Source: Akkermansia muciniphila (GTDB lineage Bacteria > Verrucomicrobiota > Verrucomicrobiia > Verrucomicrobiales > Akkermansiaceae). From it: a stretch of DNA of 64,000 nt. The stretch lies in the NCBI GenBank assembly GCA_945888515.1, contig CAMDAD010000002.1, positions 62,001 through 126,000 on the forward strand. Reading direction: 5' to 3'. Both the position numbers and the translations under genes were made by a program. The notes beneath the pieces are model-generated. The model made no database searches. It worked only from the letters and a program-made list of their open reading frames with translations, and was not told where the DNA came from. Every line of letters begins with the position of its first letter. Positions within the stretch are counted from its first letter, which is position 1. Shown piece after piece: positions 1 through 64,000 of the stretch.

Positions 1-36
1 GGTCGAGCGCTACGGTCTGCTCTAACAGATCATCAC

Positions 37-630
37 CTACTTGTTGAGCCAAGACTTCGTGTCCTTGAGTTGCAGCGAGCGTTGCTCCTGCCAATCGATG
101 ATATCCGGTTGGGCATAAGCACGTTGTGCTTCGCGCGCGGCATCGGCACCCTGCATGGCGTTGGATCTGTTGCTCTCCAGAGCGCTGGTGCGATTGATGT
201 TGCGAGTGGTCACAGACTTACTGGAAAAAACGGAGCCAGCACCGGATTCGTTCGCGCTTTTGCCGGCATCAGCGGCGGTGGTTTGGTATTGATTGGCCGA
301 GGTATTGCCGAGGTAGGATTGCTTCTGGTATTGGGTATTTCCCCACCACGATGGTTTTTCCACGGTGCCGGGCTTGTAGGCCTTACCTGAGTATTGCTGG
401 TTTTCGAGTGGAGATCGGCCGACGGATTCGAAGGAGCTGCGCTTGTCATCCTTGATTTTCCAATTCCCCTCAGTGTCTTGATAGTAGCCTTCTTTACCGC
501 GGGCGTTGAAGCGCTCATTCATGCTGCGCGGTTGGGAAGCTTCCGAGGCGGCTTGGCTGCTGTCGGGCTTGTCCGCACAGTGCGAGAGCACTAGGGCGAG
601 GCAAACAAGCAGGGACAGGCGTGTAATCAT
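37..630 (-). CDS. small secreted lipoprotein, function unknown
   Basis: The 197-residue protein starts with a classic lipoprotein signal: a short basic start, a hydrophobic run and a lipobox ending L-S-H-C at Cys18. I chose the ATG at 630 because it places the signal at the N-terminus; a start 27 bases upstream would overlap the stop of the gene before it. The rest is polar, rich in Ser, Asn, Gln, Ala and Tyr, and looks poorly ordered, with a short aromatic patch (KPSWWGNTQYQ). It begins 13 bases after the sufT stop on the same strand, so it is probably transcribed with sufT and perhaps the kinase. No known family was recognised. Lipid anchoring in a membrane is inferred from the lipobox. Confidence 0.7.
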   Translation of the reverse strand: MITRLSLLVCLALVLSHCADKPDSSQAASEASQPRSMNERFNARGKEGYYQDTEGNWKIKDDKRSSFESVGRSPLENQQYSGKAYKPGTVEKPSWWGNTQYQKQSYLGNTSANQYQTTAADAGKSANESGAGSVFSSKSVTTRNINRTSALESNRSNAMQGADAAREAQRAYAQPDIIDWQEQRSLQLKDTKSWLNK

Positions 631-643
631 GAGGGTGGAAATG

Positions 644-1189
644 TTAGACCATGCCAAGAATCATGCGACCTTCCTCCGAGATCATGTCCTGATTCCAGGC
701 CGGATCCCAGACGAGTTCAACGCGTGCATCGTCAATCTCTGGCAGTGACATGATGCGAGCTTGGGCATCGGCTGCGATCACTGGACCCATGCCGCAGCCC
801 GGTGCGGTGAGTGTCATTTTCACGAGTGCCACGGTTTTGTCATCTTGTTTTTCCAGTGAGCAGTCATAGACCAATCCGAGATTGACAATGTCCACGGGGA
901 TTTCTGGATCATAGACTCCCTTGAGCTGGGCCCAAACTTGTTCTTCGAGTGGTGCGTCTTTTAGTCGCTCGATCTCCTCGATTTTTTTCTGCTCAGCCTC
1001 AGGATTGATGCCGAGGGCATCGGCGTCTTTGGAGGAAATCCGCGCGAGGCCTGAAGAGGTGGCTACCGTGTAGGTGCCGCCGAGACGCTGGGTGATGTAA
1101 ACGACGGTGCCGATCGGTAGGGTGAGACTGTCTCCGCTGGGGATCTGGATCGCGTCCACGTCGCGGGTGAGGATGATTTCTTCGTGCAT
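644..1189 (-). CDS. sufT: SufT-like Fe-S cluster assembly protein (DUF59/MIP18 family)
   Basis: The protein has 181 residues. The N-terminal third (about 1-60) is the small beta-rich extension typical of the SufT-type members. The C-terminal part (about 80-181) is a DUF59/MIP18 domain with the hallmark YDPEIPVDIVNLGLVYD stretch and the conserved TLTAPGCGMGP segment, whose cysteine is the expected reactive or cluster-handling residue. Family members help mature iron-sulfur proteins. No sufBCDS genes are nearby, so here it lies outside a suf operon. It follows the Ser/Thr kinase gene by 42 bases on the same strand and precedes a small lipoprotein gene. The family call is firm; the exact client proteins are unknown. 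Confidence 0.88.
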   Translation of the reverse strand: MHEEIILTRDVDAIQIPSGDSLTLPIGTVVYITQRLGGTYTVATSSGLARISSKDADALGINPEAEQKKIEEIERLKDAPLEEQVWAQLKGVYDPEIPVDIVNLGLVYDCSLEKQDDKTVALVKMTLTAPGCGMGPVIAADAQARIMSLPEIDDARVELVWDPAWNQDMISEEGRMILGMV

Positions 1190-1231
1190 GTGTGTGAGAG
1201 AGTGTGCTTGTTGGCGTTCTTAAGCAAAAGA

Positions 1232-4015
1232 TTATTTCTGTTTTTTGTCTTCCTCAGTCTCGGTGCGTGACTTCATTCGGTCGAGTGCTTTTGCCGCCAG
1301 GTCGATGACTCGATCGCTTTCCCCTGTTTTTTCTAGCGTGCTGATGATTTCAACGGCCCATTGGGTGGTATTGGTCGAGCTATTAGTGACAAGGGCGCGG
1401 ATGATCGCCTCCTGTTCGGAATCGACTCTCGCAGAGCTGGCGAGGAGTTTCCAGAGTTCTTCGTTTTTCGCATCACTGCGCTTGGAATCGAGGAGGAGAA
1501 ACTCGCGGCAGGAATGGAAAATCCGTGAACGCAACGTTGGCTCTTCCATCGTGCCGAGCGTATCCATCATGGGCTCGAGCAAAGAGTCATCCGGCCAGTT
1601 TTTCGAGGCATCGGCAGCGGCGATTTGCATCGTCTTATCCGAGCCCTTGAGGTTCCGTAAGAGCACTTCCTTTGCCTTGGGTGTGCCGATCGCACCCAAA
1701 ACACGCATAAGGGATTGCTTGATCTCTGGAACCGTCGCTGCCTCGTATGCGGGTTCGACCGTTTCATCGAGGGTGGCGCGGCTGGTGGATTGTTTGACGA
1801 TTGCTACGACAACTTCCTCACAGCGTTTGCGGATATTGGAATCGCCGGAGAATTGCAATAGGCTGAGTAGGGGGGTGAAATGCTCATCGGTGGCCATTCC
1901 TTTGAGTGCATCGATGGCTGCGCCTGCGCTTTCTGGCTTAGGATTGGAATTGATAAATTGAATCAGGGCACTGGATGTTTTGGCATCTTTGTGTCCGGCG
2001 ACGATACGGCCGCCGATGACGCGTCGCAGCAGGTTGATGCGGATTTCCTCATTCATGTTCACCGTGGTGGCATATTGCACGAGTGTTTCATCGATGTCCG
2101 TGCCGTCATTGGACTGAGAAATATAGAGTGCCTTGTAAACAGTCTCGCGACTGGTCGAGGCTGTGATGCTTGTGGCAGCATTGAGCAAGATATCGAGATC
2201 CTTTTTGTTTACTGGGAGCTCCTTGGTGTTTGCCATCGCGGCCAGCTCCACGAGTTCATTGTAGCGTTTGTTGATTTTGCCTTGGGCATTGCGTGAGATC
2301 AACAAGGCGGCGATCGCGATGACTATGATGCCTAGGGTGGTGGCCAGAGCGGCTTTGGCACCATTGCTCATTCCCTTGTTTTTGGCAGGGCCGGAGGTGC
2401 TGAGCTGTGTGGCTCCGGGAGATGGCTGGGCAACTTTTGAGGTGGCAATCGGGACGATTTTCTCTGAGGCTGTTGCAGGAGCGGCAGTTTGCAAAGGCAT
2501 TGTGATGGGCGTCCTCGAAGCATGTTGTGTGGTTGCGATAGAGCGTGCCGGTTGGATGGGAGATGCCCCTGCTTGGAGGGATGGTTTCGATGGGACGACT
2601 GGTATCGCAAGAGGTGTGGCGGAAGCTGGCGGCGAAATCACCGGCGGTGGTGCGACCACAGGAGGCGGTGCGATCACGGGCGGTGGGGGCGGACTGACGG
2701 CAGAAATGACGGGAGTTTCCACGGGAACAGCGACTGGCACTGCCACGGGAGTCGTTGGCGCTGCGGATGGAGCATCCGCTAGAGGAGTGACAGCAACAGG
2801 GGTGGGTGAAGCGACTGGCTTCGCACCAGGAATGATCAATCGTGGCTTTGGTTTGGGAGTCAGTTCTTCACTCATAGCAGTATCTGAAATCGGGGAAAGA
2901 GTAGGTGAGGCGTCCGGAGTTGTCGGAGGAGTTGCGACTTCTGCCGGAGCGGGGGCGTTGGGAGCGGGAGTAAATTCTTTTGTTTCGACGATCGGAGGTT
3001 GAGCCGATGTATGAACACTGGCGTGACCAAAGTTTTCCGGAGGCATAATGGGCTGCGGTGCTGTTTTGAGCAGCGAAGTAAGCGGGGGAGCAGGCGATTG
3101 CTGGACGGCGGGCACTGGGGCGCCTGGGGTGAGTAGGATGGGCTTAGAACGAGCAGGCGCAGCAGATGCTGCAACGGTTGCCTTATCCCCGAGTTGAACG
3201 TTTTGCAAAAACAGTGCGAGGGACTCACGTGCCTTGGTCGGGCGGTGTTCCGGCAGTCGGTTGATGTGCCACATGATCCAGTCCGACACCCAGCGCGGCA
3301 GATCGGGACGGATTTCGTGCAAAGGAAAAACGCGGTGATCGAGATGGGCGCACATCACTTGCGGACCAGTTTCGCCATCGAAGGGATGAACTCCAGTAAG
3401 GGCAAAGTAATAAACGCAGCCCATGGCGTAGAGGTCGGTGCGCGCATCGAGCTCCACGCGCTCGAATTGCTCGGGTGCCATGAAAAAAATCGAGCCGAAG
3501 ATCGAGTCCTTTTGATCGATGGTTTGCAGCGAAGGTTTGGGGGTGAACTTTGCTAGTCCGAAGTCGACAATCTTGACTTGGAATTTCCCCGAGGGTAGCC
3601 AAGTCAGCATGATGTTGGATGGCTTGAGATCGCGATGAACGAGGTTCATGTCCTGAGCTGCGATCAGGGCTTCTTGGGTTTGCAGGGCGAACTCGCGAAA
3701 GTCGTTCCAGGTGAAAACGGCTTTTTCTACGACATCATCGACGGTCCTACCGTGAAGAAGCTCCATCACGACGAATGGGCCATCCTTATCGATGCCGACA
3801 TCATAAATGGTCACGATATGGGGATGCTGCAGGGCGGAGAGGGCCCCTGCTTCTTTTGCCAGTTGCACGGCAGCCTCGCTATCCGGATGGTCTTTGTCCT
3901 CAGGAAGGATACGTTTGATAGCGACTTCTCGGTTGAGAATATTGTCGTGGGCACGATACACAGCGCCAAGTCCGCCTTGGCCGATTTTTCCGCGAATTTC
4001 GTAGCGTTCCTCCAT
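1232..4015 (-). CDS. membrane Ser/Thr protein kinase with Pro-rich linker and C-terminal repeat domain
   Basis: This 927-residue protein has a complete Hanks-type kinase domain at about 1-270: glycine loop GQGGLGAVY (12-20), ATP-binding Lys34, Glu55, catalytic loop HRDLKPSN (127-134), DFG at 151-153 and an APEQ motif. A long Pro/Ala/Val-rich linker follows (about 275-545). One transmembrane helix (about 550-575) comes next, and then an alpha-helical C-terminal domain that reads like HEAT-type repeats. The kinase should face the cytoplasm and the repeat domain the outside. The linker DNA contains a short tandem repeat. Substrates are unknown. It heads a run with sufT and a lipoprotein gene. 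All catalytic residues are present, so it should be active. Confidence 0.93.
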   Translation of the reverse strand: MEERYEIRGKIGQGGLGAVYRAHDNILNREVAIKRILPEDKDHPDSEAAVQLAKEAGALSALQHPHIVTIYDVGIDKDGPFVVMELLHGRTVDDVVEKAVFTWNDFREFALQTQEALIAAQDMNLVHRDLKPSNIMLTWLPSGKFQVKIVDFGLAKFTPKPSLQTIDQKDSIFGSIFFMAPEQFERVELDARTDLYAMGCVYYFALTGVHPFDGETGPQVMCAHLDHRVFPLHEIRPDLPRWVSDWIMWHINRLPEHRPTKARESLALFLQNVQLGDKATVAASAAPARSKPILLTPGAPVPAVQQSPAPPLTSLLKTAPQPIMPPENFGHASVHTSAQPPIVETKEFTPAPNAPAPAEVATPPTTPDASPTLSPISDTAMSEELTPKPKPRLIIPGAKPVASPTPVAVTPLADAPSAAPTTPVAVPVAVPVETPVISAVSPPPPPVIAPPPVVAPPPVISPPASATPLAIPVVPSKPSLQAGASPIQPARSIATTQHASRTPITMPLQTAAPATASEKIVPIATSKVAQPSPGATQLSTSGPAKNKGMSNGAKAALATTLGIIVIAIAALLISRNAQGKINKRYNELVELAAMANTKELPVNKKDLDILLNAATSITASTSRETVYKALYISQSNDGTDIDETLVQYATTVNMNEEIRINLLRRVIGGRIVAGHKDAKTSSALIQFINSNPKPESAGAAIDALKGMATDEHFTPLLSLLQFSGDSNIRKRCEEVVVAIVKQSTSRATLDETVEPAYEAATVPEIKQSLMRVLGAIGTPKAKEVLLRNLKGSDKTMQIAAADASKNWPDDSLLEPMMDTLGTMEEPTLRSRIFHSCREFLLLDSKRSDAKNEELWKLLASSARVDSEQEAIIRALVTNSSTNTTQWAVEIISTLEKTGESDRVIDLAAKALDRMKSRTETEEDKKQK
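2637..2690 (-). repeat. three tandem 18-bp units inside the kinase linker
   Basis: Three adjacent 18-base units (2637-2654, 2655-2672, 2673-2690) differ at only a few positions and encode repeated PPPV-(I/V)-(A/S) blocks in the Pro-rich linker of the kinase. The unit length is a multiple of three, so copy-number change would lengthen or shorten the linker without a frameshift. Confidence 0.75.
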
Positions 4016-4139
4016 TGTGGGCAGCGCTAATCTGCCTCAGTTTTCTTCTGAGGGAAAGAAGGAATTTGCATCAATAGAAGATTCCTAGGGAAAACCAAAA
4101 CGGTGCCTCTGTGAGTCGCTGCTACCGTGGTTCCTGCCA

Positions 4140-4928
4140 TTACTCTTCGATGCGGATGGGCTCGATTTTTTCTGTGGTGAAACGAACACTTACCATGTAG
4201 CCCTCGACGGATTTGGAGGTGCCTAACAGTGCATTGCCACCACCGCCCAGACGCCAGAGGTGTGTGCTCAGCGACATGTCATTTTGGAGACTGGAGGCGG
4301 CAGGGAAATCAGCATTTTGCAAGGGCCTACCGTGCAGAGTGGTCATCAGCTTACTGAGCTCGCTCCAAGTAGACTTCAGCAGTCCGTCGTAAGTGTTGCT
4401 CTGCTGCGGTTGCGTTTGTAGGGTCAACTCTTTCAGGTTGCCATTGCTATCCCAATCAAAATACAAAAGGCATTTTAGCCCACCTATGGTTTGTTTTGTG
4501 CGATAGGATCCGTTGAGTCCGAGGCGGCCGAGATAGAGTTCATCGACTGTTAACTCTAACATCTTGCTAGCTTTGATTTTGTCCTGCACTTCTTTGCGAG
4601 AATCTCCCAGCTTCAGGGTGTCGAATACCGCGCTGTCTTCCATCACAGGAGCGGAGCTTGTCGGGCCCGTAGTGCTGGAATTGCCCGGTGTCATTTTGGG
4701 CGTCGGGAGCTTGGCGACATAATTCACATCGTCGGGATGCAGGTCATTGCGGCCGAGTGTGACGATCTTACCATCCACTCGTTTCACTGTGACGGTGAAT
4801 TGATTGTGGCTGACGTAATCAGCGATGATAAACTTGGATCCATCCTTATTCATCCATTTGCGGGATTCCGCACGAGCGAGGGAGAGAAGCAACAGAGCCC
4901 ACATGAAAAAATATACACAACGCATCAT
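4140..4928 (-). CDS. secreted SHD1-domain protein, function unknown
   Basis: The start at 4928 gives a 262-residue protein beginning with a signal peptide (MMRCVYFFMWALLLL, cleavage likely after SLARA). Directly after it is a segment with the pattern of the SLA1-homology domain 1: S-R-K-W, a DG, a V-x2-N-x-F-x-V-x-V run, DGK-x-V-x-L and a final HPDDVNYV. Such domains are common at the N-terminus of secreted planctomycete and verrucomicrobial proteins and are thought to bind peptides or proteins. The remaining 180 residues form a mixed alpha/beta domain not recognised, with sequence LKLGDSRKEVQDKIKAS resembling the opening of small BamE/SmpA-like repeats. It is divergent from the DUF1592 gene. 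Confidence 0.7.
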   Translation of the reverse strand: MMRCVYFFMWALLLLSLARAESRKWMNKDGSKFIIADYVSHNQFTVTVKRVDGKIVTLGRNDLHPDDVNYVAKLPTPKMTPGNSSTTGPTSSAPVMEDSAVFDTLKLGDSRKEVQDKIKASKMLELTVDELYLGRLGLNGSYRTKQTIGGLKCLLYFDWDSNGNLKELTLQTQPQQSNTYDGLLKSTWSELSKLMTTLHGRPLQNADFPAASSLQNDMSLSTHLWRLGGGGNALLGTSKSVEGYMVSVRFTTEKIEPIRIEE

Positions 4929-5066
4929 CCAGATAACGCCTCGCCAGTCCGAATCCTTAGGAGAAATCCGAAAAAGTTTTGTCATTGTGAGCTAGGTGGT
5001 GGTTGCGAAAAAGAGCAGTTGGTGTAACTTTTGGTTGAGAATATCGTATTCTCACGTGACGATCCG

Positions 5067-6923
5067 ATGGAGATTTTTCGTTATTTTTTGATGGCCAGCT
5101 TGGTGATTTCGTGTCGCGCGGACTCCTTTTCCGATCGAGTCGTGCCCTTGCTGGATCAGCATTGCTATCGATGTCATGGTGAGAAAAAGCAGAAAGGCGG
5201 CATTGAACTTCATCAGATCAAAACAGCGGAGGATGCCTATCGCTACCATCGTTTTTTGAAGAATGTGGCCGATCAAATCAAAAGCGGCGACATGCCGCCG
5301 GAGGATGATGTGGACGAGCTGCCGACTACCGCAGAGCGAGCGCTGATGGTGCGTGAGATCGAGAGCGTGATGGCGCATGTGAAAAAAGGCGACTTCCCGC
5401 GCAAGCCGGGTCGGCCCACCGTGCGTCGATTGAATCGCAATGAATACAACAACACTGTGCGCGATTTGTTTGGGATTTCCTTTCTCGCGGGGCAGGAATT
5501 TCCTGCGGATGGAGCGGGAGGTGAAGGGTTCGATAACGTGGGCGATTCGCTCTTCATCCCGCCGGTCTTGATGGAAAAATACGTGCAGTCCTCGCGCAAG
5601 GTGGTAGATGCCATTTATGCGCAGCCTGCGTTACAAAAGCGGGTGATTTTTCGCAAGCCACAGGAAAAAGAAGACCCGCTGATCGCAGCGCGGGTGGTCC
5701 TAGTGTCACACGCCTCGTTGGCCTTTCGTCGGCGGCTGAGCGAGGGCGATGTAGCGCATTTGATGGAGCTCTATCAGCAGGCCTTGAAGCGCGGCGAGAG
5801 CTATGAAAACGCCTTTCGCGCGCCGCTTCGTGCCTTGCTGATTCATCCGGCCTTTTTGTTTCGTTGGGAAGCAGATCAAGCAGGCCAGAAGGAGTGGAAA
5901 GTTGACTCGTTTGAGTTGGCGACGCGGCTCTCGTATTTCCTCTGGGCCTCGATGCCGGATCGCACCTTATTTCAACTGGCCGATCAAGGAAAACTCTCCG
6001 ATCCTCAGATCTTGCAACAACAAGTGATGCGCATGCTGGATGATCCGCGCTCCGACACGCTGGCGCGCTACTTTGCTGGGCAGTGGCTGGGTTTTGATGA
6101 ACTGCGGGAATCCGTCGCACCCGATGCCAAGCGCTTTCCCATGTTTACGGAAAGCCTGCGCATCGCGATGTATCGGGAGTCGGTGGACTTTTTTCATCAC
6201 ATCCAAACCAAAAATCGTCCCATTACGGAGTTGCTCGACAGCAAATATACCTTCGTCAATGAGGAACTCGCGCGGCACTATGGCATGTCAGGCGTGACTG
6301 GCCCGCAGATGAGGTTGGTGACGATTAGCGATCCGCAGCGCGGGGGCGTCATCGGCCAGGCCTCGATCCTGACCGCCACGTCCTTGCCGCTGCGCACCAG
6401 TCCGGTCAAGCGCGGTAAGTGGATCCTCGATACCATTCTCGGCACGCCCCCCCCGCCCCCCCCGCCCGATGCCGGGGAGCTGCCAGCGGACGACAAATCC
6501 AGCGAGGGACTCTCGTTTCGCAAGCAACTCGAACTGCATCGGCAGAAGCCCAATTGTGCGGGATGTCATGAAAAAATTGACCCGCTCGGCTTCGGGTTGG
6601 AGAACTTCGATGCCATCGGTCGCTGGCGCAGTCACGATGCGAACGGCCAGAAGGTCGATTCCGTGGCTGCCTTGCCGGGCGATATCGTATTTTCCACGCC
6701 TGCCGAGTTGAAAAAACTCTTGGTGGAATCGAACGAGCTTTTTTGCAAAAATTTCTGTCGGAAACTTCTGGGCTACTCGCTGGGACGACCGCTCGAATAC
6801 TACGATGAGCCGGTCATTGAACAGCTCTATCAAACACTAGTGAAACACCAGTATCAAATTCGGCCGGTGATTTTGGCCATCGTGCAGAGTCACCCCTTCC
6901 TCTCGCGCGGAGACGAGCGCTGA
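5067..6923 (+). CDS. secreted DUF1592/DUF1588-family protein with cytochrome c-type motif
   Basis: The ATG at 5067 gives 618 residues with a signal-like N-terminus (MEIFRYFLMASLVISCRA). Next is a single C-x2-C-H haem site (CYRCHG), then the module series known from planctomycetes and verrucomicrobia: DUF1587 (RPTVRRLNRNEYNNTVRDLFG), DUF1595, DUF1592 (FELATRLSYFLWASMPD), DUF1588 with the LGTPPPPPPPDAG motif and a second C-x2-C-H (CAGCHEKIDPLGFGLE), and DUF1585 at the end. Such proteins are thought to work outside the cytoplasm in oxidation or degradation of complex compounds, but no reaction is established. They usually sit next to a DUF1552 gene; here none follows. An upstream in-frame TTG at 5031 is an alternative start. 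Confidence 0.9.
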   Translation: MEIFRYFLMASLVISCRADSFSDRVVPLLDQHCYRCHGEKKQKGGIELHQIKTAEDAYRYHRFLKNVADQIKSGDMPPEDDVDELPTTAERALMVREIESVMAHVKKGDFPRKPGRPTVRRLNRNEYNNTVRDLFGISFLAGQEFPADGAGGEGFDNVGDSLFIPPVLMEKYVQSSRKVVDAIYAQPALQKRVIFRKPQEKEDPLIAARVVLVSHASLAFRRRLSEGDVAHLMELYQQALKRGESYENAFRAPLRALLIHPAFLFRWEADQAGQKEWKVDSFELATRLSYFLWASMPDRTLFQLADQGKLSDPQILQQQVMRMLDDPRSDTLARYFAGQWLGFDELRESVAPDAKRFPMFTESLRIAMYRESVDFFHHIQTKNRPITELLDSKYTFVNEELARHYGMSGVTGPQMRLVTISDPQRGGVIGQASILTATSLPLRTSPVKRGKWILDTILGTPPPPPPPDAGELPADDKSSEGLSFRKQLELHRQKPNCAGCHEKIDPLGFGLENFDAIGRWRSHDANGQKVDSVAALPGDIVFSTPAELKKLLVESNELFCKNFCRKLLGYSLGRPLEYYDEPVIEQLYQTLVKHQYQIRPVILAIVQSHPFLSRGDER

Positions 6924-7065
6924 ATTGGAAAAAAATCGTTTTGTCCGCGCATTGCGCTTGCCTTGCGACGGGGGAATGGGCAAAAGGTGCGCGGCACCGC
7001 AGGCGACGCTCGTTCTCACAGTATCGTGGCTCGTCTCCGGGCTACGAACACCAATCCGCGCAGTC

Positions 7066-8232
7066 ATGGAAAGCATCTCATCACGAATCAACAAAGTTTC
7101 TCCCTCTCTCACTCTTGCCATTACCAACCAAGCCAAGGCGATGAAAGCGCGCGGTGAGGAAGTATACGGATTGGCGGGCGGTGAGCCGGACATGGACACC
7201 CCGGAGCACGTCAAGCAAGCGGGGGCCGCGGCTCTGATGGCTGGCTTTACGAAATACACCGCCGCAGCAGGTATCCCAGAATTGCGCGAGGCGCTCTCGG
7301 CCAAGCTCAAAGCGGACAACAATTTGCATTATGATGCCAAGGATATTTGCGTCACCGGCGGCGCGAAAATGGCCTGCTATATGGCCATACTGGCAATGGT
7401 GGAGGAAGGTGATGAGGTCATTATCCCAGCACCGTATTGGGTCAGCTATCCCGATATGGTTCTGATGGCGGGCGGCGTGCCTGTGATTGTGGAAACATCG
7501 GAATCGACAGGCTGGAAAATGACCCCGGAGCAATTCGAGGAAGCCATGACCCCACGCACCAAGATGGTCATTATCAACAGCCCCGGTAACCCCACCGGCG
7601 CGATTTACACCGAAGAGGAATTGCTGGCGCTGGGCGAGATCGCGCTCTCGGAAGACATCACCATTCTGTCCGATGAAATTTACGAGAAGTTGGTCTATGG
7701 TGATGGAAAACACGTTTCTATCGCTTCGCTCAGTCAGGAACTCTACGACATCACCATCACGGTGAACGGATTTTCCAAAGGTTACTCCATGACCGGATGG
7801 CGCCTCGGCTACACTGCTGCTCCGCGTCCATTGGCCGAAGCGATAGAGAAAATCCAAAATCACACGGTGTCGAACGCCTGCTCGTTCGCCCAATACGGTG
7901 CACTTGCTGCGCTGACTGGGGATCAGACATTTGTGAGTGATATGGTGGGTGAGTATGACGTGCGTCGCCAATTCATGCTGGGCCGTCTGCGTCAGATTCC
8001 GAACATCCGCGTCGTCGAGCCGAAGGGTGCCTTTTATTTCTTCGTTTACACCGGCAAGCTCGGGCTGAAGTCGATGAATCTTTGCGATAAATTGCTCTCG
8101 CGCTACAAAGTGGCCGCGGTGCCTGGCATTGCGTTTGGTTATGATGACGGCATCCGTCTCAGCTACTGCACCACGCTCGATGTGCTCGCCGAGGGCCTTG
8201 ATCGCTTTGAGGCATTTTGCCGCGAGCATTGA
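7066..8232 (+). CDS. pyridoxal-phosphate aminotransferase, aspartate aminotransferase type
   Basis: The ATG at 7066 gives 388 residues, the normal length for class I aminotransferases of the aspartate group; the frame stays open further upstream but that part has no family character. Visible landmarks are the substrate-loop GLAGGEPDMDTP, NSPGNPTGA (Asn-Pro-x-Asn for the PLP ring), SDEIYEKLVY, and the Schiff-base lysine Lys238 in NGFSKGYSMTGWRLGY. It should transfer amino groups between aspartate (or a related amino acid) and 2-oxoglutarate in the cytoplasm. The exact substrate cannot be fixed from sequence alone; prephenate is possible for this subgroup. It is followed by an intrinsic terminator before purM. 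Confidence 0.92.
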   Translation: MESISSRINKVSPSLTLAITNQAKAMKARGEEVYGLAGGEPDMDTPEHVKQAGAAALMAGFTKYTAAAGIPELREALSAKLKADNNLHYDAKDICVTGGAKMACYMAILAMVEEGDEVIIPAPYWVSYPDMVLMAGGVPVIVETSESTGWKMTPEQFEEAMTPRTKMVIINSPGNPTGAIYTEEELLALGEIALSEDITILSDEIYEKLVYGDGKHVSIASLSQELYDITITVNGFSKGYSMTGWRLGYTAAPRPLAEAIEKIQNHTVSNACSFAQYGALAALTGDQTFVSDMVGEYDVRRQFMLGRLRQIPNIRVVEPKGAFYFFVYTGKLGLKSMNLCDKLLSRYKVAAVPGIAFGYDDGIRLSYCTTLDVLAEGLDRFEAFCREH

Positions 8233-8253
8233 TCTGCGATCTACTCAAACTCC

Positions 8254-8287
8254 TCATCCCCGTCGGTTTTCCGATGGGGATTTTTTT
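8254..8287 (+). terminator. intrinsic terminator after the aminotransferase gene
   Basis: An 11-bp stem (8256-8266 with 8271-8281, one G-T pair) closes a four-base T loop and is followed by seven T residues. It lies 24 bases after the aminotransferase stop and separates it from purM. Confidence 0.85.
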
Positions 8288-8378
8288 GTGTTCTGAGAAA
8301 ACTGGAGCTTCTCCGTTTTTAGGCGTGACTCAGAGGCGTGGCGGTGGCACAAGCATTCCGCCGCGAGGCACTGAAGCA

Positions 8379-9374
8379 ATGTCGGGAAAATTGACTTATC
8401 AACAAGCAGGGGTCGATACGCGGAAAGCCGCGGCGATTGTCGGGGACATCAAAAGCCATGTGAAGCGCACGCAAAAGGAGCGCCAGCTGTGGGGAGCCTT
8501 CGGCTTGTTCGCCGCTTGCTATGACCTCAGTGCTTACCAAGCACCCGTGATCATGACAGGTTGCGATGGCGTGGGCACCAAGATCGATCTTCTGTTAGAG
8601 CGCGGCATGTATGAGACCGCAGGAAAAGATCTCGTCGCGATGAACGTGAACGACATCCTCACCACCGGCGGCGATCCGCTTATGTTTCTCGACTACATCG
8701 GCATCCCCGCACTCGATGGCGAAAAAATCGAGCGACTCATCGCAGGCATGGCGGATCATTTGGAAAGTTGCGGCTGCATTCTCGCCGGTGGCGAAACAGC
8801 GGAAATGCCTGGCATCGTTCCTGAAGGCGTGGTCGAACTTTCCGGCTTCTGCATCGGCTGCGCGGAGAAAACCGATCTCATCGATCCCACCACGGTGTCT
8901 ATCGGCGATGTGCTCGTCGGTTACAAATCCGATAGCATCCATGCCAATGGCTGGAGCCTCGTCCGCCGCGTGCTGCGCGAGTATCCCGATGTCGCTACCG
9001 AGGAAGAACTGCAACACTGGCTCAAGCCGACGCGCCTCTATCACGATGTCACCCGCGCACTGAAAGCCGCAGGCGTGAAGCCGCGCGCAATGGCACACAT
9101 CACCGGTGGTGGTTTGCCGGAAAACCTTGAGCGCTTGTTCCAAGGTCTCGGTGCCGATCTCACGATCCCAGCCTGGGAGCTTCCCGGTATTCACAAGCTT
9201 TACGAACACATCGACGCGGAAGACCGTTTCCACACGCTCAACATGGGCATCGGCTGGGTGGCGATCGTTGCACCGGAAGATGCGGAAAAAGCCTGCGCCG
9301 CCGGTCCTGGTGGTGTAATCCTTGGCACTATGCGCGCGGGCGACGGTGTCCACGTCAAGGTCGCGGGCGAGTGA
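8379..9374 (+). CDS. purM: phosphoribosylformylglycinamidine cyclo-ligase (AIR synthetase)
   Basis: PurM closes the imidazole ring of FGAM to give AIR, the fifth step of purine synthesis, using ATP. The ATG at 8379 gives 331 residues, the usual bacterial size; in-frame codons further upstream fall in the terminator region and are unlikely to be used. Family marks include TYQQAGVDTRKAA at the start, the CDGVGTKIDLL loop, AMNVNDILTTGGDPLMFLDYI, GGETAEMPGI and HITGGGLPENLERL near the C-terminus. It is 29 bases upstream of the purF-like gene, so the two probably form a small purine operon. Confidence 0.96.
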   Translation: MSGKLTYQQAGVDTRKAAAIVGDIKSHVKRTQKERQLWGAFGLFAACYDLSAYQAPVIMTGCDGVGTKIDLLLERGMYETAGKDLVAMNVNDILTTGGDPLMFLDYIGIPALDGEKIERLIAGMADHLESCGCILAGGETAEMPGIVPEGVVELSGFCIGCAEKTDLIDPTTVSIGDVLVGYKSDSIHANGWSLVRRVLREYPDVATEEELQHWLKPTRLYHDVTRALKAAGVKPRAMAHITGGGLPENLERLFQGLGADLTIPAWELPGIHKLYEHIDAEDRFHTLNMGIGWVAIVAPEDAEKACAAGPGGVILGTMRAGDGVHVKVAGE

Positions 9375-9403
9375 TGGTCTTAGCTGGTTAACCTAACGAT
9401 TTC

Positions 9404-11329
9404 ATGAGTGATTTTTTGACACACGAATGCGGAATCGCCGCTGTGCGACTGCGCAAGCCGCTAGCCTATTATTATGATCGTTACGGCACCTGTTTGTGGG
9501 GATTCCAGAAGCTGTTCCTGCTGATGGAAAAACAGCACAATCGCGGGCATGATGGTGTGGGCATCGGTTGCGCCAAGCTCAATATGCCGCTGGGCTCGCC
9601 TTATATTTTCCGACGTCGTGATGCGGAAAAGGATTCGCTCGCCAGCTTGTTTCGCGATGAGATCAAGTGGTTCAACAAACTCACTCGAAAAGAAAAACTC
9701 GATCCAAAAAATCCTTGCAGCGTCAAAGAAAACTTCGACTTCGGCGGGGAAATCCTGATCGGTCACCTCCGCTACGGTACCTCTGGCGAGTTCGATTCCG
9801 GCTCCTGTCACCCTTACCTGCGTCGCAGCAACTGGCCAACCCGCACTCTCATGGTGATGGGGAATTTTAACATGACCAACACCAGCGAACTGAACCGCAA
9901 GCTCATCGAGCGCGGCCAGCATCCGGTCTTCGGCACGGATACGCAAACGGTGCTGGAAGAAATCGGCTTCCACCTCGATGAGGCACACACGGATCTATAT
10001 CGTCGCCTCCGCGATGAAGGCGGCGATGGTCACGATATCCCGGAAAAAATTTCCGCTCTGCTCGATGTCGAAAAAATCGTGCAAATCAGTGCCCAGGCCT
10101 GGGATGGCGGTTATGCCATCGTTGGTGTCGTCGGTAATGGCGATATGTTCGTGATGCGCGACCCGCACGGCATCCGCCCTTGCCACATGCTGATGAATGA
10201 GGAGGTGCTCGCATTCGCTTCTGAGAGAGTACCCTTGATGACGGTATTCGAAGCCAGCGCTGCCGAGGTGCGAGTGCTGGAACCAGGCTCGCTCATCGTG
10301 ATCAAGGCCGATGGCTCGATCCGCGAAAGCAAGTTCGCCACCGGTGCGCAGCCCGCTCCCTGCTCGTTCGAAAAAATCTATTTCTCGCGGGGCAACGATC
10401 CTTCTATCTATCGAGAACGCAAAGCGATGGGCGCGGCCTTGGTTGATCAGATTGTCAAAAGCATCGATCACTCGTTCGATAACACCGTTTTTTCCTTCGT
10501 TCCCAATACTGCAGAAACAGCCTACTACGGTATGATGGACGGGCTGCGCATGTATCGTCGACAACAAGTGCGCTCGGAAATTCTGTTAGGTCTCGCCGAG
10601 GGAACCCTCACGCCGGAGAAAGTCGACTCGCTGATTTTGAAAAACTGGCCCTGCGGAGAGAAGATCGCGCACAAGGACATCAAAATGCGCACCTTTATTA
10701 CCCAAGAAAAAGGGCGTGAACAATTGGTGTCACACGTATACGATATCACCTACGGCGTTGTTAAAGAAAATGATCATCTCGTCGTCATTGATGATTCCAT
10801 TGTGCGCGGTACTACGCTCAAGAAATCGATTCTCAAAATCCTCGCTCGAACCAATCCCAAAAAGGTGGTGGTTTGTTCGACCGCTCCGCAAATCCGCTAT
10901 CCTGATTGCTACGGCATCGATATGTCAGAGATGGGCAAATTTATCGCCTTCCAGGCAGCAGTAGCCTTGCACCGTCGTGCTGGTCGTCAATCCTTGCTCG
11001 ATGAAGTCGCGAGACGTTGTCGTGAGGAATTGAAAAAGCCCGTTGCCGAAATGCAGAACGCCGTGAAGATGGTGTATGAAGCCTTCACCGACGAAGAAAT
11101 ATCCGCCGAGATCAGTCGCATGGTTTATCCTGAGGATATGAACTGGAACGGTGAGGTAGAAATCATTTTCCAGACCATCGAGAACCTTCACGCCTCTATC
11201 AAAGGCCCCTGCGGCGACTGGTATTTCACTGGCAACTACCCTACTCCCGGCGGCTACGCCACCGTCAACTCCGCGTATATCCGCTGGTTTGATGGCATGA
11301 GCGGCAGGGGATATGAATTGCCTCTCTGA
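9404..11329 (+). CDS. purF: long-form amidophosphoribosyltransferase-like protein (class II glutamine amidotransferase plus PRTase)
   Basis: The 641-residue protein begins MSDFLTHE-C, so Cys9 would become the N-terminal nucleophile after removal of an eight-residue propeptide, as in PurF. The N-terminal class II amidotransferase domain carries KQHNRGHDGVGIG and LRYGTSGEF. The C-terminal half is a phosphoribosyltransferase domain with the PRPP loop VVIDDSIVRGTT at 460-471. Classical PurF is about 470-510 residues; this form is more than 130 longer and resembles the long PurF-like proteins I recall from Bacteroidetes. Its position directly after purM supports the first committed step of purine synthesis. 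A paralog with a different acceptor cannot be excluded. Confidence 0.82.
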   Translation: MSDFLTHECGIAAVRLRKPLAYYYDRYGTCLWGFQKLFLLMEKQHNRGHDGVGIGCAKLNMPLGSPYIFRRRDAEKDSLASLFRDEIKWFNKLTRKEKLDPKNPCSVKENFDFGGEILIGHLRYGTSGEFDSGSCHPYLRRSNWPTRTLMVMGNFNMTNTSELNRKLIERGQHPVFGTDTQTVLEEIGFHLDEAHTDLYRRLRDEGGDGHDIPEKISALLDVEKIVQISAQAWDGGYAIVGVVGNGDMFVMRDPHGIRPCHMLMNEEVLAFASERVPLMTVFEASAAEVRVLEPGSLIVIKADGSIRESKFATGAQPAPCSFEKIYFSRGNDPSIYRERKAMGAALVDQIVKSIDHSFDNTVFSFVPNTAETAYYGMMDGLRMYRRQQVRSEILLGLAEGTLTPEKVDSLILKNWPCGEKIAHKDIKMRTFITQEKGREQLVSHVYDITYGVVKENDHLVVIDDSIVRGTTLKKSILKILARTNPKKVVVCSTAPQIRYPDCYGIDMSEMGKFIAFQAAVALHRRAGRQSLLDEVARRCREELKKPVAEMQNAVKMVYEAFTDEEISAEISRMVYPEDMNWNGEVEIIFQTIENLHASIKGPCGDWYFTGNYPTPGGYATVNSAYIRWFDGMSGRGYELPL

Positions 11330-11419
11330 GGCGTTACTTCGAAAGAATGTTGCTTCGACTTACTAGAATCATCGTTTTTAATGATTCATCTATTACGATG
11401 GGTAGTAGAAGGCTTGTAT

Positions 11420-12223
11420 CTAGGGATTAGCAGGTGTTTTGACAAAGACCATGAAATGCTGCCATGGGAGCTGCCGCTTGTTAGAAGCTAACGAAAATCC
11501 TGCTACAGCGAACTCCTTGCGTGCCTGTTCTTCGGTCATCTTGTGCAAGGGCTTGATCGGCACAAGTGGATCCTCGGCGCGAAACTCTAACAAAATGATG
11601 CGACCATCGGGCTTCAGCGCCTTGTGCAGAGAGCGCAGCATTTCGGCAGGGTGGGAAAATTCGTGATAGGCATCGACCATGAGTGCGGCATCCAGAGAGT
11701 TTACCGGGAGCTTGATGTCATCGATCGCACCGAGGTGGCCCTGAACGTTGGTGATGTTTAGCTCGGCAGATCGTTTGGCAAGGAATTCGAGCATTTCCTG
11801 TTGGATATCGACGCCGATCACCTTTCCCTTTGGCACTTTTTCCGCGAGACGGAATGCATAGTAGCCGGAACCCGCGCCGATGTCCGCAATCACATCGGAG
11901 GGTCTGAGTTCGATAGCTTCAAGGGCCCGGCTCGGCGCTTCCTCGCGCTCGCGCTCATCGCGCTCCAGCCAACCAATCGCCGGATGTCCCATGACATGGG
12001 CGATTTCGCGCCCCATGTAGTACTTGCCGATGCCATCAGGAGTGGGATCGCGGAACTCATAGACCGGCGCGGCGGGCGCGGGAGTTTCCACCACGGCAGC
12101 GGGTGCGATTCGTTCGGGTGGATTGGCTGGCGGTACGGGCACATCCGTTCGCGGACGCAAATAATACGCCGCAATCCCCGCCACGATGCAAAGCCAAAAC
12201 AAAAGTGAGGTGCGCTTCATCAT
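11420..12223 (-). CDS. membrane-anchored class I SAM-dependent methyltransferase
   Basis: The 267-residue protein starts with a hydrophobic signal anchor (RTSLLFWLCIVAGIAAYYL) followed by a Pro/Ala-rich spacer. A methyltransferase fold then begins at about residue 110 with the SAM-binding motif VIADIGAGSGYYAFRLAE, the acidic end of strand 2 (VIGVDIQQEML) and the later LKPDGRIILLEF strand. The N-terminus predicts export or anchoring outside the cytoplasm, which is odd for an enzyme that needs SAM; proteins of this kind are common in Verrucomicrobia and Planctomycetes. The substrate is unknown. It faces the purF-like gene tail to tail, with only a weak hairpin (11366-11387) between. Confidence 0.8.
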   Translation of the reverse strand: MMKRTSLLFWLCIVAGIAAYYLRPRTDVPVPPANPPERIAPAAVVETPAPAAPVYEFRDPTPDGIGKYYMGREIAHVMGHPAIGWLERDEREREEAPSRALEAIELRPSDVIADIGAGSGYYAFRLAEKVPKGKVIGVDIQQEMLEFLAKRSAELNITNVQGHLGAIDDIKLPVNSLDAALMVDAYHEFSHPAEMLRSLHKALKPDGRIILLEFRAEDPLVPIKPLHKMTEEQARKEFAVAGFSLASNKRQLPWQHFMVFVKTPANP

Positions 12224-12332
12224 GTTATGTGCAGATACTGCGCGCGACGAGTGGTTTTGTCATGGTAGGAACAATGCATCAGGCATTGTTGACTCGTCCC
12301 GCTATGAGGTGTGAATTTTTGGTGGATTTTCA

Positions 12333-12405
12333 CCCACGATTGAAATCGTGGGCTCCCGATTGAGTCGTCGCGTTGCGACGAGGTAAGATGCGTTGCGTTG
12401 CGACG
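12333..12405. repeat. REP-like palindromic element
   Basis: A perfect 9-bp palindrome (CCCACGATT / AATCGTGGG, 12333-12352, two-base loop) is followed by a 6-bp hairpin CGTCGC-GTT-GCGACG (12366-12380) and a direct repeat of CGTTGCGACG at 12371-12380 and 12396-12405. The arrangement resembles repetitive extragenic palindromes that are spread through genomes by RAYT-type transposases. Only one cluster lies in this window, so its dispersed nature is inferred. Confidence 0.5.
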
Positions 12406-12457
12406 GGGAGGTGTTAGGCGCGATTCTTTTGATGCCGCGTTGTGAGATGCAAACGAC

Positions 12458-12486
12458 AAAACCCACGAGGGAGATTCGTGGGTTTT
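12458..12486 (-). terminator. intrinsic terminator after gltD
   Basis: An 11-bp perfect stem (12458-12468 with 12476-12486, seven-base loop) ends in four T residues when read in the gltD direction. It lies 45 bases past the gltD stop. The A/T-flanked stem could also act weakly on the other strand. Confidence 0.8.
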
Positions 12487-12530
12487 GTTATGATGATTTT
12501 TTGGTTTGGCGTTGGGATAGCGCTACCAAG

Positions 12531-14015
12531 TTAGGGCAAATTCGTGGTGCCCATGAGGTAACGGTCGCATTCTCTCGCGGCGCCGCGGCCTTCGTTGAAG
12601 GCCCAGACAACTAGCGATTGACCACGGCGGCAGTCGCCGGCGGCGAAGACGCCGGGGATGTTGGTGGTATATTTTTCGTGTTGCGCGTTGATGTTGCTGC
12701 GGGCATCGCGGTCGAGATTCATACTCTCTAACAAGTCTTGCTCTGGGCCGAGGAAGCCCATCGCCAACAAGACTAATTCAGCGGGCATGATTTTTTCGGT
12801 GCCAGGAATATTCTTAGGGATGAACTGACCTTGATCGTTCTTAGTCCACTCCACCTGCACGGTGTGCACAGCTTTGACATGGCCGTGTTCATCTCCTTCA
12901 AAGTGCGTGGCGGTGGTGGTGTAGATGCGCGGGTCACTGCCATTGACCGCGGCAGCTTCTTCTTGGCCATAGTCCATTTTGTAAACTTTTGGCCACTCTG
13001 GCCACGGATTGTTGGCGGCGCGTTGGTTGGGCGGCTTGGGCAGGAGTTCGAGTTGGCAAACGCTAACACAACCATGGCGCAGAGAGGTGCCCACGCAGTC
13101 GGTTCCGGTATCGCCTCCACCAATGATCACAACGTTTTTTCCTTTGGCGGTGATGAAGTGATCGTTCGAATTGCCATCGAGCACAGCCTGGGTGTTAGCA
13201 GTGAGAAACTCCATGGCAAAGTGGATGCCTTTCAGTTCACGACCAGCAATGGGCAGGTCACGTGGCTTTGTAGCACCGGTGCACAGGATGACGGCATCGA
13301 AGTCTTTTTGCAACTGGTCGTGGGTGATATCTTTGCCGATGTTTACGTTACAGCGGAATTTCACGCCTTCGTCTTCGAGCAGTTCGATGCGGCGCAGCAC
13401 GACTTCTTTTTTGTCGAGCTTCATGTTGGGGATGCCATACATCAGCAAGCCGCCGGGGCGGTCGGCACGCTCGAATACGGTGACGGTGTGTCCTGCTTGA
13501 TTGAGCTGAGCGGCAGCCGAGAGTCCAGCGGGGCCCGAGCCGATGATAGCGACTTTTTTGCCGGTGCGCTTCGCGGGTGGCTTGGCGACGACCCAGCCTT
13601 CTTCCCATCCTTTGTCGATGATCGAGACCTCGATGTTTTTGATGGTGACGGGTGGGTTGTTCATGCCCAGCACGCAAGAGCCTTCGCAGGGTGCGGGGCA
13701 GACGCGACCGGTAAATTCGGGGAAATTGTTGGTCTTGTGGAGGCGATCGAGTGCATCACGCCACAGACCACGATAGACGAGATCGTTCCACTCGGGGATC
13801 AGGTTATTGATTGGGCAACCGCTGGCCATGCCGCTGATGATCTTGCCGGTGTGGCAAAACGGTACGCCGCAATCCATGCAGCGTGAGCCTTGGGTGCGCA
13901 GTTTTTCCTCCGGCATGTGAAGGTGGATTTCTTTCCAGTCCTTGATGCGTTCGAGTGGCGAGCGATCGGCGGGGAGCTCGCGGGTGTATTCCATGAATCC
14001 GGTTGGTTTGCCCAT
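12531..14015 (-). CDS. gltD: glutamate synthase (NADPH) small subunit
   Basis: The 494-residue protein takes electrons from NADPH and passes them to the large subunit. The N-terminal 4Fe-4S region carries paired cysteine clusters ([39 protein letters not shown]). Two Rossmann motifs follow: [14 protein letters not shown] for FAD near 150 and [13 protein letters not shown] for NADPH near 290. A closing [18 protein letters not shown] segment is typical of the family. It follows gltB on the same strand after a 69-base spacer that holds an inverted repeat, and it ends before a strong terminator. The usual GltBD order and length make the call secure. Confidence 0.96.
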
Positions 14016-14034
14016 TTTTTTATTTTTCTATTGT

Positions 14035-14076
14035 GATCAGTCAGATTGGTTGGATCAGACGGATTGGTCTGATCGA
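14035..14076 (-). repeat. tandem and inverted repeat in the gltB-gltD spacer
   Basis: Two 18-base units (14035-14052 and 14053-14070, 14 of 18 positions identical) both start GATCAG. The second unit also forms a perfect 8-bp hairpin, GATCAGAC with GTCTGATC (14053-14060 and 14067-14074). In the transcript this hairpin sits between the gltB stop and the gltD start, with no T run after it, so it more likely affects mRNA processing or the ratio of the subunits than termination. Confidence 0.65.
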
Positions 14077-14084
14077 TTTTTTGC

Positions 14085-17000
14085 TTAGCCGCCTCCCAAA
14101 CGCGCCACGTCTTTGGCATTGGCTTCAAAGGCCGCATTGAGAGCGTCGTCGCCGCTGAGGCCGTCGGCTTCGGCTTTGGCGATGGCTTGCAGAACGCGTT
14201 TGTAGTCGCGCGGCATGACGCGCACGAACTTGGTCACGGCATTTTTCCAGTCAGCGAGGATGGTGTTAGCCTTCTTGCTGAGGGTGATGTCAGCGTGTTT
14301 TTGTATTAAAGTGCGGAGCACCTCGGCGTCGTCTTCATCGACGCTTTCGAGATCGACCATCATTTTGTTGCAGCGAGTAGCGAAATCGCCTTTTTCATCG
14401 TAGATGTAAGCGACGCCACCACTCATCCCTGCTGCGAAATTACGGCCGGTGGTGCCGAGCACGACGACTTTTCCGCCCGTCATGTATTCGCAACCGTGAT
14501 CGCCTATGCCTTCAACGACGGCATGCACGCCGGAGTTCCGCACTGCGAAACGCTCGCCTGCGACACCGCGCACGAAGAGCTCACCGCTGGTCGCCCCATA
14601 AAGCGCGACGTTGCCGATGATAATATTGTCTTCTGCCGCGAAGGTGGCTTTTGCATCGGGGTAAATCGCGATGCGTCCACCGCTGAGGCCTTTGCCGACG
14701 TAGTCGTTGGCGTCGCCCTCGACTTCGATCGTGATGCCTTTCGGGATAAACGCGCCGATACTCTGACCGGCTGAGCCGCGGAAATGCATCTGCACCGTGT
14801 CATCGGGCAGGCCGTTCCAGTGGCGCTTGGTGATCTCGTTGCCGAGGATGGTGCCGACGACGCGGTCGGTGTTTTTGATCGGCAGCTTGATCGAAACTTT
14901 TTCACCTTTTTCGATGGCTGGCTTGCAGGCATCGAGCAGGGTGGTGAGGTCTAGCGATTTTTCCAAACCGTGATCCTGCGTCTCCGTGCAGTAGCGTCCG
15001 ACTTCAGGTCCGACGTTGGGCGAGTAGAGGATTTTCGAGAGATCGATGCCTTTCGCTTTCCAGTGATCGACCGCTTTTTTCGGCTCTAACACATCGGTGC
15101 GACCTACCATGTCGGTAAGTTTGCGGAAACCGAGTTCCGCCATAATTTCGCGTACTTCCTGAGCGATGAACTTCATGAAATTCACGGCGTGTTCGGGATC
15201 GCCGGTGAATTTTTTACGCAACTCTGGGTCTTGGGTCGCGACGCCAACGGGGCAGGTGTTCAAGTGGCAAACACGCATCATGATGCAGCCTAGGCTGACC
15301 AGCGGCGCGGTGGCGAAACCAAATTCCTCGGCACCGAGAAGCGCGGCGATTACGACATCGCGACCAGTTTTGAGCTGGCCATCGGTCTCAACGGCGATGC
15401 GCGAGCGTAGGTTATTCAAGACGAGAGTCTGGTGCGTTTCGGCGAGGCCGAGTTCCCAAGGCAGACCAGCGTGTTTGATGGAGGTTTGCGGCGAAGCGCC
15501 TGTGCCACCATCGAAGCCAGAAATGAGCACCACATCGGCGTGTGCTTTTGCCACACCAGCAGCGATAGTACCAACGCCCACTTCGCTCACCAGCTTGACG
15601 CTGACGCGCGCCGCGCGGTTGGCATTTTTCAGGTCATGGATCAATTCCGCGAGGTCTTCGATCGAATAAATGTCGTGGTGGGGTGGGGGAGAAATGAGTC
15701 CCACGCCGGGGGTGGAGTGGCGCGTCTTGGCGATCCAGGGATAGACTTTTCCGCCGGGGAGTTGACCGCCTTCGCCGGGCTTCGCACCCTGCGCCAGTTT
15801 GATTTGCAGCTCGCGGGCTTGCGTTAGATAAAGGCTAGTCACGCCGAATCGTCCGGAAGCCACTTGCTTGATCGCGCTGTTTTTTGAGTCGCCGTTTTCG
15901 TTAGTCCAGGTATAGCGATCGGGGTCTTCGCCGCCTTCGCCCGTGTTCGATTTCCCTCCGACGCGGTTCATCGCGATGGCAAGCGCTTCGTGCGCTTCGC
16001 CAGAGATCGAACCGTAGCTCATGGCACCGGATTTGAAACGCTTGAGGATTTCCTCCTCCGACTCCACTTCCTCGATGGGGATGGGTGTGCGGGTTTTGAA
16101 ATCGAGCATCCCACGCAGGGTGAAACGTTGTTTGTCCTGCTCGTTGACGAGGCTGGAATAGGTCTTGAACGTTTTGTAATTGCCGCTGCGTACTGCGCTT
16201 TGCAGCGAGTGAATGACTTGAGGGCTGAACAAATGCGCTTCGCCTTCCGAACGCCATTGGTAGTCGCCTCCGACTTCCAGCGGTTCGGTTCGTCCCGATT
16301 GTTCGGAGTAGGCGCGTTGGTGGCGCTCCAAGGACTCGGTTGTAATCGCTTCGAGGTCTGATCCTTCAATGCGAGTGGCAGTCCCAGTGAAAAAGCGATC
16401 CACCACTTTCTGCTGCAGGCCGACGCATTCAAAAATCTGCGCGCCGAGGTAGCTTTGGATGGTCGAAATGCCAATCTTCGATGCCACTTTGACGATGCCT
16501 TTGGTCGCGGATTTGATGAAATTTTTGCAGGCGGTGTAGTGATCGACTCCGACCAGCAGACCTTGAGCGATCATGTCTTCTAGCGTTTCGAAGGCAAGAT
16601 ACGGATTGATTGCCGCACAGCCATAGCCGACCAAGGTGCAGAAATGGTGCACTTCGCGCGGCTCCCCAGATTCGAGCACTAGGCCGACTTTCGTGCGCTT
16701 GCCTTCGCGGATCAGGTAATGATGGAGGCCGGAAACCGCCAGAAGCGCGGGCATCGCTGCGTGGTTGTCATCGACACCACGGTCGCTCAGGATCAGAATA
16801 TTCATTCCTGCGTCGATCTGCAAGCTTGCCTGAAGACAAAGTTCATCAAATGCTTGTTCGAGGCCTTTGGTGCCTTTGGCCGGGTCGAAGAGGATAGGCA
16901 AAGTTACCGAACGGAACTCTCCTTGAGCCACGTGCTTGAGTTTCGCGAGTTCCTCATTGGAAAGGATGGGCGTTTGCAACTCGATCAAATGAGCGCTTTC

Positions 17001-18671
17001 CGGTTGCGGGTCGAGCAGGTTACGCTCGGGACCAATGGTGGTAACCGAAGAAGTCACGATCTCCTCGCGGATGCAGTCGATGGGCGGGTTGGTGACTTGT
17101 GCAAACAGCTGCTTAAAATAATCGTATAACAACTTCGACTTATTGGATAGAACGGCGAGAGGGATATCCGTGCCCATGGCTCCAGTGGCTTCGACGCCGT
17201 CCTTCGCCATTGGCAGCAAAATTTTCCGCTGGTCTTCAAAAGTGTATCCAAACGCATGTTGGCGCTGGGTGAGGGTGCGCAGATCGGCCTTAGGGACGGC
17301 GGGGGCTGCTTGCACATCGGCAAGATGAATGAGATTTTCATCGAGCCATTGGCGATAGGGTTGTTCTGAGGCGATGCGTTGTTTGATCTCCTCATCTGCG
17401 ACGATGCGGCCCTCGGTCATATCTACGAGGAACATGCGCCCGGGTTGCAGGCGACCTTTGCTGGCGATGTTTTCTGGAGGGATGGGCAAGACCCCAGCCT
17501 CCGAGGCCATGATGACGTAGTCGTCTTTGGTGACATAATAACGCGAGGGACGCAGACCATTGCGGTCAAGAGTGGCCCCGATCATCGTGCCGTCGGTAAA
17601 AGCGACCGATGCCGGACCATCCCATGGTTCCATCAGGCAGGAGTGGTATTGATAAAACGCTTTTTTCTCCTCACTCATGGACTCGTGACCTGACCATGGC
17701 TCGGGAATCATCATCATCATCGCGTGCGGTAGTGAACGCCCACCCATGACGAGCAACTCGAACACATTGTCGAACTTCGCTGAATCCGATCCTTGTTCAT
17801 TTACGATTGGTTGGATTTTTTTGATCAATTCACCGAACTGTGAACTCTCGAGAAGAGGTTGGCGGGCATTCATCCAATTGACATTGCCACGCAGCGTGTT
17901 GATTTCTCCATTGTGTGCGATGTAACGGAACGGATGCGCGCGCTCCCAGCTAGGGAAGGTATTGGTCGAAAAACGCGAGTGCACGAGAGCCAATGCGGTG
18001 TCCATGTCTGGATCTTGCAGGTCGAGGAAATACTTACCTACCTGCTCAGGCATGAGCATGCCTTTGTAGATCGCCGTGCGGGCGGAGAGGCTGGAGCAAT
18101 ACCAGTGATCGTCGATTTTTGCACTGCGGATGCGGAAGTAGCTGATCTTCCTTAGGGAAAAAAGTTGACGCTCGAATGCGAGATCGTCCGTGCAACTCTC
18201 CTCGCGTGCGAGGAAGACTTGGCGCATGAATGGCTCGCTAGCGAGAGCGGTTTTGCCAAGCGAGGAGTTATCCGTCGGCACATCGCGCCAACCGAGCACG
18301 CGGAGGCCCAGTTCGGCAGCGACTTGTTCAAACAATGCCTCGCTTGCCTTGCGCACATGGGGATTGGGCGAGAGGTAAGCCATGCCAAGACCATATCGAC
18401 CCGCTTCGGGCAGAGTGAATCCAAGGTTTGCGGTGGCTTTTTGCAAGAACTTGTGTGGCACCTGAATGAGGATACCAGCGCCATCGCCCGTATTTGTTTC
18501 ACAACCACAAGCGCCGCGATGGTCCATGTTTACCAGAACCGTAAGGGCCTGCCCGATGATTTCATGGGCCCGTTTCCCTTTCATTTGGCAGATGAAACCG
18601 ACGCCACAGGCGTCATGTTCGTTGCTCGGGTCGTAGAGTCCTTGTTTCTCAGGTGGTCCGTATTTGCTCAT
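14085..18671 (-). CDS. gltB: glutamate synthase large subunit
   Basis: The ATG at 18671 gives 1528 residues, the standard size of the alpha subunit. The class II amidotransferase nucleophile is Cys22 in [16 protein letters not shown]; the family usually removes a propeptide ahead of it. The central and FMN-binding synthase domains show [44 protein letters not shown] and [18 protein letters not shown]; the 3Fe-4S cysteines lie in [16 protein letters not shown]-like sequence ([15 protein letters not shown]). The C-terminal beta-helix GXGXG domain is also present. It makes two glutamates from glutamine and 2-oxoglutarate with GltD. An upstream in-frame start at 18728 would add 19 residues without family character. 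Confidence 0.97.
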
Positions 18672-18891
18672 GTTGTTGGATGATGAAAGAGGGGGGAGAA
18701 CAGTAGATGAGATTGGGAAAACTAGCAAGCCAGAAATGCGGCAGTATTGCTGTCATACTCAAGATGATGGAGAAGGCCTGAGTATTTGGGGCTCCAAGGC
18801 ACTGATCGTGCGGTGTGTTTCTTCGTTTGCTATGGCGGAAATATGGATGCGAAAGTGATGAGAGCATCACCGAGGTCGTCGCTGAGATGCT

Positions 18892-19197
18892 TTAGGGGGT
18901 ATCGAAATGTTGCAACCTTTGATCGATCACAAAGGGGCCGAAAGGAATCAGCGTGGCGATGAACGCGATCGTCGCCCAGCGGAAACTCAGGCGCTCGCTG
19001 AGAAAAGCATGCAACAACACCAGACTAAATAACAGGAACAAAACACCATGAACCATGCCTACGATGCTCACGGCTTCAGGCATGTCGGCATAGTATTTCA
19101 GAGGCATCGCTAGCCCCAAGAGCAGTAAAAACGAAATGCCCTCGATCGCGCCGACCAGGCGAACGCGTCCCACCAGTGTTTTGTATGAACCCCTCAT
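18892..19197 (-). CDS. small DUF3817-like membrane protein
   Basis: From the ATG at 19197 the protein has 101 residues and three hydrophobic segments (ISFLLLLGLAMPLKYYA; VGMVHGVLFLLFSLVLLHAF; WATIAFIATLIPFGPFVID). The pattern RVRLVGAIEGISFLLLLGLAMPLKY with a following MVHGVLF matches DUF3817 proteins, integral membrane proteins of unknown role. An upstream in-frame start exists, but the extra 37 residues are polar and run back into the divergent gene at 19307. It shares a 109-base upstream region with that gene. Confidence 0.82.
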   Translation of the reverse strand: MRGSYKTLVGRVRLVGAIEGISFLLLLGLAMPLKYYADMPEAVSIVGMVHGVLFLLFSLVLLHAFLSERLSFRWATIAFIATLIPFGPFVIDQRLQHFDTP

Positions 19198-19306
19198 GTG
19201 ACTCTCTCGACCCCACGGTAGACGGATTCGCGCGGATTGCAAGCGAGCATTGGGCCATGTCTCGTCTTTAGCTTGCGGAAACACGAGCGACAGATAGACT
19301 AGCGGC

Positions 19307-19789
19307 ATGGATCATCCATCCAGTTCTCTGCCGGGCTTGCGGCTTTTTTGCCAAGTCGCTGTCGGCCTCTTGTTGCTCTATGCCGGAGGGCAAAAATTGT
19401 TCGTCAGCGGCGTGGTGCAGTTCATGAGCGATGTGGAAAAATTTCAGATCTTGCCCGCCTCGCTCGTTCCTATGGTAGCGTATTTAATGCCGTGGTGGGA
19501 AGTGGCGACAGGCCTATGCCTGATGCTGGATGTAATGCGCAAGGGGGCGCTCTTCAGCGCGCTACTCATGACTTTGTTTTTCTGTGGAGTGATCGGCTGG
19601 GCTTGGCATCGCGGGCTCGACATTTCCTGCGGATGCTTTGGTAAATCGGATGCGACCATCCATTACCCGAAGAAATCCGTTGAGCTGCTGCTGCAGTTGG
19701 CGGCCTTGATTTTTGCCGCATCCGGGCCGGTGCTGGTTTGGCGGGAGATGGACTCAGCGGCTCGTGATGCATCAAGGAAAAATTCATGA
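19307..19789 (+). CDS. MauE/DoxX-family membrane protein
   Basis: The 160-residue protein has four hydrophobic segments, beginning RLFCQVAVGLLLLYAGGQKLF, with the G-x-x-K motif of DoxX/MauE proteins. A conserved C-G-C-F-G motif lies after the third segment (DISCGCFGKSD). In this family the paired cysteines are associated with thiol redox functions or with quinone-type membrane partners. It ends 84 bases before gcvP on the same strand, but nothing links the two functionally. A redox-associated role is inferred from the cysteines only. Confidence 0.82.
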   Translation: MDHPSSSLPGLRLFCQVAVGLLLLYAGGQKLFVSGVVQFMSDVEKFQILPASLVPMVAYLMPWWEVATGLCLMLDVMRKGALFSALLMTLFFCGVIGWAWHRGLDISCGCFGKSDATIHYPKKSVELLLQLAALIFAASGPVLVWREMDSAARDASRKNS

Positions 19790-19873
19790 TTTTTGCAAGT
19801 CCGAGTTGCGGTCGCACGAAAATCCGCTATGCAGGAGCAGTCCATTATTTTTACCATCAGTGAGTCAGTTGAA

Positions 19874-22693
19874 ATGAACAATCATACAGATTTTAGCAGT
19901 CGCCATTTGGGCGTTCTCGGGGCGGATCGTCAGGCGATGTTGAGCGACTTAGGGTATTCGGAAATGGAGGCGCTGATCGCCGATGCCGTGCCCGCCGTGA
20001 TTCGCAACGCACGGGCATTGGATTTGCCAGAGGCACTTTCAGAAGTGGAAGCACTTGCTCGTCTGGGCGGCATCATGAAGAAGAACGTGGTGAAAAAATC
20101 GTTTGTGGGTCAGGGCTACTACGGCACTCATACGCCACACGTGATTCTAAGAAATATTTTAGAAAATCCTGGTTGGTATACGGCATATACTCCGTATCAG
20201 GCGGAAATCGCACAGGGTCGTTTGGAGGCTTTGCTGAACTTCCAAACCATGATCACCAACCTCACCGGACTGGATGTAGCGAATGCTTCTTTGCTCGACG
20301 AAGGCACTGCCGCTGCCGAGGCGATGAGCCTCGCACTGGCTGGTAAGCCGAATGGCAAAGTGCTTTTTGTCTCGGAGCGCTGCCACCCACAAACCATCGC
20401 CGTAGTGCAAACGCGCGCTGAACCGCTCGGCATCGAGGTGTTGGTAGGAGATCATGCGAGTTTTGATCCAGCATCCGTCAACGGTTTGTTCGCGGCGGTG
20501 GTGCAGTATCCGGATACCCTGGGACGAGTGGATGATTTTTCGCATTTCTTCGATCAGTTGCGAGCCGTGGGGGCATTGAGCATTGTCGCTGCGGATCTGT
20601 TGGCCTTGACCGTGCTGCGCGCACCTGGCGAATTCGGCGCCGATATCTGCGTGGGGAACTCCCAACGCTTTGGTGTGCCTATGGGCTTTGGTGGTCCACA
20701 CGCGGCCTTCATGTCTTGCCGCGATGCACTCAAGCGCAAGATGCCGGGCCGACTGATCGGCGTTTCGTTAGATTCCTATGGCAAGCAGGGCTTCCGCCTC
20801 TCGCTGCAAACGCGAGAGCAACACATTCGCCGCGATAAGGCGACATCGAATATCTGCACCGCGCAGGTTTTGTTGGCGGTGATGGCATCGATGTATGCTG
20901 TCTATCACGGTCCGCGCGGGCTGAAGCACATGGCAAAACAGGTCCACTTGCGCGTGCGACGCTTGGCCGTATCTTTGCAAAAAGTCGGCATTGCTCTCGA
21001 TAGCGCGCCATACTTCGATACCCTAGTCGTGACGCTTCCGGGCAAAGCGCAGGCCATCGCGGTGGCTGCCGTCGAGGCAGGATACAATTTGCGAGTGGTC
21101 GATGCGGACCGCATTGGCATTTCTTTTGATGAAACCACCACCGATGCCGATGTGCAGGCGATCGCTTTGTTGTTCGGTGCGTCTCTCGTGAGCGTGGATG
21201 ACGAGTGGGCGATCCCATCGACGCATCTGCGGCAGTCAGAAATTTTGCCACAGGCGGTCTTTCATCAGTATCATTCTGAAACCGAGATGCTGCGCTACCT
21301 GAAGCGTCTGGAATCGAAAGACCTTGCCTTGAACGAATCGATGATCGCGCTGGGATCGTGCACGATGAAACTCAACGCCACGGCGGAGATGATGCCGATG
21401 AGCTGGCCGGAAGTTTCTTCGCTACATCCCTTTGTGCCAGTTGATCAATCTGTCGGCTATGTGGAAATGTTAGAAGAGTTGGAAAAATGGCTCGCGGAAA
21501 TCACCGGTTTCGCGGCTGTCTCGCTGCAACCGAATGCCGGATCGCAGGGCGAGTATGCGGGGCTCCTCGCGATCCGACGCTACCATCTTGCGAACGGTGA
21601 GGGGCATCGACACATTTGCCTGATCCCGGTTTCCGCTCACGGCACCAATCCGGCATCCGCCGTGATGTGCGGATTTAAAGTGGTAGGAGTAAAATGCGAT
21701 GATCAGGGCAATATCGATTGTGCTGATTTGCAGGCGCGCATCGCCGAACACAAGGACAACCTCGCTGCGCTGATGATCACCTATCCGTCTACGCACGGTG
21801 TGTTTGAAGAGACAATCAAGGACATTTGCCAATGGATCCACGACGTCAGTGGTCAGGTCTACATGGATGGCGCGAATATGAACGCGCAGGTCGGTCTCAC
21901 CAGCCCGGGCTACATCGGGGCGGATGTCTGCCACTTGAACTTGCATAAAACATTCTGCATCCCGCACGGCGGTGGTGGTCCCGGCGTAGGCCCCATCGGC
22001 GTGGCAACACAATTGGTGCCGTATCTTCCCGGTCATGCTGCCCTCGCGGACAAAGAGGGCGCCGTTTGCGCCGCTCCTTACGGCAGCGCCTCGATCAATA
22101 CCATTTCTTGGATGTATATCGCGATGATGGGGCCAGCAGGCCTAAAGTCCGCCACGGAAATTGCTATCCTCAATGCGAACTATGTCGCAAAACGATTGTC
22201 GCCCTTCTATCCGATTCTTTACACCGGCAACAAAGGCCTTGTGGCGCACGAGTGCATCATCGACATCCGCCCGCTTTCCGATGCCAGCGGTATCACCGTC
22301 GAGGACGTGGCGAAGCGTCTCATGGACTACGGTTTTCACTCGCCGACCATGTCATGGCCGGTCACAGGCACGTTGATGATCGAGCCCACCGAATCCGAAT
22401 CGAAGGCCGAGCTCGATCGCTTTTGCGAAGCGATGATCGCCATTCACGGCGAGATCCAGCAAGTGCTCAACGGGGCTGCCGACCGCGAAGACAACGTATT
22501 GAAAAACGCACCGCACCCTGCCACCGCTGTCATTGCTGATGATTGGAAACATTCATATTCACGCGAGCAAGCGGCCTATCCGCTGTCGTATTTGCGACAG
22601 CACAAATTTTGGCCCAGCGTGGGCCGCATCGATAACGTGCACGGCGACCGCAATCTGGTCTGCACCTGCGACAGCGTGGAGTCATACACATGA
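19874..22693 (+). CDS. gcvP: glycine dehydrogenase (decarboxylating), single-chain P protein
   Basis: The P protein of the glycine cleavage system decarboxylates glycine with PLP and loads the aminomethyl group on GcvH. The ATG at 19874 gives 939 residues, the fused form with both halves; it begins [16 protein letters not shown] as in the family. Lys692 in [15 protein letters not shown] is the expected PLP lysine. Other marks are [27 protein letters not shown] and [15 protein letters not shown]. The T and H genes are not in this window, so the system is split across the genome. The 84-base gap upstream is too short for a tandem glycine riboswitch. The stop overlaps the next start (ATGA). Confidence 0.97.
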
Positions 22694-23196
22694 GTTCTCT
22701 CGTAGCATCGCCCGTGGATTGGCAAGAGTGGCGGGGAGAAATTCTCGCCACCCTGCTCTTTGTGATCCGAGATGGGGAAATTTTATTGATTGAAAAAAAA
22801 CGAGGTATCGGCGCGGGTAAGGTCAATGGTCCTGGTGGAAAGATCGATCCCGGCGAAACGCCAATGGAATGCGCGATACGCGAGACCATGGAGGAGCTCC
22901 ATGTTAAGGCACTCAACGTGCAAAAGCGCGGCGAGCTGTGTTTCGCCATGTCCGATATCCCTGACATTCACTGCCATGTTTTCATTGCCGATGGCATCGA
23001 GGGCGAGCCAACCGAGACCGATGAAGCGATTCCCATGTGGACTTCGTTAGAAAAAATCCCCTACGACCGCATGTGGGCTGATGACATCTACTGGCTCCCA
23101 CAAATGATCGCAGGGCAGAGTTTTGTGGGACGTTTTCTTTTTGAAGGCGAAACCATTCTCTGGCGTGACGTGCAATTCGGCTTAGATTTCTGCTAA
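22690..23196 (+). CDS. NUDIX hydrolase, MutT/MTH1-like
   Basis: The 168-residue protein carries a full Nudix box: Gly50, five residues, Glu56, seven residues, Arg64-Glu65 and Glu68-Glu69. The preceding [23 protein letters not shown] resembles the 8-oxo-dGTP/2-hydroxy-dATP diphosphatases of the MTH1 type more than E. coli MutT. The likely job is removal of oxidised nucleotides. The ATG overlaps the gcvP stop by four bases, so translation is probably coupled. The substrate is inferred from the resemblance and could differ. Confidence 0.88.
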
Positions 23197-23278
23197 TCGT
23201 ACGTGATCTATCGTAATTTTGTCACGGTTCAACGTGCACGCACCGCGAGATGATGAGTGATGTTAAAATGTCTCTGGC

Positions 23279-24760
23279 TCACGAGAGTTTTCGTAAAAAT
23301 TCCTGCGCGACAAGCAGGTGATGTTCACGTTTTTCCGCTGGCATTTTTTCCCAGGTGCGCACCATCATCGACAGGCGCGGGTTTTTCAGGAAAAAAGACG
23401 ACCGCTCGTCGATGAATGACCAAAACAGTCCATCCCAAATCTCACACCAGGGACCACTCTCTTCGTTCGACATCTTTTTGATATAGTTCGATCCAGAGAG
23501 ATAGGGTTTCGTCGTAAAAGTCCCGCCATCTGCGAACTGCGACATGCCATAGACATTCGGCACCATGACCCAGTCGTAAGAATCGACAAACATCTCCATG
23601 AACCAGCGATAGACATCATCGGGATGAATGCGACAGAGCAGGAAAAAATTCCCCAAGACCATGAGGCGTTCGATGTGATGACAGTAGCCCTCGCTCAAGA
23701 GGAGGCGGATCACGCGATCGACGGGAGCAATACCGGTGGTGCCGTCGTAAAACGATTGCGGCATGCGGCGGGTGAAGTTCCAGAAATTTCTGCGTCGTAT
23801 CGTGTTGCCGTGGAATTGGTAGATGCCTCGCATGAACTCGCGCCAGCCGATGACTTGACGCACAAATCCCTCTAACGAATTGATCGGCACGCGGTCAGCA
23901 TGCGCCATGACGGCATCGATGACTTGTTGCGGATGTAGTAGCCCGATGTTTAGCGCGGGGGTGATGGCGGAGTGGTAGAGAAAAGTGTGATCGACGGCGA
24001 TGGCGTCCTCGTAGATGCCGAAGTCGTGTAAGCGCTCTATGACAAATTGCTGCAACCATTCTTCCGCTTGCTCGTGAGTGACTGGCCAGCGGAAGTCGCT
24101 CAAACTGCCGGGATTGTCAGGAAATGCGGCTTCGATTTCGCGCGCGGCATCCTTCCACTCGTGCGGTTGTGCATGTGGTTCACGCGGCACGATATGGCGT
24201 TTTGGCAGCTTGGCGCGATTTTCTGAATCGAAGGACCACTGCCCGCCTAAAGGTCCATCGTTTTTATCTAGTAAAATTTTCATACGCTTCCTCTGGGCTT
24301 CGTAAAAGCGCGCCATGAAGGGCTTCTTTTTTCCAGCCAGAGTGCCTTGGAGAAATTCTTGTGGGCTGAGGAAATTCGATGAATCGTAAACTCGAAGAGC
24401 GATGTTTTTCTCTGCGGCAAATCGTTGCAGTCGACGGCTGAGCATTTCATCCACTGGGTCCACCACATGAATCACTGTGACGTTTTTCGGTAGATGTTTT
24501 TCTAACAACTTGTCGCTGGTGGTCGGCGTGGCATCGGTCATCTTGATGTGCGTTACCTTACTGCCATCGCTCGCGAGCTTGCGGGCATAGGCTTGCATTG
24601 ATAAGCGATGAAGCAAGAGCTTTTGCCGATGCATACCGCAAGGCCAGCGTTCATCGTTGCCGAAAAAGAGAGAATCCTCGAGCAACAATACAGGTCTCGC
24701 GCTTTCTACCGCAGGATGCGTGGCGAAGAGCTGATGCGGATAGATGAGGGTGACTTCCAT
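23279..24760 (-). CDS. cryptochrome/photolyase-family flavoprotein lacking the usual Fe-S cysteines
   Basis: From the ATG at 24760 the protein has 493 residues. It begins EVTLIYPHQLFATHPAV and has EDSLFFGN, the arrangement of the bacterial (6-4)-type photolyases related to PhrB/CryB. The FAD-binding half carries EGFVRQVIGWREFMRGIY, HHIERLMVLGNFFLL and NVYGMSQFADGG. PhrB-type enzymes bind a 4Fe-4S cluster with four cysteines, two as C-x2-C after the K-M-S motif. Here that segment reads KKMSNEESGPWCEIWDGLFW, with a single cysteine, so the cluster should be absent. It starts one base after the flavin reductase-like gene. Light-driven DNA repair is likely; light sensing is an alternative. Confidence 0.85.
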   Translation of the reverse strand: MEVTLIYPHQLFATHPAVESARPVLLLEDSLFFGNDERWPCGMHRQKLLLHRLSMQAYARKLASDGSKVTHIKMTDATPTTSDKLLEKHLPKNVTVIHVVDPVDEMLSRRLQRFAAEKNIALRVYDSSNFLSPQEFLQGTLAGKKKPFMARFYEAQRKRMKILLDKNDGPLGGQWSFDSENRAKLPKRHIVPREPHAQPHEWKDAAREIEAAFPDNPGSLSDFRWPVTHEQAEEWLQQFVIERLHDFGIYEDAIAVDHTFLYHSAITPALNIGLLHPQQVIDAVMAHADRVPINSLEGFVRQVIGWREFMRGIYQFHGNTIRRRNFWNFTRRMPQSFYDGTTGIAPVDRVIRLLLSEGYCHHIERLMVLGNFFLLCRIHPDDVYRWFMEMFVDSYDWVMVPNVYGMSQFADGGTFTTKPYLSGSNYIKKMSNEESGPWCEIWDGLFWSFIDERSSFFLKNPRLSMMVRTWEKMPAEKREHHLLVAQEFLRKLS

Positions 24761-24761
24761 G

Positions 24762-25391
24762 TTAGAGTCGACGTGGCGCTCGATCAGCTTTGGCGTAGGC
24801 GAGGCGGGCTTCGGGTTGCAGGGTGAAGTAGGTATCGAGCGCCGTAGAGGCCAAGCAGCCCAGTGCGGGAAGATCCAGTGATCCATCGCTTTGCATCGAC
24901 TCACTGGTCTGGACCAGCGTCACGCGTCCGATGATCATCTGCGTGCCGTTGGCGGTGATGTCGATGATTTGCTCCAACGTCATGCCGATACGAAAGCGCG
25001 ACTCAGCCACGAAGGGTGCGGAAAATCCATCGGCGAAATGTTCTGTAAGACCCGTGGCGGAAAATTCCGAGACCTCACGCGGATAGCGAGCCGAACATTG
25101 ATGCGCGGCATCGAGAATGTCCGGATGCAGGTGGTTAATGGTCCAGCATTTCGTCTCAAGAATGTTCGACAAGGTGTGACGCTCCACCAAATCTGGGCGA
25201 CTGATCATGCCGAGAAGTGCGGGGTTCGATCCAAGATGCACCACACTCGAAAAAGGCGCGAGGTTGGTCTGCCCCGCGGCATCGATGGTGCCGATCAAAG
25301 AGATTGGTTTAGCCCCTGGTAGGGAAGTTGCGAATTGCACACGGACTAGTTTGTCCATGGCAGCGATGTCGGCGGCGGTTACTGTGTGCAT
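24762..25391 (-). CDS. flavin reductase-like FMN-binding protein
   Basis: The 209-residue protein has the split-barrel flavin reductase pattern: PISLIGTIDAAGQTNLAPFSSV with S-V-x-L-G-S-N-P-A-L-L-G, then a second half with SRFRIGMTLEQIIDI and IIGRVTLV. Such proteins bind FMN or FAD and reduce flavin with NAD(P)H, or act as oxidoreductases with a bound flavin. It starts 27 bases after the GH130-like stop, and its TAA is one base from the photolyase ATG, so co-translation with the photolyase is likely. A role in supplying or handling reduced flavin for that enzyme is an inference from position. Confidence 0.85.
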   Translation of the reverse strand: MHTVTAADIAAMDKLVRVQFATSLPGAKPISLIGTIDAAGQTNLAPFSSVVHLGSNPALLGMISRPDLVERHTLSNILETKCWTINHLHPDILDAAHQCSARYPREVSEFSATGLTEHFADGFSAPFVAESRFRIGMTLEQIIDITANGTQMIIGRVTLVQTSESMQSDGSLDLPALGCLASTALDTYFTLQPEARLAYAKADRAPRRL

Positions 25392-25418
25392 TGGTAAAGC
25401 ACTGTATCCCGCATTTTT

Positions 25419-26885
25419 TCAAACGCAACCGGGCAGCATGGCATCGAGCAATTGATCGAGAGAGACGCTGGCAATGGCGGTGGCCCAGTCGCTGATGGCA
25501 TAGGGCAAAATCAGGCGGCGTTTGTGCAGCAGTGAGCCGCAGCTATAGACCACATTCGGCACGTAGCCCTCGCGTTCGTTGCCCTCGGGCGAAAGTAGGG
25601 GAAAGCTCAGTCGGCCTATTACTTTGGTCGGATCTTCCAAATCCAGCAGCGCGGCGGAGATACAGTATTTCCTCATCGGTCCGACACCGTGAGTGATCAC
25701 TAGCCATCCGACTTCTGTCTCGATCGGCGAGCCGCAGTTGCCGATCTTCACGGATTCCCATGGCTCTGATGGTCGCAAGATCACTTGCGGATCACTCCAG
25801 TGATGGGGGCTATCGGAAAACATGATCGAGATGTTCTCGTCATCCTGCCGTGACAGCATCACATACTGGCCATTGATTCGGCGGGGAAACAATGCCATGC
25901 CTTTGTTGACCACGCCCGAGCCGTTCAAGGTCATGATACGGAAATCGAGAAAGTTTTCCGTTTCGATCAACTGCGGCAGGATGGTGCGGCCATTGTAGGC
26001 GGTGTAGGTCGCGTAATACATTTGGGTGCCATCGTTTTCTTTGAACAAAACAAAACGCGCATCCTCGATGCCATTTGACTCGTTCGGGGAAACGGGAAAG
26101 ATGATGCGTTCACTGAGGGCAATTTTTTCGTAAAAGCGCAGTTCGTAGTTGGAATCGGCCAGCCACTGGATGCTCTCCAAAGTGCGTTTCATGTCGCGCG
26201 ATGTCGGTTGCGCGGCCAGGCGCACGCTGGCGACGCTTTTCTTCAATTCGTTGTGGCTGAAGCTATCATTCAGCGGGGCGAGAACGGCGGCGACATGTTC
26301 ATCATCAAATCCCAGTTCGGACAGCTTGATGAGAAAGCGCTTTTTCTTGTAGGTGGGATTTTGGACGATTTGCGGTGAGGTGACGAACCGTGAAATCGGA
26401 TCCAGCGTGATGACACTATCGGCATCGATGGTGCCCGCGCGGAACTCGATCGAGGAAATGTGTCCCTCACCTGTGGCGCGCAGGCTCATGATGAAACGCA
26501 GTCCGCCCTCGGGGGCGAGGCTTTGATCGGGATGCGGCACCATCGAGGGATTGAACAGTGCGGCGGATTCCAGCGCATACTCGCCGGAAAACAAAGCGCC
26601 GATTAGCATTTTGCGCTCGTTGCTCAGGACACGTTGCGTGAAAATGTGCTGATGGACCTTGTGATAATGCGCGTAGAGGATTGGCTCGATATCAAAGTGT
26701 CTGGCGTCGAACTCCGAGCGCACTTGTTTCAATTGGTTTTGCACTTCGCCTTCTTCCAGCGATAGCACACGACCGATGATCGTGGTAATGCGCTGGATAT
26801 CGGAGGGAATGAAAGGGCGAATGATGACGCGGGAGCTCACAGGCGCGAGGTTCACCTGATGGCGACAGAGGACGATAGAGTTCAT
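25419..26885 (-). CDS. GH130-like glycoside phosphorylase/hydrolase
   Basis: The 488-residue protein has a roughly 120-residue N-terminal helical extension and then a five-bladed-propeller-type sequence like family GH130: YALESAALFNPSMVPHPDQ near 105-125, SNGIEDARFVLF with Glu274-Asp275, YTAYNGRTILPQLIETENF, and SPHHWSDPQVILRPSEPWE. GH130 enzymes phosphorolyse or hydrolyse beta-mannosides; the E-D-x-R segment holds the usual acid residue. Its ATG overlaps the GT4 fusion stop (ATGA at 26882-26885). No signal peptide is visible, so it acts on a cytoplasmic sugar. Substrate and phosphorylase-versus-hydrolase choice are unknown. Confidence 0.85.
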   Translation of the reverse strand: MNSIVLCRHQVNLAPVSSRVIIRPFIPSDIQRITTIIGRVLSLEEGEVQNQLKQVRSEFDARHFDIEPILYAHYHKVHQHIFTQRVLSNERKMLIGALFSGEYALESAALFNPSMVPHPDQSLAPEGGLRFIMSLRATGEGHISSIEFRAGTIDADSVITLDPISRFVTSPQIVQNPTYKKKRFLIKLSELGFDDEHVAAVLAPLNDSFSHNELKKSVASVRLAAQPTSRDMKRTLESIQWLADSNYELRFYEKIALSERIIFPVSPNESNGIEDARFVLFKENDGTQMYYATYTAYNGRTILPQLIETENFLDFRIMTLNGSGVVNKGMALFPRRINGQYVMLSRQDDENISIMFSDSPHHWSDPQVILRPSEPWESVKIGNCGSPIETEVGWLVITHGVGPMRKYCISAALLDLEDPTKVIGRLSFPLLSPEGNEREGYVPNVVYSCGSLLHKRRLILPYAISDWATAIASVSLDQLLDAMLPGCV

Positions 26886-29155
26886 GGAGAGTGGGAAATT
26901 ACGTGGGCGGATTGGTTCATTTCTGCGAGAGCGAGGTGGAATGCCAGGGTGGATTCGGCACCTTGGTTCTCGCTGACGTGCGTTTCATGCAGGCCGTCGC
27001 TACAGCCGCCGCTGATGAAGTCATACAGGGGAAGGTTCACGTCATTGCGACCGAGAAACCACTCGAAGGCCCGTTTCGCTTCGATCTGCCATTGCGGGTC
27101 TTTGGTCGTGTAAAACGCCTCCAGACAGGCCGAGACCATGGCTTGCGCTTCGACGGGTTGCTGATCGAAGTTGGCGCGGTAGCCATCGCGTTGGTAAAAG
27201 CCATTGTTGCCGATGGGGCGGAAGTTTCCTTGCTGCGTCTTTTGGATGGAAACCAGCCAGCGTAACGAGCGGAGACCGATTGCGGCGGAACGCGGGCATT
27301 TCATCCATGCGCCACTGAGGATCAGTGCCTGGGAGAAGCGGGCGTTATCGTAGGAGAGCGATGATTCAAACCACGGCCAATGATCGGTAGCGCAGCGGTC
27401 CCATAAATCCAACAACCGCGCGGTCAATTCAGCACGCAGCGCAATGACCTCCTCGGCCCCCGGTCGATAGCGCAGGTATTCATGAATGCCTAACAGCACA
27501 AAACACCACGAGCGCGGAGATGTGAACTGCGTGACCACTGGGAGCCCGCGATCGAACAACTGCGCCGCGAGACGTTGGCGTCCTTCATTGCGCGAGCGTC
27601 CAGCACCGGTTCCCACGGCCCACAGCGAGCGGGCATGGCTATCCTCGCTGCCATATTCTTCCAGCCATTGACGACTGTGACTCATGAAATTGCGGAAGCG
27701 TCCGCTCTGGTAATCCAGAGCTGCGGCGAGAAAGGCGAGGTAGGTGGTGGAGAGCCTGTCGTAACTTTCCACACTCAGGTGCGTGCCAAGATCATCTAAC
27801 AGATTGCAGAGAATATAAGCGCGCGCGTTGTCATCCACGCAGTAGCCCTCATGGAAATTTGGCACGGTGAAAATCGCGTGCTGGAAGATCCCGGTGCCAT
27901 CGCTCATCTGGCGGATGTGATTCAGTTGCAGCGGCGGAAGTGTGTAGGGACGGTTGCCCAGCGTCCACCCGGAAAAGGCGCTGCGGGCCTTCGCGCGGCG
28001 ATCGGCACAGGCGTGTTGGAAGGATTCGAGGTATTGCGCGGCCACGGCCGGCCAACGCATGGATTTCCCTTGGTCGTAGGCAAGACTGCGAATGGTTTCC
28101 ATGCGCGGTCCATCGGCGATCAATGCGCACACGCCCTCCGCAATGGCAGCGCTATCGCGAATAGGCACCAGCACCCCGCGCCCGCCGCCTAACAATTCCT
28201 TGGCATGCCAGTAGGGAGTGGAAACCACTGCCTTGCCGGCACCGAAGACTTGGGCGAGCGTGCCGGAGGTGATTTGTGCCTCGTTTAGATAGGGCGTGAG
28301 ATAGACATCCGTGGCTCCGATGAATTCCTTCAGATCCGATGCCGAAACGAATTGATCGTAAAAAATCACATGACTCTTGATGCCACACTCGTCCGCGAGC
28401 CTTTTTAAGCTGAGCCGATAACGCTCACCCTCCCTCGCGATCAAATGCGGATGCGTGGCTCCCAGAATCAGATAGACTACATTCGGATGTTGCTCGATGA
28501 TTTTCGGCAATGCCTGAATCGCATACTCGATGCCTTTGCCCGGGCCTAGCAGACCGAAGGTGAGCAATACCATTTTCCCTTCGACGCCGAATTGCGCTTT
28601 GTAGGAATCCGAGGAGAGAAACTCCATATCGGGAATCCCATGCGGGATCACATCGATCTTGTGAGTCTCTACGGCATAGATTTCACGCAGCAGTTCCTCG
28701 CCTTTTTGTGCCATCACGATCAGCCGGTCACTGCGGCGGCAAAGCTCTTCCATGACCGCTTTTTGCGTTGTGTTCGGCTCTGCCAGAACGGTGTGAAGCG
28801 TGGTCACCACAGGCATGCGCACTTCTTTCAGAAGCGAAAGAAGGTGACTGCCTGAGATGCCGCCATAGATGCCGAATTCATGCTGCACGGAGAGAACATC
28901 GGCATTGTTGAAATTCAGGTAATCGGCGGCGCGACGATAGGAATCTAGGTCTTTTTCCTGCAACTCGCAGCGCACCAGCGGAGCATAGCGGTAGCCTTCC
29001 TTGCGGTCATTGACGGAACTAACGAAACAATCCGAATGCTTTGACTCGCGAGCGATCGCTTCGCAAAGGTCACGGGTGAAAGTGGCGATCCCGCAAAGAC
29101 GAGGAGGATAATTTCCCAAAAATGCGATGCTTGGCAGCGGTTTCGCTAGACTCAC
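26882..29155 (-). CDS. fusion of a GT4 glycosyltransferase and a C-terminal (alpha/alpha) six-hairpin-like domain
   Basis: The 757-residue protein has two halves. Residues 1-395 are a GT4/GT-B glycosyltransferase: IAFLGNYPPRLCGIATFTRDL at the start, DVIPHGIPDMEF, LLTFGLLGPGKGIEYAIQALP and a donor-site region ending GAGKAVVSTPYWHAKELL. Residues 400-757 are all-helical with repeated aromatic stretches (YCVDDNARAYILCNLL, HWPWFESSLSYDNARFSQALI, QQPVEAQAMVSACLEAFY), which fits the fold of six-hairpin glycosidases. The gene heads a four-gene run with GH130-, flavin reductase- and photolyase-like genes. The sugar made or processed is unknown; a cytoplasmic mannose-containing glycan is a guess from GH130. 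Confidence 0.85.
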   Translation of the reverse strand: MSLAKPLPSIAFLGNYPPRLCGIATFTRDLCEAIARESKHSDCFVSSVNDRKEGYRYAPLVRCELQEKDLDSYRRAADYLNFNNADVLSVQHEFGIYGGISGSHLLSLLKEVRMPVVTTLHTVLAEPNTTQKAVMEELCRRSDRLIVMAQKGEELLREIYAVETHKIDVIPHGIPDMEFLSSDSYKAQFGVEGKMVLLTFGLLGPGKGIEYAIQALPKIIEQHPNVVYLILGATHPHLIAREGERYRLSLKRLADECGIKSHVIFYDQFVSASDLKEFIGATDVYLTPYLNEAQITSGTLAQVFGAGKAVVSTPYWHAKELLGGGRGVLVPIRDSAAIAEGVCALIADGPRMETIRSLAYDQGKSMRWPAVAAQYLESFQHACADRRAKARSAFSGWTLGNRPYTLPPLQLNHIRQMSDGTGIFQHAIFTVPNFHEGYCVDDNARAYILCNLLDDLGTHLSVESYDRLSTTYLAFLAAALDYQSGRFRNFMSHSRQWLEEYGSEDSHARSLWAVGTGAGRSRNEGRQRLAAQLFDRGLPVVTQFTSPRSWCFVLLGIHEYLRYRPGAEEVIALRAELTARLLDLWDRCATDHWPWFESSLSYDNARFSQALILSGAWMKCPRSAAIGLRSLRWLVSIQKTQQGNFRPIGNNGFYQRDGYRANFDQQPVEAQAMVSACLEAFYTTKDPQWQIEAKRAFEWFLGRNDVNLPLYDFISGGCSDGLHETHVSENQGAESTLAFHLALAEMNQSAHVISHSP

Positions 29156-29235
29156 AAAGAGCCTCTCTCAATCAATGTCATGCGTTACTGTAGAGAGCGT
29201 ACATTGATTAGCAAACGATTTTTTTTGTCGTTTTC

Positions 29236-30537
29236 TCAACGCCGTGGAGGATTGCTGATTTGTAGCTGCACCTCTGGTGGCAGACCGCTGTTTTGAAGCC
29301 AGGTCTTGGCTTCGGTGGGATTTTGACGGAAATAGATTTGTCCCGCCTGAGTGATCGAGCGTTGACGCAATTTCGGATCTGAAATGCTGCCCGCCCACTG
29401 AACCGCCATTTGTGGGTTCTGCCAGGCATAGCCGCTAGCAAAGCCGCTGATGGAGGTATCGCGCTGGGGTGAGTTCGGCATGGACGAGAGATACTTCGTG
29501 GCTGCGGCGGGATCGCGGTCTTCCCAATCGTTGAAGGCGGTCTGCAAACCAGCGTTTTGTCCGCGCCCTGCCGGCAAGGACTCCAGCCAACTCACTGCGG
29601 CTTGTGGGTTTTGTTGAGTCCATGGTCGCGTCACACGTTCGATCGTCGAGGCCGCGAAATCTTGATCGGCATAGCGCGACACCCACTTCGCTGCTGCTTC
29701 GGGATTGCTGCGGGCGAATTCACCCGCAATACGGTTCATCGCGGTTCCTTTCATCGCACCATCGGGCAATTGATCGGACCAGATCGATGCCGCTTCGGCG
29801 CCATCGGCACGCAGGGTTTCGATAGCTACCATCTCCATCAAACGAGGCGTATCTTTGTAACCTTGGTCTTGCAGGCGCAGTACCACATTGGTCGCCATCG
29901 GGCGGTTCGTATCGGCTAGTCCACCAATAAGACCGCGCGTGAGTTCATCTCGTTTGTCCTCAAGTTCCTTGGGCAAATTTTCCCACATGGCCAGGGCTTC
30001 CTGCGGCTGAGAGGCGGTCCAACCGGACAGGATTTCCGCCAAGGCGCCCTCGCGCTTGTTATTAAGCGGATCCTCGAAGGCGGCCTTTCCTGCAATCGCA
30101 CCCAAGCTGTATTGAAAATCCCGCCATTGCTCTCCATCCGCACCCAGATCGTTCATTTGTTGCCGGATTTGCTCGATATTTTCCGGGGTCATCGATTCGA
30201 GCAATCGTGCGAATGCCAGACGCCGCGTGACATGGCTCGGATCACGCAATGCCAGACGCGCCAAGGATTCCAGGCTCACATTGAGATTGGTACCCAGCCG
30301 CTGGGTGAGCATGTCAGATTTCTCCCGTTCCGCCGTTTTTCCCGTAGGCTTGCTACGCTGGGCCATGGCGAGGGAGTCGCTCGAAGCAGCATCCGCTCTC
30401 GCAGACGAAGTCGATGACAAGGATGCTTGCTCCTGGGAAATTTCCGATGCCGAGCGCTGTTTCGAGCCAATGAGAAAGGACGAGAGTGTAACGATCAGCC
30501 AAACGAGGTGTAAAGGCCATGATGATGGGAGTTTCAT
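29236..30537 (-). CDS. secreted or membrane-anchored helical repeat protein
   Basis: The 433-residue protein starts with a hydrophobic export segment (WPLHLVWLIVTLSSFLIG) and a polar Ser/Ala/Gln stretch. From about residue 170 it consists of roughly 35-residue helical units, each with the pattern N/D-P-x2-A-x2-W and L-P (for instance SNPEAAAKWVSRY, QNPQAAVSWLESLP, RDPAAATKYLSSMP, QNPQMAVQWAGSI, QNPTEAKTWLQNSGLP). This repeat style is common in Verrucomicrobia and has no known function; a protein-binding scaffold like TPR is likely. The last unit runs to the C-terminus. It is divergent from trmD. Confidence 0.78.
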   Translation of the reverse strand: MKLPSSWPLHLVWLIVTLSSFLIGSKQRSASEISQEQASLSSTSSARADAASSDSLAMAQRSKPTGKTAEREKSDMLTQRLGTNLNVSLESLARLALRDPSHVTRRLAFARLLESMTPENIEQIRQQMNDLGADGEQWRDFQYSLGAIAGKAAFEDPLNNKREGALAEILSGWTASQPQEALAMWENLPKELEDKRDELTRGLIGGLADTNRPMATNVVLRLQDQGYKDTPRLMEMVAIETLRADGAEAASIWSDQLPDGAMKGTAMNRIAGEFARSNPEAAAKWVSRYADQDFAASTIERVTRPWTQQNPQAAVSWLESLPAGRGQNAGLQTAFNDWEDRDPAAATKYLSSMPNSPQRDTSISGFASGYAWQNPQMAVQWAGSISDPKLRQRSITQAGQIYFRQNPTEAKTWLQNSGLPPEVQLQISNPPRR

Positions 30538-30688
30538 AAAAGTGGTGGGGAATTGTGATCGTTACGTGACTTAAGTTGCGGAATTCTCATTTGATCTCAT
30601 AGTTTTGTCATTCGAGTTTTCCCCGGATCTTATGAGGTAGGTCGGCATTGCAACTGCTTTTACTTTCAGCTAGCTTTGCACGTCCTGC

Positions 30689-31366
30689 ATGAAAATCGAC
30701 ATCCTCACCTTGTTTCCCGAAATTGCTCTGGCTCCGCTTAGCGAGAGCATCATCAAACGCGCGCAGGCGGCGGGACTGGTGGAAATTCGCGCGCATCAGT
30801 TGCGCGATTGGGCGACTGACAAGCACCACAAGACCGACGACACCCTGTGCGGCGGAGGGCCGGGGATGTTGTTGAAACCCGAGCCGCTTTTTGCGGCAAT
30901 CGAGGCTTTGCGCGGGCTGGATACCCTGGTGGTGCTGATGACGCCGCAGGGGAAAGTCTTCAAACAAGCCATAGCGCGTGATCTGGCGCAGCATTCCCAT
31001 TTGCTATTCGTCTGCGGACATTATGAGGGCGTGGATCACCGTGTGATCGAGCATTGCATCGATTTAGAGCTCTCGATCGGCGATTACGTGCTCACCAATG
31101 GAGCCATTGCCGCCGCCGTGGTCAGCGATGCGATCATACGCTTGATTCCCGGAGCACTGGGTGATGAGCGCTCCAGCGTGGAAGAATCCTTTGCGGACGA
31201 AACACTGCTGGAAGCGCCTGCCTACACCAAGCCTGCCGAATATCGTGGGTGGAAAGTACCGGAGGTGTTGCTCTCCGGAAATCACAAAAACATCGCCGTC
31301 TGGCAGCGCGAACAAGCGCTCGCCCGTACGCAAAAAAACCGTCCGGATTTGCTGAAGCTGGATTAA
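30689..31366 (+). CDS. trmD: tRNA (guanine37-N1)-methyltransferase
   Basis: TrmD methylates G37 next to the anticodon with SAM and prevents frameshifting. The 225-residue protein shows the trefoil-knot SPOUT motifs: MKIDILTLFPEIALAPL at the start, HKTDDTLCGGGPGMLLKPEPL, FVCGHYEGVDHRVIEH, and the knot GDYVLTNGAIAAAVVSDAIIRLIPGALG, where family members usually have S-G-G-E after D-Y-V-L. The C-terminal GNHKNIAVWQREQALARTQKNRPDLL is also present. It is not flanked here by rpsP, rimM or rplS, its usual neighbours. Confidence 0.95.
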   Translation: MKIDILTLFPEIALAPLSESIIKRAQAAGLVEIRAHQLRDWATDKHHKTDDTLCGGGPGMLLKPEPLFAAIEALRGLDTLVVLMTPQGKVFKQAIARDLAQHSHLLFVCGHYEGVDHRVIEHCIDLELSIGDYVLTNGAIAAAVVSDAIIRLIPGALGDERSSVEESFADETLLEAPAYTKPAEYRGWKVPEVLLSGNHKNIAVWQREQALARTQKNRPDLLKLD

Positions 31367-31538
31367 AGGAGGCCCACGAAAGCAGAGAGGGGGAGTGGTC
31401 GAAGCAGCGCGCAATGCCGGTGAATGGTTTTCAGCAATCGGCAAGTTGTGCGAGAGACGTCCGTGAGACACTATTTTTGTCGGATTTTTCCGCGGAGGAG
31501 AGAATTTGAAAAAAAACGGAAAACAAGTGATATTTTTT

Positions 31539-31566
31539 TTGACAGAACGTAAATAACTGTTAATTT
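31539..31566 (+). promoter_or_regulatory. candidate sigma-70 promoter of the tRNA-Thr/tuf cluster
   Basis: A perfect TTGACA at 31539-31544 is followed after 16 bases by TAATTT (31561-31566), a weak -10. It sits about 70 bases upstream of tRNA-Thr in an A/T-rich stretch. A GC-rich 7-bp hairpin (31568-31588) lies at the expected transcript start. Confidence 0.5.
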
Positions 31567-31634
31567 CCCGCCCGCTTTTCCCGGGCGGCTGACAGTTTTC
31601 TGGCACCTCTGGGGATCGGCATGCAGCGTGAGCT

Positions 31635-31709
<75 letters not shown>

Positions 31710-31751
31710 GCGCTGCAGTGCAGTTCAGCAGCCCACATCAACATTATTAAC

Positions 31752-31781
31752 AACAGCCTCAAGCACTAAACAGCCTCAAGC
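31752..31781 (+). repeat. 13-bp direct repeat in the tuf leader
   Basis: AACAGCCTCAAGC occurs twice with a 17-base period (31752-31764 and 31769-31781), immediately upstream of the SD-free tuf start. The leader has no purine-rich ribosome-binding site. Confidence 0.7.
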
Positions 31782-31797
31782 GAAACAAACTACTATT

Positions 31798-32982
31798 ATG
31801 GCCAAAGAAGCATTCCAACGCAACAAGCCCCACGTTAACATCGGTACTATTGGGCACGTCGACCACGGCAAAACCACCCTTACCGCCGCGATCACCAACA
31901 CTCTCGCAGAGAAAGGTTTCGCTCAGGCCAAAGGTTATGCTGACATCGACGCCGCTCCCGAAGAACGTGAGCGTGGTATTACCATCAACACCGCACACGT
32001 GGAGTATGAGACCGAAAACCGTCACTACGCACACGTTGACTGCCCTGGTCACGCTGACTACGTGAAGAACATGATCACGGGTGCTGCCCAGATGGACGGC
32101 GCCATCCTCGTGGTTTCCGCTGCAGACGGCCCTATGCCACAAACTCGTGAGCACATCCTGCTCGCTCGTCAGGTGGGCGTTCCTGCTCTTGTTGTTTTCA
32201 TGAACAAGTGCGACATGGTGGACGACGAAGAACTTCTCGACCTCGTGGAAATGGAAGTGCGCGATCTGCTCTCGACCTACGAATTCCCCGGTGACGACAT
32301 TCCTGTCGTTCGTGGTTCCGCTCTGCGCGCTCTCGAAGGTGACGCCACCTACAAAGAGGCAATCAACAAGCTGATGGCTGCTGTGGACAGCTACATCCCG
32401 CTTCCTGAGCGTCCGATTGACAAAACTTTCCTCATGCCCGTGGAAGACGTGTTCTCGATCGAAGGTCGCGGAACCGTTTGCACCGGCCGTGTCGAGCGTG
32501 GTATCATCAAGAAGATGGAAGAAGTCGAAATCGTTGGTATCCGCGACACGCAGAAAACCACCGTTACCGACATCGAAATGTTCCGCAAACTCCTCGACGA
32601 AGGTCGTGCCGGTGACAACGTCGGACTGCTCGTTCGTGGTCTCAAGAAAAACGACGTGGAGCGTGGCCAGGTGATCGCCAAGCCAGGCACCGTGAAAGGT
32701 CACAAAAACTTCAAAGGTGAGATCTACGTTCTCTCCAAAGAAGAAGGTGGCCGTCACACCCCGTTCTTCTCGAACTATCGTCCTCAGTTCTACTTCCGTA
32801 CCACCGACGTAACCGGCAGCATCAAGCTTCCAGACGGCGTGGAAATGGTGATGCCTGGTGACAACGTTGAGTTGACCATCGAGCTGATCATGCCGATCGC
32901 CCTGGAGAAAACCATGCGTTTCGCGATCCGTGAAGGTGGTCGCACCGTGGGTGCCGGTCGTGTGGCCGACATCTTGGATTGA
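31798..32982 (+). CDS. tuf: translation elongation factor Tu
   Basis: EF-Tu carries aminoacyl-tRNA to the ribosome with GTP. The 394-residue protein is full length, with the P-loop GHVDHGKTT (19-27), switch residues [34 protein letters not shown], and the base-specificity motif NKCD. It is the only tuf in the window. The start is preceded by TACTATT with no Shine-Dalgarno; the same seven bases precede rpoB. It lies between two tRNA genes at the head of the secE-nusG-rpl-rpo cluster. Confidence 0.99.
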
Positions 32983-33036
32983 TCTGAAAAGATCTGCTTT
33001 ACTTAGGCGGCAGTCCCATCTAAGTTGAGCTTGTCA

Positions 33037-33070
33037 GGAGGCACTTGGGAGCGATTTCCCGGGTGCCTCC
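33037..33070 (+). promoter_or_regulatory. strong hairpin between tuf and tRNA-Trp
   Basis: A 14-bp stem (33037-33050 with 33057-33070, two G-T pairs) closes a six-base loop. No T run follows, so it is unlikely to be a plain intrinsic terminator. It could be an RNase processing site, a 3'-end block that protects tuf mRNA, or an attenuator. Confidence 0.6.
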
Positions 33071-33100
33071 GATTCAGCTAAAATCCTAGCAGTGATTCCT

Positions 33101-33176
33101 ACGGCGGTAGTTCAATTGGTAGAGCATCGGTCTCCAAAACCGAGTGTTGGGGGTTCGAGTCCCTCCCGCCGTGCCA
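33101..33176 (+). tRNA. tRNA-Trp (anticodon CCA)
   Basis: Acceptor stem ACGGCGG/CCGCCGT (33101-33107 with 33166-33172), anticodon stem TCGGT/ACCGA and loop CTCCAAA with CCA at 33134-33136; discriminator G at 33173 and encoded CCA at 33174-33176. It lies 40 bases before secE, the common bacterial arrangement. No rpmG is found between them. Confidence 0.97.
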
Positions 33177-33216
33177 CTGCAAAATCTCGTTTTTTTAACG
33201 TTTCCTCCATTTTATC

Positions 33217-33441
33217 GTGAACATTTCCAAATTCATCAGCGAAGTCACCGGCGAACTCAAGAAAGCCAGTTGGCCTTGGGAGTCCGACCCGAAAATCAAG
33301 GGGCTCAAAAAATACAAAGAGCTGGTTGATTCCACCGTGGTAGTGCTCATTGCGATGGTCCTGTTGGCCGGATTCGTCAATTTCTGGGATTTATTTTTGA
33401 CAAAAGCACTTTCTTTCTTGACTACCTTCTTCGGATCGTAA
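33217..33441 (+). CDS. secE: preprotein translocase subunit SecE
   Basis: The 74-residue protein starts at GTG (33217). It has the short form of SecE: an amphipathic N-terminal helix with FISEVTGELKKASWP, then one membrane helix (STVVVLIAMVLLAGFVNFWDLFLTKA). SecE clamps SecY in the protein-export channel. Its position before nusG agrees with the nearly universal order. The segment WESDPKIKGLKKYKEL, containing the basic cytoplasmic hinge, is typical. Confidence 0.93.
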   Translation: MNISKFISEVTGELKKASWPWESDPKIKGLKKYKELVDSTVVVLIAMVLLAGFVNFWDLFLTKALSFLTTFFGS

Positions 33442-33504
33442 CACTTTCCGCCCCGCGACGCAGAAGCGCAGTTTCTCAGTTGTCTGATTTTTTCTACCAT
33501 CTCC

Positions 33505-34074
33505 ATGTCCTCCGCCACAAACAATAAGAACCAATGGTATGTCGTCCACGTCCTTTCCGGCCAAGAGGCCAAGGTGCGTGAGCGCATCATGCGTGAGTCG
33601 AAGGAGCAGGAACTCGGCGATTTTGTCTTTGACGCTCTTGTGCCGATGGAGACAGTTTCCGAGGTGCGCAAGGGCAAAAAAACGGAGTCGCGGCGCAAAT
33701 TTTTCCCTGGTTACATCATCGTCAATATGAACTTGTTCGATGAATCGAACCAGTTGATCGAAAAAACCTGGTATTTTCTTAAAGAGATGGACGGCGTGAT
33801 CGGCTTCGCCGGCACCAAAGATCGTCCCGTCCCCATGCGTGCTCGCGAAGTCGAGGCGCTGCTGGCACAAATGCGCGAACGCCAGGATAGCGTCCGGCCT
33901 TCGATTATTTTTGAAGTTGGCGACACCGTGCGTGTGGCTGATGGTCCTTTTGAAAGCCAAAACGGCATTGTCGAGGAAATTGACCCAGAGCGTGGTAAGC
34001 TCCGCGTGGCAGTCACCATCTTCGGCCGCTCCACTCCGGTGGATTTGGAATTCTGGCAGGTCGAGCGTGCCTGA
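33505..34074 (+). CDS. nusG: transcription termination/antitermination protein NusG
   Basis: The 189-residue protein has the NGN domain at 1-120, with NQWYVVHVLSGQEAKVRERI, KFFPGYIIVNM and FAGTKDRPVPM. A C-terminal KOW domain follows (VGDTVRVADGPFESQNGIVEEIDPERGKLRVAVTIFGRSTPVDLEFWQVER). NusG binds RNA polymerase and links it to the ribosome or to Rho. It is 63 bases after secE and 78 bases before rplK. The leader has no Shine-Dalgarno. Confidence 0.98.
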   Translation: MSSATNNKNQWYVVHVLSGQEAKVRERIMRESKEQELGDFVFDALVPMETVSEVRKGKKTESRRKFFPGYIIVNMNLFDESNQLIEKTWYFLKEMDGVIGFAGTKDRPVPMRAREVEALLAQMRERQDSVRPSIIFEVGDTVRVADGPFESQNGIVEEIDPERGKLRVAVTIFGRSTPVDLEFWQVERA

Positions 34075-34152
34075 TGAAACGCTGCCGGTTCCGTTCCGGT
34101 GCTTCGGCAAATCAACGGTCTTACTCACTCACAATCACACACATCCCAAGTC

Positions 34153-34581
34153 ATGGCTAAAGAAATTACCGGATTCATCAAATTGCAAATTCCCGCAGGC
34201 TCTGCTAACCCATCTCCACCCGTCGGACCAGCACTCGGTCAACGCGGCGTGAACATCATGGCGTTTTGCAAAGAGTTCAACGCAGCGACTCAATCCCAAG
34301 CCGGTGATGTGCTGCCCGTGGTCATCACGGTCTACAAAGACAAATCATTCAGCTTCGTCACCAAGCAGCCACCCGCTGGCAATTTGCTTAAAAAAGCCGC
34401 CGGTATCGCTTCAGGATCGAAGGAGCCGCATAAAATTAAAGTCGCCAAGCTCACCAAGGAGAAATTGATGGAAGTTGTGAATCGCAAGATGCCCGACCTC
34501 AATACCAAGAATCCAGAAGCTGCTGCTCGCATTCTCGCTGGCACTGCCCGTCAGATGGGCATCGAGGTCGAAGGAATGTAA
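34153..34581 (+). CDS. rplK: 50S ribosomal protein L11
   Basis: The ATG at 34153 gives 142 residues, the normal length. Family marks are [35 protein letters not shown] and the C-terminal RNA-binding [29 protein letters not shown]11 binds 23S rRNA at the factor-binding centre and is the target of the PrmA enzyme, whose gene is at 62457. An upstream in-frame start adds 18 non-conserved residues. Confidence 0.98.
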
Positions 34582-34665
34582 TACTCTCGCCGGGGTTTCA
34601 TCGCTCCGGCACCGCAGGAGGGTCTGCTTCCGCAGATCCGCCATCACTGCCAACCAACAGACACC

Positions 34666-35373
34666 ATGTCCAAACAACGTAGCAAAAGATACCAAAAAGC
34701 TGTGGCTTTGATCGACAAATCAAAGCCGTATGGCCTCAGTGCCGCCGTGGAAACCATCAAAAGTTTTCCCGCTCCCAAATTTGATCCCGCCGTCACGGTT
34801 TCGATCCATCTCGGTGTAGATCCCCGCAAGAGTGACCAGATGGTCCGTGGCTCGGTCGCGCTGCCTCATGGCACGGGACGTAATGTCCGCGTGGCAGTTT
34901 TCGCCCAAGGCGATGCCGCCAAAGCCGCTCTCGAAGCGGGCGCCGATCACGTCGGTTACGAAGACCTGATCGCCAAGGTGCAAGGTGGTTTTACCGACTT
35001 CGATGTCGCCATCGCCACTCCTGACGCTATGACCGAAGTGCGTAAAATCGCACGTGTTCTTGGTCCTCGCGGATTGATGCCGAATCCCAAAACCGGCACT
35101 GTTACCGACGATACCGCCAAGGCCATCAAGGAAGTGAAGGCCGGTCGTATCGACTACAAACTCGACAAAAATGGCAACATCGCTGCTTCGGTTGGCAAAC
35201 TTTCGTTCTCTAACGAAGCCATCGCTGAAAACGCCAGTGCTTTTATCGACAGCGTCGTGCGCGCCAAGCCAGCTACTGCCAAAGGAAACTACATGCGCAG
35301 CGTGACCATCGCTGCGACCATGCTTCCTGGTCTCGAGTTGGAATCCTCCGTTTATTCTAAAGTCACTGCGTAA
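34666..35373 (+). CDS. rplA: 50S ribosomal protein L1
   Basis: The 235-residue protein is full length and starts SKQRSKRYQKAVALIDKSK. It carries the L1 core GVDPRKSDQMVRGSVALPHGTGRNVRVAVFA and the RNA-binding loop GPRGLMPNPKTGTV. L1 forms the stalk at the E site and represses the L11-L1 mRNA in many bacteria. The 22-base gap to rplJ suggests one transcript. Confidence 0.98.
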   Translation: MSKQRSKRYQKAVALIDKSKPYGLSAAVETIKSFPAPKFDPAVTVSIHLGVDPRKSDQMVRGSVALPHGTGRNVRVAVFAQGDAAKAALEAGADHVGYEDLIAKVQGGFTDFDVAIATPDAMTEVRKIARVLGPRGLMPNPKTGTVTDDTAKAIKEVKAGRIDYKLDKNGNIAASVGKLSFSNEAIAENASAFIDSVVRAKPATAKGNYMRSVTIAATMLPGLELESSVYSKVTA

Positions 35374-35395
35374 CCCCCAGCCCTAGCAATTTATT

Positions 35396-35875
35396 ATGAA
35401 TCCCGATAAGAAAATCATCATCGACGCATTGCAGGAGCAGGTCAACAACTCTCCTTACGTCATCGTCATCGACTACACTGGCATGACCGTGCCGCAGTTT
35501 TCCGAGCTGCGCAACCGCCTCAGCGCTGCTGGTGCCGAGTGCCACGTCGCTAAGAACACCTACCTACGTCAGGCCATGGCGGAAGCCGGTCTGCCTGACA
35601 TCAGCGATAGCTTGGTGGGTCAGACTGCTTTCATCAGCGGACAAAGTGAAATCTTCGCCGCTGCCAAAGCGATCAGCAATTTCGAGAAAGAGTTCAAGAA
35701 GCCTTCGATGAAAGTCGGAGTGCTCGGTGGGCAAGTTCTCGATGCTGAAAAGCTGAAAGCAATTTCCAGCATCATTTCGCGCGAGTCCGTGCTGTCCCAG
35801 TTGCTCGGCACGATCAACGAGCCCGGCTCACGCATCGCTCGCATCATCAAGAAAAAATTCAACCCCGAAGACTAA
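35396..35875 (+). CDS. rplJ: 50S ribosomal protein L10
   Basis: L10 anchors L7/L12 dimers to the ribosome. The 159-residue protein has the family N-terminal domain (VNNSPYVIVIDYTGMTVPQFSELRNRL, AKNTYLRQAM) and the helix that binds L12 near its end. Only 22 bases separate it from rplA, too little for the long L10 leader found in many bacteria, so any autoregulation must act elsewhere, perhaps in the 147-base gap to rplL. Confidence 0.96.
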   Translation: MNPDKKIIIDALQEQVNNSPYVIVIDYTGMTVPQFSELRNRLSAAGAECHVAKNTYLRQAMAEAGLPDISDSLVGQTAFISGQSEIFAAAKAISNFEKEFKKPSMKVGVLGGQVLDAEKLKAISSIISRESVLSQLLGTINEPGSRIARIIKKKFNPED

Positions 35876-36022
35876 ACACCCTCGGAATCCCTTTGAACTG
35901 ATGGGAGAGGCGCCTCGGCAAGTCTCCTTGAACACGAAAATGGTTCCTCGTCGGGCTGGCGGCTGCCAGTCTGAAATGCCCAGATGCTTCTGGGTGCGAC
36001 GATACCGCACAAACACAATACA

Positions 36023-36394
36023 ATGGCTGACCTAGACAAACTCGTAGAAGAACTCGGCAAGCTTTCCGTTCTGGAAGCTGCTGACCTCGTTAAAAAATTG
36101 GAAGAAGCATGGGGCGTTTCCGCTGCCGCACCGACCGCAGTTGCTGCGGCTGGTCCAGTGGCAGAAGCTGCTGAAGAGAAAACCGAATTCGATGTCGTCA
36201 TCACTGACGGCGGCGCCAACAAGATCGCTGTCATTAAGGCAGTGCGCGAAGTGGCTCCCGGACTCGGTCTCGCCGACGCCAAGAAATTGGTGGAAAGCGC
36301 ACCTGCCAAGGTGCTCGAAGGCGTTGCCAAAGACGCTGCCGATGCCGCCAAGAAAAAGCTCGAAGAAGCTGGCGCAAAAGTCGAACTCAAGTAA
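36023..36394 (+). CDS. rplL: 50S ribosomal protein L7/L12
   Basis: The ATG at 36023 gives 123 residues. It has the N-terminal dimer helix [28 protein letters not shown], an Ala/Pro/Val hinge, and the C-terminal domain with [36 protein letters not shown] and [16 protein letters not shown]7/L12 recruits translation GTPases. A short hairpin CCCAGA-TGCT-TCTGGG (35979-35994) lies just upstream. Confidence 0.98.
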
Positions 36395-36413
36395 TTCCAA
36401 CCATCGGATTTCT

Positions 36414-36441
36414 CCTCGTGGTCGCTCCGGCGGCCACGGGG
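36414..36441 (+). promoter_or_regulatory. hairpin between rplL and rpoB
   Basis: A 12-bp stem with three G-T pairs (36414-36425 with 36430-36441) and a TCCG loop lies 20 bases after rplL. It is followed by AATTTCCCC, not by a run of T. In E. coli this spacer has an attenuator and an RNase III site that lower rpoBC relative to rplJL; the same job is inferred here. A second stem GCCCGA/TCGGGC (36558-36582) is closer to rpoB. Confidence 0.6.
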
Positions 36442-36615
36442 AATTTCCCCAACCGAAACCGGCGCGAGTTGTCACTCCCCTGACGAATTTTCCCTCTTCT
36501 GCATGCGACCATTCCCGCCGATCTCGATTCGAAACAAAATCTCCTGAACCTGTCCTCGCCCGAACCGTATCCCGGATCGGGCTCAACTTGCTAGCACCAC
36601 CAACTGAATACTATT

Positions 36616-40563
<3,948 letters not shown>

Positions 40564-40601
40564 TCCCTAACCCGAACTGAACTACTAACAATCTATTTTC
40601 T

Positions 40602-44762
<4,161 letters not shown>

Positions 44763-44780
44763 TCCGAATTCTCTCACCAA

Positions 44781-44812
44781 ACGCCCGCCTTCTCACGAGG
44801 GCGGGCGTTTTT
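44781..44812 (+). terminator. intrinsic terminator after rpoC
   Basis: A perfect 8-bp GC stem (CGCCCGCC at 44782-44789 with GGCGGGCG at 44800-44807) is followed by five T residues, 20 bases after the rpoC stop. It ends the core expression cluster. Confidence 0.92.
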
Positions 44813-44914
44813 CGTGTGGTGCTGGTGACTCGCTTGTATGATTTGTCGTGCTTCCTTACAATTTGGACAGGCGCACCTCTCCTGATTTCTTTGCTGGGAA
44901 CTCAAATCGATCGA

Positions 44915-44950
44915 TTGACAAAATCATTGGTGAGACTTAAAGTATCTCAC
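44915..44950 (+). promoter_or_regulatory. promoter and inverted-repeat operator of the toxin-antitoxin pair
   Basis: TTGACA (44915-44920) and TAAAGT (44938-44943) are 17 bases apart, which places the transcript start at or next to the antitoxin ATG at 44951. A perfect 6-bp inverted repeat, GTGAGA (44930-44935) and TCTCAC (44945-44950), spans the -10 up to the start codon, as expected for an operator bound by the antitoxin. Confidence 0.65.
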
Positions 44951-45214
44951 ATGAAAACGGCGACAGTCAGAGAGTTGCGCAATGATTTTCCGCGCATTGA
45001 GGCGTGGGTGCATGAGGGCGAATGCGTGAGCATTAGCAAGCGGGGCAAGGTGATTGCCACGTTGGTGCCTGCTTCCCTGACGGCATCAGCTCAACATGCT
45101 TTGCCGAAAGTGGACATCATGGCTCGATTGCGCAAGAACTGGGGCGAGCGGGTCTTTACGATGGAAGAGGTGCAAGCGATGCGTGAAGATGAACTGGCGG
45201 GTGATGTGGGCTGA
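44951..45214 (+). CDS. Phd/YefM-type antitoxin
   Basis: The ATG at 44951 gives 87 residues. The N-terminal half (MKTATVRELRNDFPRIEAWVHEGECVSISKRGKVIATLVP) is the DNA-binding Phd/YefM fold. The C-terminal tail, rich in charged residues (LRKNWGERVFTMEEVQAMREDELAGD), would wrap around and block the toxin. The stop overlaps the toxin ATG by one base, so the pair is coupled. It should repress its own promoter through the inverted repeat just upstream. Confidence 0.87.
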   Translation: MKTATVRELRNDFPRIEAWVHEGECVSISKRGKVIATLVPASLTASAQHALPKVDIMARLRKNWGERVFTMEEVQAMREDELAGDVG

Positions 45215-45666
45215 TGAGTGCTTTTCCCGACACTTCGTTTCTTTGTGCCTTGTATCGTCTGCAAGCGAACTCCCCGATAGCTGCCAGCTATTTTGCGCAA
45301 ATGCCAGGACCGCTCGAAGTTTCGACCTTGTTGCTTTATGAGTTTCGGCAAGCGGTGCGTTTTCAAGTCAGGCTGCATCGACATGACTCCTCCAAAGGAT
45401 ATACCCAAGCGGAAGGAAACTGCATGCTGGCAGATCTGAAAGCGGACTTGGTGAGCGGTGCTGTGGTCACGGTGCCCGCTCCGTGGCCGGAAATTCATCT
45501 GGCCGCCGAACGACTGAGCGAACGACATACGGATGCTGGCGGGCATCGATCCATGGATATTCTGCACGTGGCGACTGCTCTGGAGTTAGGTGCGAAGGAG
45601 TTTCTGACGTTCGATAAAAATCAGCGCATGCTTGCAGAGGCTGAAGGAATGATGGTGCCTCTCTGA
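45214..45666 (+). CDS. PIN-domain ribonuclease toxin (VapC type)
   Basis: The 150-residue protein carries the PIN acidic set: Asp6 (SAFPDTSFL), Glu43 (LLLYEFRQA), Asp115 (HRSMDILHVATA) and Asp134 (FLTFDKNQ). PIN toxins cut RNA, often tRNA or rRNA, with Mg or Mn. The antitoxin gene is directly upstream and overlaps by one base. All catalytic positions are present, so it should be active when free. The RNA target is not predictable. Confidence 0.88.
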   Translation: MSAFPDTSFLCALYRLQANSPIAASYFAQMPGPLEVSTLLLYEFRQAVRFQVRLHRHDSSKGYTQAEGNCMLADLKADLVSGAVVTVPAPWPEIHLAAERLSERHTDAGGHRSMDILHVATALELGAKEFLTFDKNQRMLAEAEGMMVPL

Positions 45667-45710
45667 AAGTGACTAACGGAATGGTGGCCGAGTGAATTTA
45701 ATGGATCGGG

Positions 45711-46478
45711 CTACTCAGTCTGATACGGCCACTGGGTTTTGGTCCAGAGGCCGCCGTCGATGTAGATGGTCTGGCCGGTGATGAAATCCGAGGCGTCGTC
45801 CGCCAGCATCACGACCATGCGGGCGACGTCCGCGGGCAGGCCGATGCGGCCCATGGGGGTCAGGGCGGACCAGGTGCCGGCGTAATCAGCCGATTCCTCG
45901 CGCGTGCGTTCGATCTCGATCGCTCCGGGGGCGACGCAGTTCACTCGAATGCGATACTGGCCCAGTTCACAGGCGCTCACGCGGGTGAGTTGATCGAGCC
46001 CGCCTTTCGACGCGCAATAATCGACGAGGTTGAGAAAAGGCTCTTTGTTCGCACCCGAGCCGATGTTGACGATGGAGCCACCGCGACCTTGATCTTTCAT
46101 GATCTTTCCCGCCGCCTGAGTGCAGAGAAAACTGCCCTTCAGATTGGTTTTGATGGTTTTATCCCAGTCCTCTTCCGCGAGTTCTAACAACGATGACCAC
46201 GTTTGCCGTCCGGCGTTATTGACGAGGCAATCGAGCTGTCCGAACTCGGCGATCACGGCGGCAACCATGCGTTCGACATCGGACTTTTCTCCCACATCGC
46301 CGGAGATGGTGAGACAGCGGCGGCCCTTACCCTCGATGATTTTTTTCGTTTCATCGGCACCGGCGGTATCCGAGTGGTAATGAACCGCCACATCCCATCC
46401 GGCATCCGCCAGACCGTAAGCGATGCCCCTGCCTATGCCCTTGCTTGCCCCTGTTACCAATGCAATTTTCCCATTCAT
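45711..46478 (-). CDS. short-chain dehydrogenase/reductase
   Basis: The 255-residue protein is a classical SDR: the cofactor motif TGASKGIG (9-16), LVNNAGRQ, the catalytic Tyr154-x3-Lys158 in YCASKGGLDQLTR, and the C-terminal DDASDFITGQTIYIDGGLW. The HYHSD after the second strand suggests NADP(H) preference. It resembles 3-oxoacyl-ACP reductases and sugar/alcohol dehydrogenases; the substrate cannot be fixed. It stands alone, facing the toxin gene tail to tail. Confidence 0.9.
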   Translation of the reverse strand: MNGKIALVTGASKGIGRGIAYGLADAGWDVAVHYHSDTAGADETKKIIEGKGRRCLTISGDVGEKSDVERMVAAVIAEFGQLDCLVNNAGRQTWSSLLELAEEDWDKTIKTNLKGSFLCTQAAGKIMKDQGRGGSIVNIGSGANKEPFLNLVDYCASKGGLDQLTRVSACELGQYRIRVNCVAPGAIEIERTREESADYAGTWSALTPMGRIGLPADVARMVVMLADDASDFITGQTIYIDGGLWTKTQWPYQTE

Positions 46479-46627
46479 CTTGCGGGAAATGGTAGTGAAG
46501 CGGGAACAGAGCGCAATAAGTGTTTCGCGGAATTTGTATCCGCGTCCGGGTGGCTAAGGGATGGGTGCCGAAGATCGTCGTGTTTTTTCATTGCCAATGA
46601 GCCCCAGTTGCGTGGCATGATGGCGGC

Positions 46628-46903
46628 ATGGAGGCACATGAATGGCGGGTCAAGAGCAAGGAAGAGGGAACACGCTATTTTCGGGCGACGTATCATGCGG
46701 GGGCGTGGAAATTTCAGAAAACGCTCAAGACGGATCCTGACTGGGAGCAGATCCCGCATCCGGATGCCGAATTGTGGCTGACCTTGCGCGATATTTTATG
46801 GAAACGCTACCAGCGGAAGCGGGGCTCGTGGAGCATCATCGAGAAGATCGACAAGCTGCTCGAAAAGGATTTTGGCATCAAGAGTGAGCCTGCCGATGAA
46901 TGA
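46628..46903 (+). CDS. conserved-looking small cytoplasmic protein of unknown function, coupled to bioA
   Basis: The 91-residue protein is highly charged and rich in Trp, Lys, Glu and Arg, with no signal or membrane segment: an N-terminal beta-rich stretch (TRYFRATYHAGAWKFQKTLK) and a helical second half (DAELWLTLRDILWKRYQRKRGSWSIIEKIDKLLEKDF). Its last eight bases overlap the bioA start at 46896, so translation is probably coupled. I recognise no family. The codon pattern, the overlap and the well-formed protein argue for a real gene. A role connected with biotin synthesis is only suggested by position. Confidence 0.72.
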   Translation: MEAHEWRVKSKEEGTRYFRATYHAGAWKFQKTLKTDPDWEQIPHPDAELWLTLRDILWKRYQRKRGSWSIIEKIDKLLEKDFGIKSEPADE

Positions 46904-48167
46904 TCAAACGCAGCAATGGCTTGCGTGGGATAGACGGCATTGCTGGCATCCCTTCACGGATCAGCGCGACTGGTGCGATCCGGATTTTGAGCCACTGATG
47001 TTGGTGCGTGGCGAAGGCGTGTGGTTGTGGGATTCCGAGGGGCGGCGCTACTTCGATGGCAATTCCTCGATCTGGACGAACATTCACGGTCACGCGCATC
47101 CCGTGTTGAATGCCGCGGCGCATGCGCAATTGACCGAGGTGGCGCATACCTCGTATCTGGGATTCGCCAATCCGCGTGCTTCCGAATTGGCGGCGCGGTT
47201 GTGCGGTTTTTTCCCATCCGACACGTTGACTCGGGTGTTTTTTTCCGACGATGGCTCCACCGCTGTAGAATGCGCGGTGAAAATGGCCTTGCAGTACCGG
47301 ATGCAAACCGGTGCGTCCGAGCGCACGCGCTTGGTGGCGTTTGACAATGCCTATCACGGCGACACCATGGGCGCTGCCTCGTTAGGAGGCGTGAGTTTGT
47401 TTTTCGAACGATTTCGGAAATTCGGGATGCCTGTGAGTTTCGTGCGAGACTTAGTAGAACTCAGAGCGCTGGACGCGCGCGAGATCGCTGCGGTGATCAT
47501 CGAGCCGCTAATCCAGGGCGTTAATCAAATGCGTCTTTGGCCAGCGGGCATGTTGCGCGAGCTGCGTGAATGGTGCGATGCCACCGGCGTGCATTTGATT
47601 CTGGACGAAGTGATGACAGGCTTCGGCAGGACGGGGACGATGTTCGCGTGTGAGCGAGAGGGCGTAGTACCGGATTTTCTCTGTCTCGCCAAAGGCCTCA
47701 CGGGGGGCTATTTGCCATTGGCGGCCACCATAACCACGGAGACGATCTACCGAGCGTTTGAAGGGCCGGAAAATGTTTTCTACTATGGACATAGTTACAC
47801 GGCGAATCCCTTAGGCTGTGCGGTAGCCTTGGCCAGTCTCCATGTGTTTGCAGCGGAGAAAGTGATCGAACGACTGTCGCACAGCGCAGATTTTTTCGCG
47901 CGTATCCTGCACGAGGCGTTTCCGCGGCATCAGGTCCGGGTTTGCGGGATGATCGCGGGGATTGAGCTGCGCAGGGCGGATGGCTCGGCATTTCCTGCTG
48001 AAGAAAAAACGGGGGTGAGGGTTTGTCTGGCGGCGCGAGAATTCGGATTACTGACGCGTCCGATCCGCGATACGATCGTGCTGATGCCGCCCTTGTGTGC
48101 TACGGATGAAGAGTTGGTGTTCGCAGTGGAGGCGCTGAAGAAGGCGACCATCAAACATCGATTGTAG
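46896..48167 (+). CDS. bioA: adenosylmethionine-8-amino-7-oxononanoate aminotransferase
   Basis: BioA turns KAPA into DAPA with SAM as the amino donor in biotin synthesis. The ATG at 46896 gives 423 residues. Family marks are the opening CWHPFTDQRDW (W-H-P-F-T), ANPRASELAARL, SDDGSTAVECAVKMALQYRMQ, FDNAYHGDTMGA, LILDEVMTGFGRTGTMFACE and Lys266 in CLAKGLTGGYLPLAATI as the PLP lysine. No bioB, bioD or bioF is nearby. Its 3' end overlaps the convergent EcsC-like gene by 17 bases. Confidence 0.94.
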   Translation: MNDQTQQWLAWDRRHCWHPFTDQRDWCDPDFEPLMLVRGEGVWLWDSEGRRYFDGNSSIWTNIHGHAHPVLNAAAHAQLTEVAHTSYLGFANPRASELAARLCGFFPSDTLTRVFFSDDGSTAVECAVKMALQYRMQTGASERTRLVAFDNAYHGDTMGAASLGGVSLFFERFRKFGMPVSFVRDLVELRALDAREIAAVIIEPLIQGVNQMRLWPAGMLRELREWCDATGVHLILDEVMTGFGRTGTMFACEREGVVPDFLCLAKGLTGGYLPLAATITTETIYRAFEGPENVFYYGHSYTANPLGCAVALASLHVFAAEKVIERLSHSADFFARILHEAFPRHQVRVCGMIAGIELRRADGSAFPAEEKTGVRVCLAAREFGLLTRPIRDTIVLMPPLCATDEELVFAVEALKKATIKHRL

Positions 48168-48783
48168 TGATCGGCAACGGTGGCGGATTTCCTGGCAGAA
48201 GATCGATCTCTTTTTGAAACATCTCGATGGCAGTTTTGGCGACTTGGGCGGTGTCGTAATAAGCGTATCCGCCGACACCTACGGCGCCTATGAGTGGGAG
48301 CCAGCGTGCGACACCTTTAGCGATGCCTTTTTGTGTTAGCTTGAGACCGATTTTTTTGGCAACTTGCTGCAAGGCGTGTTGAGTGGCTTCTTTCACGAGG
48401 TAGCGGTCGCCCACTCGTATCACGAGATCGCGCACTGCCATGGCGGCTCCGTGGCGAAAGATGCAGTAGAGCATTTGACTTTGCGATAGCGAACTGGTCT
48501 TGCCGTAAAGTCCGGCGAGATCGGCGACCATTTGTCCCTGGATATGCCACACCGCCATGAGTTCTGGTATGATGGTGAGCCAACCGAGCGGACCAGGAGG
48601 CAGGGCGAGGGCACCAGCGGTCGTGGCGGCTTTTGCCGCTGCGGCATTGGCGATCTGACGCGCGCGCGCGGCGGTATCAGTGATGGGAACTTCCTTCGTT
48701 TCGGGAATCCGACCGATTAATTCAAGAATCGCATCGGTGAAACGATGGTGTGTTTCCTCGGCGGGGAGTGGTGGCTTTTTCAT
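48151..48783 (-). CDS. EcsC-like protein
   Basis: The 210-residue protein has a central pattern of EcsC-family proteins: small-residue-rich amphipathic helices (AAAAKAATTAGALALPPGPLGWLTIIPELMAVWHIQGQMVADLAGLYGK) and a second hydrophobic block (WLPLIGAVGVGGYAYYDTAQVAKTA). EcsC proteins are of unknown biochemical function and are linked to exoproteins and membrane physiology in Bacillus. The 3' end overlaps bioA on the other strand by 17 bases. Confidence 0.75.
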   Translation of the reverse strand: MKKPPLPAEETHHRFTDAILELIGRIPETKEVPITDTAARARQIANAAAAKAATTAGALALPPGPLGWLTIIPELMAVWHIQGQMVADLAGLYGKTSSLSQSQMLYCIFRHGAAMAVRDLVIRVGDRYLVKEATQHALQQVAKKIGLKLTQKGIAKGVARWLPLIGAVGVGGYAYYDTAQVAKTAIEMFQKEIDLLPGNPPPLPITTIDV

Positions 48784-48799
48784 AGAGAATGGACATGTG

Positions 48800-49267
48800 T
48801 CACTCGTAAGAATGCGCGGCTTTGATCAGTCGTTCAATCGGGGTGGCAGCTTTTGTCGTGTTAAGCGTGCTGCGAAAATCAGCCGCTTCTTCGGTGCTAA
48901 GAGTGCCATTTTTATCAACATCGATGACATGGAAAAGTTTCGCTAGGTTGCCTTCGCGATCGAATCGCTTGTCCGACTCGGCGCGACTCATGAAGCCATC
49001 ACGGTTGAGATCGGCGTTGAGAAATTGCGCTTGGGTAACCTTAGGATGGAAAGTCTGCCATTCTGAAAAAGTGATCAAGCGGTCATTGTCGATGTCAATA
49101 CGGTGGAAAAACCCTTGTTTCATGTAAACATCGAATTCCTTGCGCGTGCATTTGCCATCGGAATTGGCATCGAGGCGGGTGTAGGTGTTTTCATTCGCAC
49201 ATTGGCTGAGCAAAAGGAGAGAACTGCTGGCAAGCAGTCCGCATGTGTGGGCAAAGGAAAATTTCAT
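48800..49267 (-). CDS. EF-hand lipoprotein with four calcium-binding loops
   Basis: The start at 49267 gives 155 residues with a lipoprotein signal (SSSLLLLSQC, lipid site Cys23). Four EF-hand loops follow at about 33-44 (DANSDGKCTRKE), 58-69 (DIDNDRLITFSE), 86-97 (DLNRDGFMSRAE) and 116-127 (DVDKNGTLSTEE); all have Asp at position 1 and Glu at 12. It should bind Ca outside the cytoplasm. An upstream extension of 75 codons is open but lies antisense to the divergent permease gene and is unlikely. It is divergent from the permease, so the two share a regulatory region. Confidence 0.85.
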   Translation of the reverse strand: MKFSFAHTCGLLASSSLLLLSQCANENTYTRLDANSDGKCTRKEFDVYMKQGFFHRIDIDNDRLITFSEWQTFHPKVTQAQFLNADLNRDGFMSRAESDKRFDREGNLAKLFHVIDVDKNGTLSTEEAADFRSTLNTTKAATPIERLIKAAHSYE

Positions 49268-49409
49268 AAAAAATCTTTTTGGATCGACATCTTGGTGTCT
49301 GAGGCGGAGTTGTCGAGGAAATTTCATGTGTATGATTGGCAACCGCTTAATCAGCCATGAGATGATTTTTGGATTGGAATTCCACGTGAAGCCAGTAGCT
49401 TGCGGGCAG

Positions 49410-50504
49410 ATGACTGGTGAGGCACGGCAAGACTTTGCGTTTGCGTTTTTGAGCATTCTCTTTGAGGGCGCTCCGTTCATTTTGCTAGGCACACTGATCA
49501 GCGGGTTTATTGATATCTACATGCCGCCGGGAATGATGGATCGTTTTTTGCCGCGCAATAAGACCTTGGCGGTCATCATGGCGGGCTTGATGGGGGCGGT
49601 CTTTCCAGTTTGCGAATGCGCCGTCGTGCCGGTGATCCGTCGCTTGGTGCGCAAGGGCCTGCCAGTTTCCTGTGCATTAACCTACATGCTGGCGGCACCG
49701 ATTGTGAATCCGATCACCGCACTGAGCACGTGGAAGGCATTTACTGGTCCGGTCATGATGGTGCATGGCGAGTCCATGGCGGCCCATGTGGTGATGACAG
49801 GCAGTCGGCTTGGGCTGGGACTGGTGGTGGCGGTGTTGTTAGGCCTGGTGGTGGCCCGCTTGCCGCTGATGTGGATTTTGCGCAAGAAGCTGGTGGAGGA
49901 AATTCAGTCGACTAACGCCGCGCATGATCCATCGCATTCTCACGATCATCACGACTGCTGCGGGCACTCACATGGGTCGGAAAAATCACATGCGCACAAG
50001 CACGATCACAAGCACAAGCACGATGGCTGTTGCGGGCACGATCATGTTCACGAAACGAGCGTTGCTGTTACAGGTAATCCTCGCCTAGTCGCGGCCTTTC
50101 GCTCGGCGATCAAGGATTTTGTCGATGTGGGTGTGTATTTCTCCATCGGTGTGGCGATCACTGCGCTGTTCAATACTGGTATCGCACCAGGGGCGGCGTG
50201 GCTGGATTCGCTCGCGAGTCGACAGGTAATCGCACCTGCCGCTCTCATGGCGTTGGCGTTTGTCCTCAGTCTCTGCAGCACTTCGGATGCCTTCATCGCA
50301 GCCACGCTCGATAAATTTACTTACGGAGCGAAACTTGCGTTTTTGGTGTTCGGACCGATGTTAGATTTGAAATTGCTGTTTCTCTATCAGACCGTACTGC
50401 GGCGGAAATTTATCGTGTGGATGGCGCTGGGCTTGTTTGTCGTGATTGGTGCGGCGGCTGTGGGCTTTCAATGGTATTTGAACAATCAATTGACGTTGCC
50501 GTGA
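49410..50504 (+). CDS. putative metal-handling permease (COG0701/DUF318 type) with His/Cys-rich loop
   Basis: From the ATG at 49410 the protein has 364 residues and about eight hydrophobic segments. It has the permease marks FAFLSILFEGAPFILLGTLISGFID, AVFPVCECAVVPVIRRLVRKG and AAPIVNPITALSTW, as in the SO_0444/YraQ-type permeases. A central cytoplasmic or periplasmic loop (about residues 168-215) is packed with His and Cys, with two similar blocks HHDCCGHSHG and HDGCCGHDHVHE, which strongly suggests divalent metal binding (Zn, Cu or Ni). Direction of transport is unknown. The true start may be 49362 or 49332; the chosen one gives 11 residues before the first helix. It is coupled to the next gene. 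Confidence 0.82.
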   Translation: MTGEARQDFAFAFLSILFEGAPFILLGTLISGFIDIYMPPGMMDRFLPRNKTLAVIMAGLMGAVFPVCECAVVPVIRRLVRKGLPVSCALTYMLAAPIVNPITALSTWKAFTGPVMMVHGESMAAHVVMTGSRLGLGLVVAVLLGLVVARLPLMWILRKKLVEEIQSTNAAHDPSHSHDHHDCCGHSHGSEKSHAHKHDHKHKHDGCCGHDHVHETSVAVTGNPRLVAAFRSAIKDFVDVGVYFSIGVAITALFNTGIAPGAAWLDSLASRQVIAPAALMALAFVLSLCSTSDAFIAATLDKFTYGAKLAFLVFGPMLDLKLLFLYQTVLRRKFIVWMALGLFVVIGAAAVGFQWYLNNQLTLP

Positions 50505-51319
50505 AGCTGAAATTTCAACGCATTTTGTTTTCTCTCATCGTGCTGATTTGGGCATCGGTGATGTTGTATTTCTTTACGACTGGTCGGATTGGGAAATACC
50601 TCGCACCGGATTTCCGGCCTCTGGCTCTCTACGGTGGTCTGGGCTTGGCGGTGATGGGCTTGTTTGTCTTGCTGACAGCAGGCGAGTCGGCCAGTTGCGG
50701 CCATGATCATAGCGAGGGAGATCCACATGATCATGAAGCAAGTGAGATGCATCCTCTCACCTCAATGTGTTTCATGCTCGCACCGCTGTTGTTTGCGGTG
50801 GCATCGACCAAAGATGGATTCTCCGTGCAAGCGCTTTCTCGTAAGGCTTTGTTTGATGCTCCACTCAGCAATTCGGTATTTCTCGCGCAGGATCTGCCGC
50901 CACTGACCCTCGAGGAAATAGAAAAAACGCATCGCAAGAATGAGTCGGGGTGTTATGAGTTCAATCTGATGGAGTTGTATTTCGCAGTCGGTGATCCGGA
51001 GTTGCAGAAATTGATCGACGGGATGAAGGTCGAGACCGAGGGTCGGCTGGTCATGGAAAAAGAAAATAACGAGTCGGGTAAGCGCCGGCGGTTGTATCGT
51101 CTTTTCATCACTTGCTGCGCCGCCGATGCAAGAGCCGTGCCCATCATTCTCGATTTCGGTGACACAACGATACCCACTTTGGAAGAAAACGCTTGGGTCA
51201 AGGTCTCTGGCGTGGTGACATTTCCCGTCGAACGCGGCGCCGCGCAGGTCGTGTTGCAAACCGCGACATGCGAGCCGAAAGAAGCACCGTGGGAAGAGAG
51301 CTTCATGCGGAATAATTGA
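50501..51319 (+). CDS. TIGR03943/DUF1980-type partner of the permease
   Basis: The GTG at 50501 overlaps the permease stop (GTGA), giving 272 residues; an ATG at 50471 is the alternative. Two membrane helices come first (ILFSLIVLIWASVMLYFF; LALYGGLGLAVMGLFVLLTAG), then a His-rich loop (CGHDHSEGDPHDHEASEMHP), a third hydrophobic segment and a soluble domain with FITCCAADARAVPI and WVKVSGVVTFP, which matches the C-terminal part of this family. In many bacteria these proteins sit next to COG0701 permeases. Together they probably form a metal transport or delivery complex. Confidence 0.85.
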   Translation: MKLKFQRILFSLIVLIWASVMLYFFTTGRIGKYLAPDFRPLALYGGLGLAVMGLFVLLTAGESASCGHDHSEGDPHDHEASEMHPLTSMCFMLAPLLFAVASTKDGFSVQALSRKALFDAPLSNSVFLAQDLPPLTLEEIEKTHRKNESGCYEFNLMELYFAVGDPELQKLIDGMKVETEGRLVMEKENNESGKRRRLYRLFITCCAADARAVPIILDFGDTTIPTLEENAWVKVSGVVTFPVERGAAQVVLQTATCEPKEAPWEESFMRNN

Positions 51320-51508
51320 GTCGATGGACGGTTCTTCGGATGTTTGGCGAGTGACATCGGAGAAATGCTGCACGATAAGGTGATCGAATGGTATCGATGA
51401 GAGAAAGTGAGGAACCGAACAGGCGAAGGCGACGAATCCATTCTGCGCGTGGACTGGAATGCATTTGCCATGGACTTTGCGGATGGGATCGTTTATGGAT
51501 CGCCCGTC

Positions 51509-53050
51509 ATGGCAAAGAAACCAGTAGTTTTGATCATACGCGATGGATGGGGTGTGAATCCCGGTGGCAGGGAAACGGCTCAACAGGACGGCAATGCCAC
51601 CTTGCTCGCGCACACGCCATTTCACGATGAACTCTACGCAAACTACCCGCAGAGTCGGCTTTCTGCGAGCGGGATGGATGTGGGATTACCGGATGGACAA
51701 ATGGGTAATAGCGAGGTCGGTCACCTGAATCTCGGTGCCGGGCGCATCGTTTACCAGGACCTGACCCGGATCAATAAATCCATTGCCGATCGTGAACTGG
51801 AACAAAATGCCAATCTGCAGGCAGCTTTTTCCAAGGCGAAAGAAAGCCGACTGCATTTGATTGGGCTCGTTAGCGATGGTGGTGTGCATTCGCATCAGGA
51901 TCACCTCATTGCCCTTGCAGAAATGGCGAAACGTGCCGGAGTCACCGACACACTGATCCATGCTATTACCGATGGGCGCGATACGTCGCCTACCAGCGGT
52001 GCGGGCTACTTGAATGATGTGGAAAAACGTCTCATCGGCACTGACGCCAAAATTGCAACTGTGATAGGTCGTTATTTTGCGATGGATCGTGATAAACGAT
52101 GGGAGAGAAACAAGCTTGCTTGGGATGCGATTGTGCTCGGTCGCGGCGAAATTTCTTCCGTTTCTCCGTCTGCCGCTGTGCAGGCTGCGTATGCGCAGGA
52201 TGCCCGTGGTGATGAATTTCTCCAACCGTTGATTTTCTCCCATGCCGACGAGCAGCGCGTTCGCGATGGTGATGTGTTTTTGTGGTTCAATTACCGTAGT
52301 GACCGCACGCGGCAGCTCACCGATGCGTTTCTGCATGAGGGTTTCGATGGCTTCGATCGCGAGGTCACGCCGCAGGTGCATTACGTCACACTGACGCGCT
52401 ACGGCGATTACGATTGCCCGGTGATCTTCGAACCACAGTCCCTTAAAATGATTCTTGGCGAGGCGGTGGCTCAGGCTGGGCTCACGCAGCTGCGCTGTGC
52501 CGAAACAGAGAAATATCCTCACGTAACGTTTTTCTTTAATGGTGGTGTGGAGCCTCCTAATCCTGGTGAAGATCGCTACCTCGCCATCAGCCCGAAAGAG
52601 GTGGCAACCTATGATTTCAAACCTCAGATGAGTGGTCCCGATGTTGCCTTTGAGGTATATCGTCGTATGGAACACTACGATCTGGTGATTGTGAACTTTG
52701 CCAATCCCGACATGGTCGGTCACACTGGCGTGGTGGAAGCGGGCATTCATGCTTGTGAGACGATTGATCTCGGCGTGCGCTTACTGGTGGAGCGCGCACT
52801 GGCGCTCGGCGGTAAGTTGTTGATTACTGCCGATCACGGTAACTGCGAGTTGATGCGCAATCCCGACGGTTCCCCTCACACTGCGCATACGACGAATCTG
52901 GTGCATTGTCTTTATGTCGCGGCTGATGCGGATCAATACCATTTGAAAAATGGTATCCTCGCTGATGTGGCACCGACCTTGCTTGACATGTTAGGTGTGT
53001 CACAGCCAGCGGAAATGACCGGCAAGTCATTACTTCAGCGGAAAGCCTAA
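51509..53050 (+). CDS. gpmI: 2,3-bisphosphoglycerate-independent phosphoglycerate mutase
   Basis: GpmI interconverts 3- and 2-phosphoglycerate in glycolysis using two metal ions. The ATG at 51509 gives 513 residues. Visible sites are Asp12 (IIRDGWG), the phospho-accepting Ser68 in GQMGNSEVGHLNLGAGRIV, HAITDGRDTSP, NFANPDMVGHTG and ITADHGNCELM with the metal ligands. The frame is open 34 codons further upstream, but that part is not family-like. It is followed by trmL after 13 bases. Confidence 0.95.
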   Translation: MAKKPVVLIIRDGWGVNPGGRETAQQDGNATLLAHTPFHDELYANYPQSRLSASGMDVGLPDGQMGNSEVGHLNLGAGRIVYQDLTRINKSIADRELEQNANLQAAFSKAKESRLHLIGLVSDGGVHSHQDHLIALAEMAKRAGVTDTLIHAITDGRDTSPTSGAGYLNDVEKRLIGTDAKIATVIGRYFAMDRDKRWERNKLAWDAIVLGRGEISSVSPSAAVQAAYAQDARGDEFLQPLIFSHADEQRVRDGDVFLWFNYRSDRTRQLTDAFLHEGFDGFDREVTPQVHYVTLTRYGDYDCPVIFEPQSLKMILGEAVAQAGLTQLRCAETEKYPHVTFFFNGGVEPPNPGEDRYLAISPKEVATYDFKPQMSGPDVAFEVYRRMEHYDLVIVNFANPDMVGHTGVVEAGIHACETIDLGVRLLVERALALGGKLLITADHGNCELMRNPDGSPHTAHTTNLVHCLYVAADADQYHLKNGILADVAPTLLDMLGVSQPAEMTGKSLLQRKA

Positions 53051-53063
53051 TCCATTCGCGGTT

Positions 53064-53528
53064 ATGTTTTCTATCGTTCTCGTCGCTCCGGAGATTCCGC
53101 ATAACGCCGGCGCAGCAGGTCGATTGGCTCTCGCCACTGGCTCGAAACTTCATCTCGTCAAGCCTCTCGGTTTTTCGTTAGAAGATAAATACGTTCGCCG
53201 CACGGGGCTCGATTACTGGAAAGACGTCGATCTGCAGGTATGGGAGTCGTTCGAAGAATTACAGCAATCGGCGGGAGCGGACGCGCGCTTCTGGTATCTC
53301 AGCACGAAGGCAAAGCGCGGCTTATGGGAAGTGCCATTTGCTCACGGCGACTATTTGGTCTTCGGATGTGAGGGCCGCGGGCTGCCGGAATCGGTGGTGT
53401 ATGGTGCGGGCGATCAAGCTTTGAAAATCCCGATGCAACAGGGTAGCACGCGAAGCCTGAACTTATCCACAGCAGTGGCGATTGTTTTATATGAGGCCGT
53501 TCGACAAGTGGGATTCGAAAATCGCTAA
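53064..53528 (+). CDS. trmL: tRNA (cytidine/uridine-2'-O-)-methyltransferase TrmL
   Basis: TrmL methylates the 2'-OH of position 34 in certain leucine tRNAs. The 154-residue protein is a minimal SPOUT enzyme: FSIVLVAPEIPHNAGAAGRLA, DYLVFGCEGRGLPESVV and IPMQQGSTRSLNLSTAVAIVLYEAVRQ, forming the SAM-binding knot. It lies 13 bases after gpmI and is probably co-transcribed. Confidence 0.93.
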   Translation: MFSIVLVAPEIPHNAGAAGRLALATGSKLHLVKPLGFSLEDKYVRRTGLDYWKDVDLQVWESFEELQQSAGADARFWYLSTKAKRGLWEVPFAHGDYLVFGCEGRGLPESVVYGAGDQALKIPMQQGSTRSLNLSTAVAIVLYEAVRQVGFENR

Positions 53529-53568
53529 GATCGATTCCCGTCAAGCGATCACATCGCGTATTGCTACA

Positions 53569-53877
53569 TTAGACGTGCGAAAAAAGTTCGCGCATGTAGG
53601 GCAGCGAGTAAATGCCCGTTGAGTGTCCGTCCTGCCAAAAAAGCTGTAACGCATAGGATCCCACTGGCGTGATTTGGTGCAAGTGCGTGGAGTTTTCCTT
53701 CAGTTCGACCTTGGGACGAACGACTCGACCCATCGCATCTGGTTCGCCCTGACAGGCTGCGCAGGGACAAGCGCGACGAAGAAGGGGCAAAGGAAGATAA
53801 ATCTCCACTCCATCGTTAAAATTGAGGCACAATTCCTCCCCAATCACAGCCATGGTTTCAATTGCTAAGGATTTCAT
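53569..53877 (-). CDS. DUF971-domain protein
   Basis: The 102-residue protein consists of one DUF971 (gamma-butyrobetaine hydroxylase N-terminal-like) domain: ELCLNFNDGVEIYLPLPLLRRACPCAACQ, PVGSYALQLFWQDGHSTGIYSLPYMREL. The C-x-C-x2-C cluster (RACPCAAC) and the following His can bind zinc. In bacteria this domain often goes with Fe-S cluster assembly genes such as Mrp; none are adjacent here. The function is not known. Confidence 0.9.
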   Translation of the reverse strand: MKSLAIETMAVIGEELCLNFNDGVEIYLPLPLLRRACPCAACQGEPDAMGRVVRPKVELKENSTHLHQITPVGSYALQLFWQDGHSTGIYSLPYMRELFSHV

Positions 53878-54021
53878 GAGTGCAAGTTACGTTTGATGAA
53901 GATCAGATGCAAATGGTTTATCGCTGGAGATGAGAAAGATGAACAATCTATGAGCACAGATCCTAAAGAATCTTATCATACGATTTTCATGACTCTTTTT
54001 TCTATATTGAGTCTAAAAAAA

Positions 54022-55272
54022 CTACGATACGGTGATGCCTAACGAATCGTGAATTTGCGTTAGACTGATGCCGCGCATGGCGAAGACCTTGACGATGGTA
54101 TCCTCAATCAGGTTGTTCGGGCAGGAGGCGCCGGCGGTGATGCCGATGACTGCCGGATTGTCGCCTAACAGAAATTGCGGATAGGTGCTGGTGATTTCCT
54201 GTTTTTCATGGAGGTCGAAGTGGATGATCTGTTCCAGCGAGGCAAGGCAATCGGCATTGCGAATGAAGAAGGTCGGCAGGGACTGCTCGCCGATTTCGAC
54301 GAGGTGGGTGGTGTTCGAACTGTTGTAGCCGCCCACGACAAAAAGAACATCCATGGTTTTGCGCAGCATATCGAAAAGCGCATCTTGGCGCTCTTGAGTG
54401 GCGCCGCAGATGGTATCGAACATTTGAAAACAATCCGCATGGCCATCGCGCTGGAGGATTGCCTCTTTGATGCGTTTTTGGATTTCCTCGGTTTCGCTTT
54501 TGAGCATCGTCGTCTGATTGGCAACTCCCACGTGGGCTAGGTGTAAATCAGGGTCGAAGCCAGGAGAGACGGCGTCTTTGAATGTAGCGAGGAAATCCTC
54601 GCGATTGCCTTGACCCGTGATGTAGCGACAAACGTAATCGGTGTCCGCTAACGTCAGTATGATCAGGTAGTGCCCCTTGCCATCCTCTCCCATCGCTCGT
54701 GAAGCGGTGGCACGGGTTTCCTCGTGCCCGGCCTTGCCGTGGATGATGCTGGTGATACCTTCCTTCGCATAGGAGCGCACGCGTCGCCAGACTTTCATCA
54801 CATCGCCGCAGGTGGTGTCGACAATGTAGCAGCCCTTGGCGTCGATTTTATCCATGAAATTCGTGGGTGCACCGAATGCGGGAACAATCACCACATCATC
54901 GGCAGTGAGGTTTTCGTAATCGGCGCTCAGTTCCTGCCATGGAAGCGAAACGATGCCCATGTCCACAAGTTGACGGTTGACTTCAGGATTGTGGATAATT
55001 TCTCCGATCAGAAAAATGCGACTCTCGGGAAACACCTTGCGAGAAGCATAGGCGAGGTCGATGGCGCGTTCGACACCATAGCAAAACCCAAATTGTTCAG
55101 CAAGGCGCAGCGTGGTCGCGCCAATGATCAACTCACCATGCAAATCGCGTAGGCGTTCGACGATTGAGGATTTGTAGTGTTTTGCGACCTCGGCGGTGAC
55201 CAGTTCCATCACGTCGGGACGGCGGACATTGACTCGGCTGCGTTTGATGCTGGGGTCGGCTGATTCTGGCAT
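54022..55272 (-). CDS. ispH: 4-hydroxy-3-methylbut-2-enyl diphosphate reductase
   Basis: IspH makes IPP and DMAPP in the last step of the MEP pathway with a 4Fe-4S cluster. The ATG at 55272 gives 416 residues. The cluster cysteines are Cys64 (FGFCYGVERA), Cys155 (DTTCGDVMK) and Cys289 (FDTICGATQERQDA). GGYNSSNTTHLVEI and the longer N-terminus match the plant/cyanobacterial type more than the shorter E. coli form (about 316 residues). The upstream open frame to 55413 would add 47 non-conserved residues. It is divergent from the HAD gene. Confidence 0.95.
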   Translation of the reverse strand: MPESADPSIKRSRVNVRRPDVMELVTAEVAKHYKSSIVERLRDLHGELIIGATTLRLAEQFGFCYGVERAIDLAYASRKVFPESRIFLIGEIIHNPEVNRQLVDMGIVSLPWQELSADYENLTADDVVIVPAFGAPTNFMDKIDAKGCYIVDTTCGDVMKVWRRVRSYAKEGITSIIHGKAGHEETRATASRAMGEDGKGHYLIILTLADTDYVCRYITGQGNREDFLATFKDAVSPGFDPDLHLAHVGVANQTTMLKSETEEIQKRIKEAILQRDGHADCFQMFDTICGATQERQDALFDMLRKTMDVLFVVGGYNSSNTTHLVEIGEQSLPTFFIRNADCLASLEQIIHFDLHEKQEITSTYPQFLLGDNPAVIGITAGASCPNNLIEDTIVKVFAMRGISLTQIHDSLGITVS

Positions 55273-55451
55273 GTCGCGATTGTTGTAGCGCAGCCATACG
55301 ATTTTACCAACAAAGAAAAATGATTCTCTCAGACCGATACGGTGGAGAACGGATGGATGGGATCGGCATCTTCGGTTCCGCGATCTGAGAATGGATTTTT
55401 TTGTATCAGACACTTGTCATTGGGCAAAACTCTGCTACACCCGTGCCCGCC

Positions 55452-56060
55452 ATGTCCACCGTAGGAACAATCTCCTTTCCCAGCTCTGATTTTTCGGCCG
55501 TTATTTTTGACTGTGACGGCACCTTGGTCGACTCCATGCCTGCGCATTTCGATGCCTGGCGTGAAGCGCTTGCCCAGTATGGCGCGGCGAATGTGCTGGC
55601 GGAGGATGTGTTTTATGCGATGGGCGGACGCCCAACGAAAGACATTGTGATCGAACTCAACGCGGAGTATGGCCTGAAGCTGGACCCGGCGCGGGTCGCA
55701 CTTTCAAAGCGCGAGGCATTCTTGCGCAAGCTTGATCAGGTGGAACTCATCGAAGAAGTGGCAGAATTCGCTCGTAGCTTGCGTGGAAAAGTGCCGATGG
55801 GAATTGCTACCGGAGGCTCACGTTTTGTGATCGAAAAGACCCTTCAGATCGTGGGGGTGTCGGATTGGTTTGATGAAGTGATCACCGCGGATGATGTGAC
55901 CCATGGCAAACCGGCTCCGGACATTTATCTGGAAGCTGCGCGGCGCTTGGGAGTTTCTCCCATGAAGTGCCTTGCTTTGGAAGATGCGCCAGCAGGCATC
56001 GATGCCGCGCGCGCCGCAGGTATGATGGTGGTAGAGATTCCCTGTCCTATGCGTATCTGA
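55452..56060 (+). CDS. HAD-superfamily phosphatase, beta-phosphoglucomutase-like
   Basis: The ATG at 55452 gives 202 residues. HAD motif I is VIFDCDGTLVDSM with a Pro/Ala-rich cap after it, motif II lies in GIATGGSR, motif III/IV in HGKPAPDIYLEAARRLGVSPMKCLALEDAPAGIDAARAAGM. The pattern fits the beta-phosphoglucomutase/phosphatase subgroup; the substrate is likely a small sugar phosphate. It is divergent from ispH and precedes the sulfatases. Confidence 0.9.
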   Translation: MSTVGTISFPSSDFSAVIFDCDGTLVDSMPAHFDAWREALAQYGAANVLAEDVFYAMGGRPTKDIVIELNAEYGLKLDPARVALSKREAFLRKLDQVELIEEVAEFARSLRGKVPMGIATGGSRFVIEKTLQIVGVSDWFDEVITADDVTHGKPAPDIYLEAARRLGVSPMKCLALEDAPAGIDAARAAGMMVVEIPCPMRI

Positions 56061-56128
56061 CGAGCGCGGATCGATCAATTTAGATATTTTGCTGAATGAT
56101 TTTGCCTTCTGTCTGGGTATCATGCGGG

Positions 56129-57592
56129 ATGAAGTTCTCTCTGCGGTGCCTACTTTTTTTTGTTACGCTCTCTCCCATTTGGGCAGTCCAAACGCCTCTT
56201 AACGTCGTTTTTTTTCTGGTCGATGATCTAGGGCAGCGCGACATCGGTTGTTACGGCAGCACGTTTTATGAAACGCCGAACATCGATCGGTTGGCGCAAG
56301 CTGGTGCGCGTTTCACAGATGCCTATGCGGCTTGTCCGGTGTGTTCTCCCACTCGGGCTAGCATCATGAGCGGGCAATGGCCGCAACGGACGGGAGTGAC
56401 TGATTACATTGGTGCGCCTTTGGGGCCGCAAGATTGGAAGAGAAACACGAAACTTCTCCCTGCCCCGTATGCAGATCGTCTCCCGCTGGGCACTCCGACA
56501 CTGGCATCCGTATTAAAGAAGAATGGCTACGCAACATGTTTTGCGGGAAAATGGCATCTGGGACCGCAGGGGAACTGGCCGGAAAATTTCGGATTCGATG
56601 TCAATCTCGGCGGTCACTCAGGCGGTGGCCCTTACGGTGGAAAGGGCTATTTTTCTCCTTACAACAACCCTCGCCTGAGTGATGGTCCTACTGGTGAGCA
56701 TTTACCGGATCGATTGGCTACGGAGATGACAAAGTTCATTGAAGAGCAAAGGGAGAAACCATTTTTTGCCTATTTTTCCTTCTATGATGTGCATACGCCG
56801 CTCATGGCTCGTGAGGATCTCCGCAAAAAATACGAGGAAAAACGCAGGAAGCTCGGGCTCCAGGACAAATGGGGTAGGGAGGAACCACGCGATGTCCGGC
56901 TCACTCAAGATCACGTGGTTTACGCCGCGATGGTCGAGGCTATGGATCAGGCGGTGGGTAAGGTCATCGCGAAACTCGATGAGCTCAAACTCCGTGATCG
57001 AACGCTCATTATTTTCACCAGTGACAATGGCGGACTGTCGACCAGCGAGGGCTGGCCCACCTCCAACCTTCCGCTGCGCGGTGGTAAGGGCTGGATGTAT
57101 GAGGGCGGTATTCGCGAGCCGCTCATCGTCTACTGGCCCGGGGTATCACAAGCTGGCAGTGTCATTGACACGCCTGTTACTAGTCCGGACTTCATGCCCA
57201 CACTCATGGATGCGGCTCATATCGAAAACAAAAGCTCCGCTCCAGTCGACGGCATTAGTTTGCGCCATTCGTTAGAGAAAAAGCCCGACAACGAGCGTGC
57301 TCTGTTCTGGCACTACCCGCATTACGGAAACCAAGGGGGCTCTCCCGCCGCAGCCATCCGTCGAGGTAACTGGAAGCTGATCCACTGGTATGAGGACGGG
57401 AGTAGGGAACTTTTCGATCTCTCGAAGGACCTCGGCGAAAAGGAAAACTTGGCAACAAAAGAGCCCGCTCGCCTTGCGCAAATGACCAAGGAATTGCAGC
57501 AGTGGCAAAAAGACGTGGGAGCCCAATTTCCTCAGAACAATCCGCAATTCAATTCGCAAAAAACCAATGGTCGCGCGGCGAAAAGAAAGTAA
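56129..57592 (+). CDS. secreted sulfatase, Cys type
   Basis: The ATG at 56129 gives 487 residues with a signal peptide (SLRCLLFFVTLSPIWA). The sulfatase marks are NVVFFLVDDLGQRDIGCYG (metal Asp32-Asp33), and the modification site C-S-P-T-R (Cys72 to Arg76), where Cys is turned into formylglycine by a separate enzyme. Other active-site segments are CFAGKWHLG and IIFTSDNGGLS. It resembles family S1 sulfatases (arylsulfatase A type). It would remove sulfate from extracellular polysaccharide or small esters. It touches the next sulfatase gene. Confidence 0.92.
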   Translation: MKFSLRCLLFFVTLSPIWAVQTPLNVVFFLVDDLGQRDIGCYGSTFYETPNIDRLAQAGARFTDAYAACPVCSPTRASIMSGQWPQRTGVTDYIGAPLGPQDWKRNTKLLPAPYADRLPLGTPTLASVLKKNGYATCFAGKWHLGPQGNWPENFGFDVNLGGHSGGGPYGGKGYFSPYNNPRLSDGPTGEHLPDRLATEMTKFIEEQREKPFFAYFSFYDVHTPLMAREDLRKKYEEKRRKLGLQDKWGREEPRDVRLTQDHVVYAAMVEAMDQAVGKVIAKLDELKLRDRTLIIFTSDNGGLSTSEGWPTSNLPLRGGKGWMYEGGIREPLIVYWPGVSQAGSVIDTPVTSPDFMPTLMDAAHIENKSSAPVDGISLRHSLEKKPDNERALFWHYPHYGNQGGSPAAAIRRGNWKLIHWYEDGSRELFDLSKDLGEKENLATKEPARLAQMTKELQQWQKDVGAQFPQNNPQFNSQKTNGRAAKRK

Positions 57593-59071
57593 ATGGATCG
57601 TATGAAAAAATCTTTTTTGTTAGGCCGCCTGTCCCTGCTCTTGAGTGGCGTGCTGATGATGTTATCGCCGGCGGCAGAGAAGCCGAATATCGTTTTTATC
57701 ATCACTGATGACCAGTCGGCGGATGCCGTGGCGGCCTCGAAGTTGTGGGGTGCGGAAACAAGCGGACTGCAAACACCGCATCTTGATCGACTCTATCAAA
57801 ACGGCACGGTGTTCCGCCAAGCCTACAACATGGGCGCATGGCATGGCGCGGTCTGCGTGGCCAGCCGATCCATGCTGATGACGGGGCGTTTCGTTTGGAA
57901 TACCCGAGCTCAGGAAAAGTCGAAATTCTCCGATATGCTAGCGCGAGAAAAAACGTGGTCGCAGCGCATGAAGCGAGCGGGTTATACCACTTATCTGAGC
58001 GGCAAGTGGCACGTCGAGGCAGATGCGAAAAAGATTTTCGATCACACCGCGAACATTCGCCCGGGCATGGCACCCACGGTGCCGGAATCCTACAAACGCC
58101 CCGTGGAAGGCAAAAAAGACAACTGGAATCCCGCTGATCCCCAAACACGCGGTCTTTGGACTGGGGGCAAGCACTGGTCAGAGGTCCTCGCGGACGATGC
58201 GGAATCCTTTGTGAAACAGGCTGCTGGCGAGAAGAAGCCTTTTTTCCTTTATCTGGCCTTCAATGCGCCGCACGACCCGCGCCAAGCTCCTCAATCGTGG
58301 CTGGATCAATACCCAGTCGAAACAATTCCAATACCAGAAAATTTCCTGCCCTTGAATCCCCATCGCGCTATCATGGGAATGGAAAAAGCCAATGGCTCTG
58401 GTGTCTTGCGCGATGAACAACTCGCTCCGTTTCCCCGCACCGAGTTCGCCATCCGCACCCATCGCAAGGAATACTTCGCACTGATTTCGCATACCGACGA
58501 ACAAATCGGTCGCATCATCAAAGCGCTGGAAAAAGCTGGTGTGGCCAACAACACCATGATCGTGTTCACCTCCGATCATGGACTGGCGATTGGCCGCCAC
58601 GGGCTCATGGGTAAACAAAGCATGTACGAGCACTCGCTACGCGTGCCCTTTGTCATGAGCGGTCCCCATATCCCCCAGGGCAAGGTCATTGACGAGCGCA
58701 TCTACCTTCAAGACGCGGTGGCGACATCCCTCGACATCGCTGGAGCAGATCGCGAGGGCATCGACTTTAAAAGCCTGCTCCCGCTGATGAAAGGAGACGC
58801 AAAAAAACACTATGACGCGATCTACGGAGCCTATGAAATGGGTTCCCAGCGCGCGGTCATCGATGGCAAGGACAAACTGATTCTTTACCCTAGGGATCGG
58901 GTCGCTCTGCTCTTCGATCTAGAAAAAGATCCTTTAGAAAAAAATGCCATCACTGAATCCCCCGATAGCGAGATCGTTAAAAAACGCCTCTTTGCCAAGT
59001 TGCTCGCATGGCAAAAGAAAAACGCCGACCCACTTGATCTAACGGTATTTTATCCGCAATGGCTTCCCTAG
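57593..59071 (+). CDS. second secreted sulfatase, variant site C-V-A-S-R
   Basis: The 492-residue protein begins at 57593, directly after the stop of the previous sulfatase; an ATG at 57602 is an alternative. It has a signal peptide (LLGRLSLLLSGVLMML), the metal Asp39-Asp40 (IIFTDD-like NIVFIITDDQS), and the site CVASR (Cys88 to Arg92), the allowed Ala form of C-x-(P/A)-x-R. It also shows TTYLSGKWHV and IVFTSDHGLAIGRHGLMGKQSMYEHS. The two genes probably act on the same sulfated substrate. Confidence 0.92.
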   Translation: MDRMKKSFLLGRLSLLLSGVLMMLSPAAEKPNIVFIITDDQSADAVAASKLWGAETSGLQTPHLDRLYQNGTVFRQAYNMGAWHGAVCVASRSMLMTGRFVWNTRAQEKSKFSDMLAREKTWSQRMKRAGYTTYLSGKWHVEADAKKIFDHTANIRPGMAPTVPESYKRPVEGKKDNWNPADPQTRGLWTGGKHWSEVLADDAESFVKQAAGEKKPFFLYLAFNAPHDPRQAPQSWLDQYPVETIPIPENFLPLNPHRAIMGMEKANGSGVLRDEQLAPFPRTEFAIRTHRKEYFALISHTDEQIGRIIKALEKAGVANNTMIVFTSDHGLAIGRHGLMGKQSMYEHSLRVPFVMSGPHIPQGKVIDERIYLQDAVATSLDIAGADREGIDFKSLLPLMKGDAKKHYDAIYGAYEMGSQRAVIDGKDKLILYPRDRVALLFDLEKDPLEKNAITESPDSEIVKKRLFAKLLAWQKKNADPLDLTVFYPQWLP

Positions 59072-59084
59072 ACTCGATAGCGGC

Positions 59085-59109
59085 GCCCTTTGGTCTCTCG
59101 CCAAAGGGC
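59085..59109 (+). terminator. hairpin after the second sulfatase
   Basis: A perfect 9-bp stem GCCCTTTGG/CCAAAGGGC (59085-59093 with 59101-59109) starts 14 bases after the sulfatase stop. It has no T tail, so it may be a Rho-assisted or processing site instead of a plain terminator. Confidence 0.45.
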
Positions 59110-59249
59110 CTCACTATCCTTACAATGAAGCCACTACAAACTCGATCACTTTGCATTCTGAACCGAAATGGATTGGTGAAATTTCAGTCAACTTGACAAC
59201 TGCTGCCTGAGCTGTTAGCCTGCGTCGCCATGATGCTGAACATCTTGCC

Positions 59250-61766
59250 ATGAGTTACTTTCGTTTGTCATTTTTCTCAGGCCTGACCTTCGCCTTTTTA
59301 TCAGCCCCCGTGCTATCGATGGTCGATCATAACAACGACAGAGTATCCGATGTCTGGGCGGCCATGTATCCCACCGCTGGCGCAGCGGACGCAGATCCCG
59401 ACGGCGACGGCGCAAATAACCGTGCCGAGGCCATCGCTAATACGGATCCACTCTCTGCCTCGAGCCGCTTCACCGTCACACAGGCACGCGATTTCAATGG
59501 TAACCTCATGCTCCGATGGAACGCCCGGCCGCATAAAATCTATCGAATAGAATCCTCAAACGATTTGAAAACGTGGACCTCATTGCCCGGCACTCACTCC
59601 GGTTCCGATACCGAGCTTAGCCCGATCGTGAGCCCCGCTGGCACAGTGGCGGCCGCTGGTCAGTTTTGGCGTATCCTCGTCGCCGATATCGACACCGATG
59701 GCGACGGCTTCACCGACTGGGAGGAGAGCCATCTTGGAACCTCGCTGACCGTGCCGGGGCCAATTTGGGAAACATTTGAGAGCATACAACCTACATGGCA
59801 GCCGCTGACAGTGACCGGGACCGTCGCATCCGGAAATGCCTCCGCTGGTAAACTTGTCGTTAGCACCGCCAACGCTTCTCTGGCTGGCTTCTATCACACC
59901 GCTGCGTTTAGCGGCCACTTCGAGGTCGAGACCGAGTTCGTGCAAGACGACAGGGTGGCCCTTGCTCTGTTTCGCAAAGGTGCCAACGGCCAACCTGATC
60001 TCAACAATTACGTGCTCATTGAGGTTAATACAGTGAACGGCACTGTAGAAGTTAGCGCGCGCGACCGACAAAACGGTGTCGCCGACGTATTAGACAACTC
60101 CCGCTTAGCCGCTCGCGAACGCTACCGAGTTCCACTCCTTGGATACCAGAACAAGGACAACCTTGCCGCCTACTCGGTGCCTTACCGCGCCACCGCTAAG
60201 AAACTTCGGATCCTGCGACATGCTGGTGAGAACTTTTTTCATCTCTACTGGGCGGTGCGCGATATTTCCGGCTTTTCCGCCTTGGGCGAAAATAAAACAG
60301 GTTGGATGGAACTTGCCCCAGTGCGTGGCTGGCCGCAGCTTGACGGAGCCTTCTACGCAGCCATCCTATCGCGTAATGGCACTGCCACATTCGATAACTT
60401 TCGAGCCACGATCCTCCCACTCGACGACCAGAACGACTCTAGCACGGGCTTCCGGGCGATCAGTCGGGAATACACTTGGTCCGGATACCGCGGGGATGCC
60501 GTCGTCGTGAGTTTCGATTCCACGCTCGCTGAGGGCGGTGCCGCGCGCAAGTTCGTTTTCGCCGCCCAAAACAACTACGTCCCAGTCTGGCACCTGAACG
60601 ACTCCCTCGCTTTCACCTACCAATTCGTCGAGCAATGGGACGGCGGCAGTAACGGCTGCTTCGAACCCATGTCCGACCGCAATCTGCGCTTCTCAAAAAT
60701 CCAGATTCTCGAAGACAACGCTGTGCGCAAGGTGGTCCAGTGGGATTATGCCCTTGTCGATCCAAACTACCGCCACGCCGACTTCGGTGTTGGCACGCAG
60801 ATCCCAGAAGTGAGGGAAACCTACACGATTTACCCAGACGGTAACATCCTACGCCGCATCCGCTTTCTGCCGAAGCTCGATACATCGTATCGCAAGTGGA
60901 ACGAGCTCCTCGAGCTCATCGTCATCGCCGGTCGTAATACGCTGCCCTCTGAGCATGTTGCGACGCCTTCGATGAGCCTCTGGCCCTATTCTTCCGGCCG
61001 TGTCAGCCACTCCCCGACCGGTCAATTCAAGTCAAACCCGATCGAGATCAACGGCACCGGGGAAATATCGCTCGTCGCCCATTTCAAGTCGGCACCCGAT
61101 GCCTTCGCCTCATGGGCCGATCACTCCTGGAACACTACCAACCCTGGGTCGTCTGCGCGCCTCTCGGCCAAGATCAGTTGGCACGACATCAATTGGAACT
61201 TCAGTCACTGGCCAATCAATAAGGAAAAGTATTCCGAGTGGTTTAGCACCAGCCAGGCTACACAAAAAATGTGGCGTGAGATCCCCAGCCACGCATCGCT
61301 GGCAAATCTCTCCAGCTACGAATCCAACTGGGAACAGGACACCATCACCGTCGGTGGCCGCAAAGCACGCGAATGGGTCTCCCTCATCGGCCTCAACAAT
61401 CCCTCCAATCCCGATCGCATCGGAAAACGTACTTATTCTTGGCTCTACCCCTATAGCATTAGCAACGCAACGCGCTGCACCGCTGGTGCCTACGATGCCA
61501 CGGCAGCAACTCAAAATCTAACAAATACAAGCACCTCTGCGCTTTCGGACTGCAGCTTCAGAATTAACCCCCAAAGCAACGGCGATCAACAGCTCAATCC
61601 TGTCTTCCGCGTCGCTAACTGGAAAGGAGCCAACATCGACGTGCTGGTGAACGACAGCGCCCTCAGCCCATCGGAATTTCGCACGGCCCTCAGCGGCACC
61701 AACCTGCTGGTGTGGATCCGCCGTGACTTCACCGCACGCGCCACCATCAGGCTGCGCGCCAAGTGA
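59250..61766 (+). CDS. large secreted protein of unknown function with Ca-binding repeats
   Basis: The 838-residue protein has a signal peptide (FFSGLTFAFLSAPVLS). Two thrombospondin type 3/dockerin-like Ca loops follow (DADPDGDGANNRAEA near 45 and DIDTDGDGFTDWEE near 148), separated by a fibronectin-like beta segment (LMLRWNARPHKIYRIESSNDLKTW). Residues about 170-390 look like a concanavalin A-type beta-sandwich (GHFEVETEFVQDDRVALALFRKG to TFDNFRATIL). The rest (about 400-838), rich in Trp, Asn and Ser, matches nothing I recognise. It may bind or process polysaccharide near the sulfatases. No C-terminal sorting signal is visible. Confidence 0.75.
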   Translation: MSYFRLSFFSGLTFAFLSAPVLSMVDHNNDRVSDVWAAMYPTAGAADADPDGDGANNRAEAIANTDPLSASSRFTVTQARDFNGNLMLRWNARPHKIYRIESSNDLKTWTSLPGTHSGSDTELSPIVSPAGTVAAAGQFWRILVADIDTDGDGFTDWEESHLGTSLTVPGPIWETFESIQPTWQPLTVTGTVASGNASAGKLVVSTANASLAGFYHTAAFSGHFEVETEFVQDDRVALALFRKGANGQPDLNNYVLIEVNTVNGTVEVSARDRQNGVADVLDNSRLAARERYRVPLLGYQNKDNLAAYSVPYRATAKKLRILRHAGENFFHLYWAVRDISGFSALGENKTGWMELAPVRGWPQLDGAFYAAILSRNGTATFDNFRATILPLDDQNDSSTGFRAISREYTWSGYRGDAVVVSFDSTLAEGGAARKFVFAAQNNYVPVWHLNDSLAFTYQFVEQWDGGSNGCFEPMSDRNLRFSKIQILEDNAVRKVVQWDYALVDPNYRHADFGVGTQIPEVRETYTIYPDGNILRRIRFLPKLDTSYRKWNELLELIVIAGRNTLPSEHVATPSMSLWPYSSGRVSHSPTGQFKSNPIEINGTGEISLVAHFKSAPDAFASWADHSWNTTNPGSSARLSAKISWHDINWNFSHWPINKEKYSEWFSTSQATQKMWREIPSHASLANLSSYESNWEQDTITVGGRKAREWVSLIGLNNPSNPDRIGKRTYSWLYPYSISNATRCTAGAYDATAATQNLTNTSTSALSDCSFRINPQSNGDQQLNPVFRVANWKGANIDVLVNDSALSPSEFRTALSGTNLLVWIRRDFTARATIRLRAK

Positions 61767-61934
61767 TCCCTGGAACCATCCTGAGTGCATTCGCTACTCT
61801 GCCATGCGCAGTTGTAAGGTTTAGCTACGTTGACACCGGGACTATCTCGACAGATTCAAAGACACGTTACACTAAAGAATCATGGCTAAAGCGCGTCCCT
61901 CGATTTGGCACGAGCGATGAAACATTGAGTTTTT

Positions 61935-62192
61935 TTGCTGATTGACTGGCTAGAGGCCGATACTGTGGCGATGGTCCTGGCTTTTCTGATTTTCGGACTC
62001 GGTCTTGAAGGGACGCCGGTTGTTGGACAGAAGATTTTGCCCATTCTTGCGCAGCCCATGATTAGTCTTCCGATCACTGACGCACCAGCCATCGTGCAGA
62101 ATCTTTTGATTTTTGTCAGCAGTTTGATTTGGGGTGGTACTATCGCAGGCATTTTTCTGCCGCTACAGGAGCGGGAAGGTCGACACGAGTGA
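61935..62192 (+). CDS. possible small membrane protein
   Basis: An 85-codon frame starting with TTG encodes two hydrophobic segments (VAMVLAFLIFGLGLEG and IVQNLLIFVSSLIWGGTIAGIFLPL) with a short polar tail (QEREGRHE). The ATG at 61968 is an alternative start. The composition is consistent with a real two-helix membrane protein, but no family or upstream signal supports it. A frame on the other strand covers the same DNA and looks like a shadow. Confidence 0.4.
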   Translation: MLIDWLEADTVAMVLAFLIFGLGLEGTPVVGQKILPILAQPMISLPITDAPAIVQNLLIFVSSLIWGGTIAGIFLPLQEREGRHE

Positions 62193-62456
62193 CATGACCT
62201 CATAACACAGCGTCTAGCATCCGATAGGACTTTTAGTTCATTGTTCTCATGGGGGCCACCTCACTCGTCCGGATCAATGGGGGCATCGTCAGGCCTTCGG
62301 ACCGCGCGGCCCTATCTCGGAAGCAATCAGAAGTAAGCCTTTTTAAAAGAATCATGATGAGCCCTTGCGAGCTTCGGCCTCACTTTCTTTTTTGTCACAA
62401 TGCTCAGGATATCCATTTGCTAGAATCATGCCGTTGATGTAAGAAATCACCTAGCT
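62193..62456. other. intergenic region with no gene seen
   Basis: This stretch between the possible small membrane gene and prmA has no frame with family character, no clear hairpin and no tRNA. With the unsupported gene at 61935 removed, the gene-free region would be 690 bases (61767-62456). A TTGACA is present at 61831 but without a matching -10. Confidence 0.6.
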
Positions 62457-63311
62457 ATGTTTGAATGGTCTAAGTTGTCAGGGGTAAAGTGGATGGATGC
62501 ATGGGAGGACCGTTTTCACGGCAATCCGAATTTTGTGATTGAAGTGCTCAAAGGCGGTAAGTCCGCCCGCGTGCGGGTCTTTTGTGCTACGGAAAAAGAA
62601 GCGAAAGGAATCGTTGAACAATTTGGTGGTTCTGTCCGACGCGTAAAGCATTCGGAATGGACCAATCCCGTCAACACGGTGCAGCCCTTGTTGAAAATTC
62701 GTGATGTCTTCGGTGTCACCACAGAGGCAGATCCGAAGAAACTCAAAAAACTGCGCGAGCAGAATCCAGGTCGTGACATTTTATCGATCCCCGCGGAGAT
62801 GGCTTTCGGCACCGGTGATCACGCCACCACCTCTACTTGCTTGCGGATGCTGGTGGATATCGGACGCGATCGCAAGTCTGGCTGGTCTATTGCCGACCTC
62901 GGCACTGGCACAGGTTTGTTGGTGATCGCAGCGAAAAAAATCGGGGCAGGGGAGGCCTATGCCTGTGACTTCGATCCCTTTTCTGTCAAAGCCACTGCCG
63001 ACAATCTGGAGCGCAATGGCGTGACGGACGTGACACTCGAGGAAAAAGATGTGCTGAAATGGAAGCCACGCAAGAAATACGATGTAGTGGTGGCTAACCT
63101 TTTCAGTACGATTCTGATCCAGGCGTTTCCCGTCATGGCAACATTGCTCAAGCCAGGCGGCGAGATCGTCATATCCGGCATCCTAGCCAGTCAGGCCTGG
63201 GATGTCTTCACGACTGCCGCCGAATACGGCTTTGGTTTCCCCAAAGTCATACGCAAAGGAAAATGGGTGACAGCTCGTGGCGGATGGATGACGGATTTGG
63301 TGGAGAAGTGA
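62457..63311 (+). CDS. prmA: ribosomal protein L11 methyltransferase
   Basis: PrmA trimethylates L11 at several lysines with SAM. The 284-residue protein has the N-terminal substrate-binding part, then IPAEMAFGTGDHATTSTCLRML, the SAM motif IADLGTGTGLLVIAAKK, GEAYACDFDPFSVKAT and YDVVVANLFSTIL, all family landmarks. The N-terminal part is divergent (KWMDAWEDRFHGNPNF), so the substrate is likely but not certain. It ends before a bidirectional terminator shared with rpmB. Confidence 0.92.
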   Translation: MFEWSKLSGVKWMDAWEDRFHGNPNFVIEVLKGGKSARVRVFCATEKEAKGIVEQFGGSVRRVKHSEWTNPVNTVQPLLKIRDVFGVTTEADPKKLKKLREQNPGRDILSIPAEMAFGTGDHATTSTCLRMLVDIGRDRKSGWSIADLGTGTGLLVIAAKKIGAGEAYACDFDPFSVKATADNLERNGVTDVTLEEKDVLKWKPRKKYDVVVANLFSTILIQAFPVMATLLKPGGEIVISGILASQAWDVFTTAAEYGFGFPKVIRKGKWVTARGGWMTDLVEK

Positions 63312-63335
63312 TTGGGGAACATCTGCTCCATAAAC

Positions 63336-63371
63336 AAAAAACCCGCGGGCCTTTCGCTCGCGGGTTTTTTT
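63336..63371. terminator. bidirectional terminator between prmA and rpmB
   Basis: A 10-bp stem with one mismatch (ACCCGCGGGC with GCTCGCGGGT, 63341-63350 and 63355-63364) is flanked by six A on the left and seven T on the right, so it can stop transcripts from both convergent genes. Confidence 0.88.
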
Positions 63372-63392
63372 GTCGAAAGTCTCGATGATGGA

Positions 63393-63656
63393 TTAGATCA
63401 AACCAGCCTTGATGAGCGTGTTAAGTGCACCATTTTTGCTGATCGTTTTGATCGCTTTGCAGGAAAGGCGAAGTTTGACGTAGTGGCCGAATTCAGGCAC
63501 CCAGATGCGTTTGTCCTGAAGGTTCGGTGAAACTTTGCGCTTCACCACCTTGGTGACGTGACGACCGATACCGCCTTTTTTCTTGGCGAGACCGGAACGA
63601 TGAATGCGTCCACCGCTGCGGACATGTGAACCTCGGATACTGCAAATGCGTGACAT
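63393..63656 (-). CDS. rpmB: 50S ribosomal protein L28
   Basis: The 87-residue protein begins MSRICSIRGSHVRSGGRIHRSGLA and has KKKGGIGRHVTKVVKRKVSPNLQDKRIWVP, the L28 pattern with extended basic N-terminus. The cysteine-based zinc pairs of some L28 forms are absent. It stands alone on the minus strand, without rpmG next to it. An inverted repeat lies upstream. Confidence 0.93.
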   Translation of the reverse strand: MSRICSIRGSHVRSGGRIHRSGLAKKKGGIGRHVTKVVKRKVSPNLQDKRIWVPEFGHYVKLRLSCKAIKTISKNGALNTLIKAGLI

Positions 63657-63712
63657 GGCTGGATAAAGTTGCTGTTATGGGGGGCGCGAAGAAAAGCGGG
63701 AAAAGGGTGTGA

Positions 63713-63742
63713 GGTCAAGCAGAAATCATCAATTATCTGCTT
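63713..63742 (-). promoter_or_regulatory. inverted repeat and candidate -35 upstream of rpmB
   Basis: A perfect 7-bp inverted repeat AAGCAGA/TCTGCTT (63717-63723 and 63736-63742) with an A/T core overlaps a TTGACC (63713-63718, minus strand) that could be the -35 of rpmB. The -10 (TTTTCT) is weak, so this is tentative. Confidence 0.35.
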
Positions 63743-63760
63743 TTTCCCGTGATTTTTTGC

Positions 63761-64000
63761 TTACGAGGCGGGATTTAGCCAGCGAACGGCGTTTTCAAGC
63801 ACTTGAAGAGTCTCTTTTTGTTGGAAGATGGGATAGGTTTCGTGGCCGGGACGGAAGTAAAAGACCGCACCTTTGCCAATGTGCCAGACGCACCCGCTGC
63901 GAAAGCTTTCGCCCTTGTCCCATTTTTCTTCGAAGATCACCGCATCGGGTTTCGGCACATGGAAGGGTTCGGCATACATTTCCGTCTGGGCGATGTCCCA
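63761..64000 (-). CDS. ThuA-like protein, C-terminal part only (gene runs off the window)
   Basis: Eighty codons up to the window edge read without a break and end WLNPAS. The sequence QTEMYAEPFHVPKPD, GCVWHIGKGAVFYFRPGHETYPIFQQKETLQVLENAVRWL matches the C-terminus of ThuA-type proteins (trehalose utilisation A, a class I amidotransferase-like fold without the catalytic site of that class). The function is uncertain; ThuA domains are frequent in secreted proteins of Planctomycetes and Verrucomicrobia. The start is outside the window. Confidence 0.85.
   Translation of the reverse strand, partial: WDIAQTEMYAEPFHVPKPDAVIFEEKWDKGESFRSGCVWHIGKGAVFYFRPGHETYPIFQQKETLQVLENAVRWLNPAS

Follow-up and report, generated by a model that had tools for sequence, protein, structure and literature searches.

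The locus described here raises two linked questions: what is moved across the membrane by a permease that is encoded together with a smaller partner protein, both carrying His-rich loops, and does the EF-hand lipoprotein encoded divergently from them belong to the same system? A first-pass annotation had joined all three genes in a proposal of metal handling at the cell surface with a link to calcium. The window, by which we mean the whole stretch of DNA that was analysed (64,000 nucleotides of a contig deposited as Akkermansia muciniphila), derives from a genome of 3.36 Mb, and the permease and its partner sit within it among housekeeping genes.

The permease, its partner and their conserved pairing

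The features referred to throughout, with positions in the window, are as follows.

48151-48783, minus strand: EcsC-family protein (PF12787, 31.0 bits, cut-off 30.4); a neighbour, outside the system
48800-49267, minus strand: EF-hand lipoprotein; a neighbour, judged to lie outside the system
49374-49401, plus strand: promoter-like TTGGAA-16 bp-TAGCTT, 8 bases before the ATG
49410-50504, plus strand: permease, ArsP_1 (PF03773, 175.7 bits, cut-off 32.3), 364 aa from the ATG at 49410
49611-49619, plus strand: Cys-Glu-Cys (C68 E69 C70) of the permease, invariant in 38 of 38 aligned permeases; proposed half of a transport site
49923-50054, plus strand: central His/Cys loop of the permease, H172-E215, read directly; varies among relatives
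50274-50288, plus strand: C289-S-T-S-D293 of the permease, with C289, S290 and D293 invariant (38 permeases); proposed second half of the transport site
50501-51319, plus strand: partner, DUF1980/TIGR03943-type, 272 aa from the GTG at 50501
50696-50752, plus strand: CGHDH...HDH loop of the partner, C66-H84, read directly as CGHDHSEGDPHDHEASEMH
51113-51127, plus strand: C205-C206-A-A-D209 (CCxAD) in the OB domain of the partner, with C205, C206, A208 and D209 invariant in 41 of 41 partners

The PF03773 match of the permease spans positions 9-287 of the 294 in the profile. The partner belongs to DUF1980, with 32.7 bits for PF09323 and 31.9 bits for PF21537 over cut-offs of 25.9, and narrowly misses the equivalog cut-off of TIGR03943 (82.0 bits against 88.8, profile 2-218 of 221); judged by these scores, it is a close but divergent TIGR03943 relative. 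Read directly, the permease stop and the partner start share GTGA, the partner GTG at 50501 lying within the permease stop, in agreement with the overlap first reported for the two genes. A second ArsP_1 permease (G000:C30 21223-22110; L107 4206-5339) carries N-terminal CCGG and CCGT motifs and scores 101.7 bits for SaoE and 98.0 bits for SO_0444, both under cut-off.

Among 57 genomes sampled up to the same order, the window's included, 45 carry a homologue of the partner, and each of these 45 also encodes an ArsP_1 protein; nine of the 12 genomes without a partner have no ArsP_1 protein at all and three (G020, G022, G032) have one. In 42 of the 45 partner-carrying genomes the two genes adjoin each other, a count made up of the window, 37 of 40 fetched loci and four cases established by coordinates (G051, G052, G055, G056). 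Of the three exceptions, G016 lies at a contig end, and in G019 and G031 a different gene precedes the partner. A second set of 80 loci, which overlaps the 40-locus order-level set, comprises 73 paired loci, five contig ends and two loci without a recognised partner. The pair is also found side by side in all 12 annotated plasmid regions (12 of 47 plasmid records with matches), one partner on the KF18 plasmid being annotated as two pieces. Depositor titles of Akkermansia muciniphila or Prosthecobacter debontii on environmental MAG contigs L113, L114, L118 and others look doubtful.

Further genes near the pair vary. In the sister genome G009, a gene for Sbt_1, a Na+-dependent bicarbonate transporter (L045 2449-3486, 361.3 bits), lies between the pair and a phosphoglycerate mutase gene where the window has only 87 bases (51320-51406), and ORFs that look similar also follow the pair in G001, G005 and G006. 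A superoxide dismutase-like gene, named by eye, is divergent from the permease at L064, L066 and L076 (G039, G042 and G054), in two families.

The closest known systems are ScfA/ScfB of group A Streptococcus, YcgR/YcgQ of Bacillus subtilis and SMU.746/SMU.747 of S. mutans, which, as in the window, consist of a linked multi-span permease and smaller partner and whose function is given as unknown in the parts of PMC5584981 that concern them. These systems share with the window an ArsP_1-type permease adjoining a TIGR03943 protein, and in the window, in 42 of the 45 order-level genomes and in all 12 plasmid regions the two genes are adjacent, on the same strand and permease first, as in the ScfAB/YcgRQ type; the window partner differs in its divergence from TIGR03943. 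In streptococci, ScfAB matters for infection fitness, according to the same portion of PMC5584981. The two-subunit permease is real and well conserved, and it belongs to a kind that is known but uncharacterised; no study in the openly accessible literature searched names its substrate.

The divergent EF-hand gene and the intergenic region

The lipoprotein begins with a lipobox-like LLLLSQC and contains four 12-residue EF loops, each with D first and E last (DANSDGKCTRKE, DIDNDRLITFSE, DLNRDGFMSRAE and DVDKNGTLSTEE). Together they score 54.2 bits for Pfam EF-hand_1 (cut-off 25.4), no single stretch passing alone, and the initial report of a divergent lipoprotein with four complete EF-hands is thereby upheld, calcium binding being a prediction. 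Lanmodulin (NF053806) is its top NCBIfam match, at 28.2 bits against a cut-off of 135, and the protein is not a member of that family.

If a calcium link did tie the permease, the partner and this lipoprotein into one system, the three genes ought to travel together; in favour of this, they are divergently adjacent in the window and were so in G009 until an insertion parted them. Some EF-hand match occurs in 20 of the 57 whole genomes, the window's included, but an orthologue was found in only one of the 56 others, the sister genome G009 (81% identity), the remaining matches being 26-39% identical. Beside the pair, tblastn at E 1e-4 gave no EF-hand match in 40 of 40 order-level loci, and none of the 80 loci of the overlapping second set, nine of which have less than 1.5 kb of upstream sequence, holds an ORF with three EF loops or a phmmer match. 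In G009 itself, 223 bases separate the orthologue from the end of contig C7, and 215 bases separate the pair from the start of C12. Because window positions 47303-49336 align to C7 and those from 49351 onward to C12, the same gene order can be taken as ancestral in G009. The last 143 bases of C7 are repeated at 12 places in that genome, at least eight of them at contig ends, and both contig ends bear repeats of GTTGCCTCAT in inverted order (L078 2038-2188, L045 1-155). By inference, an IS-like element was probably inserted between the EF-hand gene and the pair; the repeat breaks the G009 assembly at this point. The insertion point lies 60-74 bases before the permease start and leaves the promoter-like boxes at 49374-49401 intact, so any shared operator upstream of it has not been kept in the sister.

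The proposed calcium link therefore finds no support: among the loci examined, the three genes do not recur together outside the window and, in split form, G009, and the conserved neighbourhood that had been made a test of the proposal exists for the pair and not for the EF-hand gene. We accordingly reject a calcium-linked trio, consider a single three-gene system highly improbable, and regard the EF-hand gene as what looks like an unrelated, chance neighbour. A divergent neighbour can mislead in this way, and here it appears to contribute nothing to the function of the pair.

A second expectation concerned the 142-base intergenic region (49268-49409), in which a Zur/Fur-like site had been suggested. 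The region was scanned with ten consensus motifs and compared with shuffles, with the proviso that the Zur box of the host phylum may differ. For Zur, Fur and PerR, the best mismatch counts of these motifs were no better than those of shuffled sequences, and a recognisable site for any of the three was rejected because shuffles fit equally. The MntR motif matched with 9 mismatches of 24, a fit equalled by 10 of 300 shuffles, and as one of ten motifs tried it was not counted; with one arm-7 palindrome (49349-49367), the region has no more of these than the mean of 1.08 in shuffles. Boxes comparable to the promoter-like site were seen by eye at the same distance in eight of ten genus members including the window, the exceptions being G004 and G008. 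By score, 67 of 200 shuffles were as good as the site in the window, and it is consequently only the shared spacing in the genus that speaks for these boxes. With the boxes 8 bases before the ATG, the permease message might possibly be nearly leaderless.

The window's genome encodes four FUR-family proteins, none reaching an NCBIfam cut-off, as well as two ZnuA-family genes and one COG0523 gene, read as two overlapping matches; all of these lie on other contigs.

Predicted folds, invariant residues and His/Cys loops

Sequence searches returned no solved relative for either the permease or the partner alone, and profile searches did no better than E 0.13 and 0.94. For the permease, the AlphaFold2 model (pLDDT 85.2, pTM 0.81) has no significant Foldseek match (best E 0.52). 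With VIA-align, the best match is to Pho90 (Z 14.4 over 277 residues, rmsd 4.8), a Z of about 14 being possibly common among helical proteins, and ranks 1-36 are nearly all DASS, CNT, AbgT and TRAP transporters, which are classed as IT-superfamily or elevator type. With caution, then, the model suggests an elevator-like fold for the permease. Its CEC motif recurs in nine of nine permeases from the seven plasmid regions inspected. An alignment of the internal repeat of the permease sets C68 on C289 (E 0.05, with one of 20 column shuffles scoring higher), and this register of CSTSD with CEC is suggestive only. ArsP has been placed in the TOG superfamily with a 4+4 repeat, as set out in a section of PMC7176098.

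The partner model (pLDDT 87.4, pTM 0.77) comprises three N-terminal helices (3-27, 36-58, 85-102) and a C-terminal domain (about 146-264) with a predicted OB fold, which matches Ten1 in Foldseek at E 2.9e-5 and gives Z 10.7 and rmsd 2.8 over 98 residues in VIA-align. G150, like the CCxAD residues, is invariant among the 41 aligned partners. CCxAD is present in five of nine partners from the seven plasmid regions; Bacillota partners of Listeria, Enterococcus and the second Priestia pair lack it, whereas the window partner has it. A membrane-anchored OB-fold domain, as predicted for the partner, is also found in the haem chaperone CcmE. Two CcmE entries appear in the partner's Foldseek list (8ce8_E and 1lm0, E 7e-3 and 1.2e-2), below the best OB matches, Ten1 and MCM, and without a demonstrated sequence relation, and CcmE is not known to have a CCxAD motif.

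In addition to these invariant sites, each subunit may carry a His-rich loop, and by the positive-inside pattern the loops of the pair would face the cytosol. Permease residues 172-215 (HDPSHSHDHHDCCGHSHGSEKSHAHKHDHKHKHDGCCGHDHVHE) include 16 His and 4 Cys and are disordered in the AlphaFold2 model (pLDDT about 44-46). Two blocks within them were at first read as similar copies of HDxCCGH; similar they are, but not both exact, the sequences being HHDCCGH and HDGCCGH. At least nine His occur at the same loop in 14 of 38 aligned permeases, the window's included, which is more than chance, and the loop of the window is far larger than in most plasmid-region permeases inspected. The further His-rich loop noted on the partner was found as described, its residues being mostly kept among 41 partners (C66 in 36, H68 in 37, H70 in 36, H78 in 36).

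Which subunit carries the loop differs among lineages. The window's family has medians of 12 His in the permease loop and 5 in the partner, families f2, f3 and f4 have 0-3 in the permease and 28-34 in the partner, and in f6 neither subunit has a loop. Among 38 order-wide pairs, in which the partner count takes in the N-terminal tail, at least nine His are present in the permease of 14, the partner of 17, both of none and neither of seven. The corresponding figures for the 73 pairs of the second set, nearly all from the window's family, are 40, 12, two (L178, L191) and 23. Within the genus, the permease loop has been lost from G004 and G008, and relatives G039, G042 and G046 have no His-rich loop at all. 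An evolutionary trade-off between the subunits was considered and is not demonstrated: permease and partner counts in the 38 pairs correlate at Spearman -0.30 (p 0.07), and the three loop states require only five changes on a quick tree, with two independent pairs on starred branches and no significance. Five changes amount to few events and not to a proven trade-off; the sequences are accounted for by a His/Cys loop that is carried by different subunits in different lineages and that a few changes can explain.

Substrate and direction of transport

What is directly observed is the family to which each subunit belongs, the conserved pairing of the two and the invariant Cys sites in both. Because these Cys residues occur together with other metal ligands, and because relatives of the pair have metal genes as neighbours, we interpret the pair as probably an inner-membrane permease of two subunits whose substrate is a soft divalent metal; within that interpretation, zinc is the metal to which we give a little better than an even chance. 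The earlier proposal of metal handling at the cell surface is retained in its first part; "cell surface" is too loose a term for what is an integral-membrane permease complex.

The neighbourhoods come chiefly from plasmids. A metal gene lies within about 6 kb of the pair in eight of the 12 plasmid regions, and none was seen in the other four; six of the eight positive regions are from Priestia and hence not independent. On the Priestia p-LAD2 and KF18 plasmids, two pairs occur with a ZnuA-type ABC importer, a COG0523 GTPase and ZinT; a COG0523 GTPase adjoins the pair in Pseudalkalibacillus; nickel ABC genes are near the pair in Priestia J2; and a CDF gene lies at the far edge of the E. raffinosus region. 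No ABC, COG0523 or ZinT protein of the plasmid regions reaches an NCBIfam equivalog cut-off, so that "zinc" applies at family level only. Among 121 Verrucomicrobial loci, the window included, one Akkermansiaceae MAG (L149) has a ZnuA-type ABC importer immediately upstream of the pair and on its strand, and a FUR-family gene is near the pair only in G038; in most Verrucomicrobial relatives no metal gene was recognised within 6 kb of the pair.

A Bacillus anthracis gene bears on the same point. BAS1632, of the ArsP_1 superfamily like the window permease, is likened to the two-component permease subunit SMU_747c in the portion of PMC6336718 that deals with it; it stands beside yciC, with Zur boxes and Zur-bound upstream DNA, and the window differs in having neither such a neighbour nor a recognised box. 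For EMSA, BAS1632 and yciC have one primer pair between them in that paper, its two members exchanged, and the Zur boxes may therefore serve yciC alone.

Other neighbours may point outward. Three Priestia plasmids among the eight positive regions carry HMA2/P-type ATPase genes near the pair, and these argue for an efflux complex in which the cytosolic His/Cys loops collect surplus zinc, copper or cadmium and the pair exports it. CDF exporters likewise carry cytosolic His loops resembling those of the pair, a likeness that counts for efflux. The best NCBIfam match of the permease is the SO_0444 family of Cu/Zn efflux transporters (NF033936), which belongs to the same Pfam family, but the score of 88.2 bits is far under the cut-off of 300 and the permease is not a member; nor is it a SaoE efflux transporter (NF040736, 46.3 bits, cut-off 325). 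SO_0444 itself is needed for growth with ZnSO4 or CuCl2 and is the more distant system, its operon partner being a ZntR-like regulator where the window has a DUF1980 protein, as far as the relevant part of PMC3219624 describes it; a Nitratiruptor gene of this family is induced by Cd and Cu in the published excerpt on it. Against export stand the Priestia p-LAD2 and KF18 neighbours, which are importers and zinc-shortage genes, and the one MAG with an importer operon, and we hold metal efflux to be a tentative alternative.

The same loops admit a different interpretation, as sensors or side features of a permease for an organic acid, an amino acid, an organoarsenical or a metal-thiol complex. 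Some relatives do without the loops, and the transporters closest in fold to the permease model have organic anions, phosphate or sulfate as substrates. One member of the same Pfam family, ArsP, is an exporter of organoarsenicals according to a section of PMC7176098, and a passage of PMC5584981 ties SMU.746/747 to acid tolerance and biofilm and offers an amino-acid permease as a hypothesis. The invariant CEC and CCxAD sites and the metal-gene neighbours in Bacillota weigh against such a substrate, which we judge unlikely. We also count against the metal interpretation itself the relatives without any His-rich loop, the housekeeping surroundings of the window pair, the four plasmid regions without a metal gene and the failure to find a Zur/Fur-like site.

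If the pair does carry metal, the cytosol-facing loops, the one on the permease and the small one on the partner, would gather metal ions, and the ion would then cross a transport site formed by the invariant CEC and CSTSD in an elevator-like permease. The extracytoplasmic OB domain of the partner, via its invariant CCxAD, could accept or deliver the metal outside, somewhat as CcmE does with haem. The pair would serve zinc homeostasis, the neighbours of relatives leaning slightly to zinc shortage. The collector, mainly on the permease in the window's family and mainly on the partner in other sampled families, would accordingly be part of the complex and not of one protein. Taken as a whole, a split zinc transporter of undescribed mechanism, combining an elevator-like permease with a paired-Cys site, an outer OB subunit that hands over via CCxAD and a cytosolic His/Cys collector on either subunit, is a speculative model to which we lend less than even credence.

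New in this analysis are the invariant Cys sites in both proteins, the predicted elevator-like permease, the predicted OB fold and a loop that shifts between subunits. Were the split-transporter model true, the placement of the permease in the TOG superfamily, as given in the section of PMC7176098 already cited, would need revision. The permease/DUF1980 pair is present in several phyla, and the conserved Cys sites, the OB fold and the His/Cys loop supply residues open to direct test, for which the Priestia neighbourhoods point to zinc first.
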